NCBI GenBank assembly: GCA_018267545.1
Contig: JAFDYG010000502.1
Span: 1-64,000, forward strand
Reading direction: 5' to 3'
Length of the DNA: 64,000 bases
Source of the DNA: Bacteroidota bacterium
GTDB taxonomy: Bacteria > Bacteroidota > Bacteroidia > Chitinophagales > Chitinophagaceae
The position numbers and the translations under genes were made by a program. The notes beneath the pieces were generated by a model. That model made no database searches, was not told the origin of the DNA, and was given only the letters and a program-made list of their open reading frames with translations. Positions 1 through 64,000 of the stretch are shown here, piece after piece; within the stretch, counting starts at the first letter, position 1, and each line of letters opens with the position of its first letter.

Positions 1-1209
1 GACGCATCCGCCGTCATCGCCTGGAAAACCCCGGCATTCGACGCCGGCAAATGGCCCACCATGCACATCCCCGGCCGCTGGGACGACCAGCAGCTAGGCG
101 GATACTTCGACGGCATCGTCTGGTTCAGAAAAGAAATCAATCTAAAAAACATAACCGATACCGTCCTTCTTTCCCTCGGCATGATCGACGACAACGACGA
201 GACATACGTAAATGGAACCCTCATAGGCGCAACCAACAGCTACACCCAAAAACGTATTTATAAAATCCCCCCCGGCATCCTCCACGAAGGGAAAAATCTC
301 ATCGCCGTAAAAGTCGAAGATACCGGCGGTGGCGGCGGCTTCTATGGTGAATCGAAGGATGTCTATCTCTCTTTCCAAAACACCACAATCGATCTCTCCG
401 GCCCCTGGGCCTTCCAGGTGGCGTCCGTATCACCCGGCAGCGGCAACTTCGGTCCCAACAGCTACCCCTCTCTCCTGTTCAACGCCATGATCGCCCCGCT
501 GACACCCTTCGCCATCAAAGGTGTCATCTGGTACCAGGGCGAGAATAACGCCTCCCGCGCCTTCCAATACCGCAAGGCCATGCCCCTTCTGATCTACGAC
601 TGGCGAAACCACTGGAAGGAAAAGGACCTGCCCTTCTACTACGTACAGCTCGCCAGCTTTAACGCCTCGAACGGCAACAGTAACCAGGGAAGCTCCTGGG
701 CCGAGCTGAGAGAAGCCCAGACCCTGACCCTCACCGTTCCCCATACTGGCATGGCCGTAGCCACCGACCTCGGCGAATCCCACGACATACATCCGAAGAA
801 CAAGCAGGACGTCGGCAAACGCCTCGCAGCCCTGGCGCTAAAAAACACCTATAAACGCCCCATCGTCGCCTCCGGCCCCGCCTATCGATCTATGAGTATA
901 AACGATAACAAAATCACCCTACTCTTCACCGGAACTGGCAGCGGCCTTCAAACCAAAGCCGCCCAGCTGACCGGCTTCGAAATCGCCGGCGACGACAAAA
1001 AGTTCTACACGGCAACGGCTACCCTAAAAGACAACAAAGTCGAAGTAGAAGCCCCCGGGGTCCCTCACCCCGTCGCCGTCCGCTACGGCTGGTCCGATGA
1101 TAACATAAACGCTAATCTGTACAACAAGGAAGGCTTTCCAGCCATTCCCTTCCGTACCGACCACTGGCCCGAAATTACCCATGATATAAAATATCACATT
1201 GACTTTTAA
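1..1209 (+). CDS. Sialate O-acetylesterase-like protein, 5' end outside window
   Basis: The reading frame is open from base 1, so the N-terminus is cut off; 402 codons and the stop are present. The visible part starts in a galactose-binding-like jelly-roll insert (GYFDGIVWFRKEINL, then a VNG..IG loop), followed by the second half of a SASA/SGNH esterase domain. Diagnostic pieces are GVIWYQGENN near base 520-550, LPFYYVQLASF, and the C-terminal DIHPKNKQDVG, which carries the catalytic Asp-x-His pair. Enzymes of this family remove O-acetyl groups from sialic acids or plant polysaccharides, usually in the periplasm. Its neighbours (two alpha-galactosidase-like enzymes and a sugar symporter) favour an acetylated plant or microbial glycan over sialic acid, but that is inference. 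The family normally has about 640-690 residues, so roughly 250 are missing upstream. Confidence 0.85.
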   Translation, partial: DASAVIAWKTPAFDAGKWPTMHIPGRWDDQQLGGYFDGIVWFRKEINLKNITDTVLLSLGMIDDNDETYVNGTLIGATNSYTQKRIYKIPPGILHEGKNLIAVKVEDTGGGGGFYGESKDVYLSFQNTTIDLSGPWAFQVASVSPGSGNFGPNSYPSLLFNAMIAPLTPFAIKGVIWYQGENNASRAFQYRKAMPLLIYDWRNHWKEKDLPFYYVQLASFNASNGNSNQGSSWAELREAQTLTLTVPHTGMAVATDLGESHDIHPKNKQDVGKRLAALALKNTYKRPIVASGPAYRSMSINDNKITLLFTGTGSGLQTKAAQLTGFEIAGDDKKFYTATATLKDNKVEVEAPGVPHPVAVRYGWSDDNINANLYNKEGFPAIPFRTDHWPEITHDIKYHIDF

Positions 1210-1216
1210 AAAAAAG

Positions 1217-1250
1217 TATCTTTACGATAGAACAGTATAGTACAGAAACA
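1217..1250 (+). promoter_or_regulatory. Possible -7 box and operator in front of the GntR gene
   Basis: TATCTTTA at 1217-1224 fits the Bacteroidota -7 pattern TAnnTTTG in 7 of 8 positions; no good -33 TTG lies at the expected distance. It is followed directly by two spaced copies of TAGnACAG (TAGAACAG at 1228 and TAGTACAG at 1238), ten bases apart, one helical turn. The position over the expected start of transcription suggests an autoregulatory operator for the gene that follows. Related motifs occur near 8015-8040, 19901-19930 and 34523-34609. Confidence 0.35.
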
Positions 1251-1265
1251 AAAAGCATTCAGCCA

Positions 1266-2282
1266 ATGCGCGACGTATTCCAGGAGATACGACAGCTGGA
1301 AGGCATAGCAGGACTTTCCAAACACGAACAGCTTGTCCAGGGGATCATCAATGCCATCAACGATAAGATCCTTTCACAGGGAGACATGCTCCCTTCCGTC
1401 AATAGCCTTATCCGTGAGTTCGGCTTCGCCCGCGAAACGATCGCCAGGTCCTACAAAGACCTGACCGGCCGCGGCATCGTCGAATCCAAAAACCGCGTCG
1501 GCTTCTACGTCGCCAGCGAAAACACGGAATCACAGCTCCGCCTGGCGCTGATCATCTTCGCCTTCGACAGCTTCCAGGAAGTCTTTTACAAGACCTTCCG
1601 GGACCTCCTGGGCGAAACCACACACGTCGACGTGTTCTTTCATCACAACAATATCGACGTCTTCGAAAGCATCATCTCCAACGTAAAAGGGAAATACGGG
1701 ATGTACGTAGTAGCGCCTATCCCCCACAAACGGACGGCGGCCATCCTCCATACACTCCCCATGGCCAAATTTCTCATGATCGACCGCTACGAGCCCATCG
1801 GCGGAGAGTTCTCGCACGTCACCCAGGAATTCGAGCGCTCCTCCTACGACGCCTTTAGCAAGCTGAGCAAGACCATCAAGGCCTTCAAAGGCATGGTTTA
1901 CTACTATCGCCCCTCCTCCGATACCCCGATCGAAATACTAAACGCCTACAAAAAATTTATAAAGGATTATAAGATTAAAAGCACCATCGCTACCTCCTAC
2001 GAACCCGGCTCCATCCAAAAAGGATACGTTTATTTTACGATCAACAATACGGAGCTCTGGGCCATGCTAAAGGACTGCATCGCCAAAAAGCTCGTCCTGG
2101 GGAAGGACGTCGGCATCCTATCGCACAACGACGACGTCGTCAAGGAGATCATCTGCAACGGCATCACCACCTATTCAGCCGACTTTAAATACATGGCGGA
2201 AAAGGCAGCGGAATTTATCCTGCAGCGCGAACCAGTCCACGAAACCATCCCGACCGTGCTTATCCGTCGGAATTCACTTTAA
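1266..2282 (+). CDS. GntR-family regulator with LacI-type sugar-binding domain
   Basis: A 338-residue DNA-binding regulator. Residues about 20-85 form a GntR winged helix (GDMLPSVNSLIREFG, ARETIARSYKDLTGRGIVES). The rest (about 95-335) resembles the periplasmic-binding-protein-like effector domain of LacI repressors, with MYVVAPIPHKRTAAIL, LMIDRY and VGILSHNDDVVKEII. This fusion is common in Bacteroidota beside carbohydrate-use loci, where a sugar releases or promotes DNA binding. It is followed in convergent orientation by a glycosidase gene; the two stop codons share TTAA at 2279-2282. Repeated TAGnACAG motifs just upstream make autoregulation likely. The galactosidase/symporter operon is the natural target, because its promoter carries a related sequence. 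Confidence 0.85.
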   Translation: MRDVFQEIRQLEGIAGLSKHEQLVQGIINAINDKILSQGDMLPSVNSLIREFGFARETIARSYKDLTGRGIVESKNRVGFYVASENTESQLRLALIIFAFDSFQEVFYKTFRDLLGETTHVDVFFHHNNIDVFESIISNVKGKYGMYVVAPIPHKRTAAILHTLPMAKFLMIDRYEPIGGEFSHVTQEFERSSYDAFSKLSKTIKAFKGMVYYYRPSSDTPIEILNAYKKFIKDYKIKSTIATSYEPGSIQKGYVYFTINNTELWAMLKDCIAKKLVLGKDVGILSHNDDVVKEIICNGITTYSADFKYMAEKAAEFILQREPVHETIPTVLIRRNSL

Positions 2283-4228
2283 CGCTCAATCCGAAAAATT
2301 TTAACATCGCTGGCCGGTACCCGGACCTCCATACTGCGCTCGAAATTCATCACCTCCCCGCCAAACAATTCCTTCGCCCTGCAGGAACTGCCCACACCCT
2401 CCATCCGCGCCAGCGGCAAAGAAAACACCCGGTCTTTATCACTATAATTAAAGAAAGCGACATATCGCACTCCATCCAGCACCTGCGTAAAGACCTCCAC
2501 TCCCCGGTCACCCGTATTCGCAAGAACCGGCCGGAAGCTGATCCCCTTACGTGCAATGGCGAGCAAATCCTTATTCTGCAGCAAGAGCTGCGCCATCCCC
2601 TTCCACTTCCCATTCACCGAATAGTCATCCCCCGTAGTCAGCGTCCCCGTCACCAGCGAAGCCGCCAGCCTCGCCCTATTCATACCTTCGGGAGCCCCAT
2701 CGAACACCACATGGTCCGCATCGATATAGTTATACATCCGCCCCAGCCACCATCCATAACCGGTACTATTCAGTGTATACTCAGAATTGTCGATCGCTAT
2801 AAACGCGTCACACGCAATTCGGCGCATATGCACATACCGGCTGGTAGCCATATTGGGCGAAATGGCCGCGTATAAAAGCATGCTCTTTCCAAGCACGCTG
2901 TCGACCAGCGCCATCCCGCTCCTAAACGCCTGCATACCCGTCGTCACCGCCGGGTCATAAAAACGATCGGCCTCGATCGCCCCATGCCCAAGAAAATCGA
3001 TCTTGATCATCTCGAAACCCAGCTCCTTCAGCTTACTCAATACGTGCACGATCATCCACCTCGTCCCCGGATGCGTAGGATCCATGGCTCGTCCCCCATC
3101 TATATCTACAGGAGCGCCATTCTGCCGCGTCCAGGCCTGCTCGTACCGGTAAGACGTCCCGGCAATCGGCCGCTCGCTCTTCCCCCAGTCCGAAAAAGGC
3201 GTCCAATACACACCCGGCCGCATACCCTTCTCCTTGCAATACGCCACAAACGCCCGCAGCTTACTCACATCTCCATCTATTCCCCCCGGCGTCATATTAT
3301 CCCAAAACGCATCCAGGTCGATAAACAGACTCCCATCGGAACGCCGGAAACCCACGCAAGAGTCATGAAAGAAATCGACAACCCCCTTTGTCTTCTCCAG
3401 GGTCAGCTTCGTCTGTATCGCCCCCCAGCTATTCCAAACCATCGGCACAGGCTTATCCCAGTCGAAAACCACCTTCTTCCCCAGCTCCATATTTAACTTA
3501 GCATAGGCTTCCATCCCATCCCTCCAGTCCTTCCAAAAACCTATCACCATCCTCGGACTCCTGCAATAGCCGTTCACCATACCCACCATCCCATGCGGTA
3601 CCCGGTCATGCGTGATCGTCGTATCCGACAGCCCCGCAAACAGCGAAACCTCCCCCGCCTTTATCCTCACTCCACTCTTCCAAACATCATGCTCCAGCGA
3701 ACCCAATATCACCCCCGACGTATCGTTATACACAGCACTCACCTCCGAGCTGACAAAATCGGCCTTCTCCCATTCCCTCGCATCATACCGCACATACATA
3801 TCATTGTCAAAAGGAACCCGCAGCGCCCGTCCCGCCGCCACCATATGTCCCCCCTCCATCACACCCATATAATTACAAGAAGCCCCAGTCCTGACTTCCA
3901 TCACACAATAATCTTTCCCCGCATACACATAAAACAGCTGCCGCAAACCACCCGTGCTCACCGTATACAACGTACCGCGGCCCGTCGCATCCGAAAACGA
4001 AGTCTTCGTATAATTCCTGCTACCCGCACGAGAATCAAAAACTTCCATACCCTTACAATGCGCATAAGCGCCCTCCACCACCGTCCTTCCATCCAGGACT
4101 AAAGAATAAACACCGCGACTCAAATCATAAACAATCTGATTCTTTACTCCAAAAGGAATCGTCAGACGCTGAGCACCTGCAAAAACCGGCGACATAAATA
4201 CTACCGCCAATAAAAAGATATATCTCAT
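2279..4228 (-). CDS. Secreted alpha-galactosidase-like glycoside hydrolase (clan GH-D)
   Basis: 649 residues with an N-terminal signal peptide (MRYIFLLAVVFMSPVFAGAQ). An N-terminal beta-sandwich of about 230 residues precedes a TIM barrel containing VPMVWNSWGAIQ, GMRPGVYWTPF and ELGFEMIKIDFLGHG. The Asp of IKIDF sits where clan-D enzymes have their nucleophile. The region RIACDAFIAIDNSEYTLN lies where the acid/base is expected, but I cannot say which Asp serves. The C-terminal part (RPVLANTGDRGVEVFTQ) looks like the usual antiparallel beta domain. It is the last gene of a minus-strand group after the GH36 gene, with 6 bases between them, so probably co-transcribed from the promoter near 8050. 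GH36/GH27-like activity on alpha-galactosides is the best guess; another clan-D specificity is possible. Confidence 0.7.
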   Translation of the reverse strand: MRYIFLLAVVFMSPVFAGAQRLTIPFGVKNQIVYDLSRGVYSLVLDGRTVVEGAYAHCKGMEVFDSRAGSRNYTKTSFSDATGRGTLYTVSTGGLRQLFYVYAGKDYCVMEVRTGASCNYMGVMEGGHMVAAGRALRVPFDNDMYVRYDAREWEKADFVSSEVSAVYNDTSGVILGSLEHDVWKSGVRIKAGEVSLFAGLSDTTITHDRVPHGMVGMVNGYCRSPRMVIGFWKDWRDGMEAYAKLNMELGKKVVFDWDKPVPMVWNSWGAIQTKLTLEKTKGVVDFFHDSCVGFRRSDGSLFIDLDAFWDNMTPGGIDGDVSKLRAFVAYCKEKGMRPGVYWTPFSDWGKSERPIAGTSYRYEQAWTRQNGAPVDIDGGRAMDPTHPGTRWMIVHVLSKLKELGFEMIKIDFLGHGAIEADRFYDPAVTTGMQAFRSGMALVDSVLGKSMLLYAAISPNMATSRYVHMRRIACDAFIAIDNSEYTLNSTGYGWWLGRMYNYIDADHVVFDGAPEGMNRARLAASLVTGTLTTGDDYSVNGKWKGMAQLLLQNKDLLAIARKGISFRPVLANTGDRGVEVFTQVLDGVRYVAFFNYSDKDRVFSLPLARMEGVGSSCRAKELFGGEVMNFERSMEVRVPASDVKIFRIER

Positions 4229-4234
4229 AATAAT

Positions 4235-6379
4235 TTATTCTTCTGTGATCTCGATAACCGCGCTCGACAACGCATCCGCCCTCAAAATATTCAAACCCAC
4301 CTTCATCAGGTATTCACCGCTCAGCTTCTTCCCATCCTCGACCAGCACCCCATGAACCCCCGGGTACCGGTTGATCTCCCTTACCCTGTATGACTTCTGC
4401 CCATCCAACCCCTGTAGCTTTACCGGCGGCCAGGTGCTTCCATACCTTGGATACAGCACATACCCGAACAATACCGCCTTCTTCTTGTCCGCATCCACAT
4501 ACATCAATGCCGCACGCTCCCGGTCATAAGGCGACAAAAGTCTAAATAAGTCCCCCTGCCCAATGGTCCCGCTCAGCCGTCGATAATCCTTCAACGCCTG
4601 CTGACTAAAAGCCAGCTCTTTTTCTTTCATCTTCGACACGTCCAGGTCATACCCCAGTCTGCCCATCATCGCCACATCCGTCCTGAATTTCAACGGCTCC
4701 TTACCCCAGGACGTAACGTGACAGGCAATCGTATTGGCCGGAAAGAAATAGGAATAACCCCACTGTATATACACCCGCTCCACCGCATCGGTATTATCGC
4801 TGGGCCAGAATTCGGTAAAGTATTTCAATGCCCCGTAATCGGTCCGCCCGCCTCCTCCGCTGCACAGCATCATCGGCACCGAAGGATGCTTCGCCCGCAA
4901 ACGGTCTAAAACGGCATAAAGCGAACGGACATAATCGACGTATAAATTCGTCTGCCGGAAACCCAGGTAGGGCGAATACTCATTCGTCATCATCCGGTTA
5001 CAATCCCACTTTATATACGCAATACCGCTATGCTGCGTAAGCAGATCGTCCACTGTCTTGAAGACAAAGTCCTGAACCGCCGGATTGACCAGGTCCAATA
5101 CCAGCTGATTGCGGAAATAATGCTCCGACCGGTTCGGCAGCTTCAGCACCCAGTCCGGATGCTTTTCATAAAGCTCGCTCTTTGGACTCACCATCTCCGG
5201 CTCGACCCAAATCCCAAACTTCACCCCCTGCGCCGCCGCAGCCTTCTCCAGTCGCGCTATCCCATGCGGCAATTTCGTCTTGTTCTCCTGCCAGTCACCC
5301 AGCGAAGTGTGATCGTCATTGCGGGGATACTTATTCCCAAACCAGCCGTCGTCCAGCAAAAACAAATCTGCCCCCAATTTTCTCGTCTCGCCGAACAAGC
5401 TGTCCAGCTTTGGTTCGTTAAACGCAAACTGCGTAGACTCCCAGTTATTCAGCAACGTCATCCTCGGCCCCTTTCCATTCAGCACGCCATAGCTCCGCGC
5501 CCAGGCATGCAGATTCCGGCTTGCCTGACCCCGGCCTTTATTACTATAGGTGAAGATAAACTCCGGCGTCGGCAAGGTCTTCCCTGGATCCAGCACATAA
5601 TCCGAAGCATACGGATTCATCCCCGCTGCAACACTCAACCGGTCTTTCTCATCCACCTCGAACAAGAGCTGAAAGCTGCCCGACCAGGCCAGCGTCCCCG
5701 CCAGCACTTCGCCCTCCTCTTCCGAAGAAGACCTATCCAATGATAATAAAAAAGCCGGCGTCTGATACATATCCGCCCGGCTCCCCAGCTTGCTGTCGAC
5801 GATCTTGATCCCGCTCGTCAGCCGGCTCTCATCCATATGCATCTCCCTCGCCCAGTCACCATGAAACTGCGTAAGCCAATAGCTGTCCGCATGAAAATGA
5901 AGCATCGAAGAAGCAAAGTGACTCACCTTTACCGGCTGGGGCTCGTCATGCCGGATCAGCACTTTCGACGTAATGACGTCCTCGCGGCTATACGCCCTCA
6001 GCTCCAGCACAACCGACACCGGGTAAACCGGGTCCTTCATTAAGATGCTCGTCACCCGTACATTCGTGTCCATGCTATCCACCTTCCACGAAGCCACGCG
6101 CAAATCCAGCGAAGGATTTCCATCGGCATGCACCATCCGGATCGCCGGCTCGAAAAGATAGCTTCCCCCACCCTGCGGATAGCTTTCTACCGTAGTATCA
6201 GCAGGAACCGCAGCAGCGGCAATCCGCGACCCCATATAGGACTGATACAGCTTTTTGTCCGCTCCTACATTAAAGACCAAACTCATATTCCGGGTATGAA
6301 CATCGATCCGCTCCTGCGCCCGCACGACAGACCAGGTTAAAAAAATAATCGTCAATAAAAAATAATGCTTTCTCATCAT
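4235..6379 (-). CDS. Alpha-galactosidase, family GH36
   Basis: 714 residues from the chosen start. A longer frame reaches back to 6481, but MMRKHYFLLTIIFLTWSVVRAQ at 6379 is a clear signal peptide and sits 9 bases after the symporter stop. The protein has the full GH36 order: N-terminal beta-supersandwich, TIM barrel, C-terminal beta domain. Motifs are LFLLDDGWFGNKYPRNDD, GIWVEPEMVSP, AYIKWDCNR with the nucleophile Asp459, and FWPSDNTDAVER with the acid/base Asp528, then IQWGYSYFFPANTIACHVT. It hydrolyses terminal alpha-1,6-galactosyl residues (melibiose, raffinose, galactomannan side chains), here probably in the periplasm. Position between a sodium:sugar symporter and a second clan-D enzyme fits an export-cleave-import scheme. 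Confidence 0.9.
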   Translation of the reverse strand: MMRKHYFLLTIIFLTWSVVRAQERIDVHTRNMSLVFNVGADKKLYQSYMGSRIAAAAVPADTTVESYPQGGGSYLFEPAIRMVHADGNPSLDLRVASWKVDSMDTNVRVTSILMKDPVYPVSVVLELRAYSREDVITSKVLIRHDEPQPVKVSHFASSMLHFHADSYWLTQFHGDWAREMHMDESRLTSGIKIVDSKLGSRADMYQTPAFLLSLDRSSSEEEGEVLAGTLAWSGSFQLLFEVDEKDRLSVAAGMNPYASDYVLDPGKTLPTPEFIFTYSNKGRGQASRNLHAWARSYGVLNGKGPRMTLLNNWESTQFAFNEPKLDSLFGETRKLGADLFLLDDGWFGNKYPRNDDHTSLGDWQENKTKLPHGIARLEKAAAAQGVKFGIWVEPEMVSPKSELYEKHPDWVLKLPNRSEHYFRNQLVLDLVNPAVQDFVFKTVDDLLTQHSGIAYIKWDCNRMMTNEYSPYLGFRQTNLYVDYVRSLYAVLDRLRAKHPSVPMMLCSGGGGRTDYGALKYFTEFWPSDNTDAVERVYIQWGYSYFFPANTIACHVTSWGKEPLKFRTDVAMMGRLGYDLDVSKMKEKELAFSQQALKDYRRLSGTIGQGDLFRLLSPYDRERAALMYVDADKKKAVLFGYVLYPRYGSTWPPVKLQGLDGQKSYRVREINRYPGVHGVLVEDGKKLSGEYLMKVGLNILRADALSSAVIEITEE

Positions 6380-6387
6380 GTTATTAT

Positions 6388-7980
6388 TCAAAAGTGTGCT
6401 AGACCTAAAGGAGAAAATAAAACAAACATCGCGACCATCGCCAGAAGCAGTATCGCAAAATACCAATGACGCCGGGCCCATGGCTCCGCGCGCGCTCCCC
6501 CTATACGGAACGATTCCTTCATAGGATAGAATCTTCCTATCACCAGCATCCCGGCGACGGTAATCACGAATAAAATCGCCAGGACATGCAAATAATGAAG
6601 ACCCGTGGGAAAAACAAACTGCGTAAGCACATAGCTCATCACAAAAAACACCAGCCCCGCCTTCGCCGCCACCGGCGGCACCTTCTTCGTCAGAAAACCG
6701 ACCACCATCACGGTAAAGATCGGCACGCTAAAATAGCTGGACACCTTCTGCAAATAATTGTAAAACCCACCGCTAAAGTTCAGGATCAAAGGCGCAAAGC
6801 AAACCCCGCCGACCACCACCGCCGCCTGAAACATCCGCGCACCGCGAACCACACGCCGCTCATCCTCTCCCTCTCCCTTCCACTTCAGCCAGGGTCGATA
6901 TACGTTCACGCTAAATAAAGTCCCGAGACTGTTGAGTCCGGCATTGAAGGTGCTCAACGCACCCCCAAACACGATCGCAGCGATAAATCCCGACACGACC
7001 GGCGGCATCACATCGCTGACTAACCGGGGGAACACCGTCACCGGATTTCCCACCGACTTATAAAGGTGAACCGCCATCAGCCCCGGCACGTTCAGCAGCA
7101 ACGGCGCCATCAGCTTCCCCACACAAGCCAGCGCAATCCCCTTCTGGCTCGTCGCCAGGTCGCGCGAGGCCAGCGTCTCCTGCACGATATACTGTTCCAT
7201 CCCCCAGTAATAGATATTTATCAGCAGCATCCCGGTGAACAAAGTGCTAAACGGTAATACGCTCCGCGGAGCGCCAATCGCATTCAGGTGCTCGCGCTTG
7301 TCGCTCAGCAGCCGGTGTACGCCATCCACGACGCTGCCCCCACCCAAATAGCGAAAGCCATAATAGGTCAGCAGCCCCCCGCCGATGACCATCCCTACCC
7401 CTTGTACCACGTCGCTGATCGTAATGGCCTTCAGACCGCCAAGCAGCGTATAGCAGCCCCCCACCAGCCCTATCAGCAATACCAGCACCCGGATCGAAGC
7501 GACATAGCTCAACCCGAACCGCTGGTCGATATGCAAAAGACCATTCATCGCAACAGCGCACCCATACAAAACAGAAGGAATCAAATTCACCAGGTAGCTC
7601 AACAGGAAAATAATAGAGACCAGCCGCTTGGTCCCCCGGTCGTATCGACGCTCCAAAAAGTCGGGCGTCGTCACCGCGCCAATTCGAAGATAAACCGGCA
7701 TCAGCCATTCCGCCACCACCAGCATCGCCAGTATCGAGCTCATCCCCCAGCACATCACCGACATGTCCGTCGAGTATACGTACTCGTTTTCACCGACGAA
7801 TTGGTTGGCGCTCATATTGGTCAGAAAAAGAGAAGAGCCGATCATCCAAAAGCCAAAATTCCTGTTACCCAGGAAGTAGGCCAGCGAAGTCCCCAGCTTC
7901 TGTCCCCTCGTCTTATAAACAGCAATCACCGCCGAGAGGACGGTAAATGCAAGAAAGCTTATGATTACAGTCAAATCCAT
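6388..7980 (-). CDS. Sodium:sugar symporter, SSS family
   Basis: 530 residues if started at MDLTVIISFLAF; a frame extending to 8004 adds only eight unlikely residues. It has the hydrophobic pattern of a 13-14 helix sodium:solute symporter of the SGLT type: FLGNRNFGFWMIGSSLFLTN, ANQFVGENEYVY, VTTPDFLERRYDRG, GGLKAITISDVVQGVGM and GALSTFNAGLNSLGTLFSVNVYRPW. These motifs match the SglT-like branch that moves glucose or galactose with Na+. It is the first gene of the minus-strand operon with the GH36 enzyme (9 bases apart), so it likely imports the galactose those enzymes release. A promoter with TTTG-N20-TATATTTG lies upstream. Confidence 0.9.
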   Translation of the reverse strand: MDLTVIISFLAFTVLSAVIAVYKTRGQKLGTSLAYFLGNRNFGFWMIGSSLFLTNMSANQFVGENEYVYSTDMSVMCWGMSSILAMLVVAEWLMPVYLRIGAVTTPDFLERRYDRGTKRLVSIIFLLSYLVNLIPSVLYGCAVAMNGLLHIDQRFGLSYVASIRVLVLLIGLVGGCYTLLGGLKAITISDVVQGVGMVIGGGLLTYYGFRYLGGGSVVDGVHRLLSDKREHLNAIGAPRSVLPFSTLFTGMLLINIYYWGMEQYIVQETLASRDLATSQKGIALACVGKLMAPLLLNVPGLMAVHLYKSVGNPVTVFPRLVSDVMPPVVSGFIAAIVFGGALSTFNAGLNSLGTLFSVNVYRPWLKWKGEGEDERRVVRGARMFQAAVVVGGVCFAPLILNFSGGFYNYLQKVSSYFSVPIFTVMVVGFLTKKVPPVAAKAGLVFFVMSYVLTQFVFPTGLHYLHVLAILFVITVAGMLVIGRFYPMKESFRIGGARAEPWARRHWYFAILLLAMVAMFVLFSPLGLAHF

Positions 7981-8014
7981 ATTTTGCAAGCATCGTCCGT
8001 CCAATCGGTGTTGG

Positions 8015-8072
8015 ACTATTCTATCCTATACTATACTACAAATATAGATCAATTTTCTTACGCCTGCAAATC
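8015..8072 (-). promoter_or_regulatory. Promoter and putative operator of the symporter/galactosidase operon
   Basis: Reading the minus strand, TTTG at 8072-8069 is followed after 20 bases by TATATTTG at 8048-8041, an exact match to the Bacteroidota promoter pattern. The -33 element lies in the last codons of the upstream permease gene. Directly after the -7 box comes a run of related short repeats (TAGTATAG, TAGGATAG, TAGAATAG, 8040-8015), which resembles the TAGnACAG repeats before the GntR gene. A repressor bound there would cover the transcription start. Confidence 0.6.
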
Positions 8073-10525
8073 TACTCTGCTCGTAAAGTCTTCACCGGAT
8101 TCGCCCTCGCCGCCCTGATCGCCTGTAAACTTATCGTCAACAGCGTAATTCCCGCCGCTACCAACCAGGCCAGAACGAAAACCCACCAGCTCAGCTCCAC
8201 CCGATACGCAAAACCCTGCAACCACGAATGCATCCCCATCCAGGCCAACGGACAGGCAACCATCGCAGCGATCGTCACCAGCTTTAAAAAATCCTTCGAC
8301 AGCATCCCGATGATATTCATCCCGCTCGCACCAAGCACCTTCCGGATACTGATCTCCCTGATCCGCTGCTGTGTCGCATAAGCAGCCAGCCCCAGCAAAC
8401 CTATACACGCGATACAGATCGCCAGCGCCGAAAACACAGTAAATACACGCTGCAAAGTCTGCTCGGCCCGATATTGAGCCGCCAGGTTCTGGTCCAGGAA
8501 TGTATAATGAAACGGCTTTTCCGGAACCTGCTTCCGCCAGGCAGCCTCGATGCCTTTGATGGCCGCGGTAAAATCGTTCCCCCTTATCCGCACCGAAGTG
8601 ATCGGCGACACGTCCTGAAATCTTGCATTGCTCGAAAAGACCAGCGGCGAAATCGCCTGATGCAGCGTCTGAAAATGAAAGTCTTTTACTACACCAACCA
8701 CCGTATAAACATAAGGCGAATCCACAGCCGTCGGGTTCAAGGCGTTCCCCGTCGTCGTCATCCTCGTACCCACAACCGGCTCCTTCAGCCCAAGCGCCGC
8801 AACCGCCTTTTCATTCAGAACGATGCCGAGCGAATCGGTCGGATACTCCTTCGAAAACCACCTCCCCTCTTTCATCTCCAGTCCCAGGGTGGCCGCAAAC
8901 TGGTCATCCACGATCACTCCCTTCGACGTCATAGAAGCCCTTGCTCCGATAGGCTGCCAAACAATCCCAAAGAAACCTCCACTGCCAGGCATCGTCGACG
9001 CACCACTTACTTTTTCTACACCCGCGATTGCCTTTACTTCATTCAAAAACGCCCTCGTCTTAACATCCAGCAGATCGGTTCGCTGGATTTCGATGATATG
9101 GTCTTTTTGAAAGCCCAGCTTATCTCCCAGCATATACCCCATCTGCCGGTTCACGATAACGGTCGATATGATCAGGATGATCGAAATGGCAAACTGAAAA
9201 ACCACCAGCCCATTCCGAAGCACCGTTCCATATTTGGAAGACTTGAACTTCCCCTTCAGCACCTTGATCGGCTTGAACGAAGACAGGATAAAGGCAGGGT
9301 AAAGCCCCGCAATCCATCCAACCACAACTCCCAAAAGCAATAATGCCGGAACGGTGAAAGGACTCAAAAAGTCCATCGCGGATAGTTCCTTCCCCGTTAA
9401 CTTATTAAAGAAAGGTAATAATAGCAAAATCAACCCGATCGCCAGCACAATGCTCAACAGGCTCACCAGCACCGACTCGAGCAAAAACTGAAATATAAGA
9501 CTCCTCTTCTCCGAACCAAACGTCTTTCGAATCCCCACTTCCTTGGCCCTTTCCATCGAACGAGCGGTGGAAAGGTTGACGAAATTGATACAGGCAATCC
9601 CCAGGATAAACACGGCTATAACGCCAAAAATATACACGGCCCGCATGCTCCCATTCGGCCTCACCTCCGCCTCCATATCCGAGATCAGGTGAATCTTCGA
9701 CAAGGGCTGCAAAAAATAATGATAGCCGTTTCCAGCCGCAGTAAAAGCGGCGTAGCTCATCCCGAAATTCCTTTCGATCGCCCCAGACACATACTTCTCG
9801 ACCACATGCGGCAGCTTCGACTCCAGTACAACAGAAGAGGCATTCTCCTTCAACAAAAAATACGCCCAGGTAGAAAATCCCGTATAATTGGCCTGTCTCG
9901 CCCAATTGAAACTGTTCTGCGAAATCAAAATATTGAACGCCAAATGCGAATCCTCGGGCCAATCCTTACAAACCCCCGAAACCGTATACCGCTGCTTCCC
10001 ATCCGTTTCAAACCATTGCCCCAGCGCACCATCCACCGACCCATAATATTTCCTGGCCGTCCGCTCATCGATCACCGCCATATTGGGTTTCTGCAACGCC
10101 GTCACTACATCCCCCGTCAATAACCCCATACCAAACACTCGGAAAAAATTCGAATCCGCCACCAGCACATGCGACTCCTCGAACAGCTGCTCCCGCACCT
10201 TTATAAAGACATTATTATTTCCCCCGAAAGTCTGCACCCCCGTATAAGCCTCCACCTCAGGAAACTCCTTCTGCACCGCCGGCCCCACAGAAAACGGAAT
10301 CACCGCATAGGACGAAACATGCTCCGGATACTTCCGCTCCAAAACCATCCTATAAATCCGCTCTGACCTCGGCACAAACCGATCATACCCCAGCTCGCTC
10401 CTGATAAACAGCACGATCAGCAGACAAACCGCCATCCCCATCGCCAACCCCAAAATATTGATCAACGTAAAAGCCTTCCGCCGCAGAAGGCTACGCACCG
10501 CAACTTTGAAATAGTTTTTGAACAT
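8072..10525 (-). CDS. FtsX/MacB-type ABC transporter permease
   Basis: 817 residues from MFKNYFKVAVRSLLRRK at 10525; a frame from 10543 would overlap the antitoxin gene and is less likely. The layout is the duplicated form common in Bacteroidota: TM helix 1 (TLINILGLAMGMAVCLLIVL), a MacB-like periplasmic domain, three TM helices around residues 280-430 (YIFGVIAVFILGIACINFVNLSTARSMERAKEVGIRK), then a second copy starting LRNGLVVFQFAISIILI and ending with three helices containing RIREISIRKVLGAS. Such permeases drive efflux or mechanotransmission rather than uptake and need a separate ATPase, which is not in this window. The gene starts 10 bases after higA on the same strand, so it may be read from the higBA promoter. 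Confidence 0.9.
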   Translation of the reverse strand: MFKNYFKVAVRSLLRRKAFTLINILGLAMGMAVCLLIVLFIRSELGYDRFVPRSERIYRMVLERKYPEHVSSYAVIPFSVGPAVQKEFPEVEAYTGVQTFGGNNNVFIKVREQLFEESHVLVADSNFFRVFGMGLLTGDVVTALQKPNMAVIDERTARKYYGSVDGALGQWFETDGKQRYTVSGVCKDWPEDSHLAFNILISQNSFNWARQANYTGFSTWAYFLLKENASSVVLESKLPHVVEKYVSGAIERNFGMSYAAFTAAGNGYHYFLQPLSKIHLISDMEAEVRPNGSMRAVYIFGVIAVFILGIACINFVNLSTARSMERAKEVGIRKTFGSEKRSLIFQFLLESVLVSLLSIVLAIGLILLLLPFFNKLTGKELSAMDFLSPFTVPALLLLGVVVGWIAGLYPAFILSSFKPIKVLKGKFKSSKYGTVLRNGLVVFQFAISIILIISTVIVNRQMGYMLGDKLGFQKDHIIEIQRTDLLDVKTRAFLNEVKAIAGVEKVSGASTMPGSGGFFGIVWQPIGARASMTSKGVIVDDQFAATLGLEMKEGRWFSKEYPTDSLGIVLNEKAVAALGLKEPVVGTRMTTTGNALNPTAVDSPYVYTVVGVVKDFHFQTLHQAISPLVFSSNARFQDVSPITSVRIRGNDFTAAIKGIEAAWRKQVPEKPFHYTFLDQNLAAQYRAEQTLQRVFTVFSALAICIACIGLLGLAAYATQQRIREISIRKVLGASGMNIIGMLSKDFLKLVTIAAMVACPLAWMGMHSWLQGFAYRVELSWWVFVLAWLVAAGITLLTISLQAIRAARANPVKTLRAE

Positions 10526-10535
10526 ACTCCTAATT

Positions 10536-10928
10536 TTACGCATGATTTAGCAAAAAAGAGGCATCAATTCCAAGCTTTTGGTGTGCTGCCTTCAAAAAGG
10601 CCACATCAGGAGGCCGCTTGCCTGTTAAAACTTGCGACAGCTTCGATTCACTCAATCCCATAAGCTTAGCAAGTTCTTTTTGCTTTAATCTTCTCTCATA
10701 CATTTTAAACTCAATCATGCCTTCCAACGTAGTCGGAGGCTCTATAGTATAAACGCTTTTCTCATATGCCTGTGCTGCCTTGGCCAAACTACGCAGCTTA
10801 TCGGACTGACTTTTCGATAAATTATCTTCCCCTTTATTCATAAGGGTTAATATTTCATCCATAGCCCTTTTATACTGAACTTCAGTTTTTATCGGTCTAT
10901 TAGCCGCAGCAGTAACCTTCGATCCCAT
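10536..10928 (-). CDS. higA: HigA-type antitoxin, XRE helix-turn-helix
   Basis: 130 residues. The C-terminal half is a lambda-repressor-like HTH (RRLKQKELAKLMGLSESKLSQVLTGKRPPDVAFLKAAHQKLG, residues about 77-122 read with its linker). The N-terminal part is an extended region of the kind that wraps the toxin. It follows the HigB-like toxin by three bases, the toxin-first order typical of higBA. The protein should neutralise the toxin and repress the promoter with the palindrome at 11275-11297. The DNA is more AT-rich than the flanking genes, a sign of transfer. Confidence 0.85.
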   Translation of the reverse strand: MGSKVTAAANRPIKTEVQYKRAMDEILTLMNKGEDNLSKSQSDKLRSLAKAAQAYEKSVYTIEPPTTLEGMIEFKMYERRLKQKELAKLMGLSESKLSQVLTGKRPPDVAFLKAAHQKLGIDASFLLNHA

Positions 10929-10931
10929 AAT

Positions 10932-11237
10932 CTATTTTTTAAACTTTATTTTTGACGCATTTATCTTATCATATTCTGCATGAGTACCGACAAAAAGTAT
11001 ATAAACTGTTCTTACCCTAAACAGAATCAAAGCAATTAACCTGTACTTGTTTCCTTTGATATTGAAAACATACCTATCATTACCAACTGCATCTACCGAA
11101 TTAAAAACCACCCTCAATTCGTTGAAATTGCCAAAATCTCCCTTCTCAATAATGGTATACCAATTATTTAAGGGATCTTTTGAATCACTGAACCTATCGA
11201 TAAAGTCTTTGATCGTCTTATAGCTGATAACTACCAT
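10932..11237 (-). CDS. higB: HigB-type mRNA interferase toxin
   Basis: 101 residues, RelE/HigB fold. Typical signatures are the N-terminal VISYKTIKDFIDR, the central FNELRVVFNSVDAVGNDRYVFNIKGNKYRL, and the C-terminal RTVYILFVGTHAEYDKINA, where the His-x-x-Tyr-Asp segment is the catalytic end of the HigB family. Members cut mRNA on the ribosome. It is the first gene of the pair and is followed by the antitoxin; this supports a working type II toxin-antitoxin module, with no frameshift seen. The base composition is low in G+C compared with genes on both sides. Confidence 0.88.
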   Translation of the reverse strand: MVVISYKTIKDFIDRFSDSKDPLNNWYTIIEKGDFGNFNELRVVFNSVDAVGNDRYVFNIKGNKYRLIALILFRVRTVYILFVGTHAEYDKINASKIKFKK

Positions 11238-11254
11238 AAGATATGTACTCTACA

Positions 11255-11297
11255 CAAATTTAATATTTTAAAATAAAATTTCAAATTTTGAAATTTT
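11255..11297 (-). promoter_or_regulatory. higBA promoter with a perfect palindromic operator
   Basis: Minus strand: TTTG at 11285-11282 and TAAATTTG at 11262-11255 with 19 bases between them, an exact fit to the Bacteroidota promoter. The -33 element lies inside a perfect inverted repeat at 11275-11297, with arms AAAATTTCAAA and TTTGAAATTTT around a single central T. The higB start codon follows 17 bases after the -7 box. The arrangement fits repression by HigA or the HigBA complex blocking sigma-factor access. Confidence 0.7.
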
Positions 11298-11548
11298 CAC
11301 CCCAAGACCACCCTCCCCCAAACTCCCAAAATGTCCCTAAAAACATCCCAAATATTCCCTCCAAACAAGCCCAAATTACTAAAATATTTAGTAATTTTAT
11401 GAGGTCAACCCACTCCCACTTACTTCCCATTGCAGCAACCACCCCAAAATCCAAAAAATTGAGCCAGAAAAACTAAGAATCCGGCCCAAAAAAGGTAAGA
11501 ATTTGAGCCACTCAACAGGTTAAATATATTTAAATACTTTCTTTGATT
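11298..11548 (+). other. AT-rich, gene-free stretch between higBA and the next gene
   Basis: About 250 bases rich in A and C, with homopolymeric runs and short repeats of the CCAAA/AAAATC type. An open frame at 11288-11476 exists but its translation (Pro, Asn, Lys and Ser rich, no fold-like pattern) does not look like a protein. A short palindrome TTAAATATATTTAA ends the stretch. No tRNA, terminator or clear promoter was found. Confidence 0.5.
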
Positions 11549-12097
11549 ATGATGAGGGATGAACGGTACCAGTCGATTAAACCTTTGTTCTTAAAGAATA
11601 AAATCCAAACATTTCAGGACATTTTCACGGTCGTTCCAAAGTCCATTATAGCCTCCGATCTCGGAAAAGAAAACGATCGCTTCATGGAGCTCACCAACCA
11701 GGTCGGCTCATTCACCGTACAGGAAATAGTACTGATCGGCAGCTTCGGCAATCTCACCCTCTCCGAAATGTTTACCCTGATCGGCCGGGAATACCCCGCA
11801 GCACAGCCCAACAAAAACAAAGACATGCGCTACGAAATAGTCCGCACCAATTTCGACAACGAACGCATCCACACCTTCGGCGATATCTTCAACTACATCC
11901 CCATGTCACGCGTAGCGGAAGACATCCGGAAGAACCGCTCCCGGCTCTCCAAAGCCATCAAGACACAAATCAAAAATCTACCTCTCGAACCGCTCGTCAC
12001 CATCGGCGCCCTATGCAGCCTCACCGTCGATGAAACCCTTCGCCTGGTCGAAGCTCAATATCAACAACAAAAACAAACCATAACCATAGCCAAATAG
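11549..12097 (+). CDS. Unknown protein made of two tandem ~80-residue repeats
   Basis: 182 residues from the first ATG; the open frame reaches a TTG two codons earlier. I do not recognise a named family. The protein consists of two related units, residues about 6-82 and 94-171. Shared positions include RY at the start, TFxDIF, the Pro-x-Ser pair, AxD, a central Lys/Arg, VxIG, LTxxE and a closing Tyr. Each unit is predicted mostly helical from its hydrophobic spacing, and has no signal peptide or Cys/His cluster, so a cytoplasmic helical or HTH-like domain is plausible. It stands alone, followed by a strong terminator, next to the toxin-antitoxin patch. Confidence 0.75.
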   Translation: MMRDERYQSIKPLFLKNKIQTFQDIFTVVPKSIIASDLGKENDRFMELTNQVGSFTVQEIVLIGSFGNLTLSEMFTLIGREYPAAQPNKNKDMRYEIVRTNFDNERIHTFGDIFNYIPMSRVAEDIRKNRSRLSKAIKTQIKNLPLEPLVTIGALCSLTVDETLRLVEAQYQQQKQTITIAK

Positions 12098-12131
12098 ACC
12101 GATCCTTAGACCTTACTCAACCTTTCTGCCC

Positions 12132-12156
12132 AAAGCCCCGCATAAGCGGGGCTTTT
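12132..12156 (+). terminator. Rho-independent terminator
   Basis: Stem AAAGCCCCGC, loop ATAA, stem GCGGGGCTTT followed by T; ends the two-repeat gene 35 bases upstream. Confidence 0.85.
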
Positions 12157-12284
12157 CCATACCCAAAACTCCCAGAAAAACTAAAAACACCCCAGAAACC
12201 ATGATTTTAACCAAATTCACCCCATCCCGTATACGAAAACAATCTCAGCCACCGTTTTAAGGCCGCATTTATAATTACATTCTT

Positions 12285-12596
12285 ATGAAAACAACTATCT
12301 TTTCTTTCGTGTTTTTCCTTGGTACAATTACGACTACCCAGATCCACGCAGAGAACGCCCCTACGGTTACAACCCGTAACATTCTTTCTACTCAGCTGCC
12401 TGCAAAGCTGCTGTCTCCCATCAGAAAGAATCTGAACACCACCTGGATTACTGACCTGTACAAGCAGACCGTCAACGGAAAAGTGACTTACTACATCACG
12501 CTTGAAAGTGCAGATCAGAAGACCCGTCTCAGCGCGACTCCTGCTACCGGTTGGGTAAAGACAACCGTCGTTTCAAAAGACGTCGCAAGCCGTTAA
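12285..12596 (+). CDS. Small secreted protein of unknown function
   Basis: 103 residues with a signal peptide (MKTTIFSFVFFLGTITTTQIHA, cleavage after HAEN likely). The mature part of about 80 residues contains LPAKLLSPIRKNLNTTWIT and GKVTYYITLESADQKTRLS, a beta-rich pattern resembling the small periplasmic PepSY/BLIP-like proteins common in Bacteroidota; this likeness is weak. It is monocistronic with its own terminator. No catalytic residues stand out. Confidence 0.75.
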   Translation: MKTTIFSFVFFLGTITTTQIHAENAPTVTTRNILSTQLPAKLLSPIRKNLNTTWITDLYKQTVNGKVTYYITLESADQKTRLSATPATGWVKTTVVSKDVASR

Positions 12597-12637
12597 GCAG
12601 AAGCGAAACACAGCTAACTCCATATGAATGAATAAAT

Positions 12638-12663
12638 AGCCGGGTAACCCCCGGCTTTTTTTT
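12638..12663 (+). terminator. Rho-independent terminator
   Basis: AGCCGGG / CCCGGCT stem with a five-base loop (TAACC), followed by eight or more T. Terminates the small secreted protein gene. Confidence 0.85.
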
Positions 12664-12736
12664 CTCCATCGGCCGGTCCCTCCTTCCCATCGGCACCCCC
12701 GCCAATGCAAATTATCCCTACCTTGAGGCAAGCAAA

Positions 12737-13990
12737 ATGCGCTCGATGGAACCAAACACTGCACGCTGGGGCTTTCCCAAAAGAATCGCCATTCTTTTTC
12801 TGACCGTCTACTGCTTCTTCTTATTCTTCGATTTTACCAGCAGCGACGAAATCTTCCCTCCCCTTTTTTATAAGGTCATGAAGCCCTACATAGCTTTCTG
12901 GGACTGGTTCGTCATGTGGACAGGCAAGCACCTGCTCAACCTTCCCCCCATAACAGTGAAGCCTAACGGCAGCGGCGACACGACCTATAACTATGTCATG
13001 CAGCTCCTCTGGGTGGTCCTGGCGCTCGTAGCAGCCCTGACCTGGGCAGTCCTCGACAAAAAACGCCCCGCTTACAACCAGCTGTACCGCTGGCTCCGCA
13101 TCTGTATAAGATATTACTTCGCCTATACGCTCTTCACCTATGGCTTCGTCAAGGTCATAAAACTACAATTCCCCTATCCGAGCCTGTACAAGCTCGCAGA
13201 CCCCTTTGGCAATTCCTCCCCCATGGGTCTCGCCTGGTCCTTCATCGGCTACTCGAAAGGATACAACTGGTTTATCGGTGGGGCCGAATGCCTCGCGGGA
13301 GCCCTTCTGTTCTTCCGCCGCACTACATTTATCGGAGCCCTTCTCGCCTTTATCATCATGGCCAATGTCGCAGTGATGAACCTTTGCTATGACATTCCCG
13401 TCAAAGTCTTTTCCCTCAACCTCGTCTTCCTATCCATCATCCTCCTCGCACACGACTACGACCGGATCAAAGCCATGCTAATCAAACAACGCGCCATCCA
13501 AATAAACCAACGATGGGGCAGGATCCTGCAAGTCTCCCTAAAAGTCCTCTTCATTTTCCTGGCGTTCTACTACACGCTTGGTCGCGCCATCGGCTATCTA
13601 AGCCAGTACGGCGACGACATAGCCAAGCCCCCGTTATACGGCATCTACGACGTCGAGCAATACACCCGCAAAGGCAACACCGCCGATTCTGTTTCCTGGA
13701 AAAGACTGATCATCGCATTTCCCGAGCGCGCGCGCATCGTCAACCGCCTCGACACGATCATCCGCGCTACCTGTAAGGTGGATACTATCCATAATACGGC
13801 CACCTTCTCGACACCAAAAGAGAAAGAATATAAGCTAGCCTACACAAATCCAGACAAAGATCACCTATTGTTCACCGGCAGTATCTCCGGCGACAGCGTC
13901 AGTATCCTCATGCGCCGATACGACGTCAACAAGTTCCTGCTGAACAACCGCGGCTTCCACTGGGTCAACGAGTACCCGATGAACCGATAA
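12737..13990 (+). CDS. DoxX-like integral membrane protein
   Basis: 417 residues. Helices are visible at about 16-35 (IAILFLTVYCFFLFFDF), 92-110 (LLWVVLALVAALTWAVL), 130-150 (YYFAYTLFTYGFVKVIKLQFP), 185-200, 205-225 (FIGALLAFIIMANVAVMNLCYDIPVK), 230-245 and 275-290. The helices around ECLAGALLFFRRTTFIGALLA and the KLADPFGNSSPMGLAWSFIGYS loop resemble the DoxX/DoxD quinone-interacting membrane fold. The C-terminal 110 residues look soluble. The function is unknown. The gene ends inside the 3' end of the convergent serine hydrolase gene, with 26 bases shared. Confidence 0.7.
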   Translation: MRSMEPNTARWGFPKRIAILFLTVYCFFLFFDFTSSDEIFPPLFYKVMKPYIAFWDWFVMWTGKHLLNLPPITVKPNGSGDTTYNYVMQLLWVVLALVAALTWAVLDKKRPAYNQLYRWLRICIRYYFAYTLFTYGFVKVIKLQFPYPSLYKLADPFGNSSPMGLAWSFIGYSKGYNWFIGGAECLAGALLFFRRTTFIGALLAFIIMANVAVMNLCYDIPVKVFSLNLVFLSIILLAHDYDRIKAMLIKQRAIQINQRWGRILQVSLKVLFIFLAFYYTLGRAIGYLSQYGDDIAKPPLYGIYDVEQYTRKGNTADSVSWKRLIIAFPERARIVNRLDTIIRATCKVDTIHNTATFSTPKEKEYKLAYTNPDKDHLLFTGSISGDSVSILMRRYDVNKFLLNNRGFHWVNEYPMNR

Positions 13991-15479
13991 ATCGGATATG
14001 ATATTCCTGGATCAACGCCGGATTCTCCGGCGTCAGGGTAAACCGTATCTCGATATTCCCCTTCTCTCCTTCCAACACAAAGCTGCCCCGCAGATTATTG
14101 TCCGGCCGCATCTCTCCCACCCGAACGATCTTCCCCGCACGATCAAAAACTGCGACGGCCTCCTGCTTTAAAGACTCCACAAAATAATCCGCAAAGAAGT
14201 TCTCCGCAAAAATCCCCGACTTCTTCGCCCCCTCCCAGCTTGGCAATAAAGCAGTCAGCTCCTTCTTACGCTGCGACAAAATCTCCGCCCCCACCACCAC
14301 ATGCGGCTTCAAATGCGCCAGCGTAATAAGCGTATCCAACACACGCGCATTGACAATGGCCGTACTCGCATACGTCAGGTTGCTAAAGCTGATCACCCCC
14401 ACCCCATAATCGGTCAGCATCATCCAATTGCTCCCAAACCCCGGCAGTCCTCCCGTATGCCCCACCATCGTGTGCCCCTTACAGTCTTTAGACCAGCGCA
14501 GACCATAACCATAGGCCGTGCTGATCGGACAGGCAGGCCCGGAAGGACCATAGCTAAATCCCGTATTCAGCGTATTGAACGTCCAGGGCTGCTGCATTTC
14601 CCGGCAGGAGCTTCGCTTCAACGGCCCCTCTTCCTTCCCGCTCCGCGAAGGCCACGCCGCCAGCTGAAAAGCCGTATACTTCGCAAAGTCTTCCATCGTC
14701 GTAATCATCCCGCCCATCGCCCCATAAGCGCCGTCGTGCAGCATCGGCTGCTCTACCCAGCTACCGTCGATCCAGCGATAGCCATGCGCCAGCTGCGACT
14801 CCGGCACTTTACTATATTCCCAATAGGTATGATTCATTCCGAGCGGCTTCAATATATGCTCAGTAATATAGTCCTCGTATTTCTGCCCCGATACCTTCTG
14901 AACGATGTACCCCAGCAGCGTAAAACCCAGGTTGCTGTATTCATAGGCGATCCCAGGACTATTGGAGAAGCTGATACCCTTCCGGACCAGGGTCAATAGC
15001 TCCTCGTCACTATCCGCCAGCTGACGGTCCCCCCACGGATTGTCCTCGGGAAAACCCGCAGAATGACTCAGCAAGTGCCGGATCGTTATCGCCGGCGCAT
15101 CCGAAGCAGGCCCCGACTGCCCCTTCAGCTCCGGTATATAAAGCGACGCCGGGTCGTCGAGACGCAGCTTCCCGCCGTCCCGCAGCTGCAGGATCGCCAC
15201 AGAAACAAAGCTCTTCGTCATCGATGCAATACGAAAATCAGACTGCGCCGTAGCAGGAATTTTTTTGAAAGGCTCGCAGTACCCGACACTCCCCGTAAAT
15301 ACAAGCTTTCCACCGGCCACGATCCCATAGACAAAACCCGGGTAATGATTGGCCGCGGCATAATCCTTAAACAGTCCCTCGATTACCGGCAACGCAGCCG
15401 ACACATCCTGTGCCGATACCGCCGCCCCCGACCCCACAGTCAAAAAAGAAAGAAGAAGAAAAATATATAGTTTAGTCAT
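13965..15479 (-). CDS. Exported serine hydrolase, class C beta-lactamase fold
   Basis: 504 residues from MTKLYIFLLLSFLTVGSG, a signal peptide; the frame extends to 15500 without a better start. The three catalytic motifs of the family are present: SMTK with Ser86 and Lys89, YSN with Tyr181, and HTGG in the segment MVGHTGGLPGFGSN. A C-terminal domain of about 110 residues follows. Proteins of this type include D-aminopeptidases, esterases and penicillin-binding-protein relatives; true beta-lactamase activity is not implied. It acts in the periplasm or on the surface. Upstream on the same strand is the T9SS surface protein gene, 27 bases away. Confidence 0.88.
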   Translation of the reverse strand: MTKLYIFLLLSFLTVGSGAAVSAQDVSAALPVIEGLFKDYAAANHYPGFVYGIVAGGKLVFTGSVGYCEPFKKIPATAQSDFRIASMTKSFVSVAILQLRDGGKLRLDDPASLYIPELKGQSGPASDAPAITIRHLLSHSAGFPEDNPWGDRQLADSDEELLTLVRKGISFSNSPGIAYEYSNLGFTLLGYIVQKVSGQKYEDYITEHILKPLGMNHTYWEYSKVPESQLAHGYRWIDGSWVEQPMLHDGAYGAMGGMITTMEDFAKYTAFQLAAWPSRSGKEEGPLKRSSCREMQQPWTFNTLNTGFSYGPSGPACPISTAYGYGLRWSKDCKGHTMVGHTGGLPGFGSNWMMLTDYGVGVISFSNLTYASTAIVNARVLDTLITLAHLKPHVVVGAEILSQRKKELTALLPSWEGAKKSGIFAENFFADYFVESLKQEAVAVFDRAGKIVRVGEMRPDNNLRGSFVLEGEKGNIEIRFTLTPENPALIQEYHIRFIGSSGTR

Positions 15480-15506
15480 AGCCGAGCCACAGCCGTGCAT
15501 CGGCCC

Positions 15507-17951
15507 CTATCGCACCAACACCATCGTCCCCCGGTGATACACCGTCTTCCCATTATACGTCTTACCCTGTACCATCCACACATATCCCCCGCTTGCCGCC
15601 GGCTTGCCATTCACATACCCATTCCATCCCTGTCCCAGCCTGGACGTCTGATACATCAGCTGCCCCCACCGGTTATACACCATAAAGTAGTCCAACGACG
15701 CAATCCCCGGCGCAATCGGCCGGAAAACGGTATTGGCCGGACCAGTCGGAGTAAACGCATTCGGCACAAAGATATCGGGATCCGTCTTAAATACCCGCAC
15801 CAGCACCTGCGCAGACCCCGTACAACCCATCCCCGTCGTCGCCGTCACCGTATACCTGACCGAGTCCGTCTCCGCAGAATAAAGCCCAATCGGATCGGAG
15901 ATAGTAGGATTGTTGAGTCCGATAATCGGCGCCCAGGCAAAAGCGTCTCCCCCAAGCGTCGTCGTATCGTCCGAGGTAGCGTGCAGCTGCAAGGGCTGAT
16001 TGATGACCACCGAAGTATCACGACCAGCATCCACGATAACAGGAGGCATCACACGGATACTAAAGGTATCCTTCAATAAATTAGGGCAACCCGCATTTTC
16101 GATATTCAACACGTACTGCGTCGTGCTCGGCGGCGTAACTATCGCCTGTATCGCATAAGGAGTTCCCGCAATCGTACCACTACCTTCACCGGTGAAATTA
16201 TCAGTGCTGGACCAGGCATAGTTGGTGCCGATTTGGATGGTCGCATTCAGCGTAGCCGTCCCCTGATAGCAAATCAATGTATCCGCCGGGCTATAGGTAG
16301 CCTGCGGGAAAGGTACGTTAACAAAATCAATATTGGCCGGAGCACTGATCTCCGAAGGACATACCCCGCTCTGTACAACCACCCGATAACGAATCGGCCC
16401 AGAGAGACCGGTAAGGGCATACTGCTTCTCTTTATATGCAGGCGAAAAATCCGTCCACGTTATCGCATCCGTCGACGACTGCCAGTTCACCGGGTCTCCC
16501 ACCGAATTGACCAGCGTCAGCAGCGCATCCTTATCCTGTCCCGCACAGAATTCCATCGTCACCGGCGTCAGCTTCCCTCCCACCGTCTTCGGGTCCACCT
16601 GCACGATCGCTGGACCACTGGTGTCGATCGAACAGGAGCCCCCGTTTTGCACCAGCGCCTTGTACGTCGTTGTAGCCGTGAGGTCCTGCGCCGTATACTG
16701 CGCCGTCTGATTGTTGATCGTCGTATAGCTGATCCCATCCGTCGAAGCAAGCCAGTTCAATACATCTCCCCGATTACCCGTAAGCGTTAGCTTGCTCGAA
16801 TTGGTTCCCGTACATACTTCCGCATCGCCCGTCAGTCCGCCCGCAATGGTCGGCGGCGAAGTCGTGACGGGCAGGATGGCATTCAGGTTCGCACAGCTAT
16901 TCTGCTCGTTCACCGTTACCTGCCCGACGTCGTTTCCGATCTTTACCTGTATAATCGCGCTATCCGGCGACGAAACGATCGACCAGTCGCCAGGCACCGT
17001 CCAGTGGTAGGAGCCTCCCGTCAAAGCCGGTATCGAATACGTCAGCGTACTGCCGATACAGGCCACATCCGGCCCGCTGATCGACAGACCCGCACACACA
17101 TTTCTAAGCGCGATATAAGAATAGGCGAAGTGACCGCCCGGAACGCAATTGTCCGTCTCGAAAGTAAGCACCACCTGCTGACCCCTCCAGGGCGAAAGAT
17201 CGAAGGTAACCTCCGTCCAGCCTTTGGCCCACACATCGTGAAGGTAGCCCCCGCCATTCTGACTGGGATTGGGCGACGCCATCGGGCTGAGATAAAAACC
17301 ATTGCTCACGGCAAGCGCCGTATCCAGCTTGGCCCCCTGGCCCCGCCCATCGGCATTGTTCAGCGTAGGCAGATAATACTGCGGCGACGCACACTGGATG
17401 ATACTGTCCTTGACCGACAACGTCGCCTGAAACAAAGGCTGCTGCGCCGAATTATGCGTCCCATTCTCCAGGATCATTGCATACGCATAGGTCATGGTAT
17501 ACGGCAGGTCGGGAGGACCCGCCGGAACATTGATTCGGTAACGAACACCCCGGACGTATCCACCGCCGACACCACTGCCGCTGCTCCGCGTAATCGCAGT
17601 CGAACCGAGTAAGATAGAATTGGTATATTGATACCCATTGATTTTGGGGACGGTAGGAAAGCTCCCAAAAGCATCCGTTGTCGATGAAGAAAGAACCTGG
17701 ATGGCCGGCATCGAAGCCAGACCATATTCGTAAATGATATTATTACCCAGCGTGCCCGAAGGAGCAGCCGTATTCGAATCGTAGATCTGCTTGATCGAGC
17801 TGGAGCTATTCCCGCCCGAATTGTTCCCGGTATATGCCTCCCAGTGCGTCAGGTTACCCATCGAAAAGCTGCCGTTCAGCGGACAGGTTTGTGTCTGCGA
17901 AAAAACGGACTGGACAATAAATAAACAAACAACAGGTAGCAAATGCTTCAT
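15507..17951 (-). CDS. Surface protein with T9SS type B (gliding-associated) C-terminal domain
   Basis: 814 residues from MKHLLPVVCLFIVQSVFSQ, a signal peptide. The N-terminal third (to about residue 300) looks like a lectin-like or jelly-roll domain with many aromatic and Gly residues. Then come several Ig/PKD-like repeats, each with a Cys and a conserved Tyr/Trp pattern (GDVLNWLASTDGISYTTI, GDPVNWQSSTDAITWTDF are clear copies of one repeat). The last 85 residues, beginning IFVPNAFTPTGPAN and including YNRWGQLMYQT, GWNGYVNGKPAASGGYVW, match the gliding-motility-associated domain that directs proteins to type IX secretion. Likely a cell-surface adhesin. It runs minus-strand into the serine hydrolase gene. 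Confidence 0.88.
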   Translation of the reverse strand: MKHLLPVVCLFIVQSVFSQTQTCPLNGSFSMGNLTHWEAYTGNNSGGNSSSSIKQIYDSNTAAPSGTLGNNIIYEYGLASMPAIQVLSSSTTDAFGSFPTVPKINGYQYTNSILLGSTAITRSSGSGVGGGYVRGVRYRINVPAGPPDLPYTMTYAYAMILENGTHNSAQQPLFQATLSVKDSIIQCASPQYYLPTLNNADGRGQGAKLDTALAVSNGFYLSPMASPNPSQNGGGYLHDVWAKGWTEVTFDLSPWRGQQVVLTFETDNCVPGGHFAYSYIALRNVCAGLSISGPDVACIGSTLTYSIPALTGGSYHWTVPGDWSIVSSPDSAIIQVKIGNDVGQVTVNEQNSCANLNAILPVTTSPPTIAGGLTGDAEVCTGTNSSKLTLTGNRGDVLNWLASTDGISYTTINNQTAQYTAQDLTATTTYKALVQNGGSCSIDTSGPAIVQVDPKTVGGKLTPVTMEFCAGQDKDALLTLVNSVGDPVNWQSSTDAITWTDFSPAYKEKQYALTGLSGPIRYRVVVQSGVCPSEISAPANIDFVNVPFPQATYSPADTLICYQGTATLNATIQIGTNYAWSSTDNFTGEGSGTIAGTPYAIQAIVTPPSTTQYVLNIENAGCPNLLKDTFSIRVMPPVIVDAGRDTSVVINQPLQLHATSDDTTTLGGDAFAWAPIIGLNNPTISDPIGLYSAETDSVRYTVTATTGMGCTGSAQVLVRVFKTDPDIFVPNAFTPTGPANTVFRPIAPGIASLDYFMVYNRWGQLMYQTSRLGQGWNGYVNGKPAASGGYVWMVQGKTYNGKTVYHRGTMVLVR

Positions 17952-18167
17952 CAGGCGATGGATATAAGTGATTAGTTTCGGTCTGGCCACTTTGACCCGA
18001 CTCCTGGCGACTCGTGCAGTTTTTCAGGGGATATGAAAAATTTTAAAGGGAGAGAGACTTCCAAGATACACATTTTCCCTGCTTCCTCCTATTGGATACG
18101 AAGGATTTCTCCTTAGAGTTGACTCTCCGGGACATTATTTTTTCACTACACCGCAATTAACTGATTA
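17952..18167 (-). other. Gene-free stretch upstream of the T9SS protein
   Basis: 216 bases between two minus-strand genes. It probably holds the promoter of the T9SS protein, but no exact TAnnTTTG box at the right distance was found. No ORF, repeat or RNA gene seen. Confidence 0.3.
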
Positions 18168-18401
18168 TCATTTCTTCCGCACAAGAGCGACCAGGGCGAT
18201 AACCACCCAGATCACGTTTACCACCGCCGAAGGAATGGCGTGGTGGTAGATGGTATTGACGATAAGACAAGCGCTCCCGGCAATGTTGAGGACATAGTAA
18301 ACCACGGAGTCGGACGCCATCTTCCCATACATATTTAATGCATAAGCCAGAACGACCATTATACTTCCAATCCAGCCGATGCTATCGATCAGTATCCACA
18401 T
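18168..18401 (-). CDS. Small membrane protein, CBU_0592-like
   Basis: 77 residues, three hydrophobic segments: WILIDSIGWIGSIMVVLAYAL, VVYYVLNIAGSACLIVNTIY, and AVVNVIWVVIALVALV. The pattern GWIGS...YALN...YYxLNxxGS...VxNxxWxxIA fits the small CBU_0592 membrane family. The function is unknown. Its start overlaps the end of the HD-domain gene by 20 bases on the same strand, so the two are probably translated from one message. Confidence 0.75.
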   Translation of the reverse strand: MWILIDSIGWIGSIMVVLAYALNMYGKMASDSVVYYVLNIAGSACLIVNTIYHHAIPSAVVNVIWVVIALVALVRKK

Positions 18402-19062
18402 ATTCTCCCGCTATTTCCCGGTTTATCTTCTTTAAAAATTCCCGCAGGTAATCGGCGTTTGCCTCCGCCATCCTCCGCCCCGCAACAGTATTCATCATCG
18501 CCGGCAGCTTTAGCAGCTTCACCTGGAAATGGTCAAGGGCGAACCGCTGGTCGTCCAGCCCCCGATCCTCCGCCATCGGATCGGCGCCGTCGAACAATTT
18601 TTGGCTCAGCTGCCCCGCGGTATAAAATACCCGCGCCAGACCGATCGCTCCCACCGCTTCCATCCGGTCCGCATCCTGCAAGATCTTCGCCTCGGGCGTC
18701 TGGGGCGGAATTCCAGCACTAAAGCTGTGCGTAAGAACCGCATGTCGAACCCCATCGATTCGCTCCGCCGGAAAATCCGGGAACGACACCCGTAGGATCT
18801 CCCCCACCTTCTCCGCACTCATTTTCGAAGCTTCACTCCGCTGCGGATGATTCTTCGGCAGCGATATTACATCGTGAAAATAGGCCGCCGCCAGCAAAAC
18901 CAATGGATCCGCCGGCTCACCCTCCTGCTGATTGATAAACTGGGCCGCCTTCCACACCCGCTGAAAATGCCCCAGGTCATGCGATCCATCCGAATGATCC
19001 CCGTTCGACTGCCACCAGGCGGCAAATCTCCGCTCCCAATTATCCAATCCTTGATTTTGCAT
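18382..19062 (-). CDS. HD-domain metal-dependent phosphohydrolase
   Basis: 226 residues from the ATG at 19062; the open frame begins six bases earlier at a TTG. Metal-binding residues of the HD fold are seen: His28 and His32 (SHDLGHFQRVW), the His63-Asp64 pair (YFHDVISLPKNH), and Asp130/Asp132 (ILQDADRMEAVGAIG). The closest group is the YedJ-like soluble hydrolases, whose substrates are probably nucleotides or other phosphoesters. No output or sensor domain is attached. Divergent from the 46-residue peptide gene, with 67 bases between. Confidence 0.85.
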   Translation of the reverse strand: MQNQGLDNWERRFAAWWQSNGDHSDGSHDLGHFQRVWKAAQFINQQEGEPADPLVLLAAAYFHDVISLPKNHPQRSEASKMSAEKVGEILRVSFPDFPAERIDGVRHAVLTHSFSAGIPPQTPEAKILQDADRMEAVGAIGLARVFYTAGQLSQKLFDGADPMAEDRGLDDQRFALDHFQVKLLKLPAMMNTVAGRRMAEANADYLREFLKKINREIAGEYVDTDR

Positions 19063-19129
19063 GCTCAAACATATATTATTTCACGCGAAATAAATCTAAA
19101 TTGCTACCAATTACGTACATCCACACCTC

Positions 19130-19270
19130 ATGTTTCCTTTTAAGGGTTGTCTCATCGCGCTTCTCTCCGGTGTTCTCTTCTTCTTCCTCGTCCTTTGGTC
19201 CCGTTGGTGGTTGCTGGCTGGAGCCATTTTTTGGATCGTATATTTGGTCTTCTACTCCCGGAAAAAATGA
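19130..19270 (+). CDS. 46-residue single-pass membrane peptide, coupled to the next gene
   Basis: ATG at 19130, stop TGA at 19268-19270. The peptide starts MFPFKGCLIALLSGVLFFF and contains a second hydrophobic run WWLLAGAIFWIVYLVFYS before a basic end (RKK). It is thus one long or two short membrane helices with a positive C-terminus. Its stop overlaps the next start as ATGA, the usual sign of translational coupling and good evidence that this small frame is real. No family is recognised. It could be a membrane anchor or regulator for the phosphoribosyltransferase-like protein, but this is inference. Confidence 0.6.
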   Translation: MFPFKGCLIALLSGVLFFFLVLWSRWWLLAGAIFWIVYLVFYSRKK

Positions 19271-19848
19271 GGCTGAAGAAAACATTCCTTTCACACAATG
19301 ACCAATCTTATAACTTATACTACCTGGGCTACTACCACCCAGTCAACGCCGGCTCCGATTCTTTTTCCCATAGCCTGCTAAAATTCAAACGCGGCCTTCA
19401 GCCCGACCTGGACAATTGCATCCGCCTAACCCTCGAAGCCTTCCAGGAAATTTCCCTTTCCCGGGATACCGTCATCCTACGCGCACTCTATCACAACGAA
19501 ACCCAGGTCCGCCCGGATACCCCCCTGGACCGCCTCAGCCAGGCCATCGCCGACCAATTTCACTGCCGATACCTTCCCTCCCTCCTTCACAAAACCCGCC
19601 CCGCCCAAAGCAATAAGATCCTAAACCAGGAAGAACGCCAGAACGAGCTAAGAAACATATACAGATTTACCGCCAAGCCCCCCCTAACACCCCATACCCC
19701 CCTCTTAATCATCGACGACATTTTAACCACCGGATCCACCATTCGCGCTATTATCGACATCCTCCCCCCAAGCTCCATCGGGATTTTTACCATAGCCCTC
19801 GCAGACAATAATTTCTATCCCGGCGAGACACCCCCATCATCCCCATAA
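19267..19848 (+). CDS. ComF-like phosphoribosyltransferase-fold protein
   Basis: 193 residues from the ATG at 19267. The frame stays open to 19147, but the upstream part is read in another frame by the 46-residue peptide and the ATGA junction decides the start. The PRPP-binding motif LLIIDDILTTGSTIRAII lies at residues about 146-163 (Asp150, Asp151), as in type I phosphoribosyltransferases. The N-terminal part (YNLYYLGYYHP, SLLKFKRG) resembles the ComF family, although the zinc-finger Cys residues of classical ComF are absent. In other bacteria ComF-like proteins are tied to DNA uptake; a salvage or unknown role is equally possible. Confidence 0.7.
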   Translation: MRLKKTFLSHNDQSYNLYYLGYYHPVNAGSDSFSHSLLKFKRGLQPDLDNCIRLTLEAFQEISLSRDTVILRALYHNETQVRPDTPLDRLSQAIADQFHCRYLPSLLHKTRPAQSNKILNQEERQNELRNIYRFTAKPPLTPHTPLLIIDDILTTGSTIRAIIDILPPSSIGIFTIALADNNFYPGETPPSSP

Positions 19849-19900
19849 GCCCTACCGCTAATTCGATTTAGCAAAAATTCTAATATTTCTTGCAGCATCC

Positions 19901-19991
19901 TGCACTGTCCTGCTGTCCTACTCTCGTAAATGACAAGGAATTATAGATTTTTAAAAAAAATTTGTTAAGTAATCTATAATTTTTACTTTAG
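19901..19991 (+). promoter_or_regulatory. SusC promoter and upstream operator-like repeats
   Basis: TTTG at 19961-19964 and TACTTTAG at 19984-19991 are 19 bases apart and fit the Bacteroidota promoter with two mismatches in the -7 box. About 35-60 bases upstream, 19905-19926 reads on the minus strand as two direct copies of AGGACAG (TAGGACAGCAGGACAG), preceded by ACGAGAG. This resembles the TAGnACAG elements before the GntR gene and at 34523-34609. The gene start lies 27 bases after the -7 box. Confidence 0.5.
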
Positions 19992-20018
19992 TGCATTAAT
20001 TGCTAAACTTTTTGCTTT

Positions 20019-23018
20019 ATGACCATTCAACGATTGCTAGCCAAACTAGCATGTCTCGCCCTTCTTTGTGTATTTTTCACACAAAATGGCTACTCCCAAA
20101 ACAAAACTATCACCGGTAAAGTCTCTGATGAAAAAGGCGCTCCCATCCAGGGTGCAACCATCAGCGTGAAAGGCACAAAAATTGGCGCCTCTTCCGCGGC
20201 CGATGGAACATTCACATTATCTGCCCCTCCCACTGCAACAACTTTAGTGATTAGCTCCGTCGGTTTCACCACCCAGGAGCAAGCCATCGGCTCCAACACT
20301 AGCTTCGACATTGCACTGGCAGCCGCGCAGAATAACCTCAACGAAGTCGTAGTCATCGGCTACGGTACGGCCCGCAAAAAGGACCTCACCGGCTCGGTCA
20401 TGACCGTCACCTCGAAAGAATTCAACAAAGGTGTCATCACCTCCCCCGATCAGCTGATGCAGAACAAAGTCTCCGGCCTGGAAGTCGTCAACAACAGCGG
20501 CCAGCCCGGTACAGCTACTACCGTAAAGATTCGCGGTAACAGCTCCATCCGCGGCGTAGGTAACCCGCTCTACGTCGTAGACGGTGTGCTGCTCGACGGT
20601 CGTAACGCCCGTCCCAGCGTCAACCTCGGTACCGGCGGTTTTGGTCAGACTCCTGATGCCAACCCCCTGCTCTACATCAACCCCTACGACATCTCCGACA
20701 TCACCGTCCTGAAAGACGCCTCCTCCACCGCTATCTACGGTTCCCGGGGCGCCAACGGTGTTGTGGTGATCACCACGAAGAAACCCACCTCCGGTCCTTC
20801 CAAGCTCGAGTTTGGCATGTCCGAAGGCTGGAACGTAGGCTATATGAAAAAGTTCGAAGTGCTCAACGCTTCTGAGTTCAGAAGCGCACTGCACAAATAC
20901 ACGCTCGATACGCTTAGCAATTCTCTCGATAAGGGCGGCAACGTAAACGCACTCGACGCGATTACACAGCACAGCACCATCCAGAACTACAATATCGCCC
21001 TCTCCGGCGGTAACGACAACGGTCGCTACAGAGCCTCCTTCCTGGCTTCCAGGACGCCCGGCTTTATCAAGAACAACCAGCTGGATAAATACATCGGAAC
21101 TTTCTCCGGTTCTTACCGCTTCCTGGATAATCACCTCCAGATCGACTTCAGCCTGATCGCAGCGCATACCAACGAAAACATCGTCCTGGTATCCAATACG
21201 GCAGGCTCCGCGGGTAACCTGATCAGCTCCGCGCTGCAATGGAACCCCACCCAGGTCTTTACGGACAACACCGGCCAGTTCATCTACCCTACCAACGGCT
21301 CCGGTAACCCGCTCGCCTTCCTCAAGGGATACAACGACCTCTCCAAGGTCAACACCTTCCTCGGAAGCATCAGCGCTACTTACCACATCTTAAAGAACCT
21401 GGACTACAAATTCCTCTACTCCAATAACCAAAGCACCGGCGGCCGCGCGACTAACATCAACGGCTTCGTACAGGGTATCAGCCCCATCACCGGCGCCGGC
21501 TTCGGAGTAAGCTCCAACGCCGAGCTGATCTCGCAGGTAGTAGACAACACCCTGAACTATCGCACCGACTTTAGTTCCGACCTCCACTTCGAAGCCCTCG
21601 CCGGTTTCGAATACTGGAAATCGGATTACAACAACAATAGCTTCTCCGCTCTCGGGTTCAACTTCAACAACTCGCAGAACGCCCTGCTGGACATCAAATA
21701 CACCGACGTCCTCCAGAACGGCAACCAGCAGTTCCTGCCCAGCGTGTTCAAGGACATCACCACCCAGGTACAATCTTACTTCGGTCGTGTCAACTTCAAC
21801 TACATGGACAAGTACTACCTGACAGCTACCGTTCGTGATGACGGTTCCAGTAAATTCGGTAAGAACAACCGCTACGGTGTGTTCCCCTCCTTTGGTGCAA
21901 AATGGTCCATCTCCAGCGAAGACTTCATGAAGGATAGCAAGACGGTCTCCAACTTTGCCCTCCGCGGTACATGGGGTATCACCGGTAGCCAGGACTTCCC
22001 CTCAGGAGCCTCTATCGACCAGTTCCAGTTCACTTCTTATAACGCCGGCACTCAGATCAACGGCCAGAACCCTAACCTGAAATGGGAACAAACGAAGCAA
22101 TGGGATATCGGCATCGACCTCGGCTTCCTGAACAATCGGGTTACCTTCACCGCCGACTACTATAACAAGAACACGACCAACATCCTGTTCCAGACCGTGC
22201 CCATCGCGCCCGCTCCTCCGGCCAATATCTGGCTGAACTTGCCAGGCCACCTGAAGAACACCGGTGTGGAAGCATCGCTCGGCGCCATGCTCATGCAAAC
22301 CAAGGATTTCCGTTGGGACGTCACTGCCAACTTTGCCTACAATAAAAACAAGATCGTCCAATTCTTCACCGCAGCAGGCCTTCCCTACACCATCAACACT
22401 GGCCAGATCAACGGTCAGGGTGTATCCGGTACGCTCGGTCAGATCATCACCAACAACCAGCCCATCGACGAATTCTATCTGAAGAAGTTTACGGGCTTCG
22501 ACCAGAACGGCAACCAGACCAAGGAAGACAATCCCACCTACGCAGGCGACCCCAACCCCCACGTTCTGTACGGGGTGTCGACTACGCTTAGCCTGAAGAG
22601 CTGGACCCTCACCCTCAACGGCGGCGGTTCCGGTGGCTTCCTGATCTACAACAACACTGCTACCTCCGTTACCAATATCTCCGGTATCTCCGGTGGCCGT
22701 AACATCGACAAGGCTGCTTACAATTCGGCTGAAAAGCCCAGCAGCGGCGTAGGAGCATCTACCCGCTTCCTGGAAAGCGGCAACTTCTTCAAGATGCGTA
22801 ACGCCACACTCAACTACACGATCGGTAACATCGGCTACATGAAGAACGCCAATGTTTACGTCAGCGGCTCGAACCTCTTCGTCATCACGAAATTTAAAGG
22901 TTTCGACCCCGAAGTCAACATCGACAAGAACCAGGGCGGTTTCCCCTCCCGGTCCATCGAATATATTCCTTACCCCACTCCCAGAAGCATCACGGTGGGC
23001 TTAAACTTTACGCTTTAA
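20019..23018 (+). CDS. susC: SusC/RagA-type TonB-dependent glycan transporter
   Basis: 999 residues. A signal peptide (LACLALLCVFFTQNGYSQ) is followed by a carboxypeptidase-regulatory-like domain (ITGKVSDEKGAPIQGATI, SSVGFTTQEQ, residues about 29-105), the TonB-box region (NEVVVIGYGTARKKDLTGSV), the plug (DQLMQNKVSGLEVV, PLYVVDGVLLDG, DASSTAIYGSRGANGVVVIT) and a 22-strand barrel ending in RSITVGLNFTL. It forms the outer-membrane channel that takes up oligosaccharides with SusD as lid. No STN domain is present, so regulation through an anti-sigma factor is unlikely. SusD follows 21 bases later. Confidence 0.95.
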   Translation: MTIQRLLAKLACLALLCVFFTQNGYSQNKTITGKVSDEKGAPIQGATISVKGTKIGASSAADGTFTLSAPPTATTLVISSVGFTTQEQAIGSNTSFDIALAAAQNNLNEVVVIGYGTARKKDLTGSVMTVTSKEFNKGVITSPDQLMQNKVSGLEVVNNSGQPGTATTVKIRGNSSIRGVGNPLYVVDGVLLDGRNARPSVNLGTGGFGQTPDANPLLYINPYDISDITVLKDASSTAIYGSRGANGVVVITTKKPTSGPSKLEFGMSEGWNVGYMKKFEVLNASEFRSALHKYTLDTLSNSLDKGGNVNALDAITQHSTIQNYNIALSGGNDNGRYRASFLASRTPGFIKNNQLDKYIGTFSGSYRFLDNHLQIDFSLIAAHTNENIVLVSNTAGSAGNLISSALQWNPTQVFTDNTGQFIYPTNGSGNPLAFLKGYNDLSKVNTFLGSISATYHILKNLDYKFLYSNNQSTGGRATNINGFVQGISPITGAGFGVSSNAELISQVVDNTLNYRTDFSSDLHFEALAGFEYWKSDYNNNSFSALGFNFNNSQNALLDIKYTDVLQNGNQQFLPSVFKDITTQVQSYFGRVNFNYMDKYYLTATVRDDGSSKFGKNNRYGVFPSFGAKWSISSEDFMKDSKTVSNFALRGTWGITGSQDFPSGASIDQFQFTSYNAGTQINGQNPNLKWEQTKQWDIGIDLGFLNNRVTFTADYYNKNTTNILFQTVPIAPAPPANIWLNLPGHLKNTGVEASLGAMLMQTKDFRWDVTANFAYNKNKIVQFFTAAGLPYTINTGQINGQGVSGTLGQIITNNQPIDEFYLKKFTGFDQNGNQTKEDNPTYAGDPNPHVLYGVSTTLSLKSWTLTLNGGGSGGFLIYNNTATSVTNISGISGGRNIDKAAYNSAEKPSSGVGASTRFLESGNFFKMRNATLNYTIGNIGYMKNANVYVSGSNLFVITKFKGFDPEVNIDKNQGGFPSRSIEYIPYPTPRSITVGLNFTL

Positions 23019-23039
23019 CCAATAATAAATCATTAGAAC

Positions 23040-24710
23040 ATGTTATCGTTTAAATATAGTAAACTCTCCGCCGCTGCCCTCCTCCTGGTAGGACTCGCCG
23101 GGTGTTCCAAACTCAACGAAGATTATAAGAGCTCGTTTACGCGCGACCAGGTGGTCAGCGGTCTCGGCGCTGCCGGCCCCAGCCTTCTGCTGCAAGGCGC
23201 CTATAACGACCTCGCAACTCCTTTTACCGCCCAGGACCACATCTTCGGTCTCCAGGAATGTACGACCGACGAAGGCCTGGTACCCACCCGCGGTGGTGAC
23301 TGGGACGACAACGGCGTATGGCGCGTACTCCACAACCATACCTGGAACGCAGACCACATCCACGTAACACAGGTGTTCAACGACCTGGGTAAGCTCAACT
23401 TCGACGCCACCAACGTGCTGTCATTCAGCCCATCGACAGGACAGGCAGCAGAAGCCCGCTTCCTCAGAGCCCTGGCGCTTTATTATACCCTGGACATGTA
23501 CAACCAGTTTCCCTTCCGTAACCCGGGAGAGAACCTGCTGAACGCCCCCAAGGTATACACCGGCGACAGCGCCACCCTGTTTATCATCAACGAGCTGACT
23601 ACCATCCTGCCAAACCTGCCCGCCACGAACACCGTGACCAAGGCCAGCCAGGACGCAGCCAAGATGCTCCTCATGCGCCTTTATCTCAACAGGGGTGCAT
23701 ATAAGACGCTTGCAGGCCGCGCCAATCCCACCTTCGACGAAGCAGACCTTGCAAAGGTCGTCAGCCTCGGCAACGAGATCATGGGTACCGGCAAGTACAA
23801 ATACATGAGCAATTACTTCGATAATTTCTCCTCCTCCAACGGAGCTTCTACCGAAGCCATCTTCGCTTATCCCAACACTTCCGGCGTCTCTACCAACAAT
23901 AGCGGCCCGCAAGCACGCTGGATGATGACCTTCCACTACAACGAGTACAACGGTCAGGCGCCCAACGCAGGCTGGAACGGCTTCTCTACGATGAGCGACT
24001 TCTACAACGCATTCTCCGTAGGCGGCACTACCAACTACTCGCTGACCGATACCCTCATCGATACCCGTATCGGCCGCCGCTACAACGCCGCTCCCCAGAC
24101 TACCGCTAACTCCGGTATCCGCCCCGGCTTCCTCGTAGGTCAGCAGTTCGACGAGAAAGGAGTTGCCCTGAAGGATCGTAAAGGCGCTGCCCTTTCCTTC
24201 ACCCCGGCCATCGCATCGAATATGATCGAAACCGGCGCCAACCTCGAAGTCACCGGTATCCGTGTCGCTAAATATGTTCCCGACTTCTCCGACGCAAGCG
24301 GTAAGAACTATTCTTCCAACGCCGGTAACTGGATCATGCTGATGCGCTACCCCGACGTCGTCCTGATGGTGGCAGAAGCCAAGCTCCGTTCCACAGGAGC
24401 AACCAGCGACGCCCCAGGCGCCCTCACCCTGATCAATGCACTCCGCACAGCCCGCGGCGCCGCTCCGATGACGGCTCCCATCACCCTCGCCAACAAAACA
24501 AACGTTGACGACCCCAATACATTCCTGGCCGAAAGAGGTCGCGAGCTGTACTGGGAAGGCGTGAGAAGAACCGACCTCATCCGCTTTGGCGTATTCAACA
24601 TTCCCTGGCAGTACAAACCCACGGACGCGGCTACCTACCTGGTATTTCCCGTTCCCAACCAGGCGCTCTCGGTTAACCCCAATCTCAAACAAAACCCGGG
24701 GTATAATTAA
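23040..24710 (+). CDS. susD: SusD/RagB-type glycan-binding lipoprotein
   Basis: 556 residues. Lipoprotein signal LSAAALLLVGLAGCSKLNE, lipid attachment at the Cys of LAGC. The TPR-rich SusD fold is indicated by AEARFLRALALYYTLDMYNQFPFR (a very conserved helix), DAAKMLLMRLYLNRGAY, DVVLMVAEAKLR and the C-terminal RGRELYWEGVRRTDLIRFG and LVFPVPNQALSVNPNLKQNPGY. It binds the glycan at the surface and closes the SusC channel. The substrate cannot be told from the sequence. A strong terminator follows, so susC-susD form one unit with limited read-through to the lipoproteins behind. Confidence 0.95.
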   Translation: MLSFKYSKLSAAALLLVGLAGCSKLNEDYKSSFTRDQVVSGLGAAGPSLLLQGAYNDLATPFTAQDHIFGLQECTTDEGLVPTRGGDWDDNGVWRVLHNHTWNADHIHVTQVFNDLGKLNFDATNVLSFSPSTGQAAEARFLRALALYYTLDMYNQFPFRNPGENLLNAPKVYTGDSATLFIINELTTILPNLPATNTVTKASQDAAKMLLMRLYLNRGAYKTLAGRANPTFDEADLAKVVSLGNEIMGTGKYKYMSNYFDNFSSSNGASTEAIFAYPNTSGVSTNNSGPQARWMMTFHYNEYNGQAPNAGWNGFSTMSDFYNAFSVGGTTNYSLTDTLIDTRIGRRYNAAPQTTANSGIRPGFLVGQQFDEKGVALKDRKGAALSFTPAIASNMIETGANLEVTGIRVAKYVPDFSDASGKNYSSNAGNWIMLMRYPDVVLMVAEAKLRSTGATSDAPGALTLINALRTARGAAPMTAPITLANKTNVDDPNTFLAERGRELYWEGVRRTDLIRFGVFNIPWQYKPTDAATYLVFPVPNQALSVNPNLKQNPGYN

Positions 24711-24742
24711 CAGCTGGATTCTGACAGGATTATTTATATTTA

Positions 24743-24775
24743 CAGGAGGCCATAATAATGGCCTCCTGCTTTTTT
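24743..24775 (+). terminator. Rho-independent terminator after susD
   Basis: Perfect 11-bp stem (CAGGAGGCCAT / ATGGCCTCCTG) with an AATA loop, followed by C and six T. It lies 11 bases before the next start codon, so the next gene must use its own promoter or partial read-through. Confidence 0.9.
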
Positions 24776-24785
24776 AACTACGACC

Positions 24786-27700
24786 ATGAGATTGCGTTTC
24801 CAATACCTCGCCATATCGCTCCTCTCCCTGCTAACCCTGGCCTGCCATAACGAAAAACAGGCCCCCCCACTCTTCGAGCTGATGCCCAACACCGGCGTCA
24901 ACTTCACCAACTCCGTCACCGACGACAAGCTCGACAACAGCTTCCTGTTCCGAAACTTCTACAACGGAGGCGGTTCCGCCATCGGAGACATCAACAACGA
25001 CGGTCTCGCAGACCTGCTCCTTACCTCCAACCAGGGCGAGAATAAGCTATACCTCAACAAAGGCAATTTCCAGTTCGAAGACATCACCGCAACCTCCGGC
25101 TTCAAACAAGACAGCATGTGGAGCACCGGCGTCGTCTTCGCCGACGTCAATAGCGACGGCTGGCTCGACGTTTACGTCTGCAACTCGGGACACATGAAAG
25201 ACGGACACCGCCGGAACAAGCTGTATATCAATAACCACAACAATACTTTTACCGACTCCGCAAAACAGTACGGCCTCGATATCTCCGCATACACAACCCA
25301 GGTCTCCTTCTTCGACTACGACAACGACGGCGACCTCGACTGCTTCATGATCAACAATAGCCCCGTCCCAGTCAATACCCTCAACAACGCCAACCGCCGC
25401 GACCTCGCCGATTCCCTATGGCCCGTCGCCCCATTCCTGAAAGGCGGCGGCGACCACCTCTTCCGCAACGACAACGGCCACTATGTCGAGGTCACCCAGC
25501 AGGCGGGCATCCACGGCTCCCTAATCAGCTTCGGCCTCGGCGTCTCCGTCGGCGACATCAACGGCGATGGCTATCCCGACATCTTCGTGTCCAACGACTC
25601 CTACGAACGAGATTATCTCTATATCAATCAAGGAAACGGCACCTTCAAGGACCAGATGGAGGAACGCATGGGACACACCAGCTTCTCCTCGATGGGCGCC
25701 GACCTCGCCGACATCAATGGCGACGGAACTCCCGAAATCTTTACTACCGATATGCTGCCCGAAGACGACTACCGCCTAAAAACCCTCGGCGCCTTCGACA
25801 ATATCGACCTCTATAACGCCAAGCTCCAATCCGGCTTCTACCACCAATATATGAAGAACTGCCTCCAGCTCAACAACGGCAACGGCTACTTCATGGACAT
25901 CGCCAACTTCGCCGGCGTTTCCGCCACCGACTGGAGCTGGGGCGCCCTCATCTTCGACATGGACAACGACGGCCACAACGACCTCTTCGTCTGCAACGGC
26001 GTCAACAAAGACGTGACCAACCTGGACTTCATGGACTTCTTCGCCAACGACATCATCCAAAAGATGGTCCTCACCGGCAAAAAAGAAGAAATCAACGAGA
26101 TCTTGAAAAAGATTCCCGTTACCCCCATGGTCCATAAAGCCTACTCCAACAAAGGCAACCTCCGCTTCGAGGACGCAGGCAAGACCTGGGGCTTTACCCA
26201 AGCCTCCTTCGCCAACGGCGCCGCCTACGGAGACCTCGACAACGATGGCGACCTCGACCTCGTCATCAACAACGAAAATGGCCCCTCTTTCCTCTACCGG
26301 AACAATTCCCGGCAGGAAAACAACAACCACTATATCAGCTTCCAGCTAAAAGGCCAGGGGAAAAACACCTTTGCCATCGGCACCCAGATCAAAGTCTTCT
26401 GCAAAGACAGCCTCTTCTATCGCGAGCTCATCCCCAGCCGCGGCTTCCAGTCTTCCATGGACTATCGCCAGGTCATCGGCATCGGCAAGCACGACAAGGT
26501 CGACTCCGTCACCCTACTCTGGCCAGATCATACCATCACTAAGCTGCAGCATCCCGCCATCGATACCCTGCACACCATCCGCCAGGAAAACACCATCCCC
26601 GCAGAACCCAAACCCGCCGCAGCACCGCCTGCCACATCCCTACCGGGAACGTCCACAACCACCATCCTAACTTCCATCAACACCCCCTTCGACAAACACA
26701 CCGAAGACAACAATACCGACTTCTACTACGAGCTCAACCTGCCCAAAATGCTCTCACGCGAAGGTCCCAAAGCCGCCGTTGCCGACATCGACGGCGACGG
26801 CCTCCAGGACATCTATATCGCAGGAACCAAAGACCATGGCGGCCAAACATACCTCCAAACGCCCGACGGCCGCTTCCGTAAAAAAGACCAGCCCGCCTTC
26901 AAACCCTTCAACGACTTCGAAGACGGCGCCGTCGTCTTCTTCGACGCCAACGGCGACGGCTCACCCGATCTCTTCATCGGACCCGCCGGCAACAACGCCC
27001 AGGCCTTCTCCCGGCAGATGCAAAACCGCTTCTTCCAAAACGACGGCAAAGGCAACTTCACCCTCTCCGCCGACGCCTTTACCAACATTACCAACGGCGC
27101 CAATACCTCCGTCGCCCTCGCCTACGACTTCAACCACGACGGCTATACCGACCTCTTCCTCGGCGGACGCAGCGTCCCCCGCGAATACGGCTCCACACCC
27201 GCCAGCTTCGTCTTCCTGAACGACGGCAAGGGCCACTTCACCGACATCGCCGCCACCAAAAATCCAAACATAGCCCACATCGGCATGGTCACCAGCGCCG
27301 TCATGGCCGACGTCACCGGCGACAGCACCAAAGAGCTCGTCATCACCGGCGAATGGATGGCGCCCCACGTCTTCTCCTTTAATAAAGATCACTTCGAAGA
27401 AATAAAAACCAATCTCTCCAACCTCTACGGCTGGTGGGAATCCATCGCCACAACAGATGTCAACGGCGACGGCAAACAGGACCTCATCCTCGGCAATATC
27501 GGAGAGAACTTCTATCTCCACCCCGACTCTGCCCACCCCGTTAAACTCTGGCTATACGACTTCGACCACAACGACAACCCGGAGAAAATCCTGACCCGCC
27601 ACGTCGACGGCAAAGACATGCCCGTCTTCCTCAAACATGAAATGGAAAGACAGCTTCCCATGCTCAAGAAAAAGAATCTCAAACACAACGAATACGCCCA

Positions 27701-28136
27701 GAAATCCATCCGCGACCTGCTACCAACCGACCTGCTCGACAGCGCCGCCGTCAAACAATGGAATTTCTGCACCTCTATTATCGCCATCAACCAGGGCAAC
27801 GGACAGTTCTCCATCCAGCCCCTGCCCTTCATGACGCAGCTATCCTCCATCAACGCCATCCAATGCCTCGACCTCAACGGCGACGGCAAGCAGGACCTCG
27901 TCCTGGGTGGTAACGAGTTTGGATTCCTGCCACAGTTCGGTCGCCTGGATGCCAGCAAAGGACACCTCCTTTTCGGAACAGGAAACGGCCAGTTTACCTG
28001 GCTGCCCCCTGCCCGCTCCGGCCTCGAGCTGGAAGGCCAGATCAGAGACATTCAAATCATACACGGAAAGACAGGCAACGAGCTCCTCTTCCTCCGCAAC
28101 GACGATTATCCGGCCCTTTTCAAAATTCACCCATGA
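24786..28136 (+). CDS. FG-GAP/VCBS repeat lipoprotein with ASPIC/UnbV domain (first copy)
   Basis: 1116 residues. Lipoprotein signal ending LLSLLTLAC with Cys20. Many calcium-loop repeats of the form DxNxDGxxD are seen: DINNDGLADL, DVNSDGWLDV, DYDNDGDLDC, DINGDGYPDI, DMDNDGHNDL, DLDNDGDLDL, and a second set in the C-terminal half, together forming a beta-propeller-like array. At about residues 530-600 is the ASPIC/UnbV domain (GTQIKVFCKDSLFYRELIPS, IGIGKHDKVDSVTLLWPD). Such proteins are found beside SusC/SusD pairs in Chitinophagaceae; they are thought to sit on the surface and bind or act on glycans, but no activity is established. Its stop overlaps the next start by ATGA. Confidence 0.9.
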   Translation: MRLRFQYLAISLLSLLTLACHNEKQAPPLFELMPNTGVNFTNSVTDDKLDNSFLFRNFYNGGGSAIGDINNDGLADLLLTSNQGENKLYLNKGNFQFEDITATSGFKQDSMWSTGVVFADVNSDGWLDVYVCNSGHMKDGHRRNKLYINNHNNTFTDSAKQYGLDISAYTTQVSFFDYDNDGDLDCFMINNSPVPVNTLNNANRRDLADSLWPVAPFLKGGGDHLFRNDNGHYVEVTQQAGIHGSLISFGLGVSVGDINGDGYPDIFVSNDSYERDYLYINQGNGTFKDQMEERMGHTSFSSMGADLADINGDGTPEIFTTDMLPEDDYRLKTLGAFDNIDLYNAKLQSGFYHQYMKNCLQLNNGNGYFMDIANFAGVSATDWSWGALIFDMDNDGHNDLFVCNGVNKDVTNLDFMDFFANDIIQKMVLTGKKEEINEILKKIPVTPMVHKAYSNKGNLRFEDAGKTWGFTQASFANGAAYGDLDNDGDLDLVINNENGPSFLYRNNSRQENNNHYISFQLKGQGKNTFAIGTQIKVFCKDSLFYRELIPSRGFQSSMDYRQVIGIGKHDKVDSVTLLWPDHTITKLQHPAIDTLHTIRQENTIPAEPKPAAAPPATSLPGTSTTTILTSINTPFDKHTEDNNTDFYYELNLPKMLSREGPKAAVADIDGDGLQDIYIAGTKDHGGQTYLQTPDGRFRKKDQPAFKPFNDFEDGAVVFFDANGDGSPDLFIGPAGNNAQAFSRQMQNRFFQNDGKGNFTLSADAFTNITNGANTSVALAYDFNHDGYTDLFLGGRSVPREYGSTPASFVFLNDGKGHFTDIAATKNPNIAHIGMVTSAVMADVTGDSTKELVITGEWMAPHVFSFNKDHFEEIKTNLSNLYGWWESIATTDVNGDGKQDLILGNIGENFYLHPDSAHPVKLWLYDFDHNDNPEKILTRHVDGKDMPVFLKHEMERQLPMLKKKNLKHNEYAQKSIRDLLPTDLLDSAAVKQWNFCTSIIAINQGNGQFSIQPLPFMTQLSSINAIQCLDLNGDGKQDLVLGGNEFGFLPQFGRLDASKGHLLFGTGNGQFTWLPPARSGLELEGQIRDIQIIHGKTGNELLFLRNDDYPALFKIHP

Positions 28137-31100
28137 CGCGCTTACCCAGGTATATATTTCTTTTAACCATATTCTTCGCAGCTTGTCACACAACAAAAGA
28201 CAAGCCTTCCAACCCTCTCTTCAAAGTAGTCGAGCATGGCACAACCGGTCTCGACTTCAGCAATACCCTGCACCCCACGAAAGACTTCAACGTCTTCGAC
28301 TACATGTATTTCTATAACGGCAGCGGCGTCGGCGCGGGCGACTTCAACGGAGACGGCCTAATCGACCTCTTCTTTGCCGCCAACCAGGGCGACAACAAGC
28401 TCTTCCTGAATACCGGCCATCTCCAGTTCAAGGACGTCACCAAACAAGCAGGTATACCCGAAGACGGCGGCTGGTCCACCGGCATTTCCGTAGCCGACGT
28501 CAACGGCGACGGCCTCCTCGATATTTACGTCTGCAAGGTCGGACGCCTCGGCGGCCTCCCCACCACAAAAAACCAGCTCCTCATCTGCGAAGGCATCGAC
28601 AAAAACGGCATTCCCACCTATAAGGACCGCGCCGCAGAATACGGCCTCGACTTCTCCGGCTTCAGCACACAGGCCGCCTTCTTCGACTTCGACGGCGACG
28701 GAGACCTGGACATGTACCTCCTGAATCATTCTATCCACCAGAACGGCACCTTCGGTCCTCGTAAGGAGAAACTCCAAACGACCAATCCCTATTCCGGAGA
28801 CCGCCTGTATCGCAACGACGGGAGCCCCAACGGCAACCCCCACTTCACCGATATCACCGTCGCCTCCGGCATCAACAGCTCCGTCATCGGCTACGGCCTC
28901 GGCATCGCCATCGCCGACATCGACCTCGACGGCCGCCCCGATATCTACGTCGGCAACGACTTCCACGAAAACGACTATCTCTATATCAACCAGGGCAACG
29001 GCAGCTTCCACGACGACCTGAACAACCGCCTGATGCATACCAGCCAGTTTTCCATGGGCGTCGACGTAGCCGACGCCAGCAACGACGGCTTCCCCGACAT
29101 CATCAGCATGGACATGCTTCCATACGATCCCTATATCCTGAAGCGCTCCGAAGGCGAAGACACCTGGGAAATCTTCAACCTCAAGATCGGCTATGGATAC
29201 AACCACCAGTATACACGCAATAACCTGCAGCTGAACCGTCGCAACGGAAGCTTTAGCGAGATAGGACTATACGCGGGTGTAGCCGCGACCGATTGGTCCT
29301 GGTCCCCCCTCTGGGTCGACTTCGACAACGACGGCCGCAAAGACCTCTTTATCTCCAACGGCATCCCCAAACGGCTCAACGACATGGACTATATCAACTT
29401 CGTATCCAATCAGGAGCTGCAGCAAAAGATGCAGGACAAGAGCCTCTCCGACCAGGATATGAATATGATCGACAAATTCCCGGAGATCCGCCTGCCCAGC
29501 AAGTTCTTCCTCAACAGCGACCAAATGCAGTTTACCGACGAGCAGGACCGCATCGAAGGCGCACGCCCCACCTATTCCAACGGAGCCATCTACGCCGACC
29601 TCGACGGCGATGGCGACCTGGACATCGTCGTCAACAACGTCGACGACCCCGTGCTCGTCTATCAAAACCTTTCGAATGACAGCGCCGTCACCCCCTCGGT
29701 AGACATCACCCTCAAAGGCCCCGGCAAAAACACCCAGGCCCTCGGCGCCAAAGTCTTTCTATTCTCAAAAGGCGAAATCCACAGCTACGAAAAATATCCC
29801 GTCCACGGCTTCCTATCCAGCGCCGAAACACCCATCCACATCGGCCTTGGCCATAGCCCCGTCGACTCCGCCTTCCTGGTCTGGCCCGACAACAGCTTCG
29901 AACGTCTCGACCTAAAACCCGGACACACTAACCTTATCTACCGCCACAACCTTCCCAAATTCGACTATAGCCTCATAACAGGACACATAAAAAACCCCTC
30001 TGCCCCCGTAAAAGACATTACAGCCTCTACCGGCCTCCTCTACCGCCACCAGGAAAACGACTTTCATGAGTTCGACCGCGAGCCCCTTCTCCCCCATATG
30101 TTCTCTACCGACGGCCCCGCCGTCGCCGTAGGCGATATCAACAAGGACGGTCTCGACGACGTCTTTATCGGCTCCTCTAAATGGAAAAAGCCCGCTGTCT
30201 TCGTCCAAAATAAATCCGGCTCCTTCACCCGCCTCTCCGAACCAAACCTCGACCGCGACAGCACCAACGAGCACGTAGACGCCTGTTTCGTCGACGTCAA
30301 CAAAGACGGCTCCCCCGACCTCGTCATCGCTAACGGTGGCAACGAATACTACGGCCAGGAACCCTGGCGCGAACCACAGGTCTATCTGAACGACAGCAAA
30401 GGCGGCTTCAAACACCTCGATCACGCCTTCGACAGCATCTACACCAATGCCTCCTGTATCGCTCCCCTTGATTTCGACAAAGACGGCAATATCGACCTGT
30501 TTATCGGCGGCCGCTCCGTCCCCTTCGAATACGGCAGGAAACCCCGCTCCTACCTCCTCCGCGGCGACGGCACGGGTCACTTTACCGACGTCACCGACAA
30601 ATACGCCCCGGACCTATCCGAGCTCGGCTTCATTACCTCCGCCCAATGGTTCGACCTCGACAACGACGGACAGAAGGACCTCCTGCTCACGCTCGAATGG
30701 GACGGCATCTTCGCCTTCCTCAATAAGGACGGACACCTCACAAAGACAACCCTCACCGATAAGAAAGGCTGGTGGAACTGCCTGCTTCCCGTCGACATCA
30801 ACCACGACGGCAAAACAGACTTCATCGCCGGCAACCTCGGCTGGAACAGCCGCCTCAAGGCCTCCGACAAAGAACCCGTCAGACTATACTACTATGATTT
30901 CGACGGCAACGGCAAGAAGGAGCAAATCCTGACCTACTACCTCAACGGGAAAGAGCTCCCCTTCGCCAACAAGCACGAGCTGGAAAAACAAATCCCCAGT
31001 CTGAAAAAGAATTACCTCTACGCCGAGAACTTCGCCAAAGCATCCCTCGACGACCTGTTCTCTCGGGAGCGACTTGACAAAGCAGACCTCCTCACCGCCA

Positions 31101-31468
31101 ATTACCTCTCTAACGCCATCCTCATCAACCAGGGGAAGGGCCGGTTCGAAGTCAAAGCCCTCCCCTGGGAAGCCCAGCTTTCCCCCTTCCACGACGCCAT
31201 GATCGTCGACGCCGACCACGACAGCCTGCCCGATATCCTGCTCGTAGGGAATTATTATGACAACAATATCCAGATGGGCCGCTACGACGCAGACTTCGGC
31301 ACCCTCCTGCTCGGCAAAGACGGAGACAATCCAAAACCAACGCCCATCAATGGCCTTGCGATCAAAGGCCAGGTGCGTCACTCGAAAAAAATAAAAATTG
31401 CTGGAAAAGACGCCTGTCTCATCATCAAGAACAACGACAGCGCCCAGGTAATTCAATTCACGCGATAG
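28133..31468 (+). CDS. FG-GAP/VCBS repeat lipoprotein with ASPIC/UnbV domain (second copy)
   Basis: 1111 residues, a paralogue of the gene before it along its full length. Lipoprotein signal (FLLTIFFAACHTTK, Cys18). Repeats such as DFNGDGLIDL, DVNGDGLLDI, DFDGDGDLDM, DIDLDGRPDI, DASNDGFPDI, DLDGDGDLDI, DINKDGLDDV and DVNKDGSPDL; ASPIC/UnbV part GAKVFLFSKGEIHSYEKYPVHGF and VDSAFLVWPDNS. Both copies share a C-terminal KKEQILTYYLNGKELP / NPEKILTRHVDGKDMP block and an L-x-x-LLxxDLL-type helix. Start by ATGA overlap indicates translational coupling, so both are made together, perhaps as a complex. No substrate can be named. Confidence 0.9.
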   Translation: MTRLPRYIFLLTIFFAACHTTKDKPSNPLFKVVEHGTTGLDFSNTLHPTKDFNVFDYMYFYNGSGVGAGDFNGDGLIDLFFAANQGDNKLFLNTGHLQFKDVTKQAGIPEDGGWSTGISVADVNGDGLLDIYVCKVGRLGGLPTTKNQLLICEGIDKNGIPTYKDRAAEYGLDFSGFSTQAAFFDFDGDGDLDMYLLNHSIHQNGTFGPRKEKLQTTNPYSGDRLYRNDGSPNGNPHFTDITVASGINSSVIGYGLGIAIADIDLDGRPDIYVGNDFHENDYLYINQGNGSFHDDLNNRLMHTSQFSMGVDVADASNDGFPDIISMDMLPYDPYILKRSEGEDTWEIFNLKIGYGYNHQYTRNNLQLNRRNGSFSEIGLYAGVAATDWSWSPLWVDFDNDGRKDLFISNGIPKRLNDMDYINFVSNQELQQKMQDKSLSDQDMNMIDKFPEIRLPSKFFLNSDQMQFTDEQDRIEGARPTYSNGAIYADLDGDGDLDIVVNNVDDPVLVYQNLSNDSAVTPSVDITLKGPGKNTQALGAKVFLFSKGEIHSYEKYPVHGFLSSAETPIHIGLGHSPVDSAFLVWPDNSFERLDLKPGHTNLIYRHNLPKFDYSLITGHIKNPSAPVKDITASTGLLYRHQENDFHEFDREPLLPHMFSTDGPAVAVGDINKDGLDDVFIGSSKWKKPAVFVQNKSGSFTRLSEPNLDRDSTNEHVDACFVDVNKDGSPDLVIANGGNEYYGQEPWREPQVYLNDSKGGFKHLDHAFDSIYTNASCIAPLDFDKDGNIDLFIGGRSVPFEYGRKPRSYLLRGDGTGHFTDVTDKYAPDLSELGFITSAQWFDLDNDGQKDLLLTLEWDGIFAFLNKDGHLTKTTLTDKKGWWNCLLPVDINHDGKTDFIAGNLGWNSRLKASDKEPVRLYYYDFDGNGKKEQILTYYLNGKELPFANKHELEKQIPSLKKNYLYAENFAKASLDDLFSRERLDKADLLTANYLSNAILINQGKGRFEVKALPWEAQLSPFHDAMIVDADHDSLPDILLVGNYYDNNIQMGRYDADFGTLLLGKDGDNPKPTPINGLAIKGQVRHSKKIKIAGKDACLIIKNNDSAQVIQFTR

Positions 31469-31491
31469 ACGCCCCCCAAGCCACTCCACCC

Positions 31492-32391
31492 CTAAAACAC
31501 CGGACAGTAAATCCGCGTCTCCCACTTCGTCGTATCCTTCTGTGACGGCCTATCTGTTATCAACGACTGATAAGGAATCGCCATCACCGTACGCCTGTAA
31601 TCCCGTATATAATCCTCCATCCCCCTGATCGTATTCCTCACCGTAGCCTCTCCCCCCTTTACATCCGCGATCAAAAACTTCGCCGGCACCAGCCTCGTCC
31701 CATAAAACGCTCCTTTATGAGGCATATCCCTATCCACCGGAATAGCCACCATCATCTTGAACTTCGCGCTGTCCGTAACCGGCGTGACATTTACCATCGG
31801 ATACCCCGTTTCCCTGGCCCCCTGTTGCTGAAGAAACGCCCGCAGCCTATCCACCTGCGCATACATATCCTTCGTCGTAGGGTACGTCGACTGCTCGACC
31901 CGCGTAACCGCCAAACAGCTATCCGTCGTAGACCCCTCGCGTATATCCGCTACATATACATTCTTCTGATCACTCAAAAAAGCCGCCGCCGCCCTCAATA
32001 GATCTTCAATATTGTCTCCAACCTCCCCTGTCCGCCAATAGCTACCCTTCACCTGACATTCCCAACGTAGAATGGTCGAGTCGTTCCCCGTTCCCGGCAG
32101 CACGCTTATACGACTCTTCGCATTTCCCCAAGCCCCGCTTATCCGTACATCCGTATTAAAATAGGCAAGATGCTCTACCCGGAAAGTATCCCCATCATAC
32201 ACCAATGGCTCCCCATGACCCGGCCACCAAACCGCCATCTGCTTTTCATTCTGGAAAAAACCAAAAACTCCGGAAGTATTACACTTCAACGCAGCCACCC
32301 TCAAAACGGTAGTAGTTGTAGGAAGAAAAAAATACACTCCAACCGTCGCCGCCCCTAAAACCACGACAAGAATTAAAATCCATTTTTTCAT
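31492..32391 (-). CDS. Membrane-anchored protein with GyrI-like effector-binding domain
   Basis: 299 residues from ATG at 32391 (the frame starts two codons earlier at a TTG). One N-terminal helix (WILILVVVLGAATVGVYFFLP) anchors the protein; the rest is outside the cytoplasm. Residues about 30-145 resemble an SRPBCC-like polyketide-cyclase fold, and the C-terminal half (AVTRVEQSTYPTTKDMYAQVDRLRAFL, FKMMVAIPVDRDMPHKGAFYGTRLVPAKFLIADVKGG when read in pieces) has the GyrI-like small-molecule-binding pattern. Family members are common and poorly understood in Bacteroidota. Convergent with the second ASPIC/UnbV gene and divergent from the GH65 gene (42 bases). Confidence 0.65.
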   Translation of the reverse strand: MKKWILILVVVLGAATVGVYFFLPTTTTVLRVAALKCNTSGVFGFFQNEKQMAVWWPGHGEPLVYDGDTFRVEHLAYFNTDVRISGAWGNAKSRISVLPGTGNDSTILRWECQVKGSYWRTGEVGDNIEDLLRAAAAFLSDQKNVYVADIREGSTTDSCLAVTRVEQSTYPTTKDMYAQVDRLRAFLQQQGARETGYPMVNVTPVTDSAKFKMMVAIPVDRDMPHKGAFYGTRLVPAKFLIADVKGGEATVRNTIRGMEDYIRDYRRTVMAIPYQSLITDRPSQKDTTKWETRIYCPVF

Positions 32392-32433
32392 ACGCAAAAA
32401 ACAATGTGTAAATTTAACACCAAACGATTGTAA

Positions 32434-34482
32434 ATGTATTCATTTCATAAATATTTCGCCGGCGTTCTCCTTTTCATTTGCTCTCAAACCCATGCCCAAA
32501 CCCCGGGCGCCGCCCAATCCACCTGGCTCATCCGCGCCGACACCATCGACCCCGCCAACTACTACGGCGTTACCGTCGCCAACGGCATGATCGGCCTCGT
32601 CTCCTCACCCGACCCCTTCAAAGCAAAAGACGTCGTCCTCAACGGCGCCTTCGACCTCTACGGCCGCGGCCGCGTCAGCAATATCCTAAAAACATTCAAC
32701 TTCGTCAACCTCTACCTCGACATAGACGGCCGCCGCATCGAAAGCAATAAACAGGTCACGCATCTGCAACAATCCCTCGACATGAAGCGCGCCTGCCTCA
32801 CCACTACCTTCGAATACCAGGACAAAGCAACCGTCTCCTATACCTGGTATTCGCTAAGACAATTGCCCTACACAGCCCTCGTCGACGTATCCATCACCGC
32901 CCGCAAAGACATCGAGATCGTCCCCGCCAGCGTCATGGAAGCCCCCGACATGCTAAAGGACGTCGAGAACTATTATAACGAGATAGACCGCCCGCACGTC
33001 ACTATCTCGCTGCTGACTTCCACGGCCAAAAGCCCAACCGGCAAGCTCCTCATGGCAGCGTCAAACAGCTTCCTCTTCGACGAGCCCCACGGCTCCGAAC
33101 CCTCCGTCATCCACGAGATGTGGGACAACAACATGCACCTGCTCAAATTCAAGAAACGCCTCAGCGCCGGAACGACTTATCACTTCTCCGTCGCCGGCTC
33201 GACTCTCACCTCCGCCCATAACGACGACCCGCTCAACGAAGCCGAACGCCTGACCCTCTTCGCCACCCTACAGGGTAGCCGCCAGCTCATCAAGGACCAT
33301 ACTGCCGCCTGGGATTCCCTGTGGCGGAGCGATATCCAGATCGAAGGCGACGACATCACCCAGCGCGAGGTCCGGCTCATGATCTACCACCTCTATTCCT
33401 TCGCCCGCGAAGGCACCTCCTATAGCCTCTCCCCCATGGGCCTCAGCGGCCTCGGCTACAACGGCCATACTTTCTGGGATACCGAGCTCTGGATGTATCC
33501 CGCTTTGCTGCTGCTACAGCCAAAGATCGCCGCTTCGCTCATGGAATACCGTTATCAGCGTCTGCCCGCCGCCATGCGCAACGCCTCCAGCCACGGCTAC
33601 AAAGGAGCGATGTTCCCCTGGGAAAGCGCCGCCAGCGGCAACGAAGAGACACCCGTATGGGCCCTCAGCGGGCCTTTTGAGCACCATATCACCGCCGACG
33701 TGGGCATCGCCGCCTGGAATTACTACTGCGTAACCCGGGACAAGAGCTGGCTAAAGGAGAAGGGATACCCTCTTCTACAAGCCACCGCCGACTTCTGGAC
33801 CAGCCGGGTCGAACGCAACGGCCCCGGACACTATGACATCAAAAACGTCGTAGCCGCGGACGAATGGGCCGAGAATATCGACAACAACGCCTTTACCAAC
33901 GCCGCCGCCCGGGCCAATCTGCAATACGCCACCGAAGCAGCCCGCGTCCTCGGCCTTACTCCCGACCCCGACTGGACCAACGTCCGGAACAATATCCCCA
34001 TTCTCCGCTTCCCCGACGGCGTCACCCGCGAGCACGCCAGCTACAACGGCGAGCCCATCAAGCAAGCCGACGTCAATCTCCTCGCCTATCCGCTAAAAGA
34101 AGTCACCAGCCCCGCCGCCATCCGGAAAGACCTCGATTATTACGAGCCCCGGGTCGGAGAAGGACCGGCAATGACCCACGCCATCTTTACCATCCTATAC
34201 GCCCGCCTCGGCCTCCCCGACAAGGCGCTGACGGCCTTTAAAAACGGCTATACACCCAATCTCCGCCCCCCCTTTGGCGTCATCGCCGAAACCGCGACCG
34301 GAAATAACCCCTACTTCGCAACCGGAGCCGGAGGGATGCTCCAGGCCGTGCTAAATGGCTTTATAGGATTGGAAATCAATAGCGAAGGTATCGTCCAGCT
34401 CCCCTCCCGCCTCCCCAAAGCTTGGAAAGCCCTAAAAGCTACCGGCATCGGTCCCCAAAAGCTAACTTATATGAGCAAATAG
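32434..34482 (+). CDS. Exported glycoside hydrolase family 65 enzyme
   Basis: 682 residues with a signal peptide (YFAGVLLFICSQTHAQ). Order of GH65: N-terminal beta-sandwich (NYYGVTVANGMIGLVSSPDP), linker helices, and an (alpha/alpha)6 barrel with GLGYNGHTFWDTELWMYP and the catalytic segment VVAADEWAENIDNNAFTN, whose Glu477 corresponds to the general acid. GH65 members are disaccharide phosphorylases or hydrolases (maltose, trehalose, kojibiose, glucosylgalactosyl-hydroxylysine). Export to the periplasm argues for a hydrolase, since phosphorylases are cytoplasmic. The alpha-glucoside specificity is not decided by the sequence. It lies at the end of the SusC/SusD locus and may act on the imported oligosaccharide. 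Confidence 0.85.
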   Translation: MYSFHKYFAGVLLFICSQTHAQTPGAAQSTWLIRADTIDPANYYGVTVANGMIGLVSSPDPFKAKDVVLNGAFDLYGRGRVSNILKTFNFVNLYLDIDGRRIESNKQVTHLQQSLDMKRACLTTTFEYQDKATVSYTWYSLRQLPYTALVDVSITARKDIEIVPASVMEAPDMLKDVENYYNEIDRPHVTISLLTSTAKSPTGKLLMAASNSFLFDEPHGSEPSVIHEMWDNNMHLLKFKKRLSAGTTYHFSVAGSTLTSAHNDDPLNEAERLTLFATLQGSRQLIKDHTAAWDSLWRSDIQIEGDDITQREVRLMIYHLYSFAREGTSYSLSPMGLSGLGYNGHTFWDTELWMYPALLLLQPKIAASLMEYRYQRLPAAMRNASSHGYKGAMFPWESAASGNEETPVWALSGPFEHHITADVGIAAWNYYCVTRDKSWLKEKGYPLLQATADFWTSRVERNGPGHYDIKNVVAADEWAENIDNNAFTNAAARANLQYATEAARVLGLTPDPDWTNVRNNIPILRFPDGVTREHASYNGEPIKQADVNLLAYPLKEVTSPAAIRKDLDYYEPRVGEGPAMTHAIFTILYARLGLPDKALTAFKNGYTPNLRPPFGVIAETATGNNPYFATGAGGMLQAVLNGFIGLEINSEGIVQLPSRLPKAWKALKATGIGPQKLTYMSK

Positions 34483-34522
34483 TATAATCTCCAATAGACT
34501 TTTTACCCGTATTTTAAACCAG

Positions 34523-34609
34523 CTTGGACGATAGGACATTTTAGCTGGTAAACCCCCGTCGTACGAACAATAAAACCTTCATTAGGCGTTATACGATAGT
34601 ACATAGTAA
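34523..34609 (+). promoter_or_regulatory. Two TAGnACA-type motifs before the transglutaminase gene
   Basis: GGACGATAGGACAT (from about 34527) and ATACGATAGTACAT (from about 34591) share ACGATAGnACAT, and both match ACGATAGAACAG in front of the GntR gene. They are the clearest pair in the 189-base stretch between the GH65 gene and the next gene; no exact promoter box was found with them. Confidence 0.35.
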
Positions 34610-34671
34610 TTTCTGAAAGAAACCATTATCCTGCTTACCGACCTTTTAAAACCAACCTTATACGAAAAACC

Positions 34672-35577
34672 ATGGGATTCAGGTACCCCTTCCTTATCAT
34701 TAAGAAAGCCTTCAGGAATTTATACTTCCTGATGTTCTTCAACGGATTCATTCTTGCCTCCATGTTCTACTTTAAAATGGAAGCATCATATGAGAATGGT
34801 CTCTTTTCGAGTATCAAGACAAGCATCGACGCACAAATCGACACCAACGACACCCCCGATTCGGTTCTTGTCAAGTCGATGAATGTGTGCTATCAGCTGA
34901 TGAATCCCAGACTCTCGACATTCAACACCGCCGCCACCGATCTCGGCCCCGAAGCCAGCCTCTTCCACTCCACCGCCGTCGATCTCATGACGACCAAAGG
35001 AGCCTGCGGAGCCTATTCACAAGTCCTGGCCCGTATCATCGGTACCTATCACTACCCGGTTCGAATCGGACAGATGAAGGCCTATGGCTACTTTGGCGCT
35101 CACAACGTCGTAGAAGCCTTTACCGGCAAACACTGGGTGGTCCTCGACCCCACCTTTAACCAATCTTTCGTCCGTCCCGACTCCCGCCTGGCGAGCTTTG
35201 CCGACGTACAAAACGACTGGGCCTACTATTCCAAACAAGTCCCCAGGAATTACGATTTCCAATATAGATACGAAGAGGTGCGCTATACCAATTGGTCGAA
35301 AGTTCCCGTCCTCTTCCCCGCCATCAAGGGCGTGCTCAATCTAACCATGGGCACAGAAAAAGCAGACGGCCTCTGTATCCGGACCATTTTCATGAATACA
35401 TACGCCGTTTACTACTACGTCCTGATCTTGCTCTATATTCCCATCTTCCTGCTGACCTTCAGGCAGATCATCAAGACTAAAATATTCCCAAGCCAGGATA
35501 TACCCTTTACATTCAGAAACCTGATAAAGTACATGCGGCCCCGGCTCATTGGAACAAATTCTTATATAACCAGGTAG
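34672..35577 (+). CDS. Membrane protein with transglutaminase-like cysteine domain
   Basis: 301 residues. An N-terminal helix (NLYFLMFFNGFILASMFYF) and a C-terminal one (YAVYYYVLILLYIPIFLLTF) flank a transglutaminase-like domain. The catalytic triad is seen in order: Cys112 (KGACGAYSQVL), His144 (AHNVVEAF) and Asp159 (WVVLDPTF). Bacterial members are cysteine peptidases or cross-linkers of cell-surface material; here the domain likely faces the periplasm. It is followed by genes for nucleotide-sugar or exopolysaccharide work, which hints at a role in the envelope. No neighbour proves this. Confidence 0.78.
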   Translation: MGFRYPFLIIKKAFRNLYFLMFFNGFILASMFYFKMEASYENGLFSSIKTSIDAQIDTNDTPDSVLVKSMNVCYQLMNPRLSTFNTAATDLGPEASLFHSTAVDLMTTKGACGAYSQVLARIIGTYHYPVRIGQMKAYGYFGAHNVVEAFTGKHWVVLDPTFNQSFVRPDSRLASFADVQNDWAYYSKQVPRNYDFQYRYEEVRYTNWSKVPVLFPAIKGVLNLTMGTEKADGLCIRTIFMNTYAVYYYVLILLYIPIFLLTFRQIIKTKIFPSQDIPFTFRNLIKYMRPRLIGTNSYITR

Positions 35578-35603
35578 ACTAAACCACATTCGCACAAGTG
35601 ATT

Positions 35604-35645
35604 GAAATCCCTTTAAAGGGATTTCGTCATTTTAGCGTAGGTTTG
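35604..35645 (+). promoter_or_regulatory. Perfect palindrome upstream of a TAnnTTTG box
   Basis: 35604-35625 is a 22-base perfect palindrome (GAAATCCCTTT and its reverse complement). It could be a weak terminator for the transglutaminase gene, but no T-run follows. TAGGTTTG at 35638-35645 is an exact -7 match for the Bacteroidota sigma factor, and the palindrome covers where the -33 element should be. An operator over the promoter of the next gene, or a stem-loop in a read-through message, are both possible. Confidence 0.45.
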
Positions 35646-35667
35646 GGGCCGAATAAAAATTAAGTAA

Positions 35668-36642
35668 ATGCTTAAAGTCGGGGTTTTTGGAGTAGGCCAT
35701 CTGGGGAAGTTTCACCTGAACAACTGGAAGGAAATAAAAGTAGCCGAGCTCGTCGGCTTCTATGACCCCGACGACGCCATCGCCGGCGAAGTCATCGAAA
35801 AATACAAGCTGCCCCGCTTCACCAATCCCGATAGTCTCATCGACGCCTGCGACCTCATCGACGTCGTCGCACCCACACCCCTCCACTTTGGCCTTTGCGA
35901 AAAAGCAATCCGTAAGGGCAAACACGTATTCGTCGAAAAACCCTTAGCGGGCACGATGGATGAAGCCCGTGAGCTCGTCCAGCTGGTTCGCGAATCCAAC
36001 GTCAAGCTCCAGGTGGGACACGTCGAACGCTTCAACCCCGCTTACCTGGCCCTCGAATCCGTTACCCTCAACCCCCTCTTTATCGAGGTACACCGTCTGG
36101 CCCAGTTCAATCCCCGCGGTACCGAAGTGAGCGTCATCCTCGACCTGATGATCCATGACATCGATATCATCCTCAGCCTGGTCAAAAGCGAGGTCAAAAG
36201 CATATCGGCAAGCGGCGTCGCCGTTATGACCGATACCCCCGATATCGCCAGCGTCCGGATCGAGTTCAATAACGGCTGCGTAGCCAATCTCACCTCGAGC
36301 CGCATCTCGATGAAAAAGATGCGGAAAATGCGACTATTCCAGAAAGATGCCTATATTGGTATCGATTTTCTGAACAAGAAAACCGAAATTATCAAGCTGA
36401 AGACCCCCCAGGATCTGGACGTCTTCTCCTTCGATATCGAGACCCCCAACGGTAAAAAAACAATCGCGCTTTCCAATCCTTCTGTACCGGAAGTAAACGC
36501 CATAAAGATGGAGCTGGAAAAATTCTGCGAAGCCATACTGTCCAATACGCCGACGCGCGTTTCTGAAGTAGATGGTTTCAGGGCAATGGACATCGCTCAC
36601 CAAATTTTGCAAAAGATAAAACACAATACGATCAACACCTGA
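35668..36642 (+). CDS. Gfo/Idh/MocA-family NAD(P)-dependent oxidoreductase
   Basis: 324 residues. The Rossmann start KVGVFGVGHLGKFHLNNW has the GxGxxG pattern (FGVGHLGKFH). The conserved EKPLAGTMDEAREL follows at about residue 90, and VGHVERFNPAYLAL is the expected catalytic-loop region; the middle part VILDLMIHDIDIILSLV contains the His of the active site in these enzymes. Such enzymes oxidise or dehydrate sugars and nucleotide sugars. It is the first gene before a polyprenyl-phosphate sugar transferase, 7 bases apart, so it likely feeds surface-polysaccharide synthesis; the exact sugar cannot be told. Confidence 0.88.
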   Translation: MLKVGVFGVGHLGKFHLNNWKEIKVAELVGFYDPDDAIAGEVIEKYKLPRFTNPDSLIDACDLIDVVAPTPLHFGLCEKAIRKGKHVFVEKPLAGTMDEARELVQLVRESNVKLQVGHVERFNPAYLALESVTLNPLFIEVHRLAQFNPRGTEVSVILDLMIHDIDIILSLVKSEVKSISASGVAVMTDTPDIASVRIEFNNGCVANLTSSRISMKKMRKMRLFQKDAYIGIDFLNKKTEIIKLKTPQDLDVFSFDIETPNGKKTIALSNPSVPEVNAIKMELEKFCEAILSNTPTRVSEVDGFRAMDIAHQILQKIKHNTINT

Positions 36643-36649
36643 TTCGAAT

Positions 36650-38077
36650 ATGCCCTTTTCGAAGAAGCCTCATACCGTCTCTATCCTATGGTATATCCTG
36701 AACGACTACATCACCGCCCTGGTGTCGTCCATCATCTTCCATTTCACCCGGCGCATCCTGCTCTCGGAACCCATCTATCATAACCACAGGCTGTTCCTCA
36801 CCCAACGCTTCTGGCTCGGTACGATTACCATCCCGCTGGGCTGGCTCGCCCTCTATACCCTCATGGGCACCTATCGCTCACTCTACCAAAAATCCCGGCT
36901 GAGCGAAGCCACGTACACATTCACCTACAGCCTCATCGGCTGCACTACCGTCTTCTTCGCCATCGTCATCAACGATCCCGTAAAAGACTATCACTATTTC
37001 TACCAGACTTATTTCGTCTTTCTCTTTTCCCACGTTCTGCTGACTCTGACCGGACGCTTGTTAATCCTCAACTTCGTCCGCGAACAGGTCACCAAAGGCC
37101 AGGTCGTATTCAATACACTCCTGGTCGGCAACGACTCCATCGCCACCCGCGTCTATAAAGACTCACGAGAAGGCCTTCTCTCCTCCGGCTATCACTATGC
37201 CGGTTTTGTCAGTCACTTACATCATCAAAACAACGGCATCGCCCGCTACCTCCCGGAGCTGGGCGACGCAGAGCATATAGAAGAAACCATCGACAAGCAC
37301 GACATCCAGCTCGTCGTCGTCGCGCTCGAACGCTCCTCCAAGGAAGACGTCGAAGCCATCGTAGAAAAGCTCAGCAATAAGGACGTCCGAATCAAAATCC
37401 TGCCCAGCACGCTCGACATCCTCTCCGGCTCGGTACGGACCAGCAATGTCCTCGGAGCCATCTTATCCGATATCCATACCGGCCTGATGCCCGAATGGCA
37501 GCAAAACTGCAAACGCCTGCTTGACGTATGCCTCGCCGTTACCGGCCTAATCCTGCTATCCCCCCTGATGCTCTACTCCGCCCTCCGCGTCCGCTTCTCC
37601 TCGAAAGGCCCCATCTTCTATCAGCAGGAAAGGATTGGCTACAAGGGCAGGAGGTTCATGATCTATAAATTCCGTTCCATGCACCCCGACGCAGAGAAAG
37701 ACGGCCCCGCCCTCTCATCTCTGCAAGACCCCCGTATCACTCCCTGGGGTCGCACCATGCGCAAGTGGCGCATCGACGAGCTCCCCCAGCTGTGGAACAT
37801 CATCAAGGGCGAAATGAGCCTCGTTGGCCCCCGCCCCGAACGCGAATATTATATTGATCAATTATATCTCCGTACTCCGTATTTTCGTTATCTGTTAAAA
37901 GTAAAGCCGGGCCTAACCTCCTGGGGGATGATCCAGTTTGGCTATGCGGAGAATATCGAGGAAATGCTCGAGCGCATGAAATTCGATTTGATGTACATCG
38001 AGAATATTTCCATCGCTCTCGATCTGAAGATCATGCTCCACACGCTTAGGATCATTTTCATGGGACAGGGCCGATAA
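36650..38077 (+). CDS. Polyprenyl-phosphate sugar-1-phosphate transferase (WcaJ-like)
   Basis: 475 residues. Four to five N-terminal helices (YITALVSSIIFHF, TIPLGWLALYTLMGTY, TFTYSLIGCTTVFFAIVI, FVFLFSHVLLTLTGRLLIL), a CoA-binding-like Rossmann piece (VFNTLLVGNDSIATRVY), then from about residue 285 the bacterial sugar-transferase domain: CKRLLDVCLAVTGLILLSP, GPIFYQQERIGYKGRRFMIYKFRSM, RKWRIDELPQLWNIIKGEMSLVGPRPE. These enzymes load the first sugar-1-phosphate onto undecaprenyl phosphate to start exopolysaccharide or glycoprotein glycan synthesis, in the inner membrane. The gene before supplies a plausible sugar-modifying enzyme. No flippase or polymerase is in the window. Confidence 0.93.
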   Translation: MPFSKKPHTVSILWYILNDYITALVSSIIFHFTRRILLSEPIYHNHRLFLTQRFWLGTITIPLGWLALYTLMGTYRSLYQKSRLSEATYTFTYSLIGCTTVFFAIVINDPVKDYHYFYQTYFVFLFSHVLLTLTGRLLILNFVREQVTKGQVVFNTLLVGNDSIATRVYKDSREGLLSSGYHYAGFVSHLHHQNNGIARYLPELGDAEHIEETIDKHDIQLVVVALERSSKEDVEAIVEKLSNKDVRIKILPSTLDILSGSVRTSNVLGAILSDIHTGLMPEWQQNCKRLLDVCLAVTGLILLSPLMLYSALRVRFSSKGPIFYQQERIGYKGRRFMIYKFRSMHPDAEKDGPALSSLQDPRITPWGRTMRKWRIDELPQLWNIIKGEMSLVGPRPEREYYIDQLYLRTPYFRYLLKVKPGLTSWGMIQFGYAENIEEMLERMKFDLMYIENISIALDLKIMLHTLRIIFMGQGR

Positions 38078-38083
38078 TTCGAC

Positions 38084-40771
38084 ATGAACAAATTGCTACT
38101 CCTTCTGATCATACTCTGCGGCGCCCTAAAAAGCTCCGCCCAACAATATTTTCAACAAGACATCCACTACACCATCGACGTCACCCTCGACGACGCCCAA
38201 CGCTCCCTCGATGGCTTCATAAAAATCCAATACACCAACAACTCCCCCGATTCCCTCCCCTTCATCTGGATCCACTGCTGGCCCAACGCCTTCAAAAACG
38301 ACCGCACCGCCTTTAGCGAACAGCTCCTCGGCAACGGCCGCACCGACTTCTACTTCTCCAATAAACAGCAAAGAGGCTACATGAACCGCCTCGACTTCCG
38401 CGCCGACGGCCAGTCCGCCCGGATGGAAGACCACCCCCAATACATCGACATCATCAAGGTCGTCCTCCCCAAACCCCTGCCGCCCGGAAGCCAAACGACC
38501 CTCTCCACCCCCTTCCACGTCCAATTACCCTATAATTTCTCCCGCGGAGGCTACCGCAAAGGAGCCTTCCAGATCACCCAATGGTACCCCAAACCCGCCG
38601 TCTACGACCGCCAGGGATGGCACCCCATCCCCTACCTCGACCAGGGCGAATTCTATAGCGAATTTGGCTCCTTCGACGTCCGCATCACTCTCCCCCAAAC
38701 CTATGTCGTAGCCGCCACCGGCGACCTCCAATCCAACGAACCCAACGGCAAAACTAAAACCCTCCGCTACGCCCAGGACCACGTCCACGACTTCGCCTGG
38801 TTCGCCGACCGCCGCTTCAAAACCAATCATGATACCCTCCAGCTCCCCTCCGGACGAACCATCCACGTATACTCCTACTACACCCCCGACGCCCCCCAGG
38901 CCTGGAAACAAAGCCTCACCTTCATAAAAGACGCCGTCCGCTTCCGCAGCGCCGCCATCGGCGAATACCCCTACAACACCGTCACCGCCGTCGAAACAAA
39001 AATGGGCATGACCGGCGGCATGGAATACCCCACCATCACCGCCATCAACGAACCCGAAGACAGCCCCAAAGACCTCGACCTCACCATCGAGCACGAAGTC
39101 GGCCACAACTGGTTCTACGGCATCCTCGCCAGCAACGAGCGACGCTACCCCTGGATGGACGAAGGTCTCAACACCTACTACGACCGCCGCTACGAAGCGA
39201 AAAAATACGGAAAGCCCACACACAAGGACTATTTCGAAAACAAGCTCCCACCCGCACCCGACCAATGGTATCTCGGCATCGCCACCGCAACAAAACAAGA
39301 CCAGCCCATCTCGACCTCATCAGAAGAGTTCACAAAAATCAACTACTTCACCACCGCCTATACAAAAACCGGCAACTGGCTAACTCTCCTCGAAAAAAAC
39401 CTCGGCGCCCCCCTCTTCGACAGCGCCATGCACGAATACTACCGCCGCTGGCAATTCAAGCACCCCTACCCCGAAGACTTTAAAAACGTCTTCGGCAGCT
39501 CCGATCTCTTCTCCCTTATCGACCGAAAAGGCCCGCTGACACCCCCACAACATAAAACACTAAAAGCCGCCTTTCTCTACAACTATAACAACACCGACAA
39601 ATACGAGTATATCAATATTATTCCCGCAATCTGGGGCAACAAGTACGACAAAGTAATGCTCGGAGCAATCATTCACAACTACAACCTTCCCCCCACTCCC
39701 TTTCAGTTCCTCATTGCACCCCTATACGCCACCGGTAGCCACCAGCTAAACGGCATCGGCAACCTCAGCTATACATTCCGCCCCAACCATGGCTTCCGGA
39801 AAATAACCGCCTCCCTTTACGGCGAACGCTTTTCCTCCATCGCCCGCCTCGACAGCAACAACCAGCAGCTCTACGGTGGCTACTACCGCGTTACCCCAAC
39901 CCTCCGCTTTACCTTTCCGAACCACAACCCCAGAAGCACCCAGGAGACCTCCCTCGAATGGAAGACGTACCTGATCGGTGAACGGTTCCTCGATAAGTAC
40001 CTGCAAAGCTCCATCGACTCCCTCTACTATCCCATAAAAGGAAAATACAATTTCCGCTACCTCAACCAGCTTAGCCTCGACATAAAAGACACCCGCGTCC
40101 TCTATCCCTACAAGGCCCAGCTACAGGTCCAGCAAGCCGCCTCCTTCTACCGCGTGAATCTAACCGGAAACTATTTCTTCAACTACGAAAAGGGCGGCGG
40201 CCTCGACGTACGAATCTTTGGCGCAAAATTCGGATACATCGGAAACCCCGCCGCCAACGAAGGCCTCGAGCGCTTCCAACCCAAGCTCACCGCCGTAAGA
40301 GGCGAAGAGGACTATACCTATGGAAATTACTTCCTGGGCCGCACCGAATTTACCGGCGCCACCAGCCAGCAGATTATGCTGCGCGACGGAAACCTTCACC
40401 TCCGGACCGACCTCTTCCAGGACCTCCAGGGCCGTTCGGATAACTGGATAGCGTCACTAAATATGACCACAACGCTCCCGAAGGGAATAGTCCCCGAATG
40501 GCTGCCCCTAAAAGCATTCCTGGACCTTGGCACGTATTCCGAAGCCTGGCAGAACAATCCCCCCACCAGCCATTTTCTCTATGTCGCCGGTCTGCAGCTC
40601 TCTCTGGTCAAGGACTTCGTCCGCATCTACGTTCCCCTGTTCTACAGCAAAGACTTCAGGGACCAGCTAAAAACCGTGCCCGATCAGGATACTTTCCTGA
40701 AACGCATCTCCTTTAGCCTGGACATCCAGAACATCGACTTTAAAAAACTTTTGGGAAATATTCAGCTGTAA
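38084..40771 (+). CDS. M1-family zinc metallopeptidase with C-terminal barrel-like region
   Basis: 895 residues, signal peptide LLLLLIILCGALKSSAQQ. The zinc site is complete: H337-E338-V-G-H341 and Glu360 in WMDEGLN, with the 18-residue spacing of gluzincins; the preceding MTGGMEYPTI is the equivalent of the GxMEN exopeptidase loop, with Tyr-Pro in place of Asn. The first 200 residues are the beta-saddle domain. The last 350 residues are strongly amphipathic beta (YHILNLS-like alternations, ending ISFSLDIQNIDFKKLLG), resembling an outer-membrane or surface beta domain. Likely aminopeptidase or peptidase in the periplasm or on the surface. The next gene starts two bases after its stop. Confidence 0.88.
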   Translation: MNKLLLLLIILCGALKSSAQQYFQQDIHYTIDVTLDDAQRSLDGFIKIQYTNNSPDSLPFIWIHCWPNAFKNDRTAFSEQLLGNGRTDFYFSNKQQRGYMNRLDFRADGQSARMEDHPQYIDIIKVVLPKPLPPGSQTTLSTPFHVQLPYNFSRGGYRKGAFQITQWYPKPAVYDRQGWHPIPYLDQGEFYSEFGSFDVRITLPQTYVVAATGDLQSNEPNGKTKTLRYAQDHVHDFAWFADRRFKTNHDTLQLPSGRTIHVYSYYTPDAPQAWKQSLTFIKDAVRFRSAAIGEYPYNTVTAVETKMGMTGGMEYPTITAINEPEDSPKDLDLTIEHEVGHNWFYGILASNERRYPWMDEGLNTYYDRRYEAKKYGKPTHKDYFENKLPPAPDQWYLGIATATKQDQPISTSSEEFTKINYFTTAYTKTGNWLTLLEKNLGAPLFDSAMHEYYRRWQFKHPYPEDFKNVFGSSDLFSLIDRKGPLTPPQHKTLKAAFLYNYNNTDKYEYINIIPAIWGNKYDKVMLGAIIHNYNLPPTPFQFLIAPLYATGSHQLNGIGNLSYTFRPNHGFRKITASLYGERFSSIARLDSNNQQLYGGYYRVTPTLRFTFPNHNPRSTQETSLEWKTYLIGERFLDKYLQSSIDSLYYPIKGKYNFRYLNQLSLDIKDTRVLYPYKAQLQVQQAASFYRVNLTGNYFFNYEKGGGLDVRIFGAKFGYIGNPAANEGLERFQPKLTAVRGEEDYTYGNYFLGRTEFTGATSQQIMLRDGNLHLRTDLFQDLQGRSDNWIASLNMTTTLPKGIVPEWLPLKAFLDLGTYSEAWQNNPPTSHFLYVAGLQLSLVKDFVRIYVPLFYSKDFRDQLKTVPDQDTFLKRISFSLDIQNIDFKKLLGNIQL

Positions 40772-40773
40772 AG

Positions 40774-41688
40774 ATGAACGAGGGCACTCCCCATATTCAA
40801 TACCTCAAACGACATCAGATCGACACCGGGCGCTGGGACCTGTGCATCCAGCAGTCGGCCAACCAGCTCATATACGCACACGCCTTTTATCTCGATCATA
40901 TGGCCGAAGGCCAGTGGGACGCCCTCGTGCTAAACGATTACGAAGCCGTCATGCCTATTCCCTGGCGACGCAAATGGGGTCTGCGCTATGCCTGCCAGCC
41001 CGCCTTTACCCAACAGCTGGGCGTCTTTGGATCGTCTGTCTCCCCCTCGATCGTCGACCCCTTCCTCGATCGTTTACAAACCCACATCCGCCTCGCCGAG
41101 CTGGACCTCAACTACCAGAACCCCAAACCCGGTCTGACTCGACGCGTCAATTTCATACTATCCCTCGACGCCCCCTACGAGCAGCTTGCCGCCAATTATA
41201 AAAAAGACCTCGTCCGAAATCTCAAGCTGGCAAACACCCTGGACTATCTCCAGGACATTTCCCTGGAGGAAACCCTCGACAGCTACCGGGAACACTATGC
41301 ATCGAGACTGCCCTATTTCCGGCCCGCAGACTATAAAAATTTCGGACGAATATGCCGGCAAATGCAACAGCAAGGACAACTCCTCCTCCGCGCCGCCGTC
41401 GACCCCCAGGGACAAATACTAGCCACGGCCCTATTGCTCCGTGACGCCCACAGACTATATTTGCTCCAGTCCACCACCCTGCCGGCTGGCCGAAAAAAAG
41501 AAGCAAACCACTTCTTATTGGACCGCCTGATCCAGGAATGGGCCGGAAGCAGACTCGTCCTCGACTTCGAAGGCTCCGAACAACCAGGCATCGCCCATTT
41601 CTATGCGAACTTCGGCTCCATCGATCAGCCATACTTTTTCTTCCGGCACAACAACCTACCCTGGCCCGTCCGCCTATTCAAACGATAA
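40774..41688 (+). CDS. FemAB/GNAT-like acyltransferase
   Basis: 304 residues, no signal peptide. Features of the FemAB-like GNAT family: LIYAHAFYLDHMAEGQWDALVL at the N-terminus, the RRKWGLRYACQPAFTQQLGVFG block, KKDLVRNLKLA, and a C-terminal acetyltransferase half with ILATALLLRDAHRLYLLQS and NHFLLDRLIQEW, DFEGSEQPGIAHFYANFG. Relatives transfer amino acids or acetyl groups in cell-wall or lipid biosynthesis. It lies two bases after the M1 gene and two bases before the GT-C gene, so the three are one transcript; a surface-glycan or lipid modification is the simplest guess. Confidence 0.75.
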   Translation: MNEGTPHIQYLKRHQIDTGRWDLCIQQSANQLIYAHAFYLDHMAEGQWDALVLNDYEAVMPIPWRRKWGLRYACQPAFTQQLGVFGSSVSPSIVDPFLDRLQTHIRLAELDLNYQNPKPGLTRRVNFILSLDAPYEQLAANYKKDLVRNLKLANTLDYLQDISLEETLDSYREHYASRLPYFRPADYKNFGRICRQMQQQGQLLLRAAVDPQGQILATALLLRDAHRLYLLQSTTLPAGRKKEANHFLLDRLIQEWAGSRLVLDFEGSEQPGIAHFYANFGSIDQPYFFFRHNNLPWPVRLFKR

Positions 41689-41690
41689 AA

Positions 41691-43169
41691 ATGAATACGA
41701 CCTACGACATACATCAAAAAAAACAACTACAGCCCCTCCTGCTTCTGAGCGCGAGCCTGTTATTGTCACTGATGTACATCCCGCCGGTCGATATGTTCTA
41801 CGACGATAAGGAAATCTTCGGCTACGCCGGCATGCTAATGTCCAAGGGAGGCGTGCCCTACCGAGACCTCTTCGACCACAAACCACCCCTGATCTTCTTT
41901 TTAAACTACTTCGGCCCCTGGGGCCTCTGGCTGATCGACACAACTCTCGTGACACTTGCCACCTGGCTTTTCTTCCAGACCTGCCGGCAATACAAGCTGG
42001 CATTTGCCTGGCTGCTCCCGCTGCTCTTCAACCTGCTAATCCGCAACTACCTCGTTTGTTTCGGCGTCGGCATGACAAGAGCCTATACCGCCATCTTCCA
42101 GCTGATCTTCTTCTGCCTACTCCTCGGCAATAACCGCCTCCGCTATTTCTGGATGGGCCTGCTGACCGCACTGATCCTATTCATGCAGCAGGATCAAATT
42201 TTACCGCTGCTCCCCTTCCTCGCCTACACCCTATTTTCCGAAACCACCGCACGCCGCTGGGGCCACCTGGCCATAGGCTTCATCCTCACCACTACCCTCA
42301 TCCTTTCCTACTTCAGCCTCCACCACAGCCTGGCCATCTTTTGGAAGGACGCCCTCTCTTTCAATCTCTCCTGGTATACCCACGCCCCACCCTCCGCCGC
42401 CGAACGTTACCGCTCCATCAAAAGCGGCCTGCACGCCACCGACTCCGAGATGCCCCTGCTCATAGCCCTAACCCTCGGCTGCGCCGCCCTGCTGACCAAA
42501 GGCAAAGGCCTCACCAAAGCCCCCACAAACAAACGCCTCCTAATCGCCACCCTCCTAAGCACCTTCCTCGCCTTCTCACCCCAATACCTCTCAGGCAAAG
42601 CAGGACCCGCATTTTACTACTACTACCTGCCCCTTTCCGCAGCCATACCCCTCCTCACATTTGCCGCCTTCCAACAAAACAGTTTCCTAACGGAAAAGAA
42701 ACTCCAGGCCCTCTTCGGCTTCCTGCTTTGCATCCTGCCCCTGTACAACGCCCTCCAGCACGCCACCCACCTGTCCCTCAAAAACAAGGACATGGTCGAA
42801 GCCTACCCCGAGTTCAAATACCTCGAGCAGCAGCCCTTCGCACAAAACCACGAAGACTATAAGCTATATATTCTGGGGGATAACAACTGGGTATACGCCT
42901 ACAATAAATTCCACATCCTATCTCCCTCCCACTGGATCTACCACCAATTCTGGGCATGGTACGACGGATGGGACGCCAGCCACAAAGAGCTGGACAGAAT
43001 CATGATCGACCTTCGCGGCCACCGGACCCGATATATTATCTATTATTCCGACTTCGACTGGCGGGACCAATCGGCTCGAAGCAAATGGGAAGCCTTCCTC
43101 CACCAGTATTACGTTCAAGTCTCCGTACCCGGCTCCTGGAAGAACCTCCTCTGGGAATTACGCGAGTAA
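41691..43169 (+). CDS. GT-C fold glycosyltransferase, PMT/GT39-like
   Basis: 492 residues from ATG at 41691; the frame reads back to 41538, which would lie inside the preceding gene and is not used. About ten hydrophobic helices are visible (LLLLSASLLLSLMYIPP, LIFFLNYFGPWGLWLI, LLTALILFMQQDQILPLLPFLAY, LLIALTLGCAALL and others). The first large loop contains MFYDDKEIFGYAGMLMSKGG and PYRDLFDHKPPLI, where acidic residues and the DHKPP motif fit the GT-C family that uses polyprenyl-phosphate sugars in the periplasm. A mannosyl- or arabinosyl-type transfer is typical; the sugar is unknown. The last 12 bases overlap ispD in convergent orientation. Confidence 0.78.
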   Translation: MNTTYDIHQKKQLQPLLLLSASLLLSLMYIPPVDMFYDDKEIFGYAGMLMSKGGVPYRDLFDHKPPLIFFLNYFGPWGLWLIDTTLVTLATWLFFQTCRQYKLAFAWLLPLLFNLLIRNYLVCFGVGMTRAYTAIFQLIFFCLLLGNNRLRYFWMGLLTALILFMQQDQILPLLPFLAYTLFSETTARRWGHLAIGFILTTTLILSYFSLHHSLAIFWKDALSFNLSWYTHAPPSAAERYRSIKSGLHATDSEMPLLIALTLGCAALLTKGKGLTKAPTNKRLLIATLLSTFLAFSPQYLSGKAGPAFYYYYLPLSAAIPLLTFAAFQQNSFLTEKKLQALFGFLLCILPLYNALQHATHLSLKNKDMVEAYPEFKYLEQQPFAQNHEDYKLYILGDNNWVYAYNKFHILSPSHWIYHQFWAWYDGWDASHKELDRIMIDLRGHRTRYIIYYSDFDWRDQSARSKWEAFLHQYYVQVSVPGSWKNLLWELRE

Positions 43170-43820
43170 TTTTTCCGCAATAACCAGGTCGATCGGCGTA
43201 GTAATCTTGATATTATTGACATCTCCCTCGACCAGATGCACGGCATGCCCAGCAGCCTCCACCACCGTTGCCTCATCCGTAAACTCTTCGCGGAACTCGA
43301 CATGATAAGAAGGGACCAGGATAGAGTTCAAAAACGTCTGCGGCGTCTGTACCAATTTGACCCGGCTACGGTCAAGCACCTCGCTTCCCTCTCCCTTTAC
43401 CAGCCGCACGCTATCCTTCGATGCCACTGCAGGTATCGCCGAACCCAACGACACCGCCTGCTCATAACAACGCCATATCAATTCTTTCGTCGTCAAGCAA
43501 CGCACCCCATCCTGCACAAAAACCACCGCCTCCCCCTCTATCAGCGCCAGTCCCCGCTGCACCGAATAAAACCGCGTGGTCCCTCCCATCGTCAGCCGCA
43601 CCCGCTGCGGGGCCCGCGTCGCATCCACCACCACCCGCGAAGCCTCGACATGTTCCTCCGGCACGACAAGTATCACTTCCAGATCGGCATAAGCCTCCAG
43701 GAACGTCTCCAGCGTATACCACAATACCGGCTTGTCGCGCAATAAAAGAAATTGCTTCGGCACCGCACTACCCATCCTCGACCCGTTGCCACCGGCAACA
43801 ATAACAGCGTACTTTTTCAT
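43158..43820 (-). CDS. ispD: 2-C-methyl-D-erythritol 4-phosphate cytidylyltransferase
   Basis: 220 residues, the usual length. Nucleotide-binding motif VIVAGGNGSRMGSAVPKQF at the N-terminus; PVLWYTLETFL; AVVFVQDGVRCL with the Asp that binds metal; and the C-terminal ATVVEAAGHAVHLVEGDVNNIKITTPIDL. The enzyme makes CDP-methylerythritol in the non-mevalonate isoprenoid pathway, and isoprenoid precursors include the undecaprenyl lipid used by the glycan enzymes upstream. It lies 2 bases after the isoaspartyl peptidase gene on the same strand. Confidence 0.94.
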   Translation of the reverse strand: MKKYAVIVAGGNGSRMGSAVPKQFLLLRDKPVLWYTLETFLEAYADLEVILVVPEEHVEASRVVVDATRAPQRVRLTMGGTTRFYSVQRGLALIEGEAVVFVQDGVRCLTTKELIWRCYEQAVSLGSAIPAVASKDSVRLVKGEGSEVLDRSRVKLVQTPQTFLNSILVPSYHVEFREEFTDEATVVEAAGHAVHLVEGDVNNIKITTPIDLVIAEKLLA

Positions 43821-43822
43821 AA

Positions 43823-44770
43823 TTATTTATAGATCGCCACGACCTCGTTCCCATCACTGCTCTTATATCCCCGGTACATCCCCTGGCTATTGAAGACCAG
43901 CGCCGCATTACCTTCGGAATCGACTCCGATCATACCGCCCTCTCCCCCGATGGCCATCAATTTATCGTGCACCACAACCTCCATCGCTTTCTGCAGACTC
44001 AGCCCCTTGTATTCCATCAGACAGCTCACGTCATGCGCCGCAACCGCCCGGATGAACATCTCGCCGTGGCCGGTGCAAGATATGCCACAAGTTGTATTAT
44101 TGGCATAAGTTCCTGCCCCAATGATCGGAGAGTCCCCAATCCGGCCATATTTCTTGTTCGTCATCCCGCCCGTGCTGGTAGCCGCGGCAATGTTCCCCTG
44201 CTGGTCGCAAGCCACCGCCCCTACGGTCCCGAATTTTTTATCCCGCATCAGCTCTTCCAGCCGCTGGTGCGTATGGTCCAGCGAATAGGTGTCGCTGTCG
44301 CGGATCGCCTTCCACTGGTCATACCGGAACTGAGAGAAGAAATATTCGTCCGGCTCCAGCTTGATCCCTTGCTTGATCGCAAAGTCGCTGGCGCCCTTCC
44401 CGCTGAGAAATACGTGGTTGCTGTTCTGCATCACTTCCATCGCCAGCTCGATCGGGTTGCGCACGTTACGGACGCCCGTAACCGCTCCCGCTTCCAGCGA
44501 CGACCCGTCCATCACGGCCGCGTCCATCTCCTGTACGCCCTTCTTGGTAAAGACCGAGCCCCGGCCGGCATTGAAGAGCATATTGTCTTCTAACATGACG
44601 ATCGTCGCCTTGATGGCATTCAAGGCAGAACCGCCCTGCTCCAGCACCGCATACCCGGCATTCATCGCCTGCTGCAGCCCTTCCAAATAAGCCAATTCCA
44701 ATTCAGGAGTCATATCTTCTTTTAGGATCGTACCGGCCCCGCCGTGGATCGCGAGTGTAAACCTCGACAT
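43823..44770 (-). CDS. Isoaspartyl peptidase / L-asparaginase, plant-type Ntn hydrolase
   Basis: 315 residues, no signal peptide. The conserved blocks FTLAIHGGAGTI, NAGRGSVF, DAAVMDGSSL and the cleavage and catalytic site FGTVGAVA with Thr182 are all in place; TSTGGMTNKKYGRIGDSPIIGAGTYA forms the substrate pocket. Autocleavage before Thr182 produces the two subunits. It removes isoaspartyl residues from damaged peptides and can hydrolyse asparagine. Separated from the heptose kinase gene downstream in map order by 135 bases. The enzyme is cytoplasmic. Confidence 0.93.
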   Translation of the reverse strand: MSRFTLAIHGGAGTILKEDMTPELELAYLEGLQQAMNAGYAVLEQGGSALNAIKATIVMLEDNMLFNAGRGSVFTKKGVQEMDAAVMDGSSLEAGAVTGVRNVRNPIELAMEVMQNSNHVFLSGKGASDFAIKQGIKLEPDEYFFSQFRYDQWKAIRDSDTYSLDHTHQRLEELMRDKKFGTVGAVACDQQGNIAAATSTGGMTNKKYGRIGDSPIIGAGTYANNTTCGISCTGHGEMFIRAVAAHDVSCLMEYKGLSLQKAMEVVVHDKLMAIGGEGGMIGVDSEGNAALVFNSQGMYRGYKSSDGNEVVAIYK

Positions 44771-44905
44771 AGCGTTTTTTATTTTTTGACCGGTAAAACT
44801 ATAAAAATTATCCCCTGAGATTTACGAAGAATATCTCTAGATGTTTAAACAGTCACTAACTGCAGGGCTAAATCATTGAATACGATCAATTGAGCCGCGC
44901 GTCGC
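44771..44905 (-). other. Short gap between asparaginase and heptose kinase genes
   Basis: 135 AT-rich bases. Probably contains the promoter of the isoaspartyl peptidase gene (TAGTTTTA near the start is a 7-of-8 match to the -7 box, but no -33 at the right spacing). No RNA gene or terminator was found. Confidence 0.3.
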
Positions 44906-45895
44906 CTACGCCAGCAACCTTCCGCACTCCTGTAGCAAACGCGCCTTGTCGATCGCCGCCGTACCCACCTCCTCACAAACCAGCCCACCGGCAATATTGG
45001 CGACCTCCGCCATCAGCCGCACATCCCCGGTCGCCGCATAGACCAACGAAGCCACGGCTATCACCGTATCTCCAGCCCCCGACACGTCCGCGATATTGCG
45101 CAGGTGCGATTTGATCTGCTCGGCGGAGCTGCCCTTTTGATAAAACACCCCTTTCTCGGATAGGGTGATAAAGGAGATCTCATGATTCATCTTCTCGGCC
45201 AGCAGCTCGTGGATATGCCGCAAAACCGGCAGGTGCACATCTTCCAGCAATAAATTCAAACCCTCACGCACTTCTTTCAGGTTCGGCTTGAAGATCGTCA
45301 CACCCGTATAGGAGAAAAAATTCTTTCGCTTAGGGTCCACAGCAGTAATAATCCCATGAAGCTGACAAAGGCTGATAGCCTCATGGATCACGCGCGCCGT
45401 CAGCACTCCCTTGTTATAATCTTCGAAAATGATCACCTGCGGCTTCTCCCGCTCCAGATAGCTCCGGAACTGTCCCAGCAGCTCGTCCTCTTCGGTCACG
45501 GATAAATCAGCCGTCGTCTCGGAGTCTAATCGCATCATCTGCTGATTCCGCCCCATCACCCGCGCCTTATTCGTCGTTATCCGCCCCGTGCTCCGCGCCA
45601 GGTAAGAAACATCGATGCCCTGCTCTTCCAGCATCCCCTCCAGCGCCTTACCATCTCCATCCTTGCCAAGCACCGAGAAAACACTCACGCGAGCCCCCAG
45701 CGAAGCCAGATTCAACGCCACATTCCCCGCCCCGCCGATACGATATTCCCTTCGGTCCAGCGAAACCACAGGCACCGGCGCCTCCGGAGAAATCCGCTCC
45801 ACATGACCCCACAAATACGTATCCAGCATAAGGTCACCTATAACCCCTGCCTTGATGGTTCCAAATCCGGCAAATAACTCCTTAAAATCCGTCAT
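44906..45895 (-). CDS. rfaE1: D-glycero-beta-D-manno-heptose-7-phosphate kinase (PfkB family)
   Basis: 329 residues from MTDFKELFAGFG at 45895; the frame reaches 45973, which would overlap the upstream permease. PfkB signatures: DLMLDTYLWG, RIGGAGNVALNLASLGARVSVFSV (pieces), and the C-terminal ADVSGAGDTVIAVASL with the catalytic Asp of GAGD. The kinase domain alone is present; the cytidylyltransferase half of bifunctional HldE is absent and must lie elsewhere. It phosphorylates heptose-7-phosphate for ADP-heptose and LPS core. The start is 1 base after the permease stop, so translation is probably coupled. Confidence 0.88.
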   Translation of the reverse strand: MTDFKELFAGFGTIKAGVIGDLMLDTYLWGHVERISPEAPVPVVSLDRREYRIGGAGNVALNLASLGARVSVFSVLGKDGDGKALEGMLEEQGIDVSYLARSTGRITTNKARVMGRNQQMMRLDSETTADLSVTEEDELLGQFRSYLEREKPQVIIFEDYNKGVLTARVIHEAISLCQLHGIITAVDPKRKNFFSYTGVTIFKPNLKEVREGLNLLLEDVHLPVLRHIHELLAEKMNHEISFITLSEKGVFYQKGSSAEQIKSHLRNIADVSGAGDTVIAVASLVYAATGDVRLMAEVANIAGGLVCEEVGTAAIDKARLLQECGRLLA

Positions 45896-45896
45896 A

Positions 45897-47336
45897 CTAG
45901 CTATTTTTCCTCGACACTGCCACATAGTAGAGAGGTATCCCCACCAGGACGATGACCGCTCCCCATGTTGCATACAGGGGTTTTTGAATGATCAACGCCA
46001 CGCAGAATATCAGGGCCAAAGTTATATAAATCGCGGGCAATAAAGGATAAGCAAATGCCTTATACGGCCTCTCCACATTCGGCTGCTTTCTACGCAGGAC
46101 AAAAATACCAAGCACCGTCAGCGCATAGAAAAACACCGCGACGAAAGAAATCATATCCAACAGGTCCCCATACTTACCGCTCAAACACAAGACGGCTGCC
46201 ACCACACACTGCGCCCAAAGCGCCCATCCCGGCACCGCATTCTTATTTAATTTCCCCGCCTTCTCGAAGAAAAGACCGTCTTGCGCCATCGTATAGTAAA
46301 CACGAGCGCCAGCCAGTATCAACCCATTATTACAACCAAAGGTCGAAATCATAATCATCACCGCAATCACATAGGTCCCTACATTCCCAAAGATGATCCT
46401 CGCCGCTCCTACCGCCACCCGGTCCTGGTGCGCCGAAGCGATCTGGTCCAGCGGCATCACGCTCAGATACATCAAATTCGCGGAGACATAAATGACGGTT
46501 ATGATCAGCGTCCCCAGGAAAAGACTCAGCCCGATATTTCGCTTCGGGTTCTTCATCTCCCCCGCGACAAATGTCACGTTGTTCCATGCGTCGCTCGAAA
46601 AGATAGACCCCGTCATCGCCGCAGCAATCGCCCCCAGCACGGCCAGCCCCATGATCGGACTGCTTCCCGTAATGGCTTCGGTGCCCTTGTCCTGGATCAG
46701 CCGGTGTATATTCCAGGCGTCCATCCAATTGTGCTTCCAGACCTCGCCATTGGCGGCAATCAGCAGCCCCAGGATAATCAGTCCGAACAGCGAAAACAGC
46801 TTCGTAAAGGTGAAGATCCGCTGGATCCATTTACCGCCTTCGATCCCCCGGGTATTGACATAGGTAAGAAAGATAATCAGGATGATCGACACGATCTGCG
46901 CATAGTATACTTTAAAAGAACCCAGGGCGAATAGTATATTCTCGTCCTTCAGCTCCAGCGGTGGAAAGAAATATCCGGCAAATTTCGAAAACGCCACACC
47001 CACGGCCGCAATGGTCCCGGTCTGTATCACCGCAAAGAAGCTCCATCCATACAGAAATCCCGTCAGCGGGTTGTACGCTTCTTTCAGATAGACATACTGC
47101 CCCCCAGCCTTCGGGTACATGCCACTCAGCTCGCCATAGCTGACGGCTGCCGACAAGGTCATAAAACCCGTGATCGCCCATACGAAGATGAGCCAGCCGG
47201 CACTGCCGACATTCCGGGTAATATCTGCGCTGACGATAAAAATACCGGACCCGATCATTGACCCCGCAACGATCATTGTCCCATCCAGTAATCCAAGTGT
47301 AGGTTTAAGCGTAGTTGGTTTGGTTGATTCTGCCAT
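45897..47336 (-). CDS. Amino-acid permease, APC superfamily
   Basis: 479 residues from MAESTKPTTLKPTLGLLDG; the frame reaches 47375 without a better start. Twelve helices are visible. The first contains the substrate-binding GSMIGSGIFIVSADI, followed by GSAGWLIFVWAITGFMTL, YPKAGGQYVYLKEAYNPLTGFLYGW, and later GLILAGARVYYTMAQDGLFF, all hallmarks of the LAT/APC group. It imports or exchanges amino acids across the inner membrane. First gene of a transcript with the heptose kinase; a promoter with TTG-N19-TATCTTGT lies upstream. Confidence 0.92.
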   Translation of the reverse strand: MAESTKPTTLKPTLGLLDGTMIVAGSMIGSGIFIVSADITRNVGSAGWLIFVWAITGFMTLSAAVSYGELSGMYPKAGGQYVYLKEAYNPLTGFLYGWSFFAVIQTGTIAAVGVAFSKFAGYFFPPLELKDENILFALGSFKVYYAQIVSIILIIFLTYVNTRGIEGGKWIQRIFTFTKLFSLFGLIILGLLIAANGEVWKHNWMDAWNIHRLIQDKGTEAITGSSPIMGLAVLGAIAAAMTGSIFSSDAWNNVTFVAGEMKNPKRNIGLSLFLGTLIITVIYVSANLMYLSVMPLDQIASAHQDRVAVGAARIIFGNVGTYVIAVMIMISTFGCNNGLILAGARVYYTMAQDGLFFEKAGKLNKNAVPGWALWAQCVVAAVLCLSGKYGDLLDMISFVAVFFYALTVLGIFVLRRKQPNVERPYKAFAYPLLPAIYITLALIFCVALIIQKPLYATWGAVIVLVGIPLYYVAVSRKNS

Positions 47337-47371
47337 GTAGAGGTGGTTTTGTCCGGTGCCCCGGTAGGGAC

Positions 47372-47401
47372 ACAAGATAAGTAAATCAAGGCATTCGGCA
47401 A
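47372..47401 (-). promoter_or_regulatory. Promoter candidate for the permease-heptose kinase pair
   Basis: Minus strand: TTG at 47401-47399, 19 bases, then TATCTTGT at 47379-47372 (6 of 8 to TAnnTTTG). Permease start is 36 bases downstream. Confidence 0.4.
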
Positions 47402-47438
47402 GCCTTGCCCACCTCCCCGAAATAGGGGCGTTTACGCC

Positions 47439-48041
47439 CTATTTCTTCTTTTCTGCAGCATACTTGGCATTCAATCCCTGAACCAGGTCGGGCGTAATAT
47501 CATATGAAGAATCCCTATTGTAAATAAAGGAACTAGGGTCATACGCGAAGATATACGAGTAGTGTTTGTCCTTATTGTATTCCTTCAGAAACTCCTCGAT
47601 CTCCCGGCGAATCGTCGTCTTCAGATCCTCCGTCTTCTTATAAAGCTCCTGCTCCAGCGACTGCTTCCGGCTCTGCATCGCCTGTACCATCTCCTGGTAC
47701 TCCCGGTTGGCCAGCTCGCCTTCCGCCTGTGTCATCGTACTCTGCTTCTGCCTCCAGCCTTCGATCTTCTTCTGGTTGGCGCGGTCCATGCTGCTCAGCT
47801 CCTGGTTCATATCGTTTTCCTTTGCCTTCACCTCGATCTGCGCCGCCTTGAAATGGTCGGACTTCGTCTGCAAAGAATCGATATCGAAATAAGCGATCTT
47901 AAAGCCGGAAGGTTCCGTAGACTTCTTCTCGACGGGCGAAGACTGCTTCTTCAATTCCTGGATCTGACGGGACTGAACGAAGTAAAGAATAGCGGCCAGT
48001 GCGATGGCAACGATAGCTAAAATGGTAGAAGTTTGCTTCAT
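47439..48041 (-). CDS. OmpH/Skp-like periplasmic chaperone
   Basis: 200 residues from MKQTSTILAIVAIALAAIL; the frame extends to 48125 across the rpoC terminator and is not used. An N-terminal helix anchors or exports the protein. The rest is OmpH-like: KIAYFDIDSLQTKSDHFKAAQIEVKAKE in pieces, then a long charged coiled coil (residues about 70-150), and a C-terminal SYIFAYDPSSFIYNRDSSYDITPDLVQGLN, a common end of this family. It protects outer-membrane proteins in transit. A -7 box TATATTCG at 48058-48051 precedes it, just after the terminator of rpoC. Confidence 0.85.
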   Translation of the reverse strand: MKQTSTILAIVAIALAAILYFVQSRQIQELKKQSSPVEKKSTEPSGFKIAYFDIDSLQTKSDHFKAAQIEVKAKENDMNQELSSMDRANQKKIEGWRQKQSTMTQAEGELANREYQEMVQAMQSRKQSLEQELYKKTEDLKTTIRREIEEFLKEYNKDKHYSYIFAYDPSSFIYNRDSSYDITPDLVQGLNAKYAAEKKK

Positions 48042-48074
48042 AATGTGATGCGAATATAGGCTTAGCCGCCGGCA

Positions 48075-48110
48075 CAAAAAAAAAGTAGGGGGCTTTTTAC
48101 CCCCTACTTT
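48075..48110 (-). terminator. Terminator of rpoC
   Basis: Minus strand: AAAGTAGGGGG stem, seven-base loop, CCCCCTACTTT stem, then a T-run of seven or more. It lies 58 bases after the rpoC stop. Its T-run is also where the -33 element of the following OmpH gene would fall. Confidence 0.88.
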
Positions 48111-48167
48111 CATATTTTTTAACATTCCGTTCCGCCCTCGGGCCAGAAGCCCGAGCCACGGCGAAAG

Positions 48168-51100
48168 CTATTCTTCTTCATCGAACTGCATCGCTTCGCG
48201 AGTCGTCTGCAGCAGCTCATACTCTTCCTTGGAGCCTACGATCATGTTCTCGAAGTCACGCAGACCCGTACCAGCCGGGATCGGATGACCAGTGATAACA
48301 TTCTCCTTCAGACCGAGCATGTCGTCGCTCTTACCCTGGATAGCCGCAGAAGACAGCACCTTCGTCGTTTCCTGGAAGGACGCCGCCGAAATCCAGCTTT
48401 GCGTACCCAGCGAAGCCTTTGTGATACCGAGGAGCAGCGGAGCCGAAGTGGCAGCGTTGGCATCCCGGAATTCAGCCAGCTTCTTATCGTTACGACGCAG
48501 GATCGAGTTCTCTTCTCTTACTTCACGCAGACTTACGATCTGACCCGCTTTCAGCTTGCCAGACTCGCCTGGATCCGTAACCACCTTCTTGTCGAAGATC
48601 CAATCGTTTTCTTCGAGGAAATCGAATTTATCGACCGTATCTTCTTCGAGGAAACGCGTATCACCTGGGTCTACGATCGTCAGCTTACGCATCATCTGGC
48701 GAACGATCACCTCGATGTGCTTGTCGTTGATCTTCACACCCTGTAAGCGATATACTTCCTGGATTTCATTCACAACGTACTCTTGTACGGCGAACGGACC
48801 CTTGATGGAGAGGATGTCGGCAGGAGCAACCTGGCCATCGGAAAGCTGGGAGCCAGCCTTCACAAAGTCACCGTCCTGCGCCAGAATTTGGCGGGTCAGC
48901 GGAACCAGGTATTTCTTGATCACACCATCCCTGGCTTCTACGATGATCTCACGGTTACCACGCTTGATGTTACCGAAGGCTACTACACCGTCGATTTCAC
49001 TCACAATCGCAGGGTTGCCCGGGTTACGCGCTTCGAAAAGCTCCGTTACACGAGGCAGACCACCCGTGATGTCCCGCAGCTTACCGAGTACGCGCGGAAT
49101 CTTCACGATTACCTGACCAGCCTTCACCTCGTCACCTTCCTCGATGATGATATGCGAGCCTACGGGCAGGTTATAAGATTTGATTTCCTTGTTACCCTCG
49201 ATATTGATAGAAGGAATCTTCGTCTTGTCCTTGGTTTCGATAACCACCTTCTCACGGTGACCGGTTTGTTCGTCCGCTTCTTCCCGGTAGGTGATACCTT
49301 CGATAACAGCATCGAACTTGACGTTACCCGCGATTTCTGAAACAACGACGTTGTTGAAGGGGTCCCACGCACAGATCACTTCACCCTTCGCGACCTTCTG
49401 ACCATCCTTCGCGCTCAGGATAGCGCCGTAAGGTACGTTGTTGGTAGCCAGCAGACGGTCGTTCTTCACGTCCATGATACGAACTTCACCCGTACGGCCG
49501 ATAACGACCTGAACAGGGTTGCCTTCGTTATTCTGCGCCGTTACCGTACGAAGACCATCGAACTGGATGGTGCCTTCGAACTTGGCGATCATAGTAGATT
49601 CAACCGAGGCGCTGCCCGCAACACCACCCACGTGGAAAGTACGCAGTGTCAGCTGTGTACCGGGCTCACCGATGGACTGAGCGGCGATGATACCGACCGC
49701 ATCACCCTTCTGGGTAGTGTAACCCGTTGCCAGGTTCTTACCGTAGCACTTCACGCACACACCGCGCTTGCTTTCGCAAGTCAGCACCGAACGGATTTCC
49801 ACCGTTTCGATACCCGCGTCTTCGATCGCCTTGCCGATCTCTTCGGTGATCTGCTCACCGGCAGAAGCCAGCAGCGTATCCGTTGCAGGATCATACACGT
49901 CATGCAGAGATGTACGTCCCAGGATCCGATCATATAATGGTTCTACGATGTCTTCATTGTCCTTCAGCGCGGAAGTAGCAATACCTCTCAAAGTACCGCA
50001 ATCCTCTTCGGTGATGACCACGTCCTGAGCGACGTCCACCAGACGACGGGTGAGGTAACCGGCATCCGCCGTTTTAAGAGCGGTATCGGCCAGACCCTTA
50101 CGGGCGCCGTGCGTAGAGATAAAGTAATCCAATACGTTCAGACCACCCTTGAAGTTGGACAGAATCGGGTTTTCGATGATTTCGCTACCCGTAGAGCCGG
50201 ACTTTCTGGGCTTGGCCATCAGACCTCTGATACCGGCCAGCTGCTTGATCTGCTGCTTGCTACCACGAGCACCGGAGTCGAGCATCATATACACGGAGTT
50301 GAACCCTTGCTTGTCAGAGGCAAGCTCGTGGATCAAAGTCTCTGTGATACGCGTATCGACGCGGGACCAGATGTCTACGATCTGGTTGTAACGCTCGTTG
50401 TTCGTGATCAGACCCATGTTGTAGTTATCCCATACTTCATCGACTTCACCCTTTGCATTCTCGAGGAGCTCTTCCTTCGTATCGGGGATGATCAGGTCAT
50501 TGATGTTGAAGGACAGACCGCCGCGGAACGCCATACGGAAACCGAGCTGCTTGATATCGTCCAGGAATTTAACCGTCTTGGGGATGTTCGTCCACTTGAT
50601 GATGTTCCCGATGATCTCACGCAGCGACTTCTTCGTCAGCAGCGCATTCACAAAACCGACCTCCGTGGGTACGGTCTGGTTGAAAAGCACGCGGCCAACC
50701 GTCGTTTCGAGGAGCTTGTTCTCCAGGACGTCCTGGTTGCTGCGTACCTGCGTCTTTACCTTGATATAGGCGTGCAGATCGACACGGCCTTCGTTATAGG
50801 CGATGATGACCTCTTCTGCGCTATAGAAATGTTTGCCTTCGCCCTTCACCTTTTCGGTGGCCGTAGACCTACGCCCCTTGGTGATATAGTACAGACCCAA
50901 GACCATGTCCTGAGAAGGCAGGGTGATCGGCGTACCGTTCTGCGGGTTGAGGATGTTGTGAGAAGACAGCATCAGCAGCTGTGCTTCCAGGATCGCGGCG
51001 CTGCTCAACGGAACGTGAACCGCCATCTGGTCACCGTCGAAGTCGGCGTTGAAGGCCGTACACACGAGCGGGTGCAGCTGGATAGCCTTACCTTCGATCA

Positions 51101-52463
51101 GCTTGGGCTGGAAGGCCTGGATAGACAGTCTGTGCAGCGTCGGGGCACGGTTCAGCATGACCGGGTGACCCTTCAATATGTTTTCGAGGATATCCCAAAC
51201 GATAGCCTCTTTCTTGTCGACTAGTTTACGGGCGCTCTTCACCGTCTTGACGATACCGCGCTCGATAAGCTTACGGATGATAAACGGTTTGAAAAGCTCG
51301 GCGGCCATATCCTTCGGCAGACCGCACTCATGCAGCTTCAGCTCGGGACCTACGACGATAACCGAACGACCGGAATAGTCGACACGTTTACCGAGCAGGT
51401 TCTGACGGAACCGGCCTTGCTTGCCCTTCAGCACGTCGCTGAGCGACTTCAGCGCGCGACCGCCCTCGGCCTTAACGGCATTGGACTTACGGCTGTTGTC
51501 GAACAGTGAGTCGATGGCTTCCTGCAGCATACGCTTCTCGTTACGAAGGATGACCTCGGGAGCCTTGATCTCAAGCAGACGCTTCAGACGGTTGTTACGG
51601 ATAATCACCCGGCGGTACAGGTCGTTCAGGTCGGAAGACGCAAAACGGCCGCCATCCAGGGGAACCAGCGGACGCAGTTCCGGAGGAATAACCGGGATGT
51701 ACTGCATCACCATCCACTCGGGGCGGTTGGTGATACGGGAATTGGCGTCACGGAAAGCTTCCACGACGCTCAAACGCTTCAGGGCATCCGCCTTACGTTG
51801 CTGGCTGGTCTCGTTCGCAGCCGCATTACGCAGGTCGAAGGACAGCTGGTCCAGCTCGATACGCTCGAGCAGATCATGCACCGCCTCGGCGCCCATCTTC
51901 GCGAGGAATTTATTCGGATCTTCGTCAGGCAGGTACTGGTTGTCCTTGGGCAGGGTGTCCAGGATTTCCAGGTACTCTTCTTCCGTCAGCAGATCCCCGT
52001 AATTCTGCCCCTTGTCCGTACGGATACCGGGCTGAATCACGACATATCTTTCATAATAAATAATGCTTTCAAGTTTCTTGGAGCTCATCCCCAGCAAATA
52101 ACCGATCTTGTTGGGAAGAGACTTGAAATACCAGATGTGAACGACCGGAACCACCAGCTTGATGTGGCCCATCCGCTCACGCCTTACCTTCTTCTCGGTG
52201 ACCTCCACGCCGCAACGGTCACACACAATCCCCTTATAGCGTATCCGCTTGTACTTGCCGCAAGCACACTCGTAATCCTTAACGGGACCAAAAATTCTCT
52301 CGCAGAACAAACCGTCTCTTTCAGGCTTGTACGTACGATAGTTGATGGTTTCTGGCTTCAGAACTTCACCATAACTCCTTTCGAGAATGGAATCGGGGGA
52401 AGCAAGTCCGATAGTGATTTTTGAAAAGGTGGCTCGTGGACGATTTTCTTTTTTAATAGCCAT
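48168..52463 (-). CDS. rpoC: RNA polymerase beta' subunit
   Basis: 1431 residues, the normal Bacteroidota length. All landmark motifs are present: the N-terminal zinc site ([20 protein letters not shown]), the catalytic [12 protein letters not shown] at residues 472-483 with Asp474, Asp476 and Asp478 holding the magnesium, the bridge-helix/trigger-loop region, and the second zinc site [15 protein letters not shown]. It is the catalytic core of transcription. In almost all bacteria rpoC follows rpoB directly; here the DNA upstream holds a promoter and then an opposite-strand lipoprotein gene, so rpoB is elsewhere. A separate promoter and a terminator confirm an independent unit. Confidence 0.97.
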
Positions 52464-52578
52464 ATTGCAATATGCGGTTTTTAGTCTTATCCAACCCTAC
52501 TGATTGTCAATAATTTAAGCGCCCAACTAAATGGGACCGGGCACACAAATAATGCCAATAAACCTAAATTAAGGAGGG

Positions 52579-52586
52579 CAAAGGTA
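52579..52586 (-). promoter_or_regulatory. -7 box of an independent rpoC promoter
   Basis: TACCTTTG on the minus strand, an exact match to TAnnTTTG, with a run of T (52605-52611) at the -33 distance instead of TTG. The leader would be about 105-110 bases and can form a short GTGCCC/GGGCGC stem-loop. Confidence 0.55.
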
Positions 52587-52833
52587 CGAATTTACTTGAA
52601 AAAAACTTTTTTCCAAATTTTCACCTTCACCCAAGTTCCTCTCGGCTTATTCACATTAAAATAAAACGTAATTGATTGACACGGGAAGCATACCACTATA
52701 TAACGCCAAACGCCCCATTTCGTTCACTCCGTTAACAAAACTAACTCTGCCGGATAACAAAACTAACCCCGCCGGACGGTAAACCCTACCCATTTCCCCC
52801 AATTCTCGCCCTAATTTGCCTCAAAACCGCCAA
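52587..52833 (+). other. Rest of the divergent gap between rpoC and a lipoprotein gene
   Basis: With the rpoC leader this gap is 370 bases. The upstream part is AT-rich and then becomes C-rich, with two near-copies of ACAAAACTAAC...GCCGGA (52734-52776). No remnant of rpoB (for example its conserved C-terminal motifs) was seen in any frame, and no terminator. Confidence 0.5.
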
Positions 52834-53541
52834 ATGAAACGCGTCCTTACCTTTTGCCTTATCCTCCTGTCCTTCGGCTGTCACAAAGACCCCGCCCCGC
52901 CCCCGCCTGTTCCCATGCCCACCCCTTGCCCCATCAGCCAGTTTATCGACGTCAGCGGCGGCCGGACCGTCATCTCCATCCTCACCTATGACCAAACCGG
53001 CCGCCTCATCCAGACAAACGACGGCTCCAGCCAGCGAATCATCAATTATACCCCCGACAGCACCGTCGTCTCGTCCTCCACAAACGGCGTCTTCAACGGC
53101 CGCTCTGTCATCATCAACAACAAAGACGGCCTCGCCGTCAATATCCACTATATCGCCGACGTCCAGGGAACCCTTTGGTCCAATATTACTTACCAATACG
53201 ACGGACAGCAGCTCGTAAAATCGACCTACACCGACTTCGCCGGCTACAATGTCGTCACGACCTACGCCTGGTCCGGCGGCAACATGGTCTCCATCTCCGG
53301 CAGCGGCGTCACCCAGAACCTCGAATACTATACCGACCAGCCCCGCCAGCAGGGCGACTACCAATACTTCCTCCAATTTATCCAGGGCTACGAAACCATC
53401 CGGAGCAAAAACCTGGTCAAAACACAGTCAGGCCTGAACATCACCTATGACTTCAAGCCTAATGGTAAGATCTCCTCCGCCAAAGCCACACCTCCCGGCG
53501 GAGCCACCGTCGCCCTTAAATACGACTACCCATGTAACTAA
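52834..53541 (+). CDS. Lipoprotein of unknown function
   Basis: 235 residues from ATG at 52834 (the frame opens six codons earlier at a TTG). Lipoprotein signal RVLTFCLILLSFGCHKDP with the Cys in LSFGC, followed by a Pro-rich linker (PAPPPPVPMPTPCP). The mature region contains repeated Tyr/Asp strands (ILTYDQTGRLIQTND, ITYQYDGQQLVKSTY, TTYAWSGGNMVSI, ITYDFKPNGKISSA) like YD/RHS-type or DUF4595-like repeats found in Bacteroidota lipoproteins. The function is unknown. Monocistronic, divergent from rpoC. Confidence 0.7.
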   Translation: MKRVLTFCLILLSFGCHKDPAPPPPVPMPTPCPISQFIDVSGGRTVISILTYDQTGRLIQTNDGSSQRIINYTPDSTVVSSSTNGVFNGRSVIINNKDGLAVNIHYIADVQGTLWSNITYQYDGQQLVKSTYTDFAGYNVVTTYAWSGGNMVSISGSGVTQNLEYYTDQPRQQGDYQYFLQFIQGYETIRSKNLVKTQSGLNITYDFKPNGKISSAKATPPGGATVALKYDYPCN

Positions 53542-53683
53542 TACCCCTAAACGATCTCTTCTTTTCTTATATACCCCCATGCAGTCAAAACGCCTTCTAC
53601 GGCTCGTCTTTTGTGGATAATTTAACGCTTTATCCAACTTCCTGCTAAGAGCTTTCAGATGCACGCTATTAAAAACGTCACAT

Positions 53684-55648
53684 ATGAAATGCTCAAGACA
53701 CCTTCTGACTTCCGCAATTATTTTATTTAGCATCACCTTTTCAAAAGCACAGAACTATGGAGTAATCTTTACATCTTCTGCATCCAACTACATCGACTGC
53801 GGCTCCAATTCCGCCCTCAACGCCAATAACATCTTGACGATGGAAGCCTGGGTAAAATTCAATACCCTGACCAGCGATATGGAAATCCTCAGCCGCAGCA
53901 TCGGCAGCCAGGGCATCGAGGTCCTGTATTTTGGAGGCAACCTGGCCTTTTATTGCATGAAAGACGTCAATAACGGCTCATTCATCAGCTATCCCGGCTC
54001 CAACCTCACCGCCGGCATATGGTACCACATCGCCGTAGCCTGGGACGGCACAAACGCCAGCTCCATGCGACTCTACGTAAATGGGGTCAGCGTCGGAACT
54101 CTCACCAGCAACGGCTCCATCAGCACCGGCGTCACCAACCCCACGGGCACCTTCCGCATCGGCAACTGGTCCGACGCTGCCCCCCGCTATCTCAACGGCA
54201 TAGTGGACGAAGTACGCGTCTGGAGCGTCACCCGTACCCAAGCCCAGATCAAAGCCGGGATGTATGGTACCGTTGCGACCAATACCAGCGGTCTGACCGC
54301 CTACTACAACTTCAATCTCAACGCTGGCGCCGGCACTACCGTCACCAATGCCACCGGCAACACCGCCCTCAACGGCACATTTATCGGCAGCCCTTCGCCC
54401 GCCTGGACCGCTTCCCCCATTCAATCCCAGACAGGCGCAATATCCTTTAACGGTTCGACCTCCACTATCACGGCTCCGGCCAATACGAATTACAACTCCT
54501 CTATTGGCACGGTTGAGTTCTGGGTTATGCCCACCAACTGGAATACCGCCCAGCCCGAGATGTGCATGCTGGGCGTACGCGGGCATAGCACCACGAATTA
54601 TAGCCTGCATATAGCCAATGGCCACGTCGGTCTGTTCAACGGAGTATACAGCTTCGTCAACTATTCGTTCTCCCTCAACACATGGTACCATCTCGCCTTC
54701 GTCAGCAATGGAATCAACACCACCATCTATGTCAATGGCTCGCCTTTAGCCGTCCCGGTCGGAGTCTTCGGCAGCTTTACCGGTAACCCGCTCGTCATGG
54801 GACTGGCCTACAGCGTCCCCACCGGCACCCAGGAACCTTTCGCCGGCGCCCTCGACGAGGTCCGCATCTGGAACACCGCACGCACCCAGGCGCAGATCCA
54901 GGCCAACATGAACACCACCCTAACCGGCTCCGAGACCGGCCTCGTCGGTTTGTATAGCATGGACCAGGGCGTTCCCGGCGGCAGCAATCTCGGCCTGACC
55001 ACCGTCATCGATAACAGCCCCACCAACAATCCCGCAACCATGGCCAGCTTCGCGCTAACGGGCTCTACATCTAACTGGATCACCCACCCGATCGGCACCC
55101 TTCCCGTTATCTTCAGTTCCTTCACCGGGTCGCGCAAAGACGACGCCGGCGTCCTTAGCTGGACCACCGCCCAGGAACAAAACAGCAAAAACTTTGTCGT
55201 GGAAAGAAGCAGCGACGGCGCCGCCTATACCGACATCGGTACGATACCCGCCGCAGGCAATAGCTCGACTCCGCTCTCCTATTCCTTCACCGATTTCTCC
55301 CCTCTTACCGGCAACAATTTCTACCGCCTCAGAGAAGTCGACCTGGATGGAAAATTCATGTATTCCCCCATCCTCACCATCAATTTCACCGGCGCATCCG
55401 GCGCCATAAAACTATGGCCCAATCCCGCCGCCAGCGCCATCACCTGGTCCGGCCAGACCGCCGCAGGCCCCGGCACACTGATCGTCAGCGACCTTTCGGG
55501 CCGAACCCTCCTCACCAAAACGGTAAATTTCACTTCTGGAACCAATAGAGTGAGCATCAACCTCACCAACCTTCCGGCCGGCGTTTATTTCCTTACTGTA
55601 AAAGACAAGAATCAAACGATGAACAAGCAGTTTCAGGTCGTGCGTTAA
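53684..55648 (+). CDS. LamG-domain surface protein with T9SS type A sorting domain
   Basis: 654 residues, signal peptide LLTSAIILFSITFSKAQ. Two LamG/concanavalin-like domains: residues about 22-230 (DEVRVWSVTRTQAQIKAGM) and about 245-465 (DEVRIWNTARTQAQIQANM); the two repeat the same motif DEVRxWxxxRTQAQI. Then a beta domain (FVVERSSDGAAYTDIGTI...FYRLREVDLDGKF), and the type A C-terminal sorting domain (LWPNPAASAITWSGQ, LSGRTLLTKTV, LPAGVYFLTVKDKNQTMNKQF). The protein is sent through type IX secretion and likely binds sugar or host material on the cell surface. A terminator follows. Confidence 0.9.
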   Translation: MKCSRHLLTSAIILFSITFSKAQNYGVIFTSSASNYIDCGSNSALNANNILTMEAWVKFNTLTSDMEILSRSIGSQGIEVLYFGGNLAFYCMKDVNNGSFISYPGSNLTAGIWYHIAVAWDGTNASSMRLYVNGVSVGTLTSNGSISTGVTNPTGTFRIGNWSDAAPRYLNGIVDEVRVWSVTRTQAQIKAGMYGTVATNTSGLTAYYNFNLNAGAGTTVTNATGNTALNGTFIGSPSPAWTASPIQSQTGAISFNGSTSTITAPANTNYNSSIGTVEFWVMPTNWNTAQPEMCMLGVRGHSTTNYSLHIANGHVGLFNGVYSFVNYSFSLNTWYHLAFVSNGINTTIYVNGSPLAVPVGVFGSFTGNPLVMGLAYSVPTGTQEPFAGALDEVRIWNTARTQAQIQANMNTTLTGSETGLVGLYSMDQGVPGGSNLGLTTVIDNSPTNNPATMASFALTGSTSNWITHPIGTLPVIFSSFTGSRKDDAGVLSWTTAQEQNSKNFVVERSSDGAAYTDIGTIPAAGNSSTPLSYSFTDFSPLTGNNFYRLREVDLDGKFMYSPILTINFTGASGAIKLWPNPAASAITWSGQTAAGPGTLIVSDLSGRTLLTKTVNFTSGTNRVSINLTNLPAGVYFLTVKDKNQTMNKQFQVVR

Positions 55649-55670
55649 GAAATCCAATATTCCTTACCAG

Positions 55671-55702
55671 GGGTTGCAGGCTAAACGCTTGCAACCCTTT
55701 TA
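55671..55702 (+). terminator. Rho-independent terminator after the LamG gene
   Basis: GGGTTGCA / TGCAACCC stem of eight pairs, eleven-base loop, then TTTTAT. It also lies close to the convergent end of the TPR-like gene. Confidence 0.75.
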
Positions 55703-55721
55703 TCCCCTAAGCATGACGCAG

Positions 55722-57272
55722 CTACCCCCTCCGCATCCCCGTCAAATACTTCTCCCGAATCACATCCTGCACCGGCACATGCCGTATCTTACTCTCCATC
55801 CAGGAGATAATATCCAAATACATAAACGCCCTCGTCTCGAACCTGTTCCCCTCATACTGCTTCAAATTCTCCACCAGCCGCTCGAACTCCGGCTTCAGCC
55901 GCACCGGCGTAAGATTGAACGACCGCCTCAAAAACCGAAAGATCTCCTCCTCGACCCCGCTCAAATTCCCCATCTTCGCCATAAACCGATACACCGACTT
56001 GATCAGATACTCCAGCAAATCGAAGTTCCCCAGCTCATAGTGCGCAATCAAATGCAACAGCCTCGAGTAACACTGCAGGTCCGTCCGCAGATCGACCTTC
56101 CAGTTGATGATCTTGTTCAAATAATCGATCGTCTTCTCATAGTCCCCGCTCCCAAAATACAAACAGGCGACCTTGTAGTAAAACACCAGGATTCGATGCC
56201 GGTCCAGGTAGATCCAATACTCCTTCAGCTTATCCTCGATATACGGCACCAGGTCCAGTCCCTCGCTAAAGGTCCCGTCGATAAAGTGCTGATTAAGTTT
56301 CGAGATATACAAATAGACAAAAGTCTGAATCCGGTTATTGACGTTATTCTTCACCAGGTCCGTCTTCGAAAATTCCTCGAATCGCGCCAACGTCTCCCTG
56401 AATTTCTCGTCGTTCAGCAAATCGAAATGCGCCCCCAGCAAATTATGCATGCCCTTGATGTAGTGAGAGGTCTCGACCGCCACCATAAACGGCTCCCGGT
56501 CGAAAAGATCGACCCAGCGCTGCGTATACCGGTAGTACATCAAAAAGTCCTGCCGGATAAAGGCATACCAGCTAAAGCTCTGGTACAGGTACAGCCGCTC
56601 ATAAAACCCCTGACAGTCGCTTACGTTCACCGGAAGCTGCTTTTCGAAAAACTCCCGCACCGCCTCCTCATCCGTTTCATTCCTCGCCACCCCATTTCGA
56701 ATATACCAGCTGTATAGCTCCAACGACAGATTGGACAGCTGGCTGATCATCCGCAGACGATCGTTCGCCGCATCCACCTCCCCCGCCAGCTGATCGGCCC
56801 GGTCCTGCATGCTCCGGGTAATATGCAGCGCCTCGATCGTCTTCTCGAAAAACAAGGCCTGTAAAAGATAGGTCGTCTGATTATGCGCCCTCGCCATCTC
56901 TTTAATCTTGTCCAGGGTCTTCAAACTCTGAAGATAAAGCCCCTTGTTATACAGGATCCGGGCATAATCCAATTGCTCATGTAATTGAATATCAACGTTT
57001 TCCTCCTGCCGGATGAGCCGCAGGCTGCTCAAAATCTCGCGGTAGAGGTGCGCCTTGGCGTTGGAAAGCTGCGCCTTGCGCAGATTTTTGTTTTTGTTTA
57101 ACAATTGCGCCTCATCATACTCCTCCATTTTGTCCAGAGCATCAAAGAGTTGGATGCTTTTTAGGTCCTCACTGGCTGAGTTACGCGTAATGTAAAGCTT
57201 AAAGTTCCGTTTTTCGGACTTTTCGAGGGATTTAATCAATTGAAACAGGGCGTCTGACGAACGGTTGGGCAT
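55722..57272 (-). CDS. Helical TPR-like protein of unknown function
   Basis: 516 residues, no signal peptide, almost entirely helical and rich in Leu, Tyr, Asp and Arg. Helical hairpins such as LDYARILYNKGLYLQSLKTL, LVFYYKVACLYFGSGDYEKTIDYL and LLHLIAHYELGNFDLLEYLIKSVYRF resemble degenerate tetratricopeptide repeats, so it is probably a cytoplasmic scaffold. The N-terminus (SSDALFQLIKSLEKSEKRNFKLY) is well conserved in my recollection of related hypothetical proteins in this group. Divergent from leuA, 186 bases apart. I do not know its role. Confidence 0.75.
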   Translation of the reverse strand: MPNRSSDALFQLIKSLEKSEKRNFKLYITRNSASEDLKSIQLFDALDKMEEYDEAQLLNKNKNLRKAQLSNAKAHLYREILSSLRLIRQEENVDIQLHEQLDYARILYNKGLYLQSLKTLDKIKEMARAHNQTTYLLQALFFEKTIEALHITRSMQDRADQLAGEVDAANDRLRMISQLSNLSLELYSWYIRNGVARNETDEEAVREFFEKQLPVNVSDCQGFYERLYLYQSFSWYAFIRQDFLMYYRYTQRWVDLFDREPFMVAVETSHYIKGMHNLLGAHFDLLNDEKFRETLARFEEFSKTDLVKNNVNNRIQTFVYLYISKLNQHFIDGTFSEGLDLVPYIEDKLKEYWIYLDRHRILVFYYKVACLYFGSGDYEKTIDYLNKIINWKVDLRTDLQCYSRLLHLIAHYELGNFDLLEYLIKSVYRFMAKMGNLSGVEEEIFRFLRRSFNLTPVRLKPEFERLVENLKQYEGNRFETRAFMYLDIISWMESKIRHVPVQDVIREKYLTGMRRG

Positions 57273-57458
57273 CGTAATTTAAAACTTTAAAATCCTTGCC
57301 AGCAGTGAGTTTCAGCTACTTTTACCCCCCCGTAAAGGGTGTAAAACCACCATAATTATGATTTCAATTCGATAAAAAACACAATTATTTTCGAAGGTAC
57401 GCACAAATCACTAACCATCACTAGCCCAGCTAATTTCGAACCTTTTTAAAATAAGCTA
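57273..57458 (+). promoter_or_regulatory. Divergent control region before leuA
   Basis: Contains a hairpin (57320-57346: TTTTAC...CCC, GGG...GTAAAA) with a run of seven C in the left arm, and TATTTTCG at 57386-57393, a 7-of-8 match to the -7 box with a poor -33. A five-codon frame MISIR precedes but carries no Leu codons, so the leu genes show no leader-peptide attenuator of the kind found before ilvE. Confidence 0.35.
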
Positions 57459-58628
57459 ATGTCCGACAAGAAAATCTTCATCTTCGACACCACTCTCCGC
57501 GACGGAGAACAGGTTCCCGGTTGCAAGCTAAACACAAGAGAAAAAATTGAGCTGGCCCTACAGCTCGAAGCCCTCGGCGTCGACATCATCGAAGCCGGCT
57601 TCCCCATCTCCAGCCCCGGCGACTTCCAGTCGGTGGAAGAGATCGCCAAAATCGTAAAAAACGCCACCGTCTGCGGCCTCAGCCGCGCCGTGCAAAAAGA
57701 TATCGAAGTCGCCGCCGCAGCGCTCAAGCCGGCACGACGCCCCCGTATACACACCGGCATCGGAACCTCCGATTCCCATATCAAGAATAAGTTCAATTCC
57801 ACCCGCGAAGAAATCATCGAACGCGCCGTCCAGGCCGTCAAATGGGCCAAAAATTTCGTCGATGACGTAGAGTTCTACGCAGAAGACGCCGGCCGCACCG
57901 ACAACGATTATCTCGCCCGTGTCGTCGAAGCCGTTATCCGCGCCGGAGCCACCGTCGTCAATATCCCCGATACTACCGGCTACTGCCTGCCCGACCAATA
58001 CGGTGAGAAGATCGCCTTCCTCATGAACCACGTTCCCAATATCGACAAGGCCATCCTCTCCTGCCACTGCCACAACGACCTCGGCCTGGCTACCGCCAAC
58101 TCCATCGCCGGCATCGTCAGCGGCGCCCGCCAGATCGAATGTACCATCAACGGCCTCGGCGAAAGAGCCGGCAACACTTCCCTCGAAGAAGTAGTGATGG
58201 TCATCAAGCAGCACAAGCAGCTCGGCTTCTACACCGATATCAACGCAAAAGAGCTGAACCCCATGAGCCGCCTCGTATCCGATACCATGCGCATGCCGGT
58301 TCAACCCAATAAGGCCATCGTCGGAGCCAACGCATTCTCCCACTCCTCCGGCATCCACCAGGACGGCTTCCTCAAGGACGCCTCCACCTACGAGATCATC
58401 AACCCCGAAGAGGTCGGCGCAGACGGCTCCAAAATCGTCCTGACCGCCCGCAGCGGCCGCAGCGCCCTCGCCTTCCGCCTGCAAAAGATCGGCTACTCCT
58501 ACAACCGTAACGACATCGATACGATTTATCAAACATTCCTGCAGGTCGCCGACACCAAAAAAGAAGTCATGGAAGAAGACCTGCACACCATCGCAAAAGC
58601 TTACAACGAAACTACCGTAACCGCATAA
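57459..58628 (+). CDS. leuA: 2-isopropylmalate synthase, short form without regulatory domain
   Basis: 389 residues. The HMGL-like TIM barrel is complete: [14 protein letters not shown] with the catalytic Arg/Asp/Glu, [12 protein letters not shown], and the metal-binding [30 protein letters not shown] closes it. The C-terminal LeuA dimer/allosteric domain of about 120 residues found in the E. coli enzyme is lacking, so leucine feedback through that domain is not expected. It condenses acetyl-CoA with 2-oxoisovalerate, the first committed step to leucine. It starts a tight cluster leuA-leuC-leuD-leuB. Confidence 0.9.
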
Positions 58629-58664
58629 TCCGCCTTCGCCCCGCGAAGGCCAGAATAAAATAGT

Positions 58665-60062
58665 ATGGCAAAAACATTATTCGAAAAGATCTGGGACCGC
58701 CACATCGTCAAGACGATCGATGGTGGCCCCTCCGTTTTATATATCGACAAACACTTCATCCACGAAGTAACCAGCCCCCAGGCCTTCAAAGGCATCGAAA
58801 ACCGGGGCCTCGAAGTCTTCCGGCCCAGGCAGATCGTCGCCACCGCCGACCACAACGTTCCGACCCTGCACCAGGAGCTTCCCATCAAGGACGAGCTATC
58901 CCGGACCCAGGTCCAAAAGCTCATCGACAACTGTAAGAAACACCACGTCGAATTATACGGCCTCGGCCACCCCTACCAGGGCATCGTCCACGTCATCGGA
59001 CCCGAGCTCGGCATCACCCAGCCCGGTATGACGATGGTCTGCGGCGACAGCCACACTTCCACCCACGGAGCCTTCGGCGCCATCGCCTTCGGCATCGGTA
59101 CCAGCGAGGTGGAAATGGTCATGGCCACCCAATGCCTCATGCAAAGCAAACCCAAGCTGATGCGCATCAACGTCGAAGGAACACTCGGCAAGGGCGTCGT
59201 CTCCAAAGACATCATCCTCTATATCATCGCAAAAATCTCCGCCAGCGGCGCCACCGGCTATTTCGTTGAGTACGCCGGCTCCGCCATCCGCAGCCTGTCG
59301 ATGGAAGCCCGCATGACCATCTGCAACATGAGCATCGAGATGGGCGCCCGTGGCGGCCTCATCGCCCCCGACGAGATCACCTTCTCCTATATGAAGGGCC
59401 GCGAGTTCGCCCCCAAAGGAGCCGAATGGGATAAGAAGCTCGCCGAATGGAAACAGCTCTACTCAGACGCCGACGCTAAATTCGACGTAGAGATCAATAT
59501 CGACGCAGCCGACATCGAACCCATGATCACCTACGGCACTAACCCAGGCATGGGCGTCAGCGTCGCCGGACACATCCCCGCAGAAAACGAGATAGAAGTA
59601 AAGGAACAGTCCGCGTATAAAAAATCACTGGATTATATGGGCCTCCAGGCCGGCGCCCCCATCAAGGGAAAGAAGGTAGACTACGTCTTCATTGGAAGCT
59701 GCACCAACTCCCGCATCGAAGACCTCCGCCTCGTCGCCAGCTTCGTAAAAGGAAAGAAGAAGGCCGACAACGTAGAAGTATGGGTCGTACCCGGCAGCAA
59801 GCAGGTAGAACAGCAAGCCATCCACGAAGGCATCGACAAGGTCTTCGAAGCCGCCGGCTTCAACCTTCGCCAACCCGGATGCTCCGCTTGCCTCGGAATG
59901 AACGAAGACAAAATTCCCGCCGGCAAATATTGCATCTCTACCAGCAACCGGAACTTCGAAGGACGCCAGGGCCCCAACGCCCGCACCCTGCTCGCCAGCC
60001 CGCTGACAGCAGCCGTCGCAGCCATCACCGGCGAAGTAGCCGATATCCGTGAATTCATCTAA
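58665..60062 (+). CDS. leuC: 3-isopropylmalate dehydratase, large subunit
   Basis: 465 residues, full length. Aconitase family: [40 protein letters not shown] in pieces, and the cysteines that bind the 4Fe-4S cluster in FIGSCTNSR and [10 protein letters not shown]. With LeuD it isomerises 2- to 3-isopropylmalate. The gap to leuA (36 bases) contains a GCCTTCGC/GCGAAGGC hairpin at 58632-58650 with a three-base loop and no T-run, perhaps an mRNA stability element. Confidence 0.95.
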
Positions 60063-60118
60063 ACAGAGCGTACCACATGTCCGCCGGCCGAAGGCCAATC
60101 AAAAAAAAAGAAACCGAA

Positions 60119-60703
60119 ATGAGCAAATCAATCAATAAAGTCTCTTCCACCACCGTTCCCCTCAACCAGGAGAACGTCGACACCGACCAGATCATCCCCG
60201 CCCGCTTCCTGAAAGCAACCAGCCGGGACGGCTTCGGTGAAAACCTATTCCGCGACTGGCGCTACAACAGCGACGGCACCCCCAAAAAAGACTTCATCCT
60301 CAACGACCCTACCTATAGCGGAAAGGTCCTCGTCGCCGGCAAGAACTTCGGCTGCGGCTCCAGCCGCGAGCACGCCGCCTGGGCCATCAAAGACGCCGGC
60401 TTCGACGTAGTCGTCAGCAGCTTCTTCGCCGACATCTTCAAAAACAACGCGCTCAACAACTTCCTGCTGCCCGTCACCGTCAGCGAAGACTTCCTCCAAA
60501 AGACCTTCGCCGCAATCGAGAAGGACCCCAAAACAACCGTCAACGTTAACCTCGAAGACCAAACGATCAGCGCAGCCGGCAACACCGAAAAGTTCGAGAT
60601 CAACAATTATAAAAAGACCTGCCTGCTCAACGGATACGACGACATCGACTATTTGCTAAGTATCAAAGGCGAGATCGAAGCATTTGAAAAAACATCACAC
60701 TAA
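60119..60703 (+). CDS. leuD: 3-isopropylmalate dehydratase, small subunit
   Basis: 194 residues from [19 protein letters not shown]; an in-frame ATG at 60077 would add a basic, unconserved tail and is not chosen. Typical motifs: [30 protein letters not shown] and [13 protein letters not shown]. It forms the active heterodimer with LeuC. The spacer to leuC contains a small GGCC-GAA-GGCC hairpin. leuB follows 26 bases later. Confidence 0.94.
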
Positions 60704-60729
60704 ATCATTCCCATACCCAAATCAATTGT

Positions 60730-61845
60730 ATGCAAAAGAACATCGTAGTTATTGAAGGTGACGGCATCGGGCCGGAAGTGACAAGACAAGCCATAAAGGT
60801 CTTGAACTCCGTTGCCGAGCAAGGCGGACATGAATTTACATACACCTATTGCCTGATGGGTGCAGACGCCATCGACAAGACAGGCAATCCCCTCCCCGAC
60901 GAAACCATCGAAGCCGCCCTCAACAGCGACGCTATCCTGTTCGGCGCCATCGGTCATCCCAAATACGACAACGACCCTACCGCAAAGGTCCGGCCCGAAC
61001 AAGGCCTGCTCAAGCTGCGGAAGTCCCTGCAATTGTTTGCCAACATCCGCCCGGTGACTACCTACCCGGCGCTGCAGCACCTGTCTCCCCTGAAAGCCAA
61101 GATCCTCGAAGAAGTAGACTTCGTAATCTATCGCGAGCTCACAGGCGGTATTTATTTCGGTAAAAAGGAAGTCGACGCCGAAGCGACTAAAGCATCCGAC
61201 GACTGTACCTATACCCGCGAAGAGATCGAACGCATTTCACACCTCGCCTTCAAACAGGCGCAGCAACGCAGAAAGAAGCTCACCCTCGTCGACAAGGCCA
61301 ACGTTCTCGAAACCTCCCGTCTGTGGAGAAAGGTCGTACAAGAGATCGCGCCCCAATACGCCGACGTAAAGGTCGACTTCCTGTTCGTCGACAACGCAGC
61401 CATGCAGATCATCCTCAACCCCAAACAATTCGACGTCGTCCTGACGGAAAATATGTTCGGCGATATCATCTCCGACGAAGCCAGCGTAATCAGCGGCTCC
61501 CTGGGCCTGCTCCCCTCAGCCTCCATCGGCAAAGGCGCAGCCCTGTTCGAACCCATCCACGGTTCCTACCCCCAGGCCGCCGGTAAAGACATCGCCAACC
61601 CCCTCGGCAGCATCCTCTCTGCAGCCATGCTCCTCGACCACTTCGGCCTCCACGCCGAAGCAAACAAGGTCCGCGAAGCAGCCAACTGGACACTGCAAAA
61701 TGGATTCGTTACAAAAGACATCGACCCTATCAATTTCTATTTCACCTCCACCATCGGCGAGCTGATCAGCGACTACGTTGGCGGAAAAATCCCCGGCGAT
61801 ATCCATAAAGGAAATATCGAGCTGAGGAAATCGACTATTATTTAA
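60730..61845 (+). CDS. leuB: 3-isopropylmalate dehydrogenase
   Basis: 371 residues. Isocitrate/isopropylmalate dehydrogenase family: VIEGDGIGPEVTRQA, the substrate loop LLKLRKSLQLFANIRPV, VIYRELTGGIYFG, VLTENMFGDIISDEASVISGSLGLLPSAS in pieces, and FEPIHGSYPQAAGKDIANPLG. It oxidises and decarboxylates 3-isopropylmalate to 2-oxoisocaproate, the leucine precursor that IlvE then aminates. It is the last gene before the ilv leader; transcripts reaching 62043 from here would meet the same terminator. Confidence 0.96.
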   Translation: MQKNIVVIEGDGIGPEVTRQAIKVLNSVAEQGGHEFTYTYCLMGADAIDKTGNPLPDETIEAALNSDAILFGAIGHPKYDNDPTAKVRPEQGLLKLRKSLQLFANIRPVTTYPALQHLSPLKAKILEEVDFVIYRELTGGIYFGKKEVDAEATKASDDCTYTREEIERISHLAFKQAQQRRKKLTLVDKANVLETSRLWRKVVQEIAPQYADVKVDFLFVDNAAMQIILNPKQFDVVLTENMFGDIISDEASVISGSLGLLPSASIGKGAALFEPIHGSYPQAAGKDIANPLGSILSAAMLLDHFGLHAEANKVREAANWTLQNGFVTKDIDPINFYFTSTIGELISDYVGGKIPGDIHKGNIELRKSTII

Positions 61846-61863
61846 ATAGTCACAAAAAGTTCT

Positions 61864-61893
61864 TTGTTTATTCAATTGGCGGAAGTATATTCG
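61864..61893 (+). promoter_or_regulatory. Promoter of the ilv leader
   Basis: TTG at 61864-61866 (TTTG from 61863), exactly 19 bases, then TATATTCG at 61886-61893, matching TAnnTTTG in 7 of 8 positions. Transcription would begin around 61899-61901, roughly 14 bases before the leader start codon. Confidence 0.65.
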
Positions 61894-61913
61894 TAGCACG
61901 AATAACATCCTTC

Positions 61914-62018
61914 ATGGAATTACGCAGTTTAAATAAGATTACCAAGCGCTTCGCAGCCGCAATAATTATTGTGGTGGTGGTGATTATTATTCCTGCATTC
62001 CAGGGAGGAGGGTGGTAA
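61914..62018 (+). CDS. Branched-chain amino-acid leader peptide
   Basis: 34 codons and a TAA stop. After a basic start (MELRSLNKITKRFAAA) the peptide has IIIVVVVIII in codons 17-26, that is, three Ile, four Val and three Ile codons without a break, then PAFQGGGW. Such a run is the mark of attenuator leader peptides of ilv operons, where scarce charged Ile- or Val-tRNA stalls the ribosome. The end of the gene (Gly-Gly-Gly codons, 62003-62012) is also half of an antiterminator pairing. A Bacteroidota promoter lies at a suitable distance, a terminator follows, and ilvE starts next. As an alternative, the peptide could be a small membrane protein, since the Ile/Val run is hydrophobic. Confidence 0.8.
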   Translation: MELRSLNKITKRFAAAIIIVVVVIIIPAFQGGGW

Positions 62019-62078
62019 ATAAACAATAACAAACAAAATACCAGCGGCCCGCCTCCCAAAGGCGGGCCGCTTTTTTTT
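62003..62078 (+). terminator. Attenuator terminator with competing antiterminator of ilvED
   Basis: Terminator: AGCGGCCCGCCT (62043-62054) and its exact complement AGGCGGGCCGCT (62060-62071) form a 12-bp stem with a five-base loop, followed by an eight-T tract to 62078. Competing structure: GGGAGGAGGG at 62003-62012, inside the last codons of the leader peptide, can pair with CCCGCCTCCC at 62048-62057, nine of ten pairs with one A-G mismatch, which disrupts the 5' arm of the terminator. A ribosome that reaches the stop codon at 62016 would cover 62003-62012 and favour termination; one stalled at the first Ile/Val codons leaves it free and favours read-through to ilvE. Confidence 0.8.
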
Positions 62079-62090
62079 CAACAACAACGT

Positions 62091-62987
62091 ATGGCATCCT
62101 ATTACAACGAGAACACTGTTCTCTGGCTCGACGGAAAAATCCAAAAGGCATCGGAAACAAAAACCGATCTCTATGGTCAATCCCTGCACTACGGCTACGC
62201 CGTATTCGAAGGCATCCGCTCCTACCGCACCGCGTCCGGAGAAACGAAAATCTTCAAGCCCGTCGAACACTACGACCGCCTGAAGCGCTCCGCCGAAGCC
62301 CTCAACATGCCATATAATTATACGACCCAACAGCTCATCGAAGCAACCTACGAGATTCTCAAAAAGAACAACCTCCAGGATGCCTATATCCGCCCCGTCG
62401 TTTACGGCCCGGCCAACATGAGCTTCAACCCCAACACAGAATCCTTCACCGTCATCCAGGCCTGGGAAATGGCGCCCTTCCTCGGCGAGAAGCTGCTGAA
62501 AGTAATGACCTCCTCCTTCCAACGCCCCAATCCAAAGGGCTTCAAGATCGAGGCAAAAGCATCCGGCCATTACGTCAACTCCATCCTCGCCAGCCAGGAA
62601 GCCAAAGGCAAAGGCTTCGACGAAGCCCTGCTCACCGACATGAACGGCTTTATCGCCGAAGCCCCCGGAGCCAACATGTTCTTCGAAAAAGACGGCAGGC
62701 TCTTTACCCCCGCTACCGGCAACATCCTGCCCGGCATCACCCGCGCCACCGTGCTGGAGATCTGCGCCGAGCTGGACATCCCCGTCGAAGAAGGACAATA
62801 TACCCCCAACCAATTAAAACAAGCCGACTCCGCCTTCTTCTGCGGCACCGCCGCCGAGGTTATCGGATGGAGCTCGATCGACGACTATACATTCCCAAAA
62901 CCATGGGCGTCTACCCTCGGCCGTAAGGTCCAGGAAGCCTACATGGACAAGGTCAAAGAGAAACAAAATCAACTGGAAACCATCTAA
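62091..62987 (+). CDS. ilvE: Branched-chain amino-acid aminotransferase
   Basis: 298 residues, fold type IV PLP enzyme. [14 protein letters not shown] near the N-terminus, [10 protein letters not shown], and the PLP-binding Lys156 in [33 protein letters not shown] and [15 protein letters not shown] form the cofactor-phosphate and substrate pocket. It makes Leu, Ile and Val from their 2-oxo acids. Its start is 13 bases after the end of the attenuator terminator. ilvD follows 5 bases later, so both are under attenuator control. Confidence 0.96.
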
Positions 62988-62992
62988 TAAAA

Positions 62993-64000
62993 ATGGAACT
63001 GAACAAATACAGCAAGATTCTTACACAGGACGAAACACAACCCGGCGCTCAAGCCATGTTGTACGGCATTGGACTCACAGACGCAGACCTCGCAAAAGCA
63101 CAGGTAGGCATCGCCAGCATGGGCTACGACGGCAACACCTGTAATATGCACCTCAACGAGCTCGCCCAGGTCGTGAAGAAAAGTGTCTGGGACAAAGAGC
63201 TGGTAGGACTCATCTTCAACACCATCGGCGTCAGCGACGGCATGGCCAACGGAACCGACGGCATGCGCTATTCCCTCGTCAGCCGCGACGTCATCGCAGA
63301 CTCTATCGAAGCTATCACCGGCGCACAATACTATGATGCGCTCATTACTCTCCCGGGTTGCGACAAAAATATGCCGGGCTGCCTAATCGCCATGGGCCGC
63401 CTCAACCGCCCCTCCCTCATGGTATACGGAGGCACCATCGCCCCCGGTCACTACAAAGGACAAGACCTCAATATCGTCTCCGCCTTCGAAGCACTCGGAC
63501 AAAAGATAGCCGGCAAGCTCGACGACGCCGACTTCAAAGGCATCGTCCGCCATACCTGCCCCGGCGCAGGCGCCTGCGGCGGTATGTACACGGCTAACAC
63601 CATGGCCGCCGGCATCGAAGCCCTCGGCATGAGCCTCCCCTACAGCTCCTCCAACCCCGCCGTCAGCAAGGAGAAACAAGACGAATGCATCGAAGCAGGT
63701 GCAGCCATCCGCCTCCTGCTGGAAAAAGATATCAAGCCCAGGGACATCATGACCCGCAAGGCTTTCGAAAACGCCATCATCACCATCATGGTCCTCGGCG
63801 GCAGCACCAACGCAGTGCTCCACTTCATCGCCATCGCCAAGAGCGTAGGCGTTCCTCTCACACAGGACGACTTCCAGGCCATCAGCGACCGCATCCCGGT
63901 TCTCGCCGACTTCAAGCCCAGCGGTAAATATCTCATGCAGGACCTGCACGAGCACGGCGGCATCCCCGCAGTCATGAAGTACCTGCTCGACAAAGGACTG
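62993..64000 (+). CDS. ilvD: Dihydroxy-acid dehydratase, 3' end outside window
   Basis: Starts at ATG 62993 and stays open to the last base: 336 codons of about 560. IlvD/Edd family motifs: [40 protein letters not shown] in pieces (first cluster Cys and metal-binding Asp-Lys), [19 protein letters not shown] (second Cys), and [16 protein letters not shown]. It dehydrates dihydroxy-isovalerate and -methylvalerate for Val and Ile, and its 2-oxoisovalerate feeds LeuA. Co-transcribed with ilvE; ilvB, ilvN and ilvC would be expected beyond the window edge. Confidence 0.95.

Follow-up and report, generated by a model that had tools for sequence, protein, structure and literature searches.

The leader-peptide attenuators of enterobacterial ilvB, ilvGMEDA, thr and trp are textbook systems. 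In Bacteroidetes, the Bacteroid-trp RNA is presumably a Trp leader attenuator. That RNA (RF01692) is listed as a cis-regulatory candidate of Bacteroidetes (PMC2864571, Table 1), and a study of Flavobacterium psychrophilum reports strong clues for leader-peptide attenuation before amino-acid operons (PMC9723704). The F. psychrophilum candidates belong to the same control class as the element described here, but neither ilv nor isoleucine appears in the main text of that paper, and the passages on these clues give no strand layout (PMC9723704). Short open reading frames (ORFs) reminiscent of leader peptides are described for Bacteroides thetaiotaomicron (PMC7366714). The ilvBNC leader and the ilvB-II motif of Corynebacterium likewise provide a leader ORF or attenuator for ilv genes, but in another organism and, by the title, with a three-hairpin model (PMC10272879 and PMC11857589). 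An ilv leader in Bacteroidota would place a textbook amino-acid switch in a phylum for which little seems to have been described on the control of amino-acid operons.

We analysed a 64,000-nt stretch of DNA from a member of the Chitinophagaceae, here called the window. No Rfam family reached its gathering score in it, and the same was true of six loci (L231, L232, L292, L108, L134 and L144). The best leader match of the window was Thr_leader, with 23.1 of 55 bits, and Thr_leader, His_leader, Trp_leader, Phe_leader, Leu_leader and Bacteroid-trp all stayed below the gathering cut-off. A T-box gave no gathering match and was not among the 15 window matches at E<=5. The element thus differs from Bacteroid-trp both in its amino acids (Trp there, Ile/Val here) and in the lack of a window match to that family. 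Because a description of an ilv attenuator of this group, of its strands or of a strand 1 at the start codon was not found among the literature matches listed, we regard the class of attenuation as known and this layout as new; Lopatovskaya and others (2010) could overlap with it.

An Ile/Val leader and terminator between leuB and ilvE

The window ends in a branched-chain amino-acid cluster of leuA, leuC, leuD, leuB, ilvE and ilvD (Pfam matches HMGL-like, Aconitase, Aconitase_C, Iso_dh, Aminotran_4 and ILVD_EDD_N), the names being inferred from Pfam families and gene order. Beyond the window the contig continues with ilvB, a methyltransferase gene, ilvN, ilvC and ilvA in that order. The methyltransferase gene lies between ilvB and ilvN (L293 3544-4425; contig C447, about 66443-67324), and its ORF as called overlaps the end of ilvB. 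Puia dinghuensis is the nearest record with a species name, with 82% identity in ilvE. Inspection of 57180-57480 by eye revealed no attenuator before leuA. The features of the locus are given below.

60730-61845, + strand: leuB, last gene of the upstream leuACDB (Pfam Iso_dh)
61863-61866, + strand: TTTG, promoter element of the -33 type (sequence)
61886-61893, + strand: TATATTCG, promoter element of the -7 type (sequence)
61906-61913, + strand: candidate strand 1 (CAUCCUUC), complementary to strand 2 and abutting the leader start codon (duplex, folds)
61914-62018, + strand: leader peptide gene, 34 codons and stop (sequence, conservation)
61962-61991, + strand: control codons, codons 17-26, ten successive Ile/Val (sequence)
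62003-62017, + strand: strand 2, antiterminator strand at the end of the leader gene (alignment, duplex and spacing tests)
62039-62057, + strand: strand 3, 3' strand of the antiterminator, sharing bases with the terminator's 5' arm and loop (alignment, duplex tests)
62043-62071, + strand: terminator hairpin, strands 3 and 4 (scan, covariation, consensus fold)
62071-62078, + strand: T tract of eight T, the first inside the stem (sequence)
62091-62987, + strand: ilvE, branched-chain aminotransferase, first controlled gene (Pfam Aminotran_4)
62993-64000, + strand: ilvD, dihydroxy-acid dehydratase, extending beyond the window end (Pfam ILVD_EDD_N)

The initial annotation had proposed that this gap holds a promoter, a 34-codon peptide gene with ten Ile/Val codons in a row, a 12-bp terminator with an eight-T tract before ilvE, and an antiterminator, and we found all four at their places. 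The promoter-like pair TTTG-N19-TATATTCG (61863-61866, 19 nt, 61886-61893) is situated between leuB and the leader gene. A strict pattern, TTTG-N17-22-TAnnTTyG at most 70 nt upstream of the leader start, was present in only 43 of 87 relatives, and the promoter was therefore taken as a supporting and not a decisive part. The leader gene encodes MELRSLNKITKRFAAAIIIVVVVIIIPAFQGGGW, and its Ile/Val stretch is the sole run of at least seven such codons in the window (six frames, 64 kb); no such run occurred in 30 first-order resamples of the window.

The terminator stem joins 62043-62054 to 62060-62071 with 12 pairs and a loop of 5, and 12 nt lie between the last T and the ilvE ATG (62091). A terminator scan of the window was as such uninformative, with 11 found against 11.2 expected; the leader terminator had the most pairs of all hairpins in that scan. 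When the leader RNA was folded, segment 61930-62085 gave z = -3.85 and none of 200 shuffles was equally stable. The antiterminator joins 62003-62012 to 62048-62057 with 9 of 10 pairs, again as annotated, and extra pairing of 62013-62017 with 62039-62043 (UGGUA/UACCA) is possible and was seen in a fold. The Shine-Dalgarno core GGAGG and the anti-Shine-Dalgarno core CCUCC lie within 62003-62012 and 62048-62057.

In common with enterobacterial attenuators, the locus has control codons matched to the operon, an intrinsic terminator before the first gene and an antiterminator that excludes it. Unlike in those systems, the antiterminator strand occupies the far end of the leader gene, about 12 nt past the control run, a protector strand in the coding region was not found, and the switch strands are GGAGG and CCUCC. 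A further difference is that the family probably has a strand before the start codon able to sequester the antiterminator.

Conservation of the leader within and beyond the family

We searched for the ilvE protein in 33 genus-level and 195 family-level genomes, and 91 upstream regions were read (24 and 27 loci and 40 fetched stretches). A leader was scored where an ORF had 7 or more Ile/Val among 12 residues and was followed by a terminator. By this measure, an ORF rich in the codons of its operon's amino acids, its translation being predicted, was found in 87 of the 91 regions with an intrinsic terminator between it and the first gene, and four regions (L074, L076, L090 and L095) had no leader. 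The fragmentary genomes G074 and G078 were outside the 91 regions, and a covariance model later matched both. The run is conserved with changing codons, as the annotation would have it: within the densest 12 residues, Ile was encoded by ATT 382, ATA 47 and ATC 35 times, and Val by GTG 202, GTC 88, GTA 33 and GTT 28 times. The genome of L095 carries a matching leader elsewhere (L130); the ORF that follows this leader has 103 aa and no Pfam match at 1e-8.

Compensatory changes were also found in the terminator stem, where 8 of 12 pairs had changed on both sides in the alignment of 87 (104 cells; 0 of 500 shuffles). The consensus fold of the related leaders consisted of the terminator only.

In a set of named genomes that partly overlaps the 91 regions, 33 of 45 loci passed the leader and terminator test and 12 failed. 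Those passing included Puia dinghuensis, Terrimonas ginsenosidimutans, Paraflavitalea, Limnovirga soli, Flavihumibacter and Ginsengibacter hankyongi, and, outside the family by name, Pedobacter segetis and a Microscilla record. An ilvE without a leader was found in three Sediminibacterium records (L183, L184 and L201) and in three MAG loci similar to them (L187, L188 and L200), which is probably a case of leader loss.

The covariance model matched 121 of 195 family genomes in 67 of 101 genera, the weakest matches, near E 0.01, being doubtful. In the phylum it matched 38 of 296 genomes, of which 8 belong to the family, and 23 loci were read from the 30 genomes outside it. By Pfam, 15 of these 23 precede amino-acid genes, namely a class IV aminotransferase taken as ilvE (6), ilvD (1), ilvN (1), ilvA (3), aspartokinase with a Thr/Ile leader (2) and hisG with a His leader (2). 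Two further loci (L139 and L143) were ilvN-like by eye and had no Pfam match at 1e-8, and the matches at L136, L145, L150, L153, L154 and L155 were rejected, as they look like chance. Five loci of the same class (L142, L143, L144, L147 and L152) have Ile-rich leaders before ilvN, ilvN-like or ilvA genes; immediately past the leader stop codon lies a strand that contains GAGG or GGG. The comparative support spans 40 genera within a single family as well as other families of its class, and covers ilv, phe and his genes; judged from these sequences, Ile/Val leader attenuation likely works widely in Bacteroidota.

Matched pairing of the antiterminator strands

In the alignment of 87 leaders, the antiterminator core was paired in 90.6% of cells, compared with 50.3-69.9% in slid versions. 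Changes on both sides occurred in 6 cells of 2 pairs (0 of 500 shuffles), against 3 to 7 cells in the slid versions, and two of five covariation measures were reached by 148 and 114 of 500 shuffles. Since the core is too invariant, covariation shows little here. The matching of strands within species was more telling. In the family, the duplex of strand 2 with strand 3 had a mean of -19.5 kcal/mol for native partners against -17.5 kcal/mol when partners were permuted between species, a difference reached in 0 of 10,000 permutations, which upholds the annotated pairing of strand 2 with the terminator arm. Relatedness of species was not modelled in the permutation tests, so all such counts are rough.

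The same result was obtained with 24 leaders from outside the family (native -13.8 against -9.7 kcal/mol; 0 of 10,000), the native pair being better in 22 of 24. Their strands differ in sequence (GCAUCGGGGCG, GUGAGAAUGGU, GCGGGUGAGAGG and others), and when their strand 2 was set against the terminator arms of the family, the native arm was better in 19 of 24. The fit was less specific in some: 12-15 of 23 foreign arms fitted as well as the own arm in L208, L210 and L213, and 8-9 of 23 in L190, L192 and L207. The test used 24 of 30 regions. Left out were L209, L215 and L218 (terminator absent), L205 and L221 (I/V leader absent) and L214 (terminator misplaced), while L208, L210, L211, L213, L216, L219 and L220 were kept with weak leaders of 4-5 Ile/Val in 10; L203, from a family genome, was excluded.

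A ribosome with its A site on the last control codon would cover about 12 nt ahead. Of 86 leaders examined (L056 excluded), 77 hold GGAGG behind the Ile/Val(/Leu) run, and in 69 of these it starts exactly 12 nt past the end of the run. In three leaders GGAGGUGG is read in another frame and does not encode Gly-Gly-Gly (REVV in L056, TEVV in L167 from a Niastella MAG and QEVV in L176 from Flavihumibacter petaseus); therefore it is the RNA that is kept and not the peptide tail. In L049 the leader stop codon stands at the front of the strand 2 element. The parts of the leader, their conservation and the matched pairing of strands 2-3 and 3-4 are thus seen in the sequences themselves.

Constrained folds and the predicted switch

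The effect of a ribosome was modelled by folding the window RNA with the ribosome footprint blocked, at successive RNA ends. With a ribosome at codon 31 or at the stop codon, no pairs of strands 2 and 3 (2:3) formed and the terminator did. With the ribosome at codons 17, 20, 23 or 26, 12 pairs of 2:3 were present at RNA ends 62057 and 62062. These constrained folds agree with the annotated geometry, in which a stalled ribosome would leave strand 2 free and one at the stop codon would cover it; in silico, the antiterminator is exposed or covered by the ribosome and excludes the terminator. At RNA end 62066 with the 5' part free, pairing of strands 1 and 2 (1:2) and of 3 and 4 (3:4) returned for stalls at codons 17, 20 and 23, and 2:3 held for the stall at codon 26 only. 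When a second ribosome was placed on the start codon, or the 5' part was blocked, 2:3 held at RNA end 62066 also.

The terminator won in all folds to 62071 or 62078, with or without a stalled ribosome, and the switch must therefore be kinetic. Without a ribosome, the equilibrium fold changed from 1:2 (RNA ends 62020-62040) to 2:3 (62057 and 62062) and then to 1:2 with the terminator (62066 onwards), so the default state depends on timing.

From the folds and the comparative data, the ilvE locus is very probably a leader-peptide attenuator with strands 2-4, working by ribosome-mediated attenuation. Its likely function is to turn on transcription of ilvE-ilvD-ilvB-ilvN-ilvC-ilvA when charged Ile or Val tRNA is short. 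The start site, the stalling, its timing and the amino-acid response can be pictured as follows. The transcript would start near 61899, a few nucleotides ahead of the leader gene, with an assumed 5' untranslated region of about 15 nt. With ample Ile and Val, translation would run to the stop codon, where the ribosome would cover strand 2 (62003-62017); strand 3 would then pair with strand 4, and transcription would end at the T tract. A ribosome stalled in codons 17-26 would have its front edge short of strand 2, which lies about 12 nt past the last control codon, and the free strand 2 could catch the emerging strand 3 before the second arm of the terminator is made, so that the polymerase would read on. 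If the leader carries no ribosome, strands 1 and 2 would pair and leave it closed, a state predicted to favour termination, and a second ribosome on the start codon would remove this brake. The layout makes clean predictions that can be tested, the 12-nt spacing and a third strand that covers the initiation site, and it is relevant to the question of how closely polymerase and ribosome are coupled in Bacteroidota.

A candidate third strand before the leader start codon

The annotation had called the switch a simple two-state design. A search for a protector hairpin within the coding region gave none, but a strand before the start codon fits strand 2, and the two-state description is probably incomplete for the family. 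In the window, strand 1 (61906-61913) pairs with 62007-62014 in the duplex, the positions being worked out by hand; in the unconstrained RNA to 62066, 61908-61913 lay on 62004-62009 and the start region 61915-61920 on 61997-62002, together with the terminator. The 16 nt upstream of the leader start are CU-rich in the 87 family loci, with 4 to 5% G in the last ten. Furthermore, these 16 nt matched strand 2 within species, both in all 87 loci (native -8.65 against permuted -7.49; 0 of 5,000) and in one locus per genus (40 loci; -8.43 against -7.35; 0 of 5,000). The genus-level test takes one locus per genus code and omits L009, L034 and L046, whose start codon is uncertain.

Control regions of the same 40 loci gave 1,792 (promoter region), 888 (codons 2-6) and 1,132 (codons 7-12) of 5,000, and the ilvE pre-start gave 102 of 5,000; matched pairing with strand 2 was thus not found for codons 2-6 or 7-12 across the 40 genera. 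Against shuffles of itself, strand 1 showed a small gain (z -0.74; 30 of 40), close to that of codons 7-12 (z -0.68; 26 of 40). In the ensemble of the whole leader, strands 1 and 2 shared 4.06 expected pairs against 1.63 with a shuffled pre-start, and 65 of 83 loci were above control. An earlier, wider search had placed the strongest upstream pairing signal at the leader start. The ensemble and protector tests covered 83 of the 87 loci (82 in the swap test), and the long-range pairing tests 84, without L049, L056 and L062. Where strand 2 deviates, strand 1 still matches it by eye (CUCAUCC/GGAUGAG in L063, CACUUCA/UGAGGUG in L049 and CUUCC/GGAAG in L082).

Bacteroidia initiation shows adenines at -3, -6, -12 and -13 (PMC9976891). 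The leader pre-start tract departs from this adenine context, and in the same loci A makes up 47% of the sequence before ilvE against 27% before the leader. The strand 1 signal was absent in ilv leaders from outside the family (3,029 of 5,000 in 21 loci with 59% A before the start; L195, without upstream sequence, was not included), in His leaders (1,289 of 5,000) and in Phe leaders (2,599 of 5,000). No trp-type protector strand was found close to the control codons in the coding region, and a protector hairpin between strand 2 and the codons that follow the control run was rejected (mean z -0.15; native lower than swapped in 31 of 82). Taken together, pairing of strand 1 with strand 2 in the ilv leaders of the family is likely rather than proven.

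We put forward, as a tentative reading with somewhat less than even prospects, an attenuator with three strands and two ribosomes, in which the strands resemble Shine-Dalgarno and anti-Shine-Dalgarno sequences. The CCUUC/CCUCC strands at the leader start and in the terminator would compete for GGAGG at the leader end, and while one ribosome is stalled on the Ile/Val codons, a second one queued on the start codon would mask strand 1. If this is true, the switch would respond to starvation as well as to initiation at the leader. Shine-Dalgarno sequences are ignored by the ribosomes of Bacteroidia (PMC9976891), and GGAGG would therefore be usable as pure structure. This suggests a role for GGAGG in a class where it is not read by ribosomes (same source).

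Alternative readings of the locus

The hairpin stands behind leuB and is a strong terminator by itself, and the leader peptide is hydrophobic; it could thus be a fixed terminator of leuACDB accompanied by a decoy ORF, rich in I/V by chance or as a small membrane peptide. We consider this highly improbable. In relatives the leader-terminator unit also precedes ilvD, ilvN and ilvA genes, Phe/Tyr and His versions precede pheA and hisG, and a promoter-like pair separates leuB from the leader. Strand 2 is, moreover, matched to the terminator arm within species, and the peptide tail changes frame while the RNA stays. A structured leader ahead of amino-acid genes could also be a ligand-binding riboswitch or a T-box with an incidental short ORF. 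The chance of this is slighter still, as no Rfam family reached gathering score in the window or the six related loci, the consensus fold is the terminator only, the ORF is conserved with its Ile/Val content, and for ilv, phe, his and thr alike the leader residues correspond to the pathway.

It is harder to set aside a two-state attenuator in which strand 1 is nonfunctional, the CU-rich tract being an initiation feature and its fit to GGAGG incidental. The strand 1 signal is absent in out-of-family ilv, His and Phe leaders and its gain over own shuffles is modest, and the short-range protector hairpin is unsupported as well, all of which speak for this view. We nevertheless hold it to be rather unlikely, because tract and strand 2 are matched in 40 genera and the match persists, by eye, in leaders with an altered GGAGG or an altered frame of it (L063, L049 and L082). 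The tract also departs from the -3 and -6 adenines of Bacteroidia initiation (PMC9976891), whereas in these loci the sequence before ilvE is rich in A (47% against 27%).

Phe/Tyr, His and Thr leaders

Leaders with other amino acids were scored at thresholds of 3 His or 4 Phe/Tyr in 10 residues. A Phe/Tyr leader with a terminator preceded pheA in all 29 family loci (29 genomes with PDT, 29 loci read), and a His leader with a terminator preceded hisG in 26 of 30 (32 genomes with hisG, 30 loci read). Both types are present in the genome of the window. The leader MITSKAYRFFGFYFYFYFTSRPGLLLLNK and its terminator lie before the prephenate dehydratase gene, pheA (L231, G000:C458, reverse complement 1302-1392), and the leader MKQNRQHHHHHFYLPRG and its terminator before hisG (L232, G000:C134, 1213-1267). 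The pre-start of L231 fits strand 2 (-14.1 kcal/mol), unlike that of most Phe leaders. In the His leaders, strands 2-3 are largely conserved, and the swap test gave 392 of 5,000, or 45 of 5,000 with another cut. Their -44 to -24 region, which includes promoter sequence, fitted strand 2 better natively than when permuted (34 of 5,000).

The same genome holds a candidate Thr/Ile leader, the GTG-started ORF VINRTHDTISPTACATAAQITTIITITTR (L292, G000:C189:13500-15000, reverse complement 748-838), at which no terminator was noticed. The gene behind it (thrA) has an aspartokinase-like protein start and a homoserine dehydrogenase domain, an arrangement that recalls thrL. Outside the family, Thr/Ile-rich leaders with terminators stand before an aspartokinase gene in L138 and L148.
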